From Ileibacterium valens (lineage in GTDB: Bacteria > Bacillota_I > Bacilli_A > Erysipelotrichales > Erysipelotrichaceae), in NCBI RefSeq assembly GCF_001945525.1, contig NZ_MPJW01000132.1, positions 1 through 43,262 of the forward strand: a DNA stretch of 43,262 nucleotides. The letters are read 5' to 3'. Below the pieces are notes generated by a model. It did no database searches, was not told the DNA's origin, and saw nothing but the letters and a program-made list of their open reading frames with translations. Numbering within the stretch: the first letter of the stretch is position 1; the number at the start of each line of letters is the position of its first letter. The position numbers and the translations under genes were made by a program. Positions 1 through 43,262 of the stretch are shown in pieces.

Positions 1-110
1 TGATGTCTAATGGCCGATATTTTACCGACATCACCTGCGTTTCACCGCCCCCAGCTCTCTTTTAATATGCTCAAAATTGTACATCTTTTAATTACCCAAT
101 TTGTACATTT
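1..110. repeat. Possible insertion-sequence end: short inverted and direct repeats at the window edge
   Basis: Bases 1-7 (TGATGTC) are the reverse complement of bases 27-33 (GACATCA), so the first 33 bases form an inverted repeat. Two direct copies of TTGTACAT follow at 77-84 and 101-108, 24 bases apart. On the minus strand a 17-codon frame opens near base 84 and stops at once. Clustered repeats with the motif ATGGCCGATATT beside a truncated reading frame are what the end of an IS21-like element can look like. This is recollection of a pattern, not a match I can prove, and no transposase is visible. Confidence 0.25.
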
Positions 111-522
111 TCTGATTGACATTTACAAAGTTCAGTCGTTGATTACTTGTTTTAAGAAAAATGTTCGAGAACTCCAACGAAGTTTATAGTTTTTTTTGAA
201 TTCTGAATCAAAAATATTTGCGCGTTTTTAAACTGCATAATTTTAAAAGGATGTAATAGTTATTTGTTGAAAATAATCAAACTGACTCTGTTGTTCAATT
301 TTCGTACTTCGAGAAAATGAAAAACGATCAGATCCAGACTCTAAAGAAATTCCCCGAAAAAAAACAGCCCGATTCTCTGGAATGTAAGAAATGGGCTGTT
401 TTTGGAGATTATATGGATGTTTAAAAACAAATTGTGAATACTGAATATTATATAAATCCATTCGTTACGCAACCATTGCGAAAATGAGCGGCGGGAATTT
501 GTCACTTTTGTTTCAAAAAAAA
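111..522. other. Intergenic, no convincing gene
   Basis: This AT-rich stretch contains one clear hairpin (360-403, listed separately) and otherwise nothing I can assign. A 72-codon frame on the minus strand (243-461) reads straight through the hairpin, has low-complexity composition and no family resemblance, so I do not call it. Confidence 0.5.
360..403. terminator. Bidirectional intrinsic terminator-like hairpin
   Basis: The arms AAAAACAGCCC (360-370) and GGGCTGTTTTT (393-403) are perfect complements around a 22-base loop, with T runs on both strands. It lies downstream of the minus-strand lipoprotein gene that ends at 523 and could end its transcript. Confidence 0.6.
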
Positions 523-1758
523 TTAATAACCTTTCAGACAGTTCTGACAGGGGGAATATCCCTGGTTCTTTAAGGATTCAATCGAATCATTGACGGCCTG
601 TTTGTTTTTCTCTTTCATTTTGGAAACCGATTTACAGTTTGGAACATGGATTTTATGAGAATTTGTATTCAGGATATAGTCAGCTGCAGCTGGCTGGGAA
701 TTATTTGTCGTCTGATTATGATGGACTTCATCATGATGATCCTGCTGGTGTTCCTGGTGGTGATTGCCGGTCGATTGACTCGTATTCCCACTTTGATTCT
801 GGTAGATCGACTTGCTTCCAAGAGCATAAGGATCCGGCGCAGTCTGTTCTTTAAAAGTGATTGTATCTTCAGTCATTGTAAAGGTGATTTCACCTTGCTG
901 GTCGGTTCGGTAAATATCCAGGTTTCTGTCTTCAAAAGCCTTCACAGTTTCCATATGCGGATGGCCATAGGAGTTATCTTTACCGCAGCTGATGATTACA
1001 CTCTCTGGATCAACAGCATCAAGAAAAGCAGCACTCGACGAAGAGGATGATCCGTGATGACCAGCAACATATACATCACTTTTTAACTTGTTTCCAAAGG
1101 TTGAGACCATTTCCTGTTCAGAATCATATTCCGCATCTCCACTGATCAGCAAAGAAGAATCCCCGAGTTCAATCCGGATGGCTAGAGAATAATCATTATT
1201 TTCAGAATAGGAATGATTTTGCGGAGATAGAAAAGTGACTGTCGCCTCTTTAAATTCAAAGGTATCTTTTGGTTTTGGATGAATCAGTTCAATGTTTTGT
1301 TCAACAATTTCATTGTGAAATGAATTGCAGACTCTTGTATCACATGCATAGTCTGGAGCGTAAACCACATCGGTTGTCATCGTGTTCAAAGCACCAACCA
1401 GACCATTGAGATGATCGGCATCATAATGACTGACAATCATCTGATCGATTTCGCTGATTCCATTTTTCCTGAGCCAGCTGACAACATAACTTGAATAATC
1501 GCGGTCCCCGCCATCATACATAAGAACATCATCACCACTGATGGCTACTATTCCCAGACCCTGACCGACATCAAGAACATGGACTTCAATTTCCTGATCG
1601 GAAGATTTTGCGTTCTTCAGGACAGAAGGATCTGATTTAGCATTGACTGCGCTGCATCCCGTGATCATCAAGGCAGCAGAAATGAAGAGGGTTGTTTTAA
1701 ACCATTTTGATGCAGCAAAAGTAAAATTCTGATGTTTAGAAAGATTTTTTGTTCGCAT
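523..1758 (-). CDS. Secreted ComEC-like metallo-beta-lactamase-fold lipoprotein
   Basis: Predicted extracellular metallo-hydrolase of the free-standing ComEC/Rec2 type, anchored as a lipoprotein. The N-terminus has a hydrophobic segment ending in ITGC (lipobox cysteine near residue 35). The metal-binding motifs follow in order: HYDADH (about 111-116), SGDAE (about 206-210) and GHHGS (about 233-237). A His/Gln/Asn-rich linker precedes a C-terminal segment with HVPNC and CQNC cysteine pairs, an Ada-like metal-binding motif often found at the end of such proteins. I chose the ATG at 1758 because an AAGGG site lies just upstream; an in-frame ATG nine codons earlier (1785) has a GAGG only three bases away. 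Known relatives hydrolyse nucleic acid or phosphodiester substrates, but the substrate here is not shown. The gene stands alone. Confidence 0.85.
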   Translation of the reverse strand: MRTKNLSKHQNFTFAASKWFKTTLFISAALMITGCSAVNAKSDPSVLKNAKSSDQEIEVHVLDVGQGLGIVAISGDDVLMYDGGDRDYSSYVVSWLRKNGISEIDQMIVSHYDADHLNGLVGALNTMTTDVVYAPDYACDTRVCNSFHNEIVEQNIELIHPKPKDTFEFKEATVTFLSPQNHSYSENNDYSLAIRIELGDSSLLISGDAEYDSEQEMVSTFGNKLKSDVYVAGHHGSSSSSSAAFLDAVDPESVIISCGKDNSYGHPHMETVKAFEDRNLDIYRTDQQGEITFTMTEDTITFKEQTAPDPYALGSKSIYQNQSGNTSQSTGNHHQEHQQDHHDEVHHNQTTNNSQPAAADYILNTNSHKIHVPNCKSVSKMKEKNKQAVNDSIESLKNQGYSPCQNCLKGY

Positions 1759-1883
1759 ATTTTTCCCTTCTTTTTCCTTTTTCATCTGCCTCTATCATAA
1801 TCGACAATGAAACATTATCGATGACAGATTTAATGATTTATGGAAAATGTTCGATAAACCGCTGGATTTAGATGGATAAAGAT

Positions 1884-1911
1884 TTGAAAAGAGGATTTTC
1901 ATGGCTATAAT
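1884..1911 (+). promoter_or_regulatory. Promoter of the valS T-box transcript
   Basis: TTGAAA (1884-1889) and TATAAT (1906-1911) are separated by 16 bases and sit directly before the T-box leader. This is a near-consensus vegetative promoter. Confidence 0.65.
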
Positions 1912-1920
1912 GGTAAAAAA

Positions 1921-2265
1921 TGCGATGAACGGGAGGAGTATCTGATCTCCGGCACTACAGAGAGCTTTCAAAAGGTGAAAGAAGGCAGAAGGAATCAGAG
2001 AAGGTAGCCCGGGAGCTCAAAATGTGAACAAGAAGATTTGATATTTTTCCTGATGGAAAAATAAACTGACTTTATTAGCGTTTTGCGCAGGGACAGCGTT
2101 ATGTCAAAGAGGCAAAAGCCAGGAAGGATACGGATTCAATTGATATTCATTTTCATTTCGCAATGAATTGAAGAGGAATGGACAAAACTTCCTGAAGAAA
2201 TGGGGCTTTTGTAACGAAGGTGGTACCGCGAACTCAGTTCGTCCTTTGGACCGCTCTTTTTTTTT
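1921..2265 (+). promoter_or_regulatory. T-box leader (valine) controlling valS
   Basis: A tRNA-sensing transcription-attenuation leader. The T-box sequence AAGGTGGTACCGCG (2217-2230) is followed by short hairpins (CGAAC/GTTCG and GTCC/GGAC) and a run of nine T (from about 2257), which form the terminator. Upstream lies a Stem I region with the AGAGAGC element (about 1950) and a GGTGAAAG-like distal part. GTA at 2004-2006, just before a CCGGGAG strand that can pair with CTCCGG at about 1947-1952, is the likely specifier codon. GUA is a valine codon, which agrees with the downstream gene. Uncharged tRNA-Val should favour the antiterminator and allow valS transcription. The T-box core is seen directly; the specifier assignment is inferred from position. 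Confidence 0.9.
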
Positions 2266-2314
2266 GCCTGTTTTTGCTCAAGATTCATCGCATAAATCAG
2301 AAAGGAACAGAAAC

Positions 2315-4933
2315 ATGAGTGAACTTTCAAAAAAGTATGATCACCATTTAGTTGAAAATCCAGAAACCTACCAGAACTGGATCGAAAAAGGATATTTCAC
2401 GGCTGGCGATCAGTCAAAAATTCCATATTCAATCGTTATTCCACCTCCAAACGTAACTGGCAAACTGCACCTGGGCCATGCTCTTGATACCGCCATGCAG
2501 GATATTTTATCCCGCTATAAAAGAGCCCAGGGATTTGACGTTCTCTGGCTTTCCGGTATGGATCATGCAGGTATTGCGACTCAGGCAAAAGTTGATGCCA
2601 GACTGCAGTCAGAAGGAATTTCCCGCTATGATATTGGCCGTGAAAAATTTCTGGAACGCGCCTGGGAGTGGAAAGAAGAATACGCTTCTCATATTCGTGA
2701 ACAGTGGGCTAAACTTGGACTTTCACTAGATTATTCAAGAGAGCGTTTTACTCTCGATGACGGACTCAATGATGCCGTACTGACTACCTTTGTGAATCTC
2801 TACAACGAAGGCTTGATTTATCAGGGAGAGCGAATTATTAACTGGGATCCACAGGCCAGAACCGCGCTTTCAAACATTGAAGTGATTCATGAAGAAACGC
2901 CAGGCAAAATGTACTACTTCAAATATCCTGTTCAGGAAACCGGAGATGAGCTGATTATTGCCACAACAAGACCTGAGACTATGTTTGCCGACCAGGCAGT
3001 ATTTGTTCATCCGGATGATGAACGTTATAAAAAGTATGTTGGTCTGCATGTCCTGAATCCGGTAAACAATGAAGCTCTGCCAATTATGGCCGATGATTAC
3101 ATTGATCTTGATTTTGGAACAGCAGTGATGAAATGTACTCCAGCTCACGATCCAAATGACTTTAATCTGGCTAAAAAATACAATCTGAAGATGCCGGTTT
3201 GTATGAATCCAGATGGAACGATGAACGAACTGGCTGGAAAATACAAAGATATGGATCGCTTCGAATGTCGAAAAGCGGTAGTCGCTGATCTCGATGCCAA
3301 TGGAATGGTTGATCATATCGAAGATCATCCGCATATGGTTGGTCATTCAGAACGAACAGGAGTGATTGTTGAGCCTTATCTTTCCAAGCAGTGGTTCGTT
3401 CGAATGAAACCATTAGCAGATGCGGTATTGGAAGCTCAGAAAGGGGATCAGAAGATCGACTTCATCCCACCTCGCTTTTCAAGAACATTTGAACAGTGGC
3501 TCGAAAATATTGAAGACTGGTGTATTTCCAGACAGTTATGGTGGGGTCATCGAATTCCAGCCTGGTTCCATAAGGAAACAGGAGAAATTTATGTCGGCAA
3601 ACTGGCACCAGAAGACATTGAAAACTGGAAGCAGGATGAAGATGTGCTTGATACCTGGTTCTCGAGCGGATTATGGCCTTTTGCCACAATGGGCTGGCCA
3701 GAAGAAACAGATGATTATCAGCGTTACTATCCAACCGATGTCTTAGTCACCGGCTATGACATCATCTTCTTCTGGGTGGCACGTATGGCTTTCCAGGCGC
3801 GTTTTGATACGAATAACCGTCCGTTCAAGGAAGTCTTAATTCATGGACTGATCCGTGATCCGCAGGGAAGAAAGATGTCCAAGTCGCTAGGAAATGGAAT
3901 TGATCCGATGGATGTTATTGAAGAAAAAGGGGCGGATGCCCTACGCTTCTTCCTGACGACAAACTCAACTCCGGGTCAGGATTTCCGCTATGATCCTTCA
4001 AAAGTTGATGCCGCATGGAACTTTATTAACAAGATCTGGAACGCCTCCCGTTATGTGCAGATGCAGATTGGCGAAGAGCTGCCGCAGCTTGATCTTGATG
4101 CCCTGCAGGATGCAGATCTTTGGATCCTCTCCCGTCTGAACGAAACGATTGAAAGTGCAACTCAGAATCTGGATCGTTATGAGTTAGCTATTGCAGCCAA
4201 TGAAGTTCTTCACTTTGCCTGGGATGATTTCTGCTCCTGGTATATTGAACTTTCTAAAGCGGCATTAAACAGTAAAGATGAAAAGACAGCAGAAAATACG
4301 AAAGCGGTTCTGGCTTATGTTTTAAAACAGATTCTGATTCTGCTTTCACCGTACATGCCATTTGTAACCGAGCACATTTATCAGAATCTTCCTTATGAAA
4401 AGGAAAGCATTCAGCTAGAAAGCTGGCCTGCTGTTATGGAACTGCCTTCTTCTGAGACAACTGTTGAAAATATGACCATTCTGATCTCAGCAATTGAAGC
4501 CATTCGAGAAATAAAACGTCAGTATAATCTGAAGCCAAAAGAAATCATTGAAGTGCGGATTGAGGATGAAAATGGAAGTCCAAGAATCTTCCCGAAGACC
4601 ATTGCCGACCTTTTGGAAGGAATGGCAAAAGTGCATCTGAATGAAGAACTGAGCGGTGATCTGTTAAGCCGAAACATTCATAAAGGGCTCATTCGAACTG
4701 AAATGTCTTCTCTGATCAATCTTGATGAAGAAAAAGCCAAACTTGAAAAACTGATCGAAAAGCTTGAAAAAGAAGTTGCACGTTCTGAAAAGATGCTTTC
4801 CAATCCTGGATTTACTTCCAAGGCTCCAGCTGCCAAGATTGAAGCTGAAGAAACAAAACTCAAAAACAACCAGGAACAGTTAGCACTTTCGGTTAAACAA
4901 CTTGAAGAGCTGATCGCAAAGATGCAAGGTTAA
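2315..4933 (+). CDS. valS: Valyl-tRNA synthetase
   Basis: Charges tRNA-Val with valine in the cytoplasm (class Ia synthetase). The class I signature appears as PPPNVTGKLHLGHA (about residues 43-56) and the second signature as KMSKS (about 520-524). The editing (CP1) domain lies between them, and the C-terminus is the charged coiled coil typical of ValRS that contacts tRNA. At 872 residues it has the usual length for Firmicutes. The start is the ATG at 2315 preceded by AAAGGA (2301-2306); a longer upstream reading is only read-through of the T-box leader. Expression is controlled by the valine T-box immediately upstream. No obvious terminator directly follows. Confidence 0.98.
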   Translation: MSELSKKYDHHLVENPETYQNWIEKGYFTAGDQSKIPYSIVIPPPNVTGKLHLGHALDTAMQDILSRYKRAQGFDVLWLSGMDHAGIATQAKVDARLQSEGISRYDIGREKFLERAWEWKEEYASHIREQWAKLGLSLDYSRERFTLDDGLNDAVLTTFVNLYNEGLIYQGERIINWDPQARTALSNIEVIHEETPGKMYYFKYPVQETGDELIIATTRPETMFADQAVFVHPDDERYKKYVGLHVLNPVNNEALPIMADDYIDLDFGTAVMKCTPAHDPNDFNLAKKYNLKMPVCMNPDGTMNELAGKYKDMDRFECRKAVVADLDANGMVDHIEDHPHMVGHSERTGVIVEPYLSKQWFVRMKPLADAVLEAQKGDQKIDFIPPRFSRTFEQWLENIEDWCISRQLWWGHRIPAWFHKETGEIYVGKLAPEDIENWKQDEDVLDTWFSSGLWPFATMGWPEETDDYQRYYPTDVLVTGYDIIFFWVARMAFQARFDTNNRPFKEVLIHGLIRDPQGRKMSKSLGNGIDPMDVIEEKGADALRFFLTTNSTPGQDFRYDPSKVDAAWNFINKIWNASRYVQMQIGEELPQLDLDALQDADLWILSRLNETIESATQNLDRYELAIAANEVLHFAWDDFCSWYIELSKAALNSKDEKTAENTKAVLAYVLKQILILLSPYMPFVTEHIYQNLPYEKESIQLESWPAVMELPSSETTVENMTILISAIEAIREIKRQYNLKPKEIIEVRIEDENGSPRIFPKTIADLLEGMAKVHLNEELSGDLLSRNIHKGLIRTEMSSLINLDEEKAKLEKLIEKLEKEVARSEKMLSNPGFTSKAPAAKIEAEETKLKNNQEQLALSVKQLEELIAKMQG

Positions 4934-5018
4934 TCCTGGTTTGGACCGCAGCTGAGAGATTGATAATCAATAGCATGGATTCAAATTCAAAATGACATTT
5001 TACCTAAAGTCTTTGAAT

Positions 5019-5047
5019 CTGACTTTTTAGAAAAAGTGCTTTAAAAT
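5019..5047 (+). promoter_or_regulatory. Possible promoter giving a leaderless transcript
   Basis: CTGACT (5019-5024) and TAAAAT (5042-5047) are 17 bases apart. The -10 ends only six bases before the ATG at 5054, and no Shine-Dalgarno site is visible, so transcription could begin at or near the start codon. This is inference from spacing only. Confidence 0.3.
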
Positions 5048-5053
5048 GGGCCT

Positions 5054-5386
5054 ATGAAAACAGTCCATATTGATGCGAAACGCATTATGCAAAGCGATCA
5101 TCCTTTTGAAGCGTTATGTGCTTTGTTCAACCTGAAGAGCCGATCATTTGACGAATTCAAAACTCATCTGATGCTCGATCACGAACCCATTATTGCGGAA
5201 GTGGCCAACTGTCCAGTCCGGAACAAAACCTGGGAACAGCTCTCGGACCTTCTTGAAGGCATTCAGCAGCATTCCAATACCTTTTATCTGATCTGGGGTA
5301 CTCAGGATGATATGGTCAATCCCGATGCGGTTGATCCTGAACATGAACTTGAAAATCCTTCCTGGGCACTTCCAGCTCAGTCATAA
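5054..5386 (+). CDS. Hypothetical protein, 110 residues
   Basis: I do not recognise the family. The product is small, acidic and soluble, with no signal peptide or membrane segment and a proline- and acid-rich tail. The predicted pattern is a beta strand (KTVHID), helices, and a strand near residues 76-80 (FYLIW). This order, and the size, faintly recall barstar-like proteins, but the barstar signature (YGxNLDALWD-like) is absent. It may be leaderless (see the promoter just upstream) and ends 28 bases before a strong terminator, so it is probably a single-gene unit. The open frame, the separate promoter-like site and the terminator make it a plausible real gene. Confidence 0.6.
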   Translation: MKTVHIDAKRIMQSDHPFEALCALFNLKSRSFDEFKTHLMLDHEPIIAEVANCPVRNKTWEQLSDLLEGIQQHSNTFYLIWGTQDDMVNPDAVDPEHELENPSWALPAQS

Positions 5387-5413
5387 CAGCAATAAAGCAA
5401 TAATATATATTCT

Positions 5414-5456
5414 TAAGCCATTTTGCGGTTAATCGATATTTGCAGAATGGCTTTTT
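5414..5456 (+). terminator. Intrinsic terminator after the 110-residue gene
   Basis: Arms AAGCCATTTTGC (5414-5425) and GCAGAATGGC plus following T (5441-5452) pair with one mismatch and are followed by six T. Confidence 0.85.
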
Positions 5457-5514
5457 TCGTTCGTCATCTAAAAACCTCAAAAAAACAATATGAATTGGTT
5501 GTAATACGCTGAAT

Positions 5515-5543
5515 TTGCATTCAAAAAAAGACTATTCTAAGAT
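5515..5543 (+). promoter_or_regulatory. Possible promoter of the thrE-type operon
   Basis: TTGCAT (5515-5520) and TAAGAT (5538-5543) are 17 bases apart, about 95 bases before the first exporter gene. The match to consensus is moderate. Confidence 0.35.
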
Positions 5544-5636
5544 TTGAAGAATAACCGGATTCTGTTGGAAATCGCTAAGACATAGATATCCAACCAAAAT
5601 AATCAATGAATCTGAAACGACCTGGAGGAAAGAGAA

Positions 5637-6440
5637 ATGAAAGAATCGACAACCGGAATTCAACCGGTTTTTGAAGCCAGGAGGCCAATAAAATCAGAGG
5701 CAATCAAAATCGCTGAAACCATTATTCAGGCAGGCAGCATGCTTCTGACTGCTGGAGCAGAAGTCTATCGCGTTGAAGAGACGATGCAAAGAATGGGACT
5801 ATCTATTGAAGGTGTCAAAGAATGCAATCCATATGTTTCGGCAACTGGAATTATGTGTACAGTCTGTACAGAAGATGAAATGGCTACCAAAGTAGCAAGG
5901 ATTTATTCCTCAGAACGAAATATCAGTATTATTAATGCCATTAACTCGTTAAGCCGAAAGTGTGTTCATGACCATTTGAATGTCCTTGAGATTGATCGTG
6001 AATTAAATCAGATTAAGCATATACCGGTTTATCATGCGCAGATGAAGTCTTTGTTTGGCGCGATTGGAGCTGGTGGTTTTGCGGTCTTCTTTTATGGGAG
6101 ACTGATGGATGTAGCGGCTTCATTTGTGATTGGCTGGGTTATTCGCGAATGTGGATTGTATTTTGAAAAAATTCGGCTCAATCCGTTTTTAATCATTATT
6201 GTGCAGTCTTTTGTGGCAGCGATTATAGCTCGCATTTCTCATTATCTTTCCATGGATTGTGATGTGAATACAATTATCATATCTACACTGATGCTCCTGG
6301 TTCCAGGGCTTTCCATAACCAATGGAATTCGAGATACAATGATGGGCGATTATTTATCCGGCCTGGTTCGATTTACTGAGTCATTTGTGATTGCCGCTTC
6401 GATTGCAATAGGAGCAGGGTTAGGTATCTATGCGTTCTGA
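5637..6440 (+). CDS. ThrE-type exporter subunit, N-terminal half (DUF1212 family)
   Basis: Membrane protein of the threonine/serine exporter family (ThrE_1/YjjP type). The N-terminal cytoplasmic part carries the characteristic GAEVYRVEETMQRMG stretch (about residues 41-55) and the ATGIMCT motif. It is followed by about five hydrophobic segments from residue 140 onwards, ending in AIGAGLGIYAF. In many Firmicutes ThrE is split into this protein and a smaller partner (ThrE_2), and exactly such a gene follows 77 bases downstream, so the two probably form one transporter. The ATG at 5637 has a strong GGAGGAAAG site. The exported substrate is inferred from the family (threonine, serine or other small metabolites). 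Confidence 0.9.
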   Translation: MKESTTGIQPVFEARRPIKSEAIKIAETIIQAGSMLLTAGAEVYRVEETMQRMGLSIEGVKECNPYVSATGIMCTVCTEDEMATKVARIYSSERNISIINAINSLSRKCVHDHLNVLEIDRELNQIKHIPVYHAQMKSLFGAIGAGGFAVFFYGRLMDVAASFVIGWVIRECGLYFEKIRLNPFLIIIVQSFVAAIIARISHYLSMDCDVNTIIISTLMLLVPGLSITNGIRDTMMGDYLSGLVRFTESFVIAASIAIGAGLGIYAF

Positions 6441-6517
6441 TTTTTTACTTCAATTTCATCGTGCGAAACTTAACCTGATCGAATTGTCCGCAAGTGGAAA
6501 TAGAGGAGGCTATACTT

Positions 6518-7147
6518 ATGCTTCTTGAAATCTTTTTAAGGGGTTTTATCGGTGCAGGACTTGCCTCATTAGGGTTTGCGGTATTGTTTAATGTCCGGAA
6601 TTATTATGTCTGGTATGCCGCATTTGCGGGTGGAGTGGGTGGTTTTGTCTATCTGATCTGCTCAAAGATGTTAAACATGGATGCAGCGGTTTCAAATTTT
6701 CTGGGAGCCATCGCGCTGACGATCTGTGCAGAAATCATGGCCCGAAAACTCAAAATCACAGTAACTACGATTTTAGCCTGTGCATTGATTCCACTGGTTC
6801 CAGGAGGAGATGCGTATCGCTTTATGACCGCATTTATCGATGGCGATATTTATAAAGGGCTGTCTTATGCGTTATCGACTTTTACTATTGCTGGCATGAT
6901 CTGTCTGGGAACCTTAATTGTTTCGGCTCTGACCCGTTTTTTCTTCTTTACAAGAGGGAAGATGGAAAAAGCAGTCAGCAGTGCAAAAACCAAAACTGAA
7001 TCAGTAAAATCTTCAATCTATGCAAAGGCACCTAAGCGGGACAAATCAAAGTCCTGTCTGGATTCGAATTCATTCTCAAATCAAGGAAAAATCACTAAAC
7101 AGAATCTCACAAAAAAACAGTCAAAAAACAGCTCAGACTCCGATTGA
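6518..7147 (+). CDS. ThrE-type exporter subunit, C-terminal half (DUF3815 family)
   Basis: Second half of the split threonine/serine exporter. It has four to five membrane segments in the first 150 residues, with the LVPGGDAYRFM motif near residue 90 that marks the ThrE_2 family. The start is the ATG at 6518, nine bases after GGAGG (6504-6509); a GTG at 6494 would place the ribosome site inside the gene. An unusual hydrophilic tail of about 60 residues, rich in Lys, Ser, Thr and Asn, follows the last membrane segment; most relatives stop near residue 150. The last codons overlap the left arm of the terminator, which is the only reason to suspect the tail's reading frame; it still reads open to the stop. 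Confidence 0.88.
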   Translation: MLLEIFLRGFIGAGLASLGFAVLFNVRNYYVWYAAFAGGVGGFVYLICSKMLNMDAAVSNFLGAIALTICAEIMARKLKITVTTILACALIPLVPGGDAYRFMTAFIDGDIYKGLSYALSTFTIAGMICLGTLIVSALTRFFFFTRGKMEKAVSSAKTKTESVKSSIYAKAPKRDKSKSCLDSNSFSNQGKITKQNLTKKQSKNSSDSD

Positions 7148-7169
7148 AAAGTCTGAGCATTTTTTGACT
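7119..7169. terminator. Bidirectional terminator shared by converging transporter genes
   Basis: Arms GCTCAGACT (7131-7139) and AGTCTGAGC (7150-7158) are perfect complements. They are extended outward by AGTCAAAAAA and TTTTTTGACT, so both strands get a T run. The left half lies inside the 3' end of the exporter gene and the stop codon is in the loop. On the minus strand it serves the YkvI-like gene that ends at 7229. Confidence 0.9.
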
Positions 7170-7228
7170 TTTTTGAATATTGAACCACCATATTGAATAT
7201 TCAGTCCAAAAATGAATTTGAATTTGAT

Positions 7229-8545
7229 TTAAGCAGATTCAAAGGATGAAGTTTCTTGAACTGGCAGTTCAGATTTAAGGTAATTCATAATAGCTTTTGG
7301 ATGCTTGAGCTGCTCTTCAAGCTGTCTGCCATAATCTTTGATATTGCTTACAAGTTTTTCAGAAGGCGAAGCCGACAGTTTCTTCAATTTTTCAAGCTTC
7401 TTCTGATCAACGGCTGTGTAATATTCGGGCATATATTTTTTCTTTGCGAAAAGATGAACCATTGAACGTCGAATATATTTTTCCTGGACCACCCGTTTTT
7501 GATTGAGTAACCACGCACCTGCGATAATCAGGACCATAATCATTCCTAACCATCCAAGAATTGGATACAGATTTGAGATCAGATCCTTAAATCCGCCAAA
7601 ACTTGCAGCATAACCTGAGGCAACCAGAATGATCATCCAGATTCTGGTTTTTCTGGTATTGCCCTTTGCAAAACGAGAAGCATCCGCATAGAACAGTGAA
7701 AAAGCTGTGTTAAAAATCAAAGCAAATATAACCAGTGCATAGAAACCGGAAAGTACTGGAGATATTTTTGCAACAAGGGATAGCATTGGCATTTCAGCTT
7801 CCTTAATTGAAATTATGTTGGCAAACATGGAAAAGGCAGCACCCATAATGACAAGACCAATCATTGAACCGCCAAGTAATCCAGCTTTTTTTGCGGTATC
7901 AATCCGGAGAATTGATCCGCCCAGAACAAATGCCATTGATACACCTGTAAGCATACAGAGCGAAAAGTAATTGATCACAGATAGAAAAATGTTTGGCATT
8001 GGCGATGCGAGCGTTGATGCAGTGGCTGAAAGAGTTGAGAAATCAAAGTCGAAATGCATCAGGGATACGCAAGAAATCAGTGCGATCATAACGATAACGA
8101 TTGGAGTGAAGATTCCAAGAATTCCGGTAATTTTTTCGAAATCAAGAAAGGAAACCAGAATGATTAACGCACAACAGATGAGTGCTCCCATCCAGGTTGG
8201 AATATGAAACTGCTGCTGCAGATTGCTTCCTGCACCGGCAATCATAACAAAACCGATAATAAAGTTTGCCGCGATCAGAATGGCATCAATGATGCGGGTG
8301 ATCCACGGGCTGGTGATATGTGAGAAGACTTCCTGGTGACTTTGTGCACCAAAACAGGAGCCTAAGCTAAGAATGATTTTTCCAAAGATAATGTTCAGAA
8401 CTCCAAGTACTGCTGCACCAATTAATCCAGGCGTTCCGAAACTTAAAAAGTATTGGAGGATATCCTGTCCGCTTGACAGGCCGGCTCCAACAATAACCCC
8501 TACATACGCGAATGCGATTTTAAAAATTTCTTTTCTATTACTCAA
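7229..8545 (-). CDS. YkvI-type membrane transporter
   Basis: Integral membrane protein resembling B. subtilis YkvI (an uncharacterised APC/LeuT-like transporter family). About eleven hydrophobic segments follow a first helix with the pattern FAYVGVIVGAGLSSGQDILQYF, which is the family's conserved unwound first helix. A hydrophilic C-terminal tail of about 90 residues rich in Lys follows the last membrane segment. I chose a TTG start at 8545 because AAAGGAGGAG lies just upstream; the frame stays open 66 codons further upstream to 8743, but that extension is hydrophilic, lacks a ribosome site and would displace the conserved N-terminus. Product length is 438 residues. The substrate is unknown. 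It converges with the exporter operon. Confidence 0.85.
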   Translation of the reverse strand: MSNRKEIFKIAFAYVGVIVGAGLSSGQDILQYFLSFGTPGLIGAAVLGVLNIIFGKIILSLGSCFGAQSHQEVFSHITSPWITRIIDAILIAANFIIGFVMIAGAGSNLQQQFHIPTWMGALICCALIILVSFLDFEKITGILGIFTPIVIVMIALISCVSLMHFDFDFSTLSATASTLASPMPNIFLSVINYFSLCMLTGVSMAFVLGGSILRIDTAKKAGLLGGSMIGLVIMGAAFSMFANIISIKEAEMPMLSLVAKISPVLSGFYALVIFALIFNTAFSLFYADASRFAKGNTRKTRIWMIILVASGYAASFGGFKDLISNLYPILGWLGMIMVLIIAGAWLLNQKRVVQEKYIRRSMVHLFAKKKYMPEYYTAVDQKKLEKLKKLSASPSEKLVSNIKDYGRQLEEQLKHPKAIMNYLKSELPVQETSSFESA

Positions 8546-8929
8546 TACGTCTCCTCCTTTACGAAAAACATTTATCTGAGTTAAAAAATACTTCTTTATA
8601 ATACATTTTGTGTTAGATACAACCAATTTATTTGACTTAGAAATTTCTTTTTCAGTTGTTTTCGGATAAAATAATTGTTCGTTTTTTCGATGTGAATTCA
8701 GAAGATTCTGGTCTGCTTTAACGGACGAGTAACTGCAAAACAATCAGTTCTTTCATGGAATGAATTGTAAAAGGAAAGGAAGATAAGAACACAAGCTGTT
8801 TTGATTAGACTCACAGATATGAATAACAGCTGTGAACATGGAAAGATTAAAAGGTATTACAGGTATGGTTGTAAGCAATGATGGATGAAGGCTGACTCTC
8901 CTGATAAATGAATGGAACAGACTGTATAC
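8546..8929. other. Intergenic region upstream of the YkvI-like gene
   Basis: It holds the ribosome site and presumably the promoter of the minus-strand transporter. No further gene, RNA or strong hairpin was seen before the typA terminator. Confidence 0.4.
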
Positions 8930-8967
8930 AAAAAAACCGAAAAAATGAATATTCCATTTTTTCGGTT
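8930..8967 (-). terminator. Intrinsic terminator of typA
   Basis: AACCGAAAAAATG (8935-8947) and CATTTTTTCGGTT (8955-8967) are perfect 13-base arms. Read on the minus strand, a T run follows the hairpin. Confidence 0.85.
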
Positions 8968-9029
8968 AAAGATTGTTCTTTGAATCTGATTATTTCAGGT
9001 TTCAACTTTATTAAGAATCTGCTGGATAG

Positions 9030-10868
9030 TTATCCTCTTGATGCAGCTGACATTTTTTCACGGTAGAGGGCGCGACGATCCTGGGCGGTTAAGCCTTTTT
9101 TACGGATTCGAATGGAATCCGGAGTGACTTCAACAAGCTCATCGTCGTTGATCCATTCAAGTGCTTCTTCAAGTGAGAACACTCTTGGAGGGGTTAAAAG
9201 CATGGCTTCATCACGTCCTGAAGAACGGATAGCAGTCAGCTTTTTGTTTTTTAGCGGGTTAACATCCATATCGATGTTTCGAGCCGATTCACCGATGATC
9301 ATACCTTCATAAACTTCAGTCTGAGGTCCAATGAATAAGGCTCCGCGTTCCTGAAGGTTCCATAAGGCATAGGTCATTGCGGTTCCGGTATCTGTAGATA
9401 TCATGGCTCCGAGCATTCGCTGAGGAATTTCTCCAAGATAAGGAATATATCCGCTTACACGGCGAACCAGAGTTCCTTCACCATGAGTTTCGTTGATGAA
9501 CTGAGTTCTGAAACCTAAGAGTCCGCGGGTTGGGGCTTCATAAGTCAGACGGACATAGCCGTTTTCTTCTTCCATGTTAACCATGGTTCCTTTGCGAAGA
9601 TTTAAGGCATTAATAATCGTTCCGGAATATTGTTCTGGCATCAGACAAACAACTTCTTCGAGCGGTTCTACCTTCACGCCATTCTCATCCTTATGAAGGA
9701 TGACTTCTGGTTTTGAAACAGCTAATTCATAACCTTCACGACGCATGTTTTCAATCAGGATGGAAATATGAAGTTCGCCGCGTCCGCTGACTTTAAAACA
9801 GTCAGCGCTTTCGGTTGGTTCAACTTTCAGTCCGACATTGACTTCAAGTTCCTTTTCAAGGCGTTCCTTGATGTTTCTGGAAGTTACGTATTTGCCGCTG
9901 CGTCCAGCAAAAGGCGACTTGTTGACATTGAAGTTCATCGAAAGTGTTGGCTCTTCAATAGGGATATGAGGCATGGCTTCAACATGCATTGGATCGCAGA
10001 TTGTATCTCCAATCGACAGGTCAGGCATGCCGGAAATCACAACGATGTCGCCGGAATGAGCTTCCTTGACTGGGGTTCTTGAGAGCCCCTTATACACAAA
10101 CAGGTTTGAAATGGTTTCCTTGTGTTCAATACCATCTGTATTGACACGGATATAGGAGTCTCCCTGACGAAGAACACCCTGATAGATTCGTCCAATTCCT
10201 AAACGGCCAATATAATCATCATAAGCTAAAGCGGATACCTGCATTTTGACAGGTTCCTCATCCAGGTTTGGATAAGTCTTTGTATGTTCAAGAATTGTTT
10301 CAAACAAGGGCTCGATGTTTTCAGAATTGTCATCCAGTTCCCTGGAAACCTTACCTTCACGGGCTACGCCATAAAGGATCGGGAAGTCAAGCTGTTCATC
10401 GGTCGCATTCAGATCTAGGAAAAGTTCGTAAACTTCATCCACCACTTCTTCTGCTCTTTGATCCTTCTTATCGATTTTATTAATCAGTAATATTGGTTTG
10501 AGTCCGATTTCAAGGGCTTTTGATAAGACGAAACGGGTCTGAGGCATTGGACCTTCAGAGGCGTCTACAAGCAGAATTACAGTATCAACCGTACGGATGA
10601 TACGTTCTACTTCACTTGAAAAATCGGCGTGGCCGGGGGTATCCACAATATTAATCTTGACTCCATCATGAATTACGGAGCAGTTTTTTGAATAAATGGT
10701 AATGCCGCGTTCGCGTTCAAGATCATTCGAATCCATGACGCAGTCAACGACTTCTTCGTTTTCACGGAATACATCACTCTGCCGCAGGAAAGCGTCTACC
10801 AGAGTGGATTTTCCGGCGTCGACATGGGCAATGACCGCAATATTAATAATATCTTCTCTGTCTGCCAT
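9030..10868 (-). CDS. typA: TypA/BipA translational GTPase
   Basis: Ribosome-associated GTPase of the EF-G family that supports 50S assembly and growth under stress or cold. The GTPase motifs are seen in order: AHVDAGKST (P loop, about residues 14-22), RGITI (switch), DTPGHADF (about 76-83) and NKID (about 129-132). The EF-G-like domains and the TypA-specific C-terminal domain follow. Its 612 residues match the usual length. The start ATG at 10868 is preceded by a GTGAGA-like weak ribosome site. A near-consensus promoter lies just upstream and a terminator downstream, so it is a single-gene transcript. Confidence 0.97.
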
Positions 10869-10899
10869 AAGGTCTCACTTTCATTAAAATCCAACCTGT

Positions 10900-10927
10900 A
10901 TTATATGCGGGTTTTTCGGAAGTTCAA
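10900..10927 (-). promoter_or_regulatory. Promoter of typA
   Basis: On the minus strand TTGAAC (10927-10922) and TATAAT (10905-10900) are separated by 16 bases, about 30 bases before the start codon. Confidence 0.7.
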
Positions 10928-11420
10928 ATCTGGCAAACAGGTTGTGCATCTCGTTGAAAAAATGGCAGAAAAGTGCTTTCTTTTCGATCGGCTTGATACG
11001 TGATTTCAGTTTTATGAACCTGCCATTGGAAAAGAAAAGAGATCAGGAAATGATGAAATCCAGAATTGAAGCAAATATTGTATGAAGAAAGTCGAGGTCA
11101 AAGGAATATAAAGCACTGAAATATTTTTTTTCAATGAAAAAATACGGACCAAATCCCTCGCTCAAATTTCTGAACAAAAAGAGATGAGTTCTAGAAATGA
11201 CAGAAAAAGGATTTTGAATACGCCAAATTAAGATTGATAATGGTCTGAGAAGAAAAAGTGCCGAAAACAGATAGGATCGTTGAAACCGATTTATTTCGTT
11301 TCAGCAATCGTTTTCATGGAAAATTTCTTTCAGAGCTTAATTCGTGGTATCTTATTAAGGACACCCAAATAGTTCCTGTTTGGGCAACGATTTTGAAGTG
11401 CTGCAAAAGGAGAAAATTGA
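10928..11420. other. Intergenic region between typA and the hydrolase
   Basis: About 490 bases of AT-rich sequence without a coding frame. Near its end CCCAAA (11364-11369) and TTTGGG (11379-11384) form an inverted repeat 37 bases before the hydrolase start; it could be an operator or a leader hairpin. A ribosome site (AAAAGGAG) precedes 11421. Confidence 0.4.
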
Positions 11421-12164
11421 ATGAAAGTTGAATACTATAAGGAGTATTCCAATTTCCTGAATCGCGATATGGAATTTAAGATGTATGGTCATAGCGGACC
11501 GCTTTGCCTGGTCATTCCATGTCAGGATGGACGTTTTTTTGAATGGGAAGATCGCCATATGTTTAATCTGATGGGCGATCTGATCAACGATGGACGAATT
11601 CAGTTTGTTACTGTTGATTCAGTTGATCATGAAACCTGGTCTTCCTTTGGCCGATCCGACTGGCGAATGGCGCAACAGGAAAACTGGGTACAATACGTGA
11701 TGAATGAACTGATTCCAAGTGCTTTAGCCAAAGCTGGCAAGGATCAGTCTGAACCCATGATGGTTATGGGAGCGAGTATGGGAGCCACACATGCTGCTAA
11801 TTTGTTTTTCCGTTTCCCGGATCGGTTTAATAAGGTCCTTGCTCTAAGCGGAATCTACGATATGTCACCTTATATTTATGATGGCAATTTTGATGAGAAC
11901 TTCTATAAGAATAATCCAATGTCCTATCTGCCGAATATGCCTCATGATCATGAATATATTCAGAAATACAATCAGGCGAATGCGGTATTTGTCGTCGGTC
12001 AGGGAGCCTGGGAAAATGAATGCCAGAACGACTTAAGAAAGCTGGCAGACGTGCTCTATAAAAAGGGAATTCATTCTTCAATCAATTTCTGGGGATATGA
12101 TATTCCGCATGACTGGCCTAGCTGGGAAAGACAGATCTCACTGTACCTGCCTGGAATGGTATAA
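11421..12164 (+). CDS. Alpha/beta-hydrolase, esterase family
   Basis: Predicted cytoplasmic serine esterase of 247 residues. The nucleophile elbow is GASMGATHA (serine near residue 115, GxSxG pattern), and the C-terminal histidine is in DIPHDWPSWERQ, a motif typical of the COG4947/esterase-D-like group; an aspartate in between would complete the triad. No signal peptide is present. The ATG at 11421 follows AAAAGGAG. The gene is flanked by an inverted repeat upstream and a terminator downstream, so it is probably transcribed alone. The natural substrate cannot be read from the sequence. Confidence 0.82.
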   Translation: MKVEYYKEYSNFLNRDMEFKMYGHSGPLCLVIPCQDGRFFEWEDRHMFNLMGDLINDGRIQFVTVDSVDHETWSSFGRSDWRMAQQENWVQYVMNELIPSALAKAGKDQSEPMMVMGASMGATHAANLFFRFPDRFNKVLALSGIYDMSPYIYDGNFDENFYKNNPMSYLPNMPHDHEYIQKYNQANAVFVVGQGAWENECQNDLRKLADVLYKKGIHSSINFWGYDIPHDWPSWERQISLYLPGMV

Positions 12165-12170
12165 AAAGCA

Positions 12171-12222
12171 AGCGTCGAAACTCTGTCCAAACACATGTGT
12201 TCAATGGAGTCCGACGCTTTTT
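12171..12222 (+). terminator. Intrinsic terminator of the hydrolase gene
   Basis: AGCGTCG (12171-12177) pairs with CGACGCT (12212-12218), with an inner ACTC/GAGT extension, followed by a T run. Confidence 0.8.
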
Positions 12223-12313
12223 CTGTTTGATGAGCGGATAAAATCGAATAAAAATTCAGTACAAGATTGGTTTTGAAACAAGCAGGCCTTCTTTGGATGA
12301 TTATCAGCATAGA

Positions 12314-12342
12314 AAAAGACACTGGACGTCTCAGTGTCTTTT
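12314..12342. terminator. Second hairpin, bidirectional terminator-like
   Basis: AAAAGACACTG (12314-12324) and CAGTGTCTTTT (12332-12342) are perfect arms around a seven-base loop. T runs occur on both strands. It insulates the unknown gene pair from upstream transcription. Confidence 0.7.
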
Positions 12343-12421
12343 AGATCAGAAAATCTCATGATTTTCCTCCATGCTTGTTTATTATCGGCGCATGGTCTGT
12401 ATTGTAAATAGAAAGGAGGCG

Positions 12422-12469
12422 CTTGGGCTGATCCCAAGACGTCTTCATTATACCCAGATTGGATAATGG
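12422..12469 (+). promoter_or_regulatory. Two adjacent hairpins in the leader of the unknown gene pair
   Basis: CTTGGG (12422-12427) pairs with CCCAAG (12433-12438). Next to it CATTAT with CC (from 12446) faces GGATAATG (12461-12468). They sit directly before the GGGGGG ribosome site of the gene at 12488 and could control its translation. An AAAGGAGG sequence at about 12411-12418, upstream of the hairpins, has no start codon nearby. Confidence 0.4.
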
Positions 12470-12487
12470 TGAAAAGGGGGGATGGAA

Positions 12488-13966
12488 ATGGCGTTAAGTA
12501 AAGAAACGGTTTATGTGTATTTAACATGTGAATATGATACTAAAACATCTCAAACAGTTTATAGCGCTCTCTTATTCTCTGAGTCGCGCCGCAAACCCCT
12601 GTTTGCCAGGCTGGAAAGTATTCTGAAAAGTTCCTGGAAAGGAAGCCGTTTAAAAGAACTGTCCGTTTTGCAAATAGATGCTAGAAATGAAAAGATTGCG
12701 CGAGATCTTTTGCGGGCGCTTTTTTCAAGCAATCAGGCAGATGGTCTGTTTTTAGACTATACAGAAGGCAACTCGACCAAGAATAATTTTGAGTGGATGA
12801 GTTTTATTAAGCAATTGTCACAGTCTCTTCAAAACAAGAATGGAGTGATTGTTTATGATCCCCAGAATATTCGGCCATCGACAATCAACACCGGTTTAAA
12901 AAAAGGCGCTTTACACGCAGAAACTCTCAAAGAAGATTGTTCAGATTCCATTGGTCTTCAGATCTCGTCTTTTTTAGGACAGATTCAAGTCGAACAAAGA
13001 AATGAACTGAATCAGGCGATGATGGAAATGTTCAGCCGGGAGCTGAAGATCGATAAGCATTTTCACTCAATCAATGGGGATATGCTCTGGATTACGTCAC
13101 AGCTTGATCAGGATCAAAGCAAACTGGTGATGCAGGCAATTTCCATGAATCCGGCTTTGGTCCACTCCGGACTGATCGAAAAGATGATTCGAAAAAAGTC
13201 TTCATATAAAGAATATCAAAATCTTCTGGAAATAATTCAGGAGGGAATTGATCCAGAAGCCCTGGCTCAATCATCAGGAAATAATATTGAATCCAAAGCC
13301 AGCAATGTAAGAAAAAAATCCATGCAGCTCGATGGTCCTCTGCAAAAGCTGACACAGAAAAGCGATGAAAAGAAAGCCAAAGAACAATTTGAAAACCTTG
13401 TCCGTTCTCTTGACTTTAAAGAGCAGGGTGACATGCAGGAAAATCAAAGGGAATGGCTTAAAAATCGTTTTGAAGAGGAATGGACAAAAATACTTACAAA
13501 AATTGATAAAGCTGATAATCCTGCGCTTGCAATTGAACAAATTAGCAGGAGTTTAAAGTCCATAAAAAAGAAGCATGCTTTCATTGGCTGCTATTGTGAT
13601 CCCAAAAACCGCAAAGAACAGATCATGGCTCTGATTCCCTATCATTATTCCAAAGAAATGGTCCCGGCATTTCAGGACTGGCTGCCATCTGTTTTTGAGT
13701 CTTTTGGAACGTCCTTAGAGAACGCGGCGTCAAATGATGATTTTAAGCAATGGATCGATGATTATTTTATTCGAGTCTATCCTGATGATGGTTTATGCTA
13801 CAGTGATCAGATGAAATCGTTGATTATCAAAATCGCAGAGTACTCAAAATCAACCTTTATTCACATGTCTCTTTTAACTGGGCAGGATCTCAAAGCCGTT
13901 TTAGTGGAGAACAACTGGTATTTGCCTTATCTTCTTGAAAACGAAGAAGAACAGCCCGTTTTATGA
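12488..13966 (+). CDS. Unknown protein with DUF3800-like N-terminal layout
   Basis: No family is recognised with certainty. Residues 1-165 run strand-rich (VYVYLTCEYD, YSALLFS), then GSRLKELS, a helix, a strand DGLFLDY, a helix, VIVYDPQ, and finally DSIGLQISSFLGQI. That last element looks like the DUF3800 ending (DSxxxxxIQLADLxAG), and the order matches this RNase H-like fold, but the usual N-terminal DESG acidic motif is replaced, so any nuclease activity may be lost. Residues 170-490 are helical, charged and Lys/Glu-rich with coiled-coil character (about 285-345). I chose the ATG at 12488, six bases after GGGGGG; an ATG at 12482 abuts that site. The next gene is in the same frame, seven codons after this TGA. 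Confidence 0.7.
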   Translation: MALSKETVYVYLTCEYDTKTSQTVYSALLFSESRRKPLFARLESILKSSWKGSRLKELSVLQIDARNEKIARDLLRALFSSNQADGLFLDYTEGNSTKNNFEWMSFIKQLSQSLQNKNGVIVYDPQNIRPSTINTGLKKGALHAETLKEDCSDSIGLQISSFLGQIQVEQRNELNQAMMEMFSRELKIDKHFHSINGDMLWITSQLDQDQSKLVMQAISMNPALVHSGLIEKMIRKKSSYKEYQNLLEIIQEGIDPEALAQSSGNNIESKASNVRKKSMQLDGPLQKLTQKSDEKKAKEQFENLVRSLDFKEQGDMQENQREWLKNRFEEEWTKILTKIDKADNPALAIEQISRSLKSIKKKHAFIGCYCDPKNRKEQIMALIPYHYSKEMVPAFQDWLPSVFESFGTSLENAASNDDFKQWIDDYFIRVYPDDGLCYSDQMKSLIIKIAEYSKSTFIHMSLLTGQDLKAVLVENNWYLPYLLENEEEQPVL

Positions 13967-13987
13967 CTGGCAAGACTTGCCGCTGCC

Positions 13988-14893
13988 ATGCATGTAAGAG
14001 GGCAGACTCATTCATCTGATCAAACAGAAATCAAGACAGCAGAAAAAACTGACATGAACGAGGATACTGAAATAAAAGAGAGCGGATATGGAAATGACGG
14101 AAGTGATAACGCGTCAATCGCAGGGCAGGATGGGATCAGCGAAGGGTCCAGAGAATGTGATCTTCCTTTATTCTTTAATGATGACAGGGTGGCTGCCCAT
14201 CTGAATGACTCCCATAAGAAAATCCTTTCATCACCCTGGTTGAATACAGCTTTAACCAAACGAATGGCTGCCGCTTTTGAAAACGGATTAAAACCATTCC
14301 ATGCTTCATGTGTTCTCTTTGGCGAAACAGGCAAAAGCAGGCAATGGAAATTGCGAGAATTAATTATCGATTATCTGTATCCCGCCAGAATACAGTCTTT
14401 TTTAAAAACTCAGCTTTATGTACGGACTCTGGACGAATATGATTTTCTTTCTTATCCAGGTTTCTCACTAGAGAAAATGAAGACTCTTTCTCAAATTTTT
14501 GAGATGGGCCATTCTGTTGAAGAAGTCAGAAAAAGAGTGTGTCAAAAGTCGACTTTAAAATCAATTGAATCATTATTGCATGATCTTGAACAATCAAAAG
14601 CAGGAAGATATATCCATACAAGCTGCAGTGCGAAAAACGAGAAACAAAGCAAGGCAAAGAGCAAATCATCAACTCTGGGTTGTAACTCTGCAGATGATGA
14701 GAAGGACAAAGAAACCGAAATCAGAATTTTTATCCCAAATCATCTTGAGATGTATATTGCTTTAAAAATTGCTGAACAGCTCCAAAAACGAAGAATTCTC
14801 GAATCATTCGAACGTAAGGATGAAAATCTTGTTCAAATGGTGATTGATCTTGCCAGCGCTCTGAGCATTGGACTGGTTGAAACTCCGAATTAA
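13988..14893 (+). CDS. Unknown helical protein, in frame with the preceding gene
   Basis: Not recognised. Residues 1-55 are acidic and disordered (rich in Glu, Asp, Ser). Residues 60-200 are helical and include a YPGFSLEKMKTLSQIFEMGHSVEE-like stretch, which resembles the unnamed helix-pair repeats (FDxxQMxxIRxGLExG) common in gut Firmicutes. A Lys/Ser-rich low-complexity linker (about 210-240) leads to a short strand-helix C-terminal domain (EIRIFIPNHLEMYIALKIAEQLQK). The ATG at 13988 has no good ribosome site. Upstream in the same frame there are seven sense codons (reading LARLAAA) and then the TGA of the previous gene. It may be translated by coupling, by reading through the TGA, or be the 3' half of one split gene. 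A terminator follows at 15038. Confidence 0.6.
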   Translation: MHVRGQTHSSDQTEIKTAEKTDMNEDTEIKESGYGNDGSDNASIAGQDGISEGSRECDLPLFFNDDRVAAHLNDSHKKILSSPWLNTALTKRMAAAFENGLKPFHASCVLFGETGKSRQWKLRELIIDYLYPARIQSFLKTQLYVRTLDEYDFLSYPGFSLEKMKTLSQIFEMGHSVEEVRKRVCQKSTLKSIESLLHDLEQSKAGRYIHTSCSAKNEKQSKAKSKSSTLGCNSADDEKDKETEIRIFIPNHLEMYIALKIAEQLQKRRILESFERKDENLVQMVIDLASALSIGLVETPN

Positions 14894-15037
14894 ATCTGAA
14901 TTTTCATTGAACGTTTTGGATTTTTTTGAAATCGGATGCTGATGAAGGGAAGACAGATATCCCAAAGCGGCCTTTCGAATTTATAGGCTTAATCAGCTCA
15001 GATTATAGTTTCCTTGAATTATGTTTAAAAATCATAC

Positions 15038-15089
15038 AAAAAAGGCGGATTATTTCAGAAAAAGTTATCTGATTTGAATCGCCTTTTTT
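15038..15089 (+). terminator. Intrinsic terminator after the unknown gene pair
   Basis: AAAAAAGGCGGATT (15038-15051) pairs with AATCGCC plus T run (15077-15089), allowing one G-mismatch. The loop is about 25 bases. It lies about 145 bases beyond the stop at 14893; the intervening sequence shows nothing else. Confidence 0.75.
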
Positions 15090-15252
15090 CATATGGAAAT
15101 AGAGGGGTATGATAATGTTCGAAATATTTCAGGATGTATAAAACCCTTGTCGCATCACGATTTTTTGTGGATAACCCTATATTATATAAACTAAGAATTA
15201 TATTCTTTTCATAGCTGTTTTCCTACCTTTAAAGCATAATTTGATCTCTATT

Positions 15253-15282
15253 TAACCTTTTTTTGCCAAAAATATTAGGTTA
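15253..15282 (+). promoter_or_regulatory. Inverted repeat, candidate PadR-family operator
   Basis: TAACCT (15253-15258) and AGGTTA (15277-15282) are perfect inverted arms 18 bases apart, 33 bases before the regulator gene. Autoregulation from such dyads is common for PadR-type proteins, but the binding is inferred. The upstream part of the gap (15090-15252) is AT-rich with a TATATTATATAA promoter-like stretch. Confidence 0.35.
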
Positions 15283-15314
15283 CACTGTCTTGGATAGCGT
15301 TAAGAGGAAAAAAT

Positions 15315-15680
15315 ATGCCTAAGAAGGACCATTCAAAAAAGAACGCTTTTTTTAAGTTAGAACTGCTTGTCCTCTCGGCACTGCGCAGACAGGATTATTA
15401 TGGGTATGAAATCTCTGGTATTATCCGGGAGCATACTCACGGCATGTTTGACATTAAAGATGGTGTTCTCTATCCGCTTCTTTACCGTCTCGAACAGTCT
15501 GGATACATCAGCAGCTTCACAAGAACCGTTCGAAATCGGAAGCGCGTGTATTATCATCTTGAATCCAAGGGGATTAGCTACCTTGATCAGCTGATCGTGG
15601 AGTATCAGTCCAGAATTAGTATCATTGATGAGTTTATCCAATGGTCTAAGCAGGGAATTGAAGCTGATCAACCGAAGTAG
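15315..15680 (+). CDS. PadR-family transcriptional regulator
   Basis: Small winged-helix regulator of 121 residues. The PadR core is visible: FKLELLVLSALRRQDYYGYEI (first helices), then DGVLYPLLYRLEQSGYISS (recognition helix and wing) and RKRVYYHLESKG (wing strand). A short C-terminal helix for dimerisation follows (about residues 92-112). The ATG at 15315 is preceded by AGAGGA. Neighbours do not reveal its target: the gene is alone between two terminators, so autoregulation through the upstream dyad is the simplest guess. Effector unknown. Confidence 0.92.
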   Translation: MPKKDHSKKNAFFKLELLVLSALRRQDYYGYEISGIIREHTHGMFDIKDGVLYPLLYRLEQSGYISSFTRTVRNRKRVYYHLESKGISYLDQLIVEYQSRISIIDEFIQWSKQGIEADQPK

Positions 15681-15713
15681 TCTGAAGATTATGAAGCGCT
15701 ATTGATTTAAATT

Positions 15714-15745
15714 CGCGAAGCCATAAAGCTTCGCGTTTTTCTTTT
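15714..15745 (+). terminator. Intrinsic terminator of the padR-type gene
   Basis: CGCGAAGC (15714-15721) and GCTTCGCG (15728-15735) are perfect arms with a six-base loop and a following T-rich run. Confidence 0.92.
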
Positions 15746-15922
15746 AAACAGAATTTTTTACGAGGCAGAATTCTAAAAGTGATCTAACAGTTATTTACGG
15801 AAAGCTGAAATAATCTGAAAAAAAGCATGACTTAAAAGAAAAACAGGACTTAAAAGATGGGGCCGCTAATCCATGAGAAATCCTATGATGCGATGATTCT
15901 ATAAAGCAGCATCACAAAACAT

Positions 15923-15957
15923 GAAAAAAAAACCGGAAATCTTTTTGATATCCGGTT
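15923..15957 (-). terminator. Intrinsic terminator of the NifU-domain gene
   Basis: AACCGGA (15931-15937) and TCCGGTT (15951-15957) form the stem. Read on the minus strand the hairpin is followed by a run of T (complement of 15923-15930). Confidence 0.82.
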
Positions 15958-16003
15958 AGAACGAACAAAATATAGAACTTAATTTTCAATATCGTTTAAT
16001 AAT

Positions 16004-16360
16004 TTATCCGACCAGAACGACTTCTTTGAGTTCTGGGAATTCATCAAGAAGCAGCAATCTGATTCCGGTTGAGAAATCTTCACCCGCCATCATACAGCCT
16101 GCACAGGCACCAAGGAATGTAACATAGGCGATGCCTTCTTCGTCAATTCCAAGCAGTTCACAATCACCGCCATCGTGCTGAATATAGGGACGAATTTTAT
16201 CGAGAATCTCGTTGGCTTTTTCTTCCCATTTGGTCCGTTCAGCCCGATTCAGCAATTCCCCTTCTTTTAATGGTCTGATTTCGATATTGTCATCCTGTAT
16301 TGGATCGGTATCAATCGTTACAGGTGCTTTTTCTTCAACGCTCTTATTTTCTTCCGGCAT
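16004..16360 (-). CDS. NifU-domain iron-sulfur scaffold protein
   Basis: Iron-sulfur cluster assembly or carrier protein (NifU C-terminal domain, Nfu type) of 118 residues. The domain begins at about residue 45 (KANEILDKIRPYIQHDGGDCELLGID) and contains the cluster-binding CAGC motif in GACAGCMMAGEDF (about residues 85-97). An acidic N-terminal extension of about 40 residues precedes it. The ATG at 16360 follows a clear GGAGG. It would serve cytoplasmic iron-sulfur enzymes such as the pyruvate:ferredoxin oxidoreductase further downstream; that link is inference. It is followed by its own terminator. Confidence 0.92.
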   Translation of the reverse strand: MPEENKSVEEKAPVTIDTDPIQDDNIEIRPLKEGELLNRAERTKWEEKANEILDKIRPYIQHDGGDCELLGIDEEGIAYVTFLGACAGCMMAGEDFSTGIRLLLLDEFPELKEVVLVG

Positions 16361-16441
16361 TTTATAACCTCCAGTTTACTAAGGCAGGAATTGGATGTCC
16401 CTGAATCCTTCTCTTTGTTTTTTGCATAAGATTTAAATATT

Positions 16442-16909
16442 TTATGCCTGTAAAAACAGGGGAGCAAGAAGGATCGGCAGAATCAGTCCCACAAAGAACC
16501 CACCGACAACTTCAATGAACTTATGCCCCAGGACGGTTTTGAGCTTTTCCTGATAGACTGGATCGCTTAATGGAACATTCATCATATCCCGCAGATCTTT
16601 GACGAGCTGCTGAGTCAGTTCAATATTTTTGCCTGTGTAATAACGAACATGACAGGCATCATACATAACAATAAAGGAAAAAATACATGTGACCGCGAAC
16701 AGGGATGTGTTGAACCCATTCTGAATTCCGATCGAAAGTGTCAGAGCGGTTACGGTTGAGGAGTGAGAAGATGGAAATCCACCGCTCGCATAAACCCATC
16801 GAGGGTTCCACTCACCGGTTTTATAATAATGTGAAAATACCTTGGCGACCTGAGCAATCAGATTTGCGGTTAATGCGGTCACCAGAGGATAAAGGCACTG
16901 ATCTTGCAT
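16442..16909 (-). CDS. Divergent PAP2-like membrane protein (DUF212/YuiD family)
   Basis: Small integral membrane protein related to acid phosphatase/vanadium haloperoxidase proteins. The family motif GGFPSSHSSTVTAL is clear and a second conserved stretch VMYDACHVRYYTGKN follows, with four hydrophobic segments. I chose the ATG at 16909 because the product (155 residues) then starts YPLVTALTANLIAQVAKVF as in B. subtilis YuiD; a longer frame to 16996 adds 29 polar residues. Neither start has an ideal ribosome site (AAGGTG is 12 bases before 16909). Substrate and role are not established in this family. Confidence 0.85.
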   Translation of the reverse strand: MQDQCLYPLVTALTANLIAQVAKVFSHYYKTGEWNPRWVYASGGFPSSHSSTVTALTLSIGIQNGFNTSLFAVTCIFSFIVMYDACHVRYYTGKNIELTQQLVKDLRDMMNVPLSDPVYQEKLKTVLGHKFIEVVGGFFVGLILPILLAPLFLQA

Positions 16910-17033
16910 ACAATCAGTATACACCTTAGAACAATAGCTTTCTTCAGCAAAACTCAACGGGATGAACCGGTTTTCATATTCTTCGGAATCATTCAATGGA
17001 AGTAAATAAGTTTATTTCAGCAGCGCAATTCAT

Positions 17034-17042
17034 TGCTATAAT
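17034..17042 (+). promoter_or_regulatory. Extended -10 promoter of pgi
   Basis: TGCTATAAT (17034-17042) is a perfect extended -10 element, 33 bases before the pgi start. No good -35 is needed or seen. Confidence 0.65.
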
Positions 17043-17075
17043 GAAAACAAGCAATAATGAAGGAGGAAATCAAAC

Positions 17076-18350
17076 ATGATTTCATTGGATTTAAGTCACG
17101 CTAAATTGAATGAAGATGTCGCTTCCTGGCAGGAAAAAGTCAATGAAGTTGACGCTTCTCTTCAGAATGGAACCTGCACTGGAAACGATTTTATCGGATG
17201 GCTCCACTGGGATGAAAATTACGACAAGGAAGAATTTGCCCGTATTCTCGAAACTGCAAAAAGAATTCAGGAGAATTCAGATGTTCTTGTAGTCTGCGGA
17301 ATCGGTGGAAGTTATTTAGGTCCCCGCGCTGCGATCGAAATGGTCAATGGTCTTTACCCGGCGGATCAGAAAGTTGAAGTAATCTACACGGGAAATACAT
17401 TCTCGAGCACTTACATCAACCAGGTGATGGAATACATCAAGGATAAGAGAGTTACAGTGAATGTAATCTCCAAATCCGGAACAACAACAGAAACCGCAAT
17501 CGCTTTCCGCATTCTCGAACAGTTCATGTGGGATAAATATGGTGAAGAAGCGAAATCCCGTATTATCGCTACAACAGATAAGGCAAGAGGAACTTTAAAG
17601 AATCTGGCGGATACGAAAGGTTACGAAACATTTGTTATTCCAGATGATATCGGTGGACGTTTCTCTGTCATTACTCCAGTTGGATTACTCCCAATTGCGG
17701 TTGCAGGCATCTCCATTGAAGATTTGATGAAGGGCTTAAATGAAGGTATGAAAGAATATGGTATGGCAGATCTGAATCAGAACCCAGCCTATGCCTATGC
17801 GGTAGCCAGAAGAATCCTACAGAATCAGGGTTATGATGTTGAAATGTTTGTTGAATACGAGCCTCAGATGCAGAAAGTTGCTGAATGGTGGAAACAGCTG
17901 TTTGGTGAATCTGAAGGCAAAGACGGTCTGGGAATTCTTCCAGACTCTGCTGTCTTCTCAACTGATCTGCACTCTTTAGGTCAGTTCATTCAGGATGGTA
18001 AAAAAGTCCTGTTCGAAACCAATCTGTATGTTGATCAGCCCCCTGTAGATATTCCCTTTCCATCCGATGAAGCCAACATGGATAATATGAATTATCTGGC
18101 AGGAAAGAATGTGGATTGGGTCAATAAGATGGCTGCTCAGGGTACTCTTGAAGCTCATGAAGTGACTGGAAATGTACCAAATATCGTTTTAACCATGCCT
18201 GGAATGACTTCTTATGACTTTGGAAATATGTGTGCTTTCTTCTTTAAGGCCATCGCGATGACAACCTTACTCAATGGAAGCAACCCATTCAATCAGCCTG
18301 GTGTTGAAGTTTACAAGAAGAATATGTTTAAGCTTCTTGGAAAAGAATAA
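17076..18350 (+). CDS. pgi: Glucose-6-phosphate isomerase
   Basis: Interconverts glucose 6-phosphate and fructose 6-phosphate in glycolysis and gluconeogenesis. The 424-residue product has the Bacillus-type short form. Seen motifs are GIGGSYLGPRAAIEM (about residues 73-87), VISKSGTTTETA (sugar phosphate loop, about 133-144), GGRFSVITPVGLLPIAVAG (about 193-211) and the C-terminal helix with the active-site lysine (NPFNQPGVEVYKKNMF). The ATG at 17076 follows AAGGAGG. A strong promoter precedes and a terminator follows, so it is monocistronic. Confidence 0.98.
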   Translation: MISLDLSHAKLNEDVASWQEKVNEVDASLQNGTCTGNDFIGWLHWDENYDKEEFARILETAKRIQENSDVLVVCGIGGSYLGPRAAIEMVNGLYPADQKVEVIYTGNTFSSTYINQVMEYIKDKRVTVNVISKSGTTTETAIAFRILEQFMWDKYGEEAKSRIIATTDKARGTLKNLADTKGYETFVIPDDIGGRFSVITPVGLLPIAVAGISIEDLMKGLNEGMKEYGMADLNQNPAYAYAVARRILQNQGYDVEMFVEYEPQMQKVAEWWKQLFGESEGKDGLGILPDSAVFSTDLHSLGQFIQDGKKVLFETNLYVDQPPVDIPFPSDEANMDNMNYLAGKNVDWVNKMAAQGTLEAHEVTGNVPNIVLTMPGMTSYDFGNMCAFFFKAIAMTTLLNGSNPFNQPGVEVYKKNMFKLLGKE

Positions 18351-18420
18351 GGATATTTTAATCCTCAGATTCTGAAATCGAATGGCTTCATATTCGAAAA
18401 ACAATCAAATGAAGAATCGA

Positions 18421-18453
18421 AAAAAAGAGCTGATCTGATGATCGGCTCTTTTT
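18421..18453 (+). terminator. Intrinsic terminator of pgi
   Basis: AAAAAGAGCTGATC (18422-18435) pairs with GATCGGCTCTTTTT (18440-18453) through a four-base loop, with one G-U pair. Confidence 0.9.
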
Positions 18454-18895
18454 CTATCCGCTTGTGATCCAATGATCTGTTTTCTGTAGAAAAATATGAT
18501 CATTTATGCCGGTTATATATGGAATACTTATCCATACTTTCTATTAACCATCGGTTGATGGCTTTGCCTTCTGAAAATAAATCAAATAACGGAAATTGCA
18601 TCACCTGTTAGAGCCTGTAAAAGAAACATAATTTTCTATTTTGATAATCCACTGCCGAATAATTCAAGTAATATATAGACAATTGAATGTAAACAGTTGT
18701 TCTCTATAAATAAACAGAATGACAAAGAATTTAAGTATATTGATGTTCGGAAATGTCGTTATCGTCATATGAAAATAAATGGACTGAGATGGATCCTGCT
18801 GCCTGAAACTTTACGGAAAATAAAAGAAGAATAAAAACTGGCCTAATCATTGATTGTTTATTACAGAGAAAGAGTGGATTGAAGGGGTGTTTTAG
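18454..18895 (+). other. Intergenic region upstream of the DeoR-type regulator
   Basis: About 440 AT-rich bases. From about 18700 to 18834 one forward frame stays open (reads ...KEFKYIDVRKCRYRH...INGLRWILLPE) and ends in TAA, with no ribosome site and no recognised family; it may be a coding remnant or chance. The regulator's ribosome site (AAGGGG) is at the end. Confidence 0.3.
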
Positions 18896-19684
18896 ATGAT
18901 TGCGTCACAACGTCTTGAAAAGATTACAGAACTTGTGGAAAGAAATGGTTTTGCTTCAACCAGAGAACTCGCTCAGGAATTCAGAGTAACGGAAGTAACC
19001 ATTCGTAAGGATCTTGATGAACTCGAAAGGCAAAAAAGAATTCTGAAAGTATACGGTGGAGCGAAATCTCTCTCGAAAAAGCGAATACTGACTACTGAAG
19101 CTGAAACCCTGATGGCTGATCGAACTGGGATCAATTACAGGGAAAAAGATGCATTGTGTAAATATGCCGCCAATCTGGTCAATGATGGTGACTGCATTTT
19201 CATTGACGGAGGAACGACATTTCTTCCATTCCTCAAATATTTGGAGGATAAAAAGGTAAAGATTGTCTCCCATAATCAGATGATTGTTGATCAGTTTAAC
19301 TCCAAAAACGGAGAATTAATCATTCTCGGCGGGACTTATCTACCATATTACAAAATGTGTGCCGGTCCCATGACGGTCGAACAGATCAGTAAATTCAATT
19401 TTGACTATGCCTTTATCAGTTGTGCTGGAATCGATGTGGATTTGAATAAAGCCTATACAGCAGAAATGGATACAGCTGAAATTAAGAAAATGGCCATTCG
19501 GCTCGCTGAGAAATCCTTTCTGATGGTCGATTCTTCAAAATTGAATGTACGAGGCTTCTATTCTTATGCAACACTGGATGAATTTGTCGCTGTATTAGTC
19601 AGTGGGAAAGGAACTCGAAAAGAACTTCCTGACCACTTTGTTTTACTGGATGCAGATGAATGTCAATCAAAGCCAAACGATTAA
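18896..19684 (+). CDS. DeoR/GlpR-family transcriptional regulator
   Basis: Sugar-responsive repressor of 262 residues. The N-terminal winged helix is typical (RLEKITELVERNGFAST, then ELAQEFRVTEVTIRKDLDELE, then VYGGAKSL). The C-terminal sensor domain has DGDCIFIDGGTTFL (about residues 94-107) and the late conserved DSSKLNVRGF, which bind a sugar phosphate in relatives. The ATG at 18896 follows AAGGGGTG. It lies 159 bases before deoC in the same direction, so deoxyribose or nucleoside catabolism is the likely target, as in classical deo systems; this is inferred from position. Confidence 0.92.
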   Translation: MIASQRLEKITELVERNGFASTRELAQEFRVTEVTIRKDLDELERQKRILKVYGGAKSLSKKRILTTEAETLMADRTGINYREKDALCKYAANLVNDGDCIFIDGGTTFLPFLKYLEDKKVKIVSHNQMIVDQFNSKNGELIILGGTYLPYYKMCAGPMTVEQISKFNFDYAFISCAGIDVDLNKAYTAEMDTAEIKKMAIRLAEKSFLMVDSSKLNVRGFYSYATLDEFVAVLVSGKGTRKELPDHFVLLDADECQSKPND

Positions 19685-19783
19685 AAACAGAAAGTTCATA
19701 AAATGGTAATTTAATCTAAGCGCAGCGAAAACATAAACAAAAGAAAATAGTCGAAAATATAGGAAAGTAATTAACTGAAATTC

Positions 19784-19789
19784 TATAAT
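19784..19789 (+). promoter_or_regulatory. -10 element before deoC
   Basis: A perfect TATAAT lies 54 bases before the deoC start, in the 159-base gap after the regulator gene. No convincing -35 is seen, so this would suit an activated or regulated promoter. Confidence 0.4.
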
Positions 19790-19843
19790 ATAAGCAGAGA
19801 AAACGGAAGAATCCCGTCATTGTATTAGGAGAAAAGAAAGAAA

Positions 19844-20560
19844 ATGAAACCTTTAAAAAAAGCTGCAGAAATGACTCAGGATGAACTGGCTGCCTATATC
19901 GACTATTCGGTTTTAAAGCCAGAATTTACAGAGCAGGAAATCATCGAACTGACAGAAGATGGTAAAAAGCTTAAATGTGCGACAATCTGTATTAATCCTA
20001 GTTATCTGGATTTGTGTGATCAGATTGTCCAGGGAAGTAAAACAGGATTATGTCCAGTTGTGGATTTTCCTTTTGGTACAAGCTCTACAGAAAGCCGTGT
20101 TGAACAAATCGCAATCGCTGCCCAGTATCCAAGTGTCAAGGAAGTGGATATTGTTGCTAATTTTGGAAAAATTCGATCTGGCAAGCTTGAGGAAGTGACA
20201 GATGATCTGAAAGCCTGTGTCAAAGAGTGTCATAAGTATGGAAAAGAGTTAAAAGTTATTCTTGAAACAGACGCCTTAACTGAAGATGAAATCCGTGCGG
20301 GAGCTAGAGCAGCTATAAAAGCTGGGGCAGATTTCTTAAAAACTTCAACCGGATTTTTAACAGGATATCCCGCTGTTGGAGCTTCACCTGAGGTCATTGA
20401 GATCCTGATGGAAGAAGCAGATGGAAAAGCAAAGATTAAGGGAAGCGGATGTATCCGCACAAGAGATCATTTCTTAAAATTAATTGATATGGGAATTGAC
20501 CGAATGGGTATCGGCTACCGCTCAGTACCTGTCGTATTAGACCTTTCTCAAAACAATTAA
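19844..20560 (+). CDS. deoC: Deoxyribose-phosphate aldolase
   Basis: Cleaves 2-deoxyribose 5-phosphate to glyceraldehyde 3-phosphate and acetaldehyde, the last step of deoxynucleoside breakdown. Class I aldolase of 238 residues with the TIM-barrel motifs DYSVLKPEFTEQEI, PVVDFPFG, the Schiff-base lysine in DFLKTSTGF (about residues 163-171) and the second lysine in AKIKGSGCIRT (about 194-204). The ATG at 19844 is preceded by AGGAGAAAAG. It follows a DeoR-type regulator gene that probably controls it, and ends before a strong terminator. Confidence 0.97.
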   Translation: MKPLKKAAEMTQDELAAYIDYSVLKPEFTEQEIIELTEDGKKLKCATICINPSYLDLCDQIVQGSKTGLCPVVDFPFGTSSTESRVEQIAIAAQYPSVKEVDIVANFGKIRSGKLEEVTDDLKACVKECHKYGKELKVILETDALTEDEIRAGARAAIKAGADFLKTSTGFLTGYPAVGASPEVIEILMEEADGKAKIKGSGCIRTRDHFLKLIDMGIDRMGIGYRSVPVVLDLSQNN

Positions 20561-20622
20561 TACTAATCCGATTCATCATCAGTTTTTCCGAGCTTTAAGT
20601 ACCATTCTCTAAAGGCAAAATG

Positions 20623-20664
20623 AAAAAAGTCTTCAAGTTTATTCGATAAACTTGAAGACTTTTT
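20623..20664. terminator. Bidirectional terminator between deoC and the YdcF-like gene
   Basis: AAAAAGTCTTCAAGTTTA (20624-20641) and its perfect complement (20647-20664) form an 18-base stem with a five-base loop. T runs occur on both strands, so it can serve deoC and the converging minus-strand gene. Confidence 0.95.
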
Positions 20665-20758
20665 ACTTCGATCATTAACTCAGTGATGCTGAAATTCAAT
20701 CATGCAGTTGATGTTTTGCAGGTTACGTTTTTTGTTTGTCATTCAATCAGAGAAAGCA

Positions 20759-21784
20759 TCAGAAAGTAAAAAGGATGAGTGCAGTCAGAAGCAGCGGTGC
20801 CAGAAAAATGGCCAGAACGGTTAAATGAGTTTTCCAGGTTAATGAAAGATATCCAATAAACTCTCTTAGCATGGCATTTACAGAAAAATACCATTTCGTT
20901 TTTGAGCCATATCCTTTACAGTTCAGGTTCATGCGTCTGGCCAGAATCAAAGCTCGAAAAACATGATAGCGGGTCGTCACAATGGCGATGCGTCTGGATT
21001 CTGGTCGAAACAGTTTTCGGGAATACATCAGGTTTTCATGGGTATTTTTGGATTCCTGTTCCATAACAATCAGTTTTGGATCAACTCCCTGAACAATGGC
21101 ATATTGAGCCATAGCCTGGCTTTCTGGAATATCTTCACCTGGTCCCTGACCTCCGGAAAGAATCAGTTTTGCATCTTTTTGTTTATTGAGCAGCCGTATT
21201 CCTTCATCAACTCTGGCCTTAAGCAAAGGTGTCATTTTGTCTTTCAGGATTCCACTGCCTAAAACTACGATTTCATCTATATTGTTTTTTGAAAAAGGAT
21301 GAATCGTATTGAGCATGGCAGACAGGCAATAGATCGATAGAATCATCAAAAAATAGCCCACTGCAATGGATACGATCAAATATAGAAGGCTGATGGTTTC
21401 TGAATGAACCAGAATCATCGGGCTGATAAAGAAATAGGCAATCAGAAATAATCCAAAACCAAGGCTCAGCAGATTAGGGATTCTGAATCCTTCATGTCTG
21501 ACGTTTTTAATCCCTTCGACAATTAAAAAGAGAATCAGCATGATAGGGAAAAATCCAAGGATCAGCATGGCAATGACTGCCAGGATCGCAATGACGATAT
21601 AAGCCCCGGGAATCTGTGCAATCTGTTCTGAAAACTGGATTAATACAAGAAGAGCACAAACAAGCAGACAGATCAGCATGAGTACAAACGAAAATCCTGA
21701 CAATAGCGAGCGGGGCTTCAGGATCATAACTAATGTAAAAAATCCGATAGATATAAATAAAATTGTAAAAATAATAGAGATCAT
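20759..21784 (-). CDS. YdcF-like DUF218 membrane protein
   Basis: Membrane protein of 341 residues with about five hydrophobic segments in the first 155 residues and a C-terminal DUF218 domain. The domain starts at about residue 172 with EIVVLGSGILKD and continues with VDEGIRLLNKQKDAKLILSGGQG and the SKNTHENLMYSRKL motif, all typical of the YdcF/SanA/ElyC group. A last membrane segment closes the protein. The domain likely faces outward or the periplasmic side and is linked to cell envelope maintenance in relatives. The start is the ATG at 21784 with GAGGAAAC just upstream; a longer frame reaches 21829 but lacks a ribosome site. Confidence 0.88.
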   Translation of the reverse strand: MISIIFTILFISIGFFTLVMILKPRSLLSGFSFVLMLICLLVCALLVLIQFSEQIAQIPGAYIVIAILAVIAMLILGFFPIMLILFLIVEGIKNVRHEGFRIPNLLSLGFGLFLIAYFFISPMILVHSETISLLYLIVSIAVGYFLMILSIYCLSAMLNTIHPFSKNNIDEIVVLGSGILKDKMTPLLKARVDEGIRLLNKQKDAKLILSGGQGPGEDIPESQAMAQYAIVQGVDPKLIVMEQESKNTHENLMYSRKLFRPESRRIAIVTTRYHVFRALILARRMNLNCKGYGSKTKWYFSVNAMLREFIGYLSLTWKTHLTVLAIFLAPLLLTALILFTF

Positions 21785-22330
21785 AAGTTTCCTCAAGCAC
21801 AAGAATAATCTCTGTCCAGTGAAAATCAATTGTAGTGAAAATACATGGTCTTATCTTACAGGAATGACAGATGAAATGATCTTAATCGATTGATTTTCAA
21901 TTAAAACAGATGAACAAATAAACCAGGCTGCCAGGATCAGACTTCAGTAAAAAGATCAAAATCTGAAGTATGAAAATTCCAGCTGACAGCAAATGATAAA
22001 GTCAGATACATAGCTGAATTCTAAACGGGAATCGTCATAACGAGCATGAAAACAGCTGTGAATATTCATGTATAAAAATCAGAATCTGCTCAGAGTTCAA
22101 TGCTTTGATTTGCCTGTGAAATATGTCAATCTGTACTTGTGATCAAAGAAAAGCAGGCTTTGCAGCTGATCGTTAAAATCGAAATATTGAGAAATTGAAG
22201 AATTTGGACTGAGGGAAATCAATATTAATCAATATAAAGAAAAATGAAATAAATAAGAATATTGAAATCAATGAGATTGAAATTGAATGAAACTTTATGA
22301 GATTTAAGATGATCGAAAGGAAGGAAGAAA
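21785..22330. other. AT-rich divergent intergenic region
   Basis: About 545 bases between two diverging genes. It must hold both promoters. The last 110 bases are purine-rich with repeated GAAAT/AATCAAT motifs (for example 22216-22290). No RNA gene or clear hairpin was seen. Confidence 0.4.
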
Positions 22331-23050
22331 ATGTTTTCACCATATGGATATGGCTTTGGCTATGGAGGGTATCGGTTTGATTCCGGATATCTTTGGGTAT
22401 TGATCGCCCTGGGTTTATCCCTGCTAGCTTCAATGTGGGTGAAATCCACTTTTAATAAATACTCGCATGTTCGTTCTACGATGACTGGAGCCCAGGCGGC
22501 CCGATATATTCTGGATAAGAATGGATTAAATCATGTTCGTATTGAACGGACACCAGGATCTCTTTCAGACCATTATGACCCTGCCGCCAATGTAGTCAGA
22601 TTATCGGAATCTACTTTTGATTCACGATCGGCAGCAGCCGTTGGTGTGGCCGCTCATGAGGTAGGTCATGCCATTCAATATGCCAGACACTATGTGCCAA
22701 TCAAACTGAGAAGTGCTCTGGTTCCAGTGGTCAATCTGGCCAGCAATGCAGCAGTTCCATTGTTTTTATTGGGGTTGATTTTTGATTTTACAGGTTTGAT
22801 GTGGCTTGGAATCATTTGTTTTGGAGCTTCGTTGATTTTTGGATTAGTCACTTTACCTGTAGAGATTAATGCAAGCCATAGAGCACTTTCAACCATTCAA
22901 TCCGATCCACACTTTTCAAAATCAGATGCGGTTGGAGCTAAGCATGTCCTGACAGCTGCTGCAAGTACCTATCTTGCGAGCGTATTTGTTTCATTAACAC
23001 AGCTTTTGAGATATATAGGTATGGCAAATAACTCCCGCGATCGGCGCTGA
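22331..23050 (+). CDS. YugP-type membrane zinc metallopeptidase
   Basis: Neutral zinc metallopeptidase of the YugP family, 239 residues. The zinc motif is AAHEVGHAIQYA (HExxH, about residues 107-118). There is a glycine/tyrosine-rich N-terminus, a first membrane segment (about 18-35), two more after the catalytic motif (about 138-180) and a conserved ending with VLTAAASTYLASVF. The ATG at 22331 follows AAAGGAAGG. It is transcribed alone and diverges from the YdcF-like gene. Its natural substrate is unknown. Confidence 0.93.
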   Translation: MFSPYGYGFGYGGYRFDSGYLWVLIALGLSLLASMWVKSTFNKYSHVRSTMTGAQAARYILDKNGLNHVRIERTPGSLSDHYDPAANVVRLSESTFDSRSAAAVGVAAHEVGHAIQYARHYVPIKLRSALVPVVNLASNAAVPLFLLGLIFDFTGLMWLGIICFGASLIFGLVTLPVEINASHRALSTIQSDPHFSKSDAVGAKHVLTAAASTYLASVFVSLTQLLRYIGMANNSRDRR

Positions 23051-23233
23051 TTCAGAAATTTTGAGGATAACGCATGAAGTGATCCTTGCAGATTGAAAAC
23101 ATCAATAGAAATTGTTTGAATATCTGCTCAAAACAAAACCGTGATTAGAATTGGTCAGCCAAATGAAATAAATTGAAAAGTAGAAGCGAAGTCAGAAAAA
23201 CAGGATGGTTTGATGACGGAATGATTAAAAGAA

Positions 23234-23255
23234 CTTTTTTACTTAAGTAAAAAAG
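23234..23255. repeat. Perfect 22-base palindrome
   Basis: The sequence reads the same on both strands: six T, ACTTAAGT, six A, flanked by C and G. It lies in the 540-base gap before the pyruvate:ferredoxin oxidoreductase gene, about 100 bases upstream of the terminator at 23337. It may be an operator-like site or a loop-less terminator of the YugP gene. Confidence 0.6.
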
Positions 23256-23336
23256 AATTCAGAATTTTTCCAGAGCGAATCATTTAATGGTTTCAAATGA
23301 TCAGATAAAATAACTGCTCACATTTAATGCAAATTT

Positions 23337-23362
23337 AAAAGACGGAAAACTCCGTCTTTTTT
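23337..23362 (+). terminator. Intrinsic terminator upstream of the PFOR gene
   Basis: AAAAGACGGA (23337-23346) and TCCGTCTTTT (23351-23360) pair perfectly around AAAC, followed by T. It probably ends the YugP transcript, 290 bases after its stop. Confidence 0.85.
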
Positions 23363-23517
23363 GTTTATCGAAATTTAGGCAGATCCAATGGGATTATCCC
23401 GAATAAACAAGAAATTATCTCAATATATTCATTTTTTGGAATATAGCATTCTATATTTTAGTTCAGTTTGGAAATCTGAAAGCTTGTCCGGACTAACTTT
23501 CAGACCGAAAAATCCCT

Positions 23518-23545
23518 TTCAAAACCTTTTTGAAGACACTATAAT
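23518..23545 (+). promoter_or_regulatory. Promoter of the PFOR gene
   Basis: A perfect TATAAT (23540-23545) lies 46 bases before the start codon. A weak -35 (TTCAAA, 23518-23523) is 16 bases upstream. Confidence 0.5.
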
Positions 23546-23591
23546 AGTATCTGTATGTAGAAATTACAGATCGAAGGAGGAATTATTCTAC

Positions 23592-26500
23592 ATGGCAGAA
23601 AAAGCTAAGACTTTCCAGTCCATGGATGGAAATACCGCTGCCGCTCATAACGCATATGCGCTTACTGAACTCAGCTGTATTTATCCTATTACTCCATCTT
23701 CTCCAATGGCTGAGCAGATGGATGCTTGGGCTTCTCAGGGCCGCAAGAATGCCTTTGATGAAGTTGTAAAAATTGCTGAACTTCAGTCCGAAGCCGGTGC
23801 TTCTGGGGCTGTACACGGTGCCGCACAGGCAGGTGTTTTACCAACAACATTTACTGCTTCTCAGGGTCTTTTGTTAATGATCCCGAACATTTACAAATGG
23901 GTTGGTGAAAACCTTCCAGTTGTTCTTCACGTAGCCGCTCGTTCACTCGCCAGCCGTTCTCTGAACATTTTTGGTGACCATTCTGACGTTTATGCAATCC
24001 GTCAGACGGGTGTTCCAATGCTTGCAAGCCATTCCGTACAGGAAGTTATGGACCTTGCTGGTGTTGCTCACCTTTCCGCTATCAAAGCTCATACACCATT
24101 CGTGCATTTCTTTGATGGTTTCCGTACTTCTCACGAAGTAGACAAGATCGAAGTATTCGATGTTGATAAATACAAAGATCTGATTGACTATGAAGCTCTT
24201 GCTGAATTCAAGAAAAATGCAATGCAGCCTCATACCAACCCTGTAACTCGTGGTGCCAACGAAAACGATGACATCTTCTTCCAGGGTGTTGAAGCCAGAA
24301 ATGCTCACTACGACAATGTTCCAGATATCGTTGCTGATTACATGAAGAAAATCAGTGAAATCACTGGCCGTCATTATGCTCCATTCACTTATTATGGTGA
24401 TCCAGAAGCTGAAGACGTAATCGTAGCTATGGGTTCTGTAACTGAAACTGCTCAGGAAGCAATTGACAGACTGAATGCAGAAGGCAAGAAAGTCGGAATG
24501 GTAAAAGTTCACCTGTTCCGTCCATTCTCTACAAAATACCTGCTTGACGTTCTTCCAGAAACAGTGAAGAAAGTCGCTGTTCTTGACCGTTCTAAAGAAG
24601 GCGGAAGCTTAGGCGAACCTCTGTACCTCGATGTACTGACTGCTTTAAAAGACAAAGACATCAAAGTTGTTGGCGGCCGTTATGGTCTTGGAAGCCACGA
24701 TACAGCTCCAAAACACATCAAAGCCGTATTTGACAACCTTGAACTCGAAGAACCGAAAAACGGATTCACCATTGGTATTGTTGATGATGTAACCAACACT
24801 TCCTTACCATTTGATGATTCCTTCGTTATCGATGATGGCAAGACTACGGAATGTCTGTTCTGGGGTCTTGGATCTGACGGAACTGTATCCGCCAACAAAT
24901 CTTCTATCAAGATTATCGGTGACAACACAGATATGTATGCTCAGGGTTACTATGCTTATGACTCCAAAAAAGCTGGTGGTGTAACTCGTTCTCACCTGCG
25001 TTTTGGATCCAACCCAATTCACAAAACATACTATATCAACAACGCTGACTTTATTTCCGTATCCCTGGACAGCTACATGTTCAAATACGATCTGGCTAAC
25101 AACCTGAAAAAAGGCGGAACATTCCTGCTGAACACTTCATTTGATAAGGATGAAATCGTTAAGCACATGCCTAACCGTCTGAAAAAAGAACTTGCTGACA
25201 AAGAAGCAAAATTCTACATCATCGATGCAAACAAGATTGCTTCTGAAATCGGTATGGGTCGTCGTACCAACACCATCCTTCAGTCTGCATTCTTCGCTCT
25301 GAACCCTCAGATTCTTCCTTATGAAGAAGCTGTAGATCTGATGAAGAAAGCCGCTAAGAAATCCTATGGCAAAAAAGGTGATGAAGTTGTACAGCTCAAC
25401 TACAAAGCCATCGACATGGGTAAAGATGGTCTGGTAGAAGTTGAAGTTGATAAAAACTGGTCCAACCTGCCAGTATCTGAACTGCGCAAACCGACTGGGG
25501 ATGCTTACTGGGATGAATATGCTGCAAGAATCAATGGTCTTGATGGCTATAACATGCCTGTATCTTCATTCGTTAAGAACGGCGTTCTTGATGGAACCAT
25601 GCAGAATAACATTGCATTCAAGGAAAAACGTACAATTGCCGTTAATGTTCCTGAATGGAATCCGGACAACTGTATCCAGTGTGGATTCTGCTCCTTCGTT
25701 TGCCCGCATGCTACAATCCGTATCTTTGCGCTGACTGAAGAAGAAATCAAAGACGCTCCAATGGAATTCAAGACACTGCCATTAATGGGCGACAAGTCCG
25801 GCAAGAACCTGCGCTTCCGCGTTCAGGTATCTCCAAGCAACTGTGTTGGATGCGGACTGTGTGCTTCTGAATGTCCAGGTAAGAAGGGCAACAAGGCTCT
25901 TAAGATGGTTGATGTTAACTCTCAGCTCTATCTTGACCCACTTGCTGATTACCTCTACAAGGAAACTGAATACAAGACTGGTCTGTTCCCTAAGACAACT
26001 GTTAAGGGATCTCAGTTCCAGATGCCATATTTTGAAGTTCCTGGATCCTGCCCAGGATGCGGTGAAACTCCTTACTACCGTTTAGCTTCTCAGCTGTTCG
26101 GTAAAGATATGCAGATTGCCAACGCTACTGGATGCTCTTCCATCTACTGTGGTGCTAACCCATCTTCTCCATTCGTTAAAGATAAAGATGGAAACGGAAC
26201 TGCATGGGCTAACTCTCTGTTTGAAGACAACGCCGAATTCGGTTATGGTATGGCATTAGCCAACAACCTGTCTCAGGCTAAGATTTACCGTATTATGGAA
26301 GACAACCTCGATAAGGTGATTCCAGAACTGAAAGCTAAATTCGAAGAATATCTTGCAGCTGGCAACGATCGTGAAAAACAGCGCGCTCTTGAACCAGAAA
26401 TCAAGAAGCTCGTTGCTGAAGCAGATGTAAACGAAGACGTTAAGACTCTGCTCCAGGAAGACCTTGTTTCTAAATCCAACTGGATCATTGGTGGTGACGG

Positions 26501-27125
26501 ATGGGCTTACGATATCGGTTACGGCGGACTTGACCATGTACTGGCCAACAACGTAAACGTAAACGTACTCGTACTGGATACTGAAGTTTACTCCAACACT
26601 GGTGGACAGGCTTCTAAATCTACTCCACGTTCTTCTGTAGCTAAATTTGCTGCTGGCGGTAAATCCACTGCGAAGAAAGATCTTGGACAGATCGCTATGA
26701 CTTATGGTCATGTATATGTTGCTTCTGTCTGCATGGGTGCTGATAAAGCTCAGACTCTGAAAGCATTCCAGGAAGCTGAAGCTTATGATGGACCATCCTT
26801 AATCATCGCTTACTCTCCATGTGCTGAACACGGAATTAAGGGCGGATTAGGAAACCATCAGCAGGTTCAGAGAGATGCCGTAGCTTGTGGTTATGTTGAT
26901 CTGTATCGCTATAACCCAGACAACAAGGAACACCCTCTGACTATCGACAGCAAGAAGGAACCTGATTACTCCAAGATGAAAGACTTCATGCTTAAAGAAG
27001 CTCGCTACGCTCAGCTTGCAAAACTGAAAGGCGAAGAAGAGGCCGAAGCTATGTTTGCTAAGGCAGCTGCTGATGCCAAGAAACGTCGCGACAGACTGAA
27101 AGCAATCGAAAAAGAAGGTCTTTAA
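23592..27125 (+). CDS. nifJ: Pyruvate:ferredoxin (flavodoxin) oxidoreductase, single chain
   Basis: Oxidises pyruvate to acetyl-CoA and CO2 and reduces ferredoxin, the central step of anaerobic fermentation. The 1177 residues carry all fused domains: pyruvate-binding domain I with YPITPSSPMAE, domain II, the two-cluster ferredoxin domain with CIQCGFCSFVCPH (about residues 694-706) and CVGCGLCASECPG (about 751-763), then CPGCGE (about 820) and GCSSIYCG for the proximal cluster, and the thiamine diphosphate motif GGDGWAYDIG with the later VYSNTGGQ (about 967-1006). The ATG at 23592 follows GAAGGAGG; a frame open further upstream to 23388 crosses the promoter. Codon use is visibly more uniform than in neighbours (GCT, GTT, AAC and CTG favoured), consistent with very high expression. 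Confidence 0.98.
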   Translation: MAEKAKTFQSMDGNTAAAHNAYALTELSCIYPITPSSPMAEQMDAWASQGRKNAFDEVVKIAELQSEAGASGAVHGAAQAGVLPTTFTASQGLLLMIPNIYKWVGENLPVVLHVAARSLASRSLNIFGDHSDVYAIRQTGVPMLASHSVQEVMDLAGVAHLSAIKAHTPFVHFFDGFRTSHEVDKIEVFDVDKYKDLIDYEALAEFKKNAMQPHTNPVTRGANENDDIFFQGVEARNAHYDNVPDIVADYMKKISEITGRHYAPFTYYGDPEAEDVIVAMGSVTETAQEAIDRLNAEGKKVGMVKVHLFRPFSTKYLLDVLPETVKKVAVLDRSKEGGSLGEPLYLDVLTALKDKDIKVVGGRYGLGSHDTAPKHIKAVFDNLELEEPKNGFTIGIVDDVTNTSLPFDDSFVIDDGKTTECLFWGLGSDGTVSANKSSIKIIGDNTDMYAQGYYAYDSKKAGGVTRSHLRFGSNPIHKTYYINNADFISVSLDSYMFKYDLANNLKKGGTFLLNTSFDKDEIVKHMPNRLKKELADKEAKFYIIDANKIASEIGMGRRTNTILQSAFFALNPQILPYEEAVDLMKKAAKKSYGKKGDEVVQLNYKAIDMGKDGLVEVEVDKNWSNLPVSELRKPTGDAYWDEYAARINGLDGYNMPVSSFVKNGVLDGTMQNNIAFKEKRTIAVNVPEWNPDNCIQCGFCSFVCPHATIRIFALTEEEIKDAPMEFKTLPLMGDKSGKNLRFRVQVSPSNCVGCGLCASECPGKKGNKALKMVDVNSQLYLDPLADYLYKETEYKTGLFPKTTVKGSQFQMPYFEVPGSCPGCGETPYYRLASQLFGKDMQIANATGCSSIYCGANPSSPFVKDKDGNGTAWANSLFEDNAEFGYGMALANNLSQAKIYRIMEDNLDKVIPELKAKFEEYLAAGNDREKQRALEPEIKKLVAEADVNEDVKTLLQEDLVSKSNWIIGGDGWAYDIGYGGLDHVLANNVNVNVLVLDTEVYSNTGGQASKSTPRSSVAKFAAGGKSTAKKDLGQIAMTYGHVYVASVCMGADKAQTLKAFQEAEAYDGPSLIIAYSPCAEHGIKGGLGNHQQVQRDAVACGYVDLYRYNPDNKEHPLTIDSKKEPDYSKMKDFMLKEARYAQLAKLKGEEEAEAMFAKAAADAKKRRDRLKAIEKEGL

Positions 27126-27194
27126 TCGACAAATAAATGAACGGTTAGAATGATTTAGGTTGTTCTAAACTTTCAAGATCATAGATGATCAATT

Positions 27195-27227
27195 GCACTC
27201 TCATAGAAATTATGAGAGTGCTTTTTT
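27195..27227 (+). terminator. Intrinsic terminator of the PFOR gene
   Basis: GCACTCTCATA (27195-27205) pairs with TATGAGAGTGC (27211-27221) and is followed by six T. Confidence 0.92.
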
Positions 27228-27257
27228 ATGTTTTAAGCAATGCTGTTTGTGACAAAC

Positions 27258-27286
27258 AAAAAAGGTCTCCGAGTAGAGACCTTTTT
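27258..27286 (+). terminator. Second, back-up terminator
   Basis: AAAAAAGGTCTC (27258-27269) and GAGACCTTTTT (27276-27286) form a perfect stem. Together with the previous hairpin it gives tandem termination behind a highly expressed gene. Confidence 0.85.
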
Positions 27287-27438
27287 GCGCGTACAAGTTC
27301 CGTAGAATCCTTGTCGCTCTTGGTAAACAGATAATAACCTACCCAAATAAAATATTCAATGAGTGGATTGAGTATGTATGGTTTCGTTAGTTGTTGGAGA
27401 GACAAATTAAATTCAAAATAACAAAAGATTTTCTATTA

Positions 27439-27466
27439 AAAAGGGCATTCTCAGATCGAGAATGCC
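27439..27466 (-). terminator. Intrinsic terminator of the serine hydrolase gene
   Basis: GGCATTCTC (27444-27452) and GAGAATGCC (27458-27466) pair perfectly. On the minus strand they are followed by CTTTTTAA, so the direction fits the gene that ends at 27548. Confidence 0.75.
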
Positions 27467-27547
27467 TTTCGTGGTCTAACTATCTTTCAATTGATAAAGG
27501 GAGCTGTTTTCCTGCTGAACAGTGATTGTTTTATGGACTCTGATCAG

Positions 27548-28834
27548 TCAGGCAGGAGCGGCTTGATTATCAGATTGCTGGTTGTTGTTCTGAGAATCGG
27601 ATTGGTTTTCATCCTTTTTCTCGTCTTTCTGGAATGCATCATAAACACTGCCGCCCGTCCAGCTCGAAGTTGCATAAGGCGCTAACGCAGATTCTTTATA
27701 AGCCATATTGGATTTTTCCAGATTGCCTTCAAGCTGAGCTGGATCATAGAATCCGCTGTTGTATTTATTCAAAAAGTAGTTGTAGCAGATCAGACCGATG
27801 TCTCCGATGACTTCTTCACCTTTTTTAGCATCTATTGATGAATAAACTGACACAGAGTAGGGGAATTCACCAGGCATCAGACCAATCGCATTACGGACTT
27901 CTTCGATATTCCCGATTTTCTGGATATAGCCCAGCTGTGCAGATCGATTCAGGAAATTACCTTGAATAGCACAATAAAGCCAGTACTTGAGCTCATCAAA
28001 TGTTCCTGGATGATTCCACATATAGTTCACAAGATTCATTGTGTAATGAGGATTCAAAACATTCTGAGAGCTTGTAAATTCCTTATCCTGCAAGGTATCA
28101 GAATATTTCAGAGCCTGTGTTTTATATGCTGTATAGCCGCCCAGGTTTTCGAACAGGATATGTCCGGCAATATTATCTGAATACAAAGCGGCTCCTTCCA
28201 GAAGTTCAGATAATGGGATTCGATCTCCCAGACGATATTTACGTCCGATTGGCTGATCCGGATTTTCGGTATCTTCCTTTTCGAGCATTCGTTCTGTCAG
28301 TTCAAAGGTATCATCCATTTTTGCGGATCCATCCTGAACTTTTTCATACCAGAGCATAGAGAGTGGAAGTTTATACGTTGAAGCGGCAGTATAATTCTGA
28401 TGAGCATTGTCGCTTTCGGTATATGCATTAGTTGTCAGGTCCTGAACTGCCCATGCAATTTTAGAAGAATCAATCTGGTTTTCAGTCAGATAGGCATTGA
28501 TTTGATCCTTCAGATCACTGAGCTGGTTGTTAAACATGAAAGTCTGAATATCAGAACGCAGATGCTTCAAGTTCTTCATAGTCATCACATCCTGAATCTC
28601 TGCTCTCAGCGAATAGAGATCAATGAATGGAAGCTCTTCACCCGATTCAAGAACAATGGGTTTGCGGCCATTGAGCTTATAGTCGACAAAAGAATAGGCC
28701 TTATAGCCACCATATACGAGTGCTCCTGCAAGAGTTAAAGCGCAAACTCCGACAACCGCAAGTCTTTTATAATTAATGCGCCTGGAACGTTTTCGTTTAG
28801 ATCCGGTGCTGTTTTTGCTGTGTTTCGTACCCAT
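27548..28834 (-). CDS. Membrane-anchored beta-lactamase-fold serine hydrolase
   Basis: Extracellular serine hydrolase of the class A beta-lactamase/penicillin-binding superfamily, 428 residues. A basic N-terminus and one membrane segment (about residues 25-45) anchor it. A coiled linker leads to the catalytic domain with STYK (152-155, SxxK) and YSDN (218-221, SDN). In place of the third KTG box the sequence reads KIG (306-308). The C-terminal 35 residues are a disordered Asn/Gln/Asp tail. It could act on peptidoglycan or be a non-lactamase hydrolase; resistance should not be assumed. No ribosome site is visible before the ATG at 28834. The next gene upstream is divergent. Confidence 0.85.
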   Translation of the reverse strand: MGTKHSKNSTGSKRKRSRRINYKRLAVVGVCALTLAGALVYGGYKAYSFVDYKLNGRKPIVLESGEELPFIDLYSLRAEIQDVMTMKNLKHLRSDIQTFMFNNQLSDLKDQINAYLTENQIDSSKIAWAVQDLTTNAYTESDNAHQNYTAASTYKLPLSMLWYEKVQDGSAKMDDTFELTERMLEKEDTENPDQPIGRKYRLGDRIPLSELLEGAALYSDNIAGHILFENLGGYTAYKTQALKYSDTLQDKEFTSSQNVLNPHYTMNLVNYMWNHPGTFDELKYWLYCAIQGNFLNRSAQLGYIQKIGNIEEVRNAIGLMPGEFPYSVSVYSSIDAKKGEEVIGDIGLICYNYFLNKYNSGFYDPAQLEGNLEKSNMAYKESALAPYATSSWTGGSVYDAFQKDEKKDENQSDSQNNNQQSDNQAAPA

Positions 28835-28914
28835 AAAGTTAATACTAAAATATATTTTTTAAAATGCAATTCAATGCGGCAAAGTTCCAAAAACATAATG
28901 AAATTTGCAAAATG

Positions 28915-29038
28915 TTATCGTGATTGATTAAAATACACCGTTTATGAAACTTTATTGTGATGTTTCAAGGAAGTACACATAATGATGCTCTGTTTGAAAA
29001 AAAAGTTCTTTAAATTTCGATGTATTATCGTGATTGAT
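28915..29038. repeat. Direct repeat pair in the lacZ upstream region, set 1
   Basis: TTATCGTGATTGAT occurs twice without a mismatch, at 28915-28928 and 29025-29038, 110 bases apart. Both copies lie close to the start of the minus-strand hydrolase and 600 bases before lacZ. This is consistent with paired regulator sites. Confidence 0.6.
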
Positions 29039-29301
29039 CCATTTGGGTGTATTTTTTCAATGAATGATCAAAGGAAGATTTTGAAAGATTACATCCATTT
29101 CTTTTGGACGAAACTTGATCTGAATAGCTAAATTAACGATTGACATATAAAACGAAAAATAAACTTTGACAGGAAAGTTCACTACCGATCCATAAATAAA
29201 TCGTTGTATCCTTTGAACCGTATTTGACTTTCGTCATATGTTCGCTTCTTTTTATCTGAGAATGAACGGCCATCCTCTTTTCATCTGGTTCACAAGAATA
29301 G

Positions 29302-29400
29302 TCTTCAACGGTAAACTATAGATTAGTACGACGCTTTTTTGACTGAAGCATTATAAATACTTTGATTTGTTGTCAAAGAAAAATCTTCAACGATTACTAT
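29302..29400. repeat. Direct repeat pair in the lacZ upstream region, set 2
   Basis: TCTTCAACG followed by a short spacer and ACTATAG appears at 29302-29321 and 29384-29402, 82 bases apart. The rest of the 790-base gap (28835-29622) is AT-rich, with two TTGACA hexamers (about 29139 and 29167) that could be -35 elements, but no coding frame. Confidence 0.5.
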
Positions 29401-29592
29401 AGGATTGAATGTTCGAACCGTCATATTTCATTTTAAGATCCGGGCTGATATTTCAAATTTGCTTCGGTCAATGGATAAATCAGGCACTTCAAACGAAATG
29501 AAAAAGAACTTTGAATATTATTTGGATCACAGAAAACTTAAACTTTGAACTAATGCAACTCATTCTCGAACTGTGATAGTTCATGTTCATAA

Positions 29593-32667
<3,075 letters not shown>

Positions 32668-32670
32668 GAA

Positions 32671-32720
32671 GCTCAATGTTTCTTGGTGCAGGTAAGAATT
32701 GAGCAAAAGGAAGCTTTTTT
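32671..32720 (+). terminator. Probable terminator of lacZ
   Basis: GCTCAAT (32671-32677) and ATTGAGC (32698-32704) pair; AAGC and a run of six T follow at 32711-32720. The T run is slightly separated from the stem, so the exact structure is uncertain. Confidence 0.6.
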
Positions 32721-32850
32721 GATTATTTGTCTTCAGAATAAAAAACGAGGTTTGAGGCTAATAGCTACTGACAACTAAGTGATTCATTGTTAAATCGAAT
32801 TTGTTCGAATTAATTGTCCGTATAGCTTGGGCTATTCATATTCAAATTAC

Positions 32851-32887
32851 AGGATCAGGGCTGAACAATCTCTGATCCTCTCTTTTT
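32851..32887 (+). terminator. Intrinsic terminator before the tnpB remnant
   Basis: AGGATCAG (32851-32858) and CTGATCCT (32872-32879) pair perfectly and are followed by CTCTTTTT. The stretch between the lacZ terminator and this hairpin holds no gene. Confidence 0.75.
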
Positions 32888-33019
32888 ATCCTGTTCTCTG
32901 CAAGAAGACCCAGCTTTTGAGCACAGCGAAAGCGGGGGACGAATTGCCTAGTTGGTCTATAAAATCACATGTGAGTTTAGTATTATGTTTGAGGGGATAT
33001 CTAACCAGGGCAAAGGATA

Positions 33020-34098
33020 ATGAACAAAGCTTATAAATTTAGGATCTATCCAGATAAAGAACAAAAAAATTCTCTTTGAGAAAACTTTCGGCTGTGTGAG
33101 GTTCGTTTACAACTATTACCTCGATATAAAGATTCCGCAGTATCAAATGGATCAATCCAGCTTGAACTATACTTGGTATGCTGATGATTTAGCGAAATTA
33201 TTGAAAACTGAAGATTATGCCTTTCTTAAAGAAGTTGACTGCATTGCGCTCAAGCAGTCACTTTACCATTTGGATAATGACTTTCAGGATTTTTTCAGAA
33301 ATCCAGCAATCGGTTTTCCAAAATTTAAATCAAAGAAAGCTAACCTGAAAAGTTGTACAACTCTATGGATCAATGGCAATGTTGCAATCAAAGACGATGT
33401 CATCAGGCTTGCTAAAGTAGGTCTTGTTAAAATCGAGCTGCATTGCCCAATTCCTTCGGATAAACTGAAATCTGTCACGATTAGCCAGAGTCCAAGTGAA
33501 GAATATTATGCAAGTATTTTGTTCGAGTATGAAAATCAAGCACACCAGCAGACGTCTCAAAAATCCATCAATTTGGTTCATTCAATGCCTGAACTATCTA
33601 AGGATCCTGATGGCAAGGAACCAAAATATCCAAGTTATTACTACGAGACTGAAAAGAAACTCAAACGAGAAAAACGGAAACTTTCCCGCATGGTGAAAGG
33701 CTCAAACAACTGGAATAAGCAGCGAATTAAAGTCGATCAAATTCATGAAAAAATGGAAAATCAACGAAAGGATTTTCTGTATAAACAGCCAAGGACTGAT
33801 AGCCAATGACAATGATTGAGGCTGTAAAGAAAATCAGAATAAGAATATTCTGGTTCAGTCTTTGTATTTTGGTCAATCTTTATCAGATAAGAATAGGCAA
33901 ACATTCAGATCTGTTATAGCTGCGGCAATGAGAATAGGGAAAAAATCGTATTTATAAGAGCCTGAGATTGTCCAGAGTATGGTGCTTTCCATAATTGAGA
34001 CATCAAAGCCGGATTCAACATCAGAAACAAAGAGATACGCTAACTCAGTACGCCATTAAGGCAAAATCATAAAACTATGACACATGGAGTTATCCTTT
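33020..34098 (+). pseudogene. Decayed IS605-type tnpB (OrfB)
   Basis: RNA-guided nuclease/transposase-accessory gene of the IS200/IS605 family, now dead. It starts properly at 33020 (AAAGGA upstream; MNKAYKFRIYPDKEQK, the OrfB N-terminal domain) but shifts frame in a run of seven A near 33065. The frame then continues FGCVRFVYNYYLD from about 33090 to 33809, including GFPKFKSKK. It shifts again at about 33790 (GLIANDND), passes SLYFGQSLSD, lacks about 30 residues of the catalytic region, and resumes with CYSCGNEN (33912) and DCPEYGAFHN, where zinc-finger Cys and Trp/Arg codons have become Tyr or stops. No tnpA and no clear element ends were found. A small hairpin (GCTTT/AAAGC at 32913-32933) may belong to the left end. 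Confidence 0.9.
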
Positions 34099-34222
34099 TT
34101 TTTCCATAGGTAAAGAAGTTAGGCATTTACACGATTGTGTATGAGTGTAAACGATTTCTTAAAGAGTTTTTTGCTAAATAATCCTTTCATCGTTCACCTC
34201 ACTCTTTTCTTGAAGTTTCACT

Positions 34223-34251
34223 TTGATACACTGTTAACGGAACTTTTTAAT
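34223..34251 (+). promoter_or_regulatory. Strong promoter of a structured RNA
   Basis: TTGATA (34223-34228) and TTTAAT (34246-34251) are separated by exactly 17 bases, each with five of six consensus bases. Transcription should start near 34258. Confidence 0.6.
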
Positions 34252-34255
34252 TGAA

Positions 34256-34446
34256 AAGCATCCACTTGGGTCGTGCAATCCATTCGGTCTGACTGACTGA
34301 AGAAGGAGTAATCCAGCACCGGGAATATAAGTTTTCTCTTTTTTTCTTCTCTTACCTACTCTACCTTCGCTTATATTCCTGATTTTGAAGACCAGCATCT
34401 AACCAATGCTTACCATATAATGAATGGGAAACCATTCTTTTTTTTT
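34256..34446 (+). ncRNA. Candidate structured RNA or attenuator leader upstream of trhP1
   Basis: About 190 nt between a strong promoter and a strong terminator with no coding frame. Nested pairings can be drawn by eye: AAGCA (34256-34260) with TGCTT (34407-34411), TTGG (34266-34269) with CCAA (34403-34406), GGTCT (34286-34290) with AGACC (34389-34393), and a perfect 10-base stem GGAATATAAG (34322-34331) with CTTATATTCC (34370-34379), capped by a 38-base pyrimidine-rich loop. CCATTC at 34280-34285 can pair with the left arm of the terminator (GAATGG, 34422-34427), an antiterminator-like alternative. It could be a cis-acting attenuator for the U32/proS genes or a stand-alone 6S-like small RNA. 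No known family was recognised. Confidence 0.45.
34422..34446 (+). terminator. Strong intrinsic terminator of the candidate RNA
   Basis: GAATGG (34422-34427) and CCATTC (34432-34437) with a GAAA tetraloop and nine T. It lies 140 bases before the next start codon. Two mutually exclusive small hairpins follow (GGATTG/CAATCC at 34459-34483; ATGAC/GTCAT at 34474-34488). Confidence 0.88.
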
Positions 34447-34588
34447 ATTTAAGACAATGGATTGCCAAGTGTGATGACAATCCGTCATGATAAATCAGGT
34501 TCGCCAGAAACACTGAATTGGAAGAATCATGTCTTCTGATTTTTTGCTGTTTAAATTAGAGATAAGAGACGAACCAGAAAGGAGCCAG

Positions 34589-35506
34589 ATGTTTAGAGTC
34601 AGTGCAAATTCAAAACAGGAACTCGAAAATCTGATAAATGCAAAAAGTGATGGGATAATCCTGGCTCTGCCTGAATTTTCCATCCGTCAAATCAGTTTTC
34701 TCGATCCAGAAGATTTAGAAAATACGGTTCAGAAGATTCATGAACATTCTCTTCTGGCTGCGGTTAATGCGATGAAAATGCTTGAAGAAGATGAAATCGA
34801 AGAAGCCGAAGAATTTTTAAAACTTTGCCAGTCTGCTGGTGTGGATGAAATCTATATTGCAGATGAAGGCTGGATTCAGCTTGCGCGCAAAATGGATCTG
34901 ATTGATCGATTAATCTTTCAGCCGGAGACATTAATGGTCAATAGCTATGATGCAAAGTTTTATCTTGATCAGGGATTGAAATCCGTCAGCATGGCCCATG
35001 AACTCACATTGGATGAAATCCTCTCCTGCGCCAGTGTTGCCGGTCCGATTGAGATTTTAATTCAGGGTTATTATTCCTGGATGTCTTCGAGAAGACCACT
35101 GTTGAGCAATTATTTTGAAGAAATCAAAAGCATGAATGAATCCGATCAGAGTGATCCTGAAGATTTAAAAAACAAGCTTTATGAAAACGAATCTTCAGAT
35201 AATCAGCTGTACTGGATTCAGGAGCAAAAGCGGGCTGGAAAGCTTCCTGTTATTGAAGATTCAAGTGGAACAACCGTATACAGTGATGAACCCATTTGTT
35301 CCTATGATGAAATTTCTTTGTTAAAGGAACATAGAATTAACCGATTTAGGATTGATACTCTCTTTGAAGATGATGAGTATGGTGTCAGACAGCTTGCCTT
35401 ATATCGAAATATTCTGAATCAAAAGCCGATAGAAGAATCGCATAAAAAGGGAAGCGATCATCTGTATTCGATGAAGACTGTGACACGAAAGGATCAGATG
35501 GTATGA
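34589..35506 (+). CDS. trhP1: U32-family protein, TrhP1/YrrN-like tRNA hydroxylation factor
   Basis: Smaller member of the U32 pair that, in B. subtilis (YrrN with YrrO), supports prephenate-dependent 5-hydroxylation of uridine 34 in tRNA. The 305 residues show the U32 TIM-barrel pattern (DGIILALPEF..., AAVNAMKMLEEDE, AGVDEIYIADEGW) but lack the cysteine-rich motif present in the larger partner. I chose the ATG at 34589, preceded by AAAGGAG, because MFRVSANS then aligns with the family's first strand; an ATG at 34529 would add 20 residues. Its stop overlaps the start of the next gene (ATGA), so the two are translationally coupled. The assignment to TrhP1 rests on gene order and size and is less sure than for its partner. 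Confidence 0.72.
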   Translation: MFRVSANSKQELENLINAKSDGIILALPEFSIRQISFLDPEDLENTVQKIHEHSLLAAVNAMKMLEEDEIEEAEEFLKLCQSAGVDEIYIADEGWIQLARKMDLIDRLIFQPETLMVNSYDAKFYLDQGLKSVSMAHELTLDEILSCASVAGPIEILIQGYYSWMSSRRPLLSNYFEEIKSMNESDQSDPEDLKNKLYENESSDNQLYWIQEQKRAGKLPVIEDSSGTTVYSDEPICSYDEISLLKEHRINRFRIDTLFEDDEYGVRQLALYRNILNQKPIEESHKKGSDHLYSMKTVTRKDQMV

Positions 35507-36810
35507 CAAGGAAAAATGTTTATTCATGCCAGTTGAATACCGGTAAACAAGGTACAAGAAAAATCGAGTTGCTGGCCCCGGCGGGAAATCTGGAGAAGGC
35601 TAAAACGGCCATTCGTTATGGAGCGGATGCAGTCTATATCGGAGGAAACCGTTTTTCACTTCGGTCGAGAGCTTCGAATTTTTCTATGGAAGATATTCAG
35701 GAACTCTGTCAGTTTGCAAAAGAATTTGGTGCAAAAGTCCATGTCACGGTCAACATGCTCCCACACCCTGATGATTTTGAAGGATTGAAAGAATATCTTC
35801 TTGAACTGGATGAAGCAGGAATTGATGCAATTATCGCGGCCAGTCCGGCTGTTTTGTCCCTGGCCAGGTCATTGGATGTCGGTTATGAACTTCATGTTTC
35901 TACACAGCATTCAACCACAAATTCCAAATCGATTGAATTCTGGAAAGACCAGAAGATGGATCGCGTCGTACTAGCCAGAGAATGCACTTTAGAACAGGTC
36001 AGTGCAATTGCAAAGAAGCAAATCCTTCCAATTGAAGCATTCATTCATGGAGGAATGTGCATATCTTATTCAGGACGATGCGTATTAAGCAATCATATGA
36101 CCTTACGTGATGCAAACCGTGGAGGCTGTGCCCAAAGCTGCCGCTGGAAATACAGAGTCTTTGATGATCCCAAAAGTGAAACACCAATCTCTCCTGAACA
36201 CCGTCTGTTCAGTATGTCCAGCAGGGATCTGCAGGCAGTGGATTTTGTCGAAGAGATGATAAATAGCGGAGTTTCTTCATTAAAAATTGAAGGACGAATG
36301 AAATCCGCATATTATATTGCTACTGTGGTTTCTGCCTATCGAAGATTGATTGATGAAATCTATGAAAAAGGATTCGCTTCTGATGAATTCAGAAAAGAAA
36401 TCAAAATGGAAATCGCAAAAGCGGAAAACAGACCAACCGGTCCAGGATTCTTTAAAGGAATTCCGGATCGAAAGGTTCAGCTGTACCGGGATCATGATGA
36501 AACAGTAACACAGGAGTATGTTGCTGAAATCATAGAGCGAATAGATGATGAAAAAGTTTTGCTGAGGGTACGAAACAAATTCACACCTTTCAGTCATGCT
36601 GAGGTCTTTGGACCAAATATTAAACCGGCAAGCATATTCATCGAAGAAGTCTATGATGAACAGGGAAATCCAATGGAAGCCTGTTCGCATCCCATGCAGA
36701 TGGTCATGGCCAGATATGATGGTCCGGCGCCTGCTTTTGGAATGATCCGCAAACGCTTAGGCGATGATACAACAACAGGCAGAAATTCTGATTCTAAAGA
36801 ATCAGATTAA
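35503..36810 (+). CDS. trhP2: U32-family protein, TrhP2/YrrO-like tRNA hydroxylation enzyme
   Basis: Peptidase U32-family protein of 435 residues. The barrel starts ELLAPAGNLEKAKTAIRYGADAVYIGG (about residues 23-49). The family signature EAFIHGGMCISYSGRCVLS lies at about 176-194, followed by GGCAQSCRW; these cysteines bind an iron-sulfur cluster in the RNA-hydroxylating members (RlhA, TrhP). A C-terminal beta domain follows. Despite the family name these proteins modify RNA rather than cut peptides: TrhP hydroxylates wobble uridine of tRNA. It overlaps the preceding gene by four bases and precedes proS by 47 bases, giving a translation-related cluster. Confidence 0.88.
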   Translation: MTRKNVYSCQLNTGKQGTRKIELLAPAGNLEKAKTAIRYGADAVYIGGNRFSLRSRASNFSMEDIQELCQFAKEFGAKVHVTVNMLPHPDDFEGLKEYLLELDEAGIDAIIAASPAVLSLARSLDVGYELHVSTQHSTTNSKSIEFWKDQKMDRVVLARECTLEQVSAIAKKQILPIEAFIHGGMCISYSGRCVLSNHMTLRDANRGGCAQSCRWKYRVFDDPKSETPISPEHRLFSMSSRDLQAVDFVEEMINSGVSSLKIEGRMKSAYYIATVVSAYRRLIDEIYEKGFASDEFRKEIKMEIAKAENRPTGPGFFKGIPDRKVQLYRDHDETVTQEYVAEIIERIDDEKVLLRVRNKFTPFSHAEVFGPNIKPASIFIEEVYDEQGNPMEACSHPMQMVMARYDGPAPAFGMIRKRLGDDTTTGRNSDSKESD

Positions 36811-36857
36811 AATGAAAAACAGGAATCTGTAGAAAGGAAGAAGCCAGAAGGCTTAAA

Positions 36858-38558
36858 TTGAATATGAAATTATCCAATAGCTTTTTCTATACTCTGCGAG
36901 AAAACGCAAAGGACGAAGACAGCATTTCAAGCAACCTGCTCGTAAGAGCCGGTATGATCAAAAAATCTTCGAATGGAGTTTACATGATCATGCCGATGGG
37001 TAAAAAAGTACTTGCTAAGATTGAAGATATTGTTCGGGAAGAAATGGACAGCCATCATGCACAGGAACTGCTGATGCCTGCTTTGATTCCGGAGGATGTT
37101 TATGTGGCCAGCGGACGCCGCGAATCCTTTGGAGACAATATGTTCTCCTTAAAGGACCGCTATCAGAAAAAATACGTTTTAGGACCAACCCATGAAGAAC
37201 TATTTGCCGCAGCGGCAATGATGGATGGAAAATCGTATAAGGATTTTCCTTACAATCTTTATCAGATTCAGACTAAATACAGAGATGAAACCAGACCTCG
37301 TTATGGACTGATCCGAGTTCGCGAATTCATTATGAAAGATGCCTATACCTTTGATATTGATGAAGCTGGACTCGATGTGGCTTACGATAATATGTATGAT
37401 GCCTACTGCAAGATTTTCGATCGTCTTGGTCTCAACTATAAAATTGTTCGTGCCGATACCGGATTGATGGGTGGTCTGCTTTCAGAGGAATATCAGGCTA
37501 TTTCAAGTATCGGAGAAGATACAGTGGTTGGATGCGAAGGCTGCGATTTTTCAAGCAACCTGGAAATCACTGAAGTTGTTGATACGACTCAACCTGAAGA
37601 AGGCGAAGAGCTTGAACTTGAAACAATTCTGACTCCAAATGCCGGAACGATTGAAGAGGTTTCTGAATTCCTGAATCAGGATCCATCCACTTTCCTGAAG
37701 ACTCTGATCTACATGGCTGATGACAAACCTGTCGCTTTTTTGATTCCTGGAGATCGTGATCTTAACGAAACCAAGGCTTCTAAACTATTGAAGGCGACCA
37801 ATCTGGAAATGGCTTCAGCTGACGTCGTTGAAAAAGTCACTCATGCCAAAGTGGGCTTTGCCGGACCAGTAGGACTTGAAATTCCAGTCTATGCAGATCG
37901 TCAGGTTCTGAAAAAGAAAAACTTTACAGTTGGTGCAAATAAAACCGATCATCACCATATTCATGTCAATCTGAAGGATTTCGATATCGCTGAAGTGGCT
38001 GACCTTTGTCAGGTGCGACCAGGGGATATCTGTCCTAAATGCGGCAAACCTCTGACTTTTGATCATGGTATCGAAGTTGGAAACCTGTTCAAATTAGGCA
38101 CCAAGTATTCTAAGGCGATGGGACTTAATTATCTGGATGCCAACAACCAGCTGCAGCCCGTATGGATGGGAAGTTATGGTATCGGTTTAGAACGATGCAT
38201 GGCTGCAGTAGCTGATCAGTATAATGATGAGCATGGATTGAAATGGCCAGAAAACATTGCTCCATTTAAGGCGGCTTTAGTCATTGTTTCCATGAAAGAT
38301 GAAAAGCAGAAAGAAGCGGCTTTAGAACTGTATGAGTATGCGAAAGAAAAAGGCTATGATGTTCTTCTCGATGATCGTACAGAACGTCCGGGCGTTAAAT
38401 TCAAAGATATGGAACTGATTGGTATTCCTCATAGAATTACGTTCGGAAAAGGTGTTTCTGAAGGCAAGGCTGAATATGTTTTGAGAAGTACTTCAGAAAA
38501 ACAGGAAGTCGCTTTGGAAGATTTAAAATCACTGCTTGATCAGATTTACACCAAGTAG
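36858..38558 (+). CDS. proS: Prolyl-tRNA synthetase (bacterial type, with editing domain)
   Basis: Charges tRNA-Pro; class II synthetase of 566 residues. Motifs seen: LLMPALIPED, GPTHEELF (about 114-121), YRDETRPRYGLIRVREFIMKDAYTFD (motif 2, about 138-163), the inserted YbaK-like editing domain (about 225-385, with GDRDLNETKASKL and GPVGLEIPVYAD) and GSYGIGLERCM (motif 3, about 438-448), then the anticodon-binding domain. A TTG at 36858 is six bases after AGAAGG and gives MNMKLSNS; an ATG two codons later (36864) is the alternative start. It follows the U32 pair without a terminator between, so co-transcription is likely. Confidence 0.97.
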   Translation: MNMKLSNSFFYTLRENAKDEDSISSNLLVRAGMIKKSSNGVYMIMPMGKKVLAKIEDIVREEMDSHHAQELLMPALIPEDVYVASGRRESFGDNMFSLKDRYQKKYVLGPTHEELFAAAAMMDGKSYKDFPYNLYQIQTKYRDETRPRYGLIRVREFIMKDAYTFDIDEAGLDVAYDNMYDAYCKIFDRLGLNYKIVRADTGLMGGLLSEEYQAISSIGEDTVVGCEGCDFSSNLEITEVVDTTQPEEGEELELETILTPNAGTIEEVSEFLNQDPSTFLKTLIYMADDKPVAFLIPGDRDLNETKASKLLKATNLEMASADVVEKVTHAKVGFAGPVGLEIPVYADRQVLKKKNFTVGANKTDHHHIHVNLKDFDIAEVADLCQVRPGDICPKCGKPLTFDHGIEVGNLFKLGTKYSKAMGLNYLDANNQLQPVWMGSYGIGLERCMAAVADQYNDEHGLKWPENIAPFKAALVIVSMKDEKQKEAALELYEYAKEKGYDVLLDDRTERPGVKFKDMELIGIPHRITFGKGVSEGKAEYVLRSTSEKQEVALEDLKSLLDQIYTK

Positions 38559-38742
38559 AAAAACGGATCCATCGATAAAAAATCCTCTACAAGAAGTAAA
38601 GAATTTGTATAAGTGTTATTAGGATCTATAAGGAATAGACGAATTCTGTAAACGATTTGAAACCAAAAGCTTTTGAAATAATAGGCAGATTTCCATATTC
38701 ATGGATTACAAATTAGGACATTTCCAACAAGAGTAAATTATG

Positions 38743-38782
38743 AAAAAACTTCGAATCCCTCAATGGGATCGAAGTTTTTTTT
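38743..38782 (+). terminator. Intrinsic terminator of the trhP-proS cluster
   Basis: AAAACTTCG-ATCCC (38745-38759, one extra base) pairs with GGGATCGAAGTTTT (38765-38778), followed by more T. The 185 bases between the proS stop and this hairpin show no gene. Confidence 0.88.
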
Positions 38783-38860
38783 GAATTCAGAAGCTGAATT
38801 CGCATCTTCTCGCGATCTCGAAATCTTTTATGTTTCATTTTTTTTGATGCAGTAGTAGAT

Positions 38861-38906
38861 GAAATAAAGGCACAGCCAACAAGGGGACGGGCTGTGCCTT
38901 TATTTC
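38861..38906 (-). terminator. Terminator-like 17-base perfect inverted repeat
   Basis: Bases 38861-38877 and 38890-38906 are exact reverse complements (core AAAGGCACAGCC / GGCTGTGCCTTT) around a 12-base loop. Read on the minus strand it follows the small membrane protein gene by 15 bases. The T run is interrupted (CTTTATTTC). Confidence 0.82.
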
Positions 38907-38920
38907 AGGTAAACGAATTA

Positions 38921-39163
38921 TTATGGGAGCAGACCTAGTTTAATCAGAGAGATGCAGAGGAGGGCTCCTGCTCCAATAATCGTGCAAATTTCAAGTTTAG
39001 TTACGGTTCCTTCCATCATTCGATTCTCAAAGTCGATCAGCCACTTAATGATTCGAACCAGGATTAACCGCAGCATCTGCCCGGCAAGATATTTTTTTCT
39101 AGCCCGAGCCTCTTTGAGATAAACGTTGAAGCTGACTGGTTGTCTTTGTTGGATTGCCTGCAT
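38921..39163 (-). CDS. Small membrane protein, 80 residues, unknown
   Basis: No family is recognised. The N-terminal half is basic and amphipathic (VYLKEARARKKYLAGQMLRLILVRIIKWLIDF), and the C-terminus is one clear membrane segment (ICTIIGAGALLCISLIKLG). I chose the ATG at 39163, six bases after AGGTG; an in-frame GTG three codons earlier (39172) overlaps that ribosome site. The gene is immediately followed by a strong hairpin, which supports expression. It stands alone between two plus-strand genes. A role in the membrane is all that can be said. Confidence 0.65.
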   Translation of the reverse strand: MQAIQQRQPVSFNVYLKEARARKKYLAGQMLRLILVRIIKWLIDFENRMMEGTVTKLEICTIIGAGALLCISLIKLGLLP

Positions 39164-39948
39164 GAATTTCACCTGTTTCCTTGATAAAGGACCTTTCTAA
39201 TCGAAAATATGAATGGATGCGCTGCTGCAGCGGACTCGAAACGAAACTGTCTCAAGAGCATTTATGCAACAAACGCTCAAACAGATTAAACGAATTACCT
39301 GTCTGTTGCTAATAAAGTTATACCATCGATGCATAAAGTTTGCAACATAAAAATCGAATATGCACATATATATTTATTAATCCAAAAATTATTTCCTTTT
39401 ATGATGAATATGATTCGATTGAAGGATGTATGTGTTTAGTAGAAAAAGATGATATATGCACGAGGAACTTCAACAAATTGCGATAAAAATCCATTGAAGG
39501 CAGATTTTGAAAAAGAGGAGCTGGTAAAATAGCCCGACTGAGACTTTACAGGATACATTTCCACTTTCTTTCAGATAGGAATTGAATGATTTTTGAGCAT
39601 TAAACTTGAAATTGATTTTTGAGATTTAACTGATTGTAAATTGAGAAGTGAAAAAGTGTTGCTTTTTTGCAATAAAATGGGAAATTATCAGAAATTAAGT
39701 TGTAAGAATTGAAATAAAATCGAATTAGTGGTTTAGAATTGAACTGTTTGAGCCGCTTTGTCGGCTTCAAGAGCGAATCTTGGCAAAATCACAAAAACGC
39801 TTTCAATCGATTAAAGAGCCATGATGTAAGCGTTATGTTTAGAGAATAGATACATATGTCTTTTGTTCATGTACTATTTTCGTTTACAGCCTGATTAGAT
39901 TCGGTTATTATTCAACCATTGAATTAGAAAGGATCGACAGAACGATTT
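39164..39948. other. Long AT-rich intergenic region upstream of the PEPCK-like gene
   Basis: About 785 bases without a coding frame. A hairpin TTGAGCCG/CGGCTTCAA (39748-39770) lies 180 bases before the next gene and may be a regulatory structure. The only ribosome site before 39949 is AGAAAGGA at 39926-39933, 15 bases from the start codon, which is unusually far. Confidence 0.4.
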
Positions 39949-41667
39949 ATGGAAAAGAAGATCAGTATTGCTAACCGGCAGGTTATCCTGAACTATAACA
40001 AAGCTTACCCAAAGAACAGGGAGACACTGCTGAAAAGCAAAACATTTGAAAAGTTTATTACTTACTTTATCAATATTGAAAAAGACATGGATGTCAATAT
40101 CTATGATTATCTGACAAACGATGGAGAGCTGACTCCTGAAGAAGCAGGAAGACAGTTTTGTACATTCCTTCGTCTGCTCGCAGTATTTGATATCGACGAA
40201 ATGGAACCAACGCATTTCCTGAAAGACAATGATACTCTCAATAATGTGATTGAAGAAATTTATCGCGGATGGAGAAGTTTGCAGCGCTTTGGTTTTATGA
40301 ATTCTCTGGATACTCCAGATTTTGGAATTAATACGCTTGTAGAACGTGATTCGAAAATGAACGATCTGATCCTCAGAACCTATCGTTTATTCTCTGAGAA
40401 AATCGCAAATCGTCCTAATCTTGTTTATCGTCAGGTACAGGCCGGTACCAACTCCTGCTTCTCAGTTCATGATTCTGAAGAACATTGGAATGAAGATTAT
40501 ATCGGTCTAAAAGATGTTCCAATCATTGACTGTGTTATGTTAAGAACCCCAATGATTCTTCATCCGAAGTCTTCCAAACGTACCGGAATGTTTGTCAAAG
40601 CAGAAGAAAATCCAATGAACTATCTGAGCATTGATCCAAATGAATGGTTCTGTCTCCCTATTAAAGTCGGAAAACTGCTTTGCTTTGTGTACTTCAATAC
40701 AAAATACACAGCCTCTGCATTGAGTATGGCAAACCTATTTGAACTGGCACCGATCGATGAGTCCAATAAGCGTCCAGACCTGCTGATGATTTTCGGAAAT
40801 GAAGATGGAAAGAATGAAACTGTATACTGGCATGATGAAAAGAATGGTATCTGGGTTGGATGCATTTCCGATCATCCAAGAATCGAATATTTTGGTTATC
40901 TGAAAAAGATGGCTTTGACTTTGCACAACTTGGCTATGATGGAAAAAGGCTGGCTGCCAATTCACGGTGCTATGGTTAACATCAAGTTAAAGGATGGCCG
41001 TCAGAAAGGCATCATCCTGATGGGAGATTCTGGGGCAGGAAAATCTGAATCCATTGAAGCATTAAAGCATGTGGGTAAGGACAAGATCAAATCCGTTGAA
41101 GTAGTCTTCGATGACATGGGTACTATTCATCTTGAAGATGGAGTGCCTTATGGACAGGGTACTGAAATTGGAGCCTTTATCCGTCTTGATGACCTGGATC
41201 CAGGAACCCCATACCGCGATATGGACCGTTCGATTTTCTTCGCGCCAGAAAATCCGAACTCCCGTATGGTTGTTCCTACTGAACCTTATTCGTTCATTAC
41301 CCGCAACCATCCAATTGATCTGTTCTGCTATGCCAACAACTACACTGATTCCAAAGGTATGAAAGAACTCACTTTTGATGAGATCAAGCAGACCTGTAAA
41401 GATGGAACACGTATGGCATTGGGAACAACCCAGGAAGTTGGTCTTTCCAAAACTTACTTTGCCAATCCATTTGGTCCAATGCAGGAACAGGAAATCTGCG
41501 AACCTTTGATTGATGAAATGTTTACTGCAATGAAGGACCAGGGAATCTATATGGGTGAAATTTATACTCACTTAGGATTTGACAAATCCAATCGTCAGGG
41601 TATTGAAGATGCAGCTGAAGAACTGCTGAAATTCATTACTGATGATCCAAAACCTGAAGCTGAATAG
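39949..41667 (+). CDS. PEPCK/HPr-kinase-superfamily P-loop protein
   Basis: Protein of 572 residues whose C-terminal half looks like the ATP-binding core shared by ATP-dependent phosphoenolpyruvate carboxykinase and HPr kinase: LPIHGAMVNI, then the P loop GDSGAGKSES (about 359-368), VFDDMG (about 386-391) and PYGQGTEIGAFIRLDDLD (about 401-418). The N-terminal half (about 1-280) is helical and not recognised. Databases often name such proteins PEP carboxykinase, but the standard PEPCK motifs (GLSGTGKTT; the RXXXPEXXFR-like region) are not present as such, so a kinase role is equally possible. Well-expressed codon use. The ATG at 39949 is the only in-frame start; the AGAAAGGA site is 15 bases upstream. 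A terminator follows at 41766. Confidence 0.68.
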   Translation: MEKKISIANRQVILNYNKAYPKNRETLLKSKTFEKFITYFINIEKDMDVNIYDYLTNDGELTPEEAGRQFCTFLRLLAVFDIDEMEPTHFLKDNDTLNNVIEEIYRGWRSLQRFGFMNSLDTPDFGINTLVERDSKMNDLILRTYRLFSEKIANRPNLVYRQVQAGTNSCFSVHDSEEHWNEDYIGLKDVPIIDCVMLRTPMILHPKSSKRTGMFVKAEENPMNYLSIDPNEWFCLPIKVGKLLCFVYFNTKYTASALSMANLFELAPIDESNKRPDLLMIFGNEDGKNETVYWHDEKNGIWVGCISDHPRIEYFGYLKKMALTLHNLAMMEKGWLPIHGAMVNIKLKDGRQKGIILMGDSGAGKSESIEALKHVGKDKIKSVEVVFDDMGTIHLEDGVPYGQGTEIGAFIRLDDLDPGTPYRDMDRSIFFAPENPNSRMVVPTEPYSFITRNHPIDLFCYANNYTDSKGMKELTFDEIKQTCKDGTRMALGTTQEVGLSKTYFANPFGPMQEQEICEPLIDEMFTAMKDQGIYMGEIYTHLGFDKSNRQGIEDAAEELLKFITDDPKPEAE

Positions 41668-41765
41668 CATCCCGTACAACTGATGAATAAACGTTAAACA
41701 AGCTGCTTTATAAGGCGGATAGTTTACTGTTCGATCAAATGGCACAAATTTAAATTTTAAAAATG

Positions 41766-41812
41766 AAAAGTCGATTCTTTACCTGTTTGTTCTGGTATGA
41801 ATCGACTTTTTT
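41766..41812 (+). terminator. Intrinsic terminator of the PEPCK-like gene
   Basis: AAAAGTCGATTC (41766-41777) and GAATCGACTTTT (41799-41810) pair perfectly, with inner ACC/GGT, followed by T. Confidence 0.92.
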
Positions 41813-41866
41813 GTACGAATTTTAGCTTAAAAAACTGCATTGATGATCAATTGTGTGGATATTTAA

Positions 41867-42985
41867 TTATTGTTGGCATAAAAACTCAATCAATTCAGAT
41901 TGACATCGACAAAGAGAAGGCAGGTCTTCTTGATTGGTATAGTACTCGATCAATAACTGATAGATAAATAGATCTAATTCGAGATCTCTCCATTTTTTAA
42001 GACGCGGCAATAATTGAAGAGCATCACGTTCAAAAGTTTTTTTCCGTCCAAGCAGATAGCATTCAAGGATCTCCAGGAATTTTGAGATGACTTTAGATCG
42101 ATCATCTTGTAAATCCTGCTCTAAACACAGCAATGAATTGACAGGATTTATCTTTTTGTCCTAATTTGTAATAACTATAGGCAATTGTTACATAGGTATC
42201 AACAATACTAGTATTGAGAAAAATGGCTTTTAAAGCCAGATGAACAGCTTCAGAATAGTTTTTCATGAGCAGCTTTGTCCAGGAATAATTGCTATAAACC
42301 ATAGCTAAAAAGCGTTCAGTGTCTACTTGATCATAGGTTTGAATCAGATTAAGAAAAACCTGCTCAGCTTCCTCAAATAAGCGCTACATTCCGAGACAAC
42401 GAGCCTGACTAAAACGTAAATCCAGAATTCGACGATGAGCTCCAGCTTCCTGAAAATCATGTCCGCATTCATCGAAGAGCATTAATGCTTTTGCCGGCTG
42501 CATAAAACGTAAATAGGAGATGATCAAATGATAATCAATTAGTTCTAACCAGCCAGGGATGTTTAATATGACGGCTAATGATTTAGCATTTTGAAGAATC
42601 TCAATTGCAGACTCATCGTATTTTCTTAACTTACTCAGTCCAAGTAAATCATAAAGGAAAGAAAGTTCATTTTTATCATACAGTTCTTGGTGCTCCAATA
42701 GAAATGGAAGATGAATTTCAAACGAAAGGTCCGCAAAGTATTCATAAATCATTTCAAGAAGTTTGGTTTTAAAAAAGGCGAAACTATTCCAATTTTCAGA
42801 ATCATCTAAATAATTTTTAAGCTTTGGAAGCACAGATTTTGGTTACGATAGATAAACGAAGTTATGCTCTGAAGAATGAGAGAATCAGCATCATCCTTTT
42901 TTGTTACATCAAAATTAAATCTAAAACCCTTAATTTTTGATTCATAAAAACAAATTATTGATTTAAAATCCTCTTCTCGAATATT
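41867..42985 (-). pseudogene. Broken helical-repeat (Rgg/PlcR-like) regulator
   Basis: Remains of one gene in several pieces. The first readable part (NIREEDFKSIICFYESK..., from 42985) runs to about 42843 and then shifts frame. The next part (LPKLKNYLDDSENW..., 42833) continues TPR-like helices to an in-frame TAG at 42384-42386, resumes directly after it (LFEEAEQVFLNLIQTY) and shifts frame back near 42150 to end at 41867 (LLPRLKKWRDLELDLFIYQLL). The helix pattern and length match the peptide-sensing part of Rgg/PlcR-type regulators. The N-terminal helix-turn-helix is missing. At least three lesions make a functional product unlikely; single sequencing errors cannot explain all of them. Confidence 0.72.
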
Positions 42986-43044
42986 TTTTTACCTTGTTCT
43001 ATTTATGTATATGTTCGAATAGAGATGTTTGTTCGTGGTTTTAT

Positions 43045-43117
43045 AAAAGTACCCAAAACGGGTGATTTAATACTTAACACTTTTGGTTAAGTATTCGCTC
43101 GTTTCGGGTACTTTTTT
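43045..43117. repeat. Nested perfect hairpins, terminator-like in both directions
   Basis: The outer arms AAAAGTACCC (43045-43054) and GGGTACTTTT (43106-43115) enclose AAAACG/CGTTT and an inner perfect 10-base stem AATACTTAAC (43069-43078) / GTTAAGTATT (43086-43095). T runs flank both ends. The structure can form a long cruciform or a strong terminator between the broken regulator and the next gene. Confidence 0.75.
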
Positions 43118-43180
43118 GTCTCGTTATGGGCCCAGAATTATCGTCGACAATATTCAATTCAAGTTCTTTATGGAGCAAAA

Positions 43181-43262
43181 ATGGAAAAAAATTCTATGTT
43201 CAAAAAACTGGCTGAATTCATGCAGAGTGAAAGTCTGACCTGTCAGGATCTGGAAGCATTTA
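43181..43262 (+). CDS. Start of an unknown gene, cut by the window edge
   Basis: An ATG at 43181 after GGAG with five bases spacing opens a frame that runs to the end of the window (27 codons: MEKNSMFKKLAEFMQ...). The helical beginning with LTCQDLEAF could be the first helices of a helix-turn-helix domain, but this is too short to assign. Confidence 0.5.
   Translation, partial: MEKNSMFKKLAEFMQSESLTCQDLEAF

Follow-up and report, generated by a model that had tools for sequence, protein, structure and literature searches.

A stretch of about 190 nt on the plus strand of the Ileibacterium valens genome, situated between a dead transposase gene and the yrrN-trhP-proS genes, may be a gene or transcription unit for a stand-alone, lineage-restricted small noncoding RNA (sRNA), a prediction that we hold tentatively and at slightly less than even confidence. 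The sequence-only reading of this DNA had given first place to an antiterminator switch and second place to a stand-alone transcript resembling 6S RNA; the stand-alone transcript survives as the best reading, whereas the switch and the 6S identity do not. The transcript would start near position 34258 of the window (the whole 43,262-nt stretch analyzed, contig C258 of a genome whose 291 contigs total 2.74 Mb) and end at an intrinsic terminator at 34446. Its predicted fold comprises the terminator, small hairpins, and a 10- to 13-bp hairpin displaying a long pyrimidine-rich loop. If the RNA is active, it would most likely act in trans, its exposed pyrimidine loop pairing with purine-rich sites, e.g., ribosome-binding sites. 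We infer the transcription, 5′ end, function, and targets of this candidate RNA.

The plus-strand order at the locus is lacZ (29623-32667), a broken IS605-type tnpB element (32885-34089), the candidate, a yrrN-like U32 gene, trhP (yrrO), and proS; the TrhP of the window has 66% identity to a homologue from a Faecalitalea metagenome-assembled genome, which places the genome in the Erysipelotrichaceae. The tnpB gene is indeed dead, as had been claimed: the element is broken, and Pfam assigns it to OrfB_IS605. Two further copies in the genome, both partial, served for comparison (G000:C267:1-236 and C54:34512-34738; 87% and 72 to 79% identical), and one of them ends at a contig edge. Similarity among the copies begins at 32885 and stops at 34089, ∼170 bp before the predicted RNA start, which places the candidate outside the insertion sequence (IS). 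An IS605 omega RNA or right-end reading was rejected because the mapped IS right end, at 34089, precedes the candidate.

The terminator (34422-34446, plus strand) consists of a 6-bp stem with a GAAA loop, GAATGG-GAAA-CCATTC, followed by nine T residues (−6.7 kcal/mol). It had been described as a textbook example, and we likewise find it convincing. It does not belong to lacZ, since lacZ has a hairpin and T run of its own, read from the sequence at ∼32851-32888 (AGGATCAG...CTGATCCT, then CTCTTTTTAT). This likely lacZ terminator abuts the left boundary of the IS. The terminator at 34422-34446 serves no evident gene; there is no plus-strand gene in 34090-34422 ahead of it. Also as reported before, the region lacks a coding frame, with no plus-strand open reading frame (ORF) of ≥40 amino acids (aa) in 34255-34446.

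More generally, the features that had been picked out from the letters are present where they were placed, but the promoter, the strength of the fold, and one pairing, AAGCA/TGCTT, are weaker than proposed. The promoter-like pair TTGATA (34223-34228) and TTTAAT (34246-34251) lies on the plus strand with a 17-nt spacing and matches the consensus at 10 of 12 positions; the hexamer spacing predicts a transcription start near 34257-34259. It had been called near-consensus, but in the −10 element, position 2 of TTTAAT is occupied by T rather than by the key A. A standard, stricter promoter scan did not list this pair. By the laxer count, 0.19 matches of 10/12 are expected per 600-nt local shuffle, and five occur on the plus strand across the whole 43-kb window. 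For transcripts that begin at 34257, the ensemble gives the AAGCA/TGCTT pairing almost no probability, although it is present in the centroid structure of a slightly longer sequence.

The fold of 34255-34450 exceeds chance expectation only moderately: its z score is −2.38, with 2 of 200 dinucleotide shuffles as good, and z scores at least as low were obtained for 16 of 233 arbitrary 183-nt segments of the same window. One element, found both by folding and by a repeat search, is a hairpin on the plus strand at 34322-34379 with a pyrimidine-rich loop. The perfect 10-bp stem previously noted (34322-34331/34370-34379) is present and extends to 13 bp in the fold. In the ensemble calculation, the stem has a probability of 1.0 and the loop is predicted to be open; 35 of the 40 bases in 34331-34370 are C or T. 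Inspection of the loop sequence revealed no UCCC motif. A genome search for the complement of 34349-34369 with up to three mismatches returned only the locus itself and thus no candidate target.

A gapped inverted repeat, absent from the earlier description, brackets the unit. Its 5′ arm (CATCCACTTGGGTCGTGCAATCCATT, 34259-34284) and its 3′ arm with flank (AATGGATTGCCAAGTGTGATG, 34456-34480, past the terminator), both given on the plus strand and identified by repeat search and folding, the former also with shuffles, are complementary except for a bulge and one short gap: CATC.CACTTGG[GTCGT]GCAATCCATT (34259-34284) versus AATGGATTGC.CAAGTG.TGATG (34456-34480). With the repeat included, the fold of 34257-34481 reaches a z score of −3.86 (0 of 200 shuffles as good), and a one-gap Watson-Crick repeat of this quality arose in 5 of 5,000 shuffles; judged by energy alone, the repeat is less special, being equaled in 5 of 300 shuffles and by 32 regions of the window. 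According to the folding model, the helix between 34259-34284 and 34456-34480 can form only if polymerase reads through the first terminator. The helix and the terminator form together with a probability of ∼0.8 or more; because the terminator stays folded, the helix is not an antiterminator.

No homologue of the candidate emerged from the searches. DNA searches of 60 relatives, 273 + 268 genomes of the family, and 316 genomes of the order yielded only low-complexity or terminator matches of 18 to 43 nt; with long queries, two or three candidates were scored per genome, so that one such search alone would not exclude homologues. A covariance model built from the candidate as a single sequence (R2), a design that misses diverged RNAs, recovered only the candidate itself from 108 genomes; the sole other match (E = 0.05) is confined to the pyrimidine loop. 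No homologues were found in phages, in plasmids, or at the loci of relatives that we compared, and exact-pattern searches of IMG/VR gave chance matches with a 15-mer and none with a 24-mer. The candidate is thus likely absent from close relatives, as judged from genomes that included no other member of its genus. The comparison among relatives that had been proposed as a check therefore revealed no conservation among homologues within reach, but this outcome is also what an RNA restricted to the lineage would give.

The closest syntenic relative, G028, shares the order beta-lactamase-like gene, lacZ, yrrN, trhP, and proS. Its lacZ-yrrN gap (L137) contains neither a leader nor a terminator before yrrN; in place of the IS and the candidate, it carries a gene for a 112-aa predicted membrane protein on the opposite strand. 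A tblastn search of the window detected no remnant of this protein.

We favor an sRNA because a strong terminator that is not that of lacZ lies outside the IS and follows a stretch (34090-34422) free of plus-strand genes, because promoter-like hexamers stand at the right distance, and because the fold beats its shuffles, the loop is open, and G028 lacks the region. Counting against an sRNA are the lack of a homologue, the poor −10 element, a fold z score that is not unusual in this window, a loop without UCCC, and a genome without any other near-complement to 34349-34369.

The main rival, which we consider unlikely but which carries appreciable weight, is that there is no gene here: the region would be intergenic DNA beside a dead IS, either decaying or rearranged recently, in which the terminator is a leftover and the stems arose by chance. 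The failure to find a homologue in the searched genomes, the modest fold statistics, and the imperfect −10 element are all consistent with this explanation, as are the adjoining dead tnpB and the different gene found at this position in the syntenic relative. On the other hand, drifting DNA would not easily retain, within 225 nt, a terminator with a GAAA loop and T9, a 10-bp stem without mismatches, and a gapped inverted repeat of 16 nt.

Distinctly less probable is a leader of the yrrN-trhP-proS operon, either an attenuator or an unknown riboswitch, that controls read-through of the terminator. The region lies upstream of the operon on the same strand, and the left arm of the terminator has an alternative partner: CCATTC, which is present at 34280-34285 as the sequence-only reading had pointed out. 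The proposal that this pairing forms an antiterminator switch for trhP-proS fails on energetic grounds, since placing CCATTC on GAATGG costs 7.8 kcal/mol. Along the growing transcript, the probability of the antiterminator does not rise above 0.11 while the right arm of the terminator is still to be made, and it is 0.00 once the terminator is complete; moreover, a 6-base match is cheap in a leader of this length. By these calculations, an attenuator would be unlikely. A ligand could in principle shift the balance; nothing found here points to one. In a read-through transcript, the 5′ arm of the inverted repeat would pair with sequence downstream of the terminator, as a leader might, but this repeat and the terminator are not in competition. 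Among relatives, no such leader is found, G028 included; across 29 of them, the gene that precedes yrrN and the spacer differ from genome to genome. The absence of a T-box and of any known riboswitch at the locus, already suspected, is borne out by Rfam at the gathering threshold and at E values up to 10, where only spurious eukaryotic matches appear; the sole T-box is at 1916-2249. This T-box leader (109.9 bits) precedes valS, and the mechanically called valS ORF start, 2168, falls inside it, so the real valS start must be further downstream.

The distance to yrrN also argues against a leader. The start of this gene had been placed at 34529, but homologues align from residue 20 or 21 of the longer ORF, and the G028 yrrN begins with MFIVTVNS in agreement; the true start is therefore at ∼34589. 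The gene (34589-35506, plus strand; Pfam PF01136) thus probably begins with MFRVSANS after an AAAGGAG. The terminator is separated from the true yrrN start by 143 nt, which hold a promoter-like site of their own, TTGCCA-18-CATGAT (34462-34491, plus strand; 9/12, by consensus match only), possibly a separate yrrN promoter. On the side of a leader, a second terminator-like hairpin lies just ahead of yrrN (34518-34546, plus strand). It is weak, with 9 to 10 bp and few G-C pairs before its T run, and falls below the threshold of the terminator scan. It is enclosed in a folded stretch, 34498-34577 (−18 kcal/mol), which is closed by GGTTCG/CGAACC and lies directly before the yrrN ribosome-binding site. 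If yrrN has a leader, this stretch is possibly the real one.

We see little chance that the unit is a small insertion resembling a miniature inverted-repeat transposable element (MITE), with terminal inverted repeats at 34259-34480, that holds the terminator and hairpins by accident. In favor of an insertion, the unit is framed almost exactly by imperfect inverted repeats, G028 lacks the region, and the surroundings include mobile DNA. However, the arm pattern occurs at only two sites genome-wide, which are the two arms themselves; with the arms found nowhere else and the unit in single copy, a multicopy mobile element is not indicated. Nor is a target-site duplication visible, and one arm is interrupted by a gap of 5 to 6 nt.

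The same repeat would permit a more elaborate form of the sRNA, to which we assign a similarly slim probability: a new sRNA private to one genus of Erysipelotrichaceae in which termination decides the structure, the 5′ arm staying free upon termination and, upon read-through, closing a 20-bp helix with sequence past the terminator.

The chance that the candidate is a divergent 6S RNA is negligible. This identity drew on its length and on the lack of any Rfam 6S match elsewhere in the genome: the Rfam model (RF00013), which detects 6S in 88 of the 98 genomes searched together with relatives, finds nothing in this genome even at an E value of 10, an absence that would have favored the earlier 6S proposal. 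We built a lineage model (R1) from an alignment of the 6S cores from 27 members of the family, in which blocks like CCCACCT and ATCC are invariant. A search with R1 located a 6S RNA on another contig, on the minus strand of G000:C223:43825-43977 (L110; 83 bits, E = 1.2e−14); this RNA carries all the motifs of the family, and its apical hairpin is enlarged. The genome thus has an ordinary 6S RNA of the family type, which refutes the 6S reading of the candidate; the candidate itself scores at most 7.1 bits against R1 and lacks every motif invariant among the 27 relatives. Four further genomes (G003, G005, G032, and G072) behave likewise, their 6S RNAs being missed by RF00013 and found by R1. The more useful by-product of this analysis is that a lineage-built model finds the 6S RNAs that the Rfam model overlooks in this genome and in several relatives; another intergenic RNA should therefore not be named the 6S here simply because a 6S search has failed. 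The candidate, if transcribed, would be a further sRNA specific to its lineage, from a gut family that has received little study, and its general reach would be limited.

How the candidate relates to known systems can be summarized as follows. Like transcription attenuators and T-box leaders (RF00230), it has a terminator upstream of tRNA-related genes; unlike them, it lacks a T-box core, a competitive antiterminator, and a leader counterpart in relatives. It resembles 6S RNA (RF00013) in its length, its noncoding nature, and, if read past the terminator, its closing complementarity, but it has none of the conserved motifs. LhrC, RsaE, and FsrA are Gram-positive sRNAs that block Shine-Dalgarno sequences through CU-rich sites, with the UCCC motif as their hallmark (PMC4132741). 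In comparison with such orphan sRNAs of low-GC bacteria (PMC4132741), the candidate differs in having no UCCC motif, no sequence similarity, and a single copy; like them, it is short and noncoding, has an intrinsic terminator, and carries a hairpin with a C/U-rich loop predicted to be exposed.
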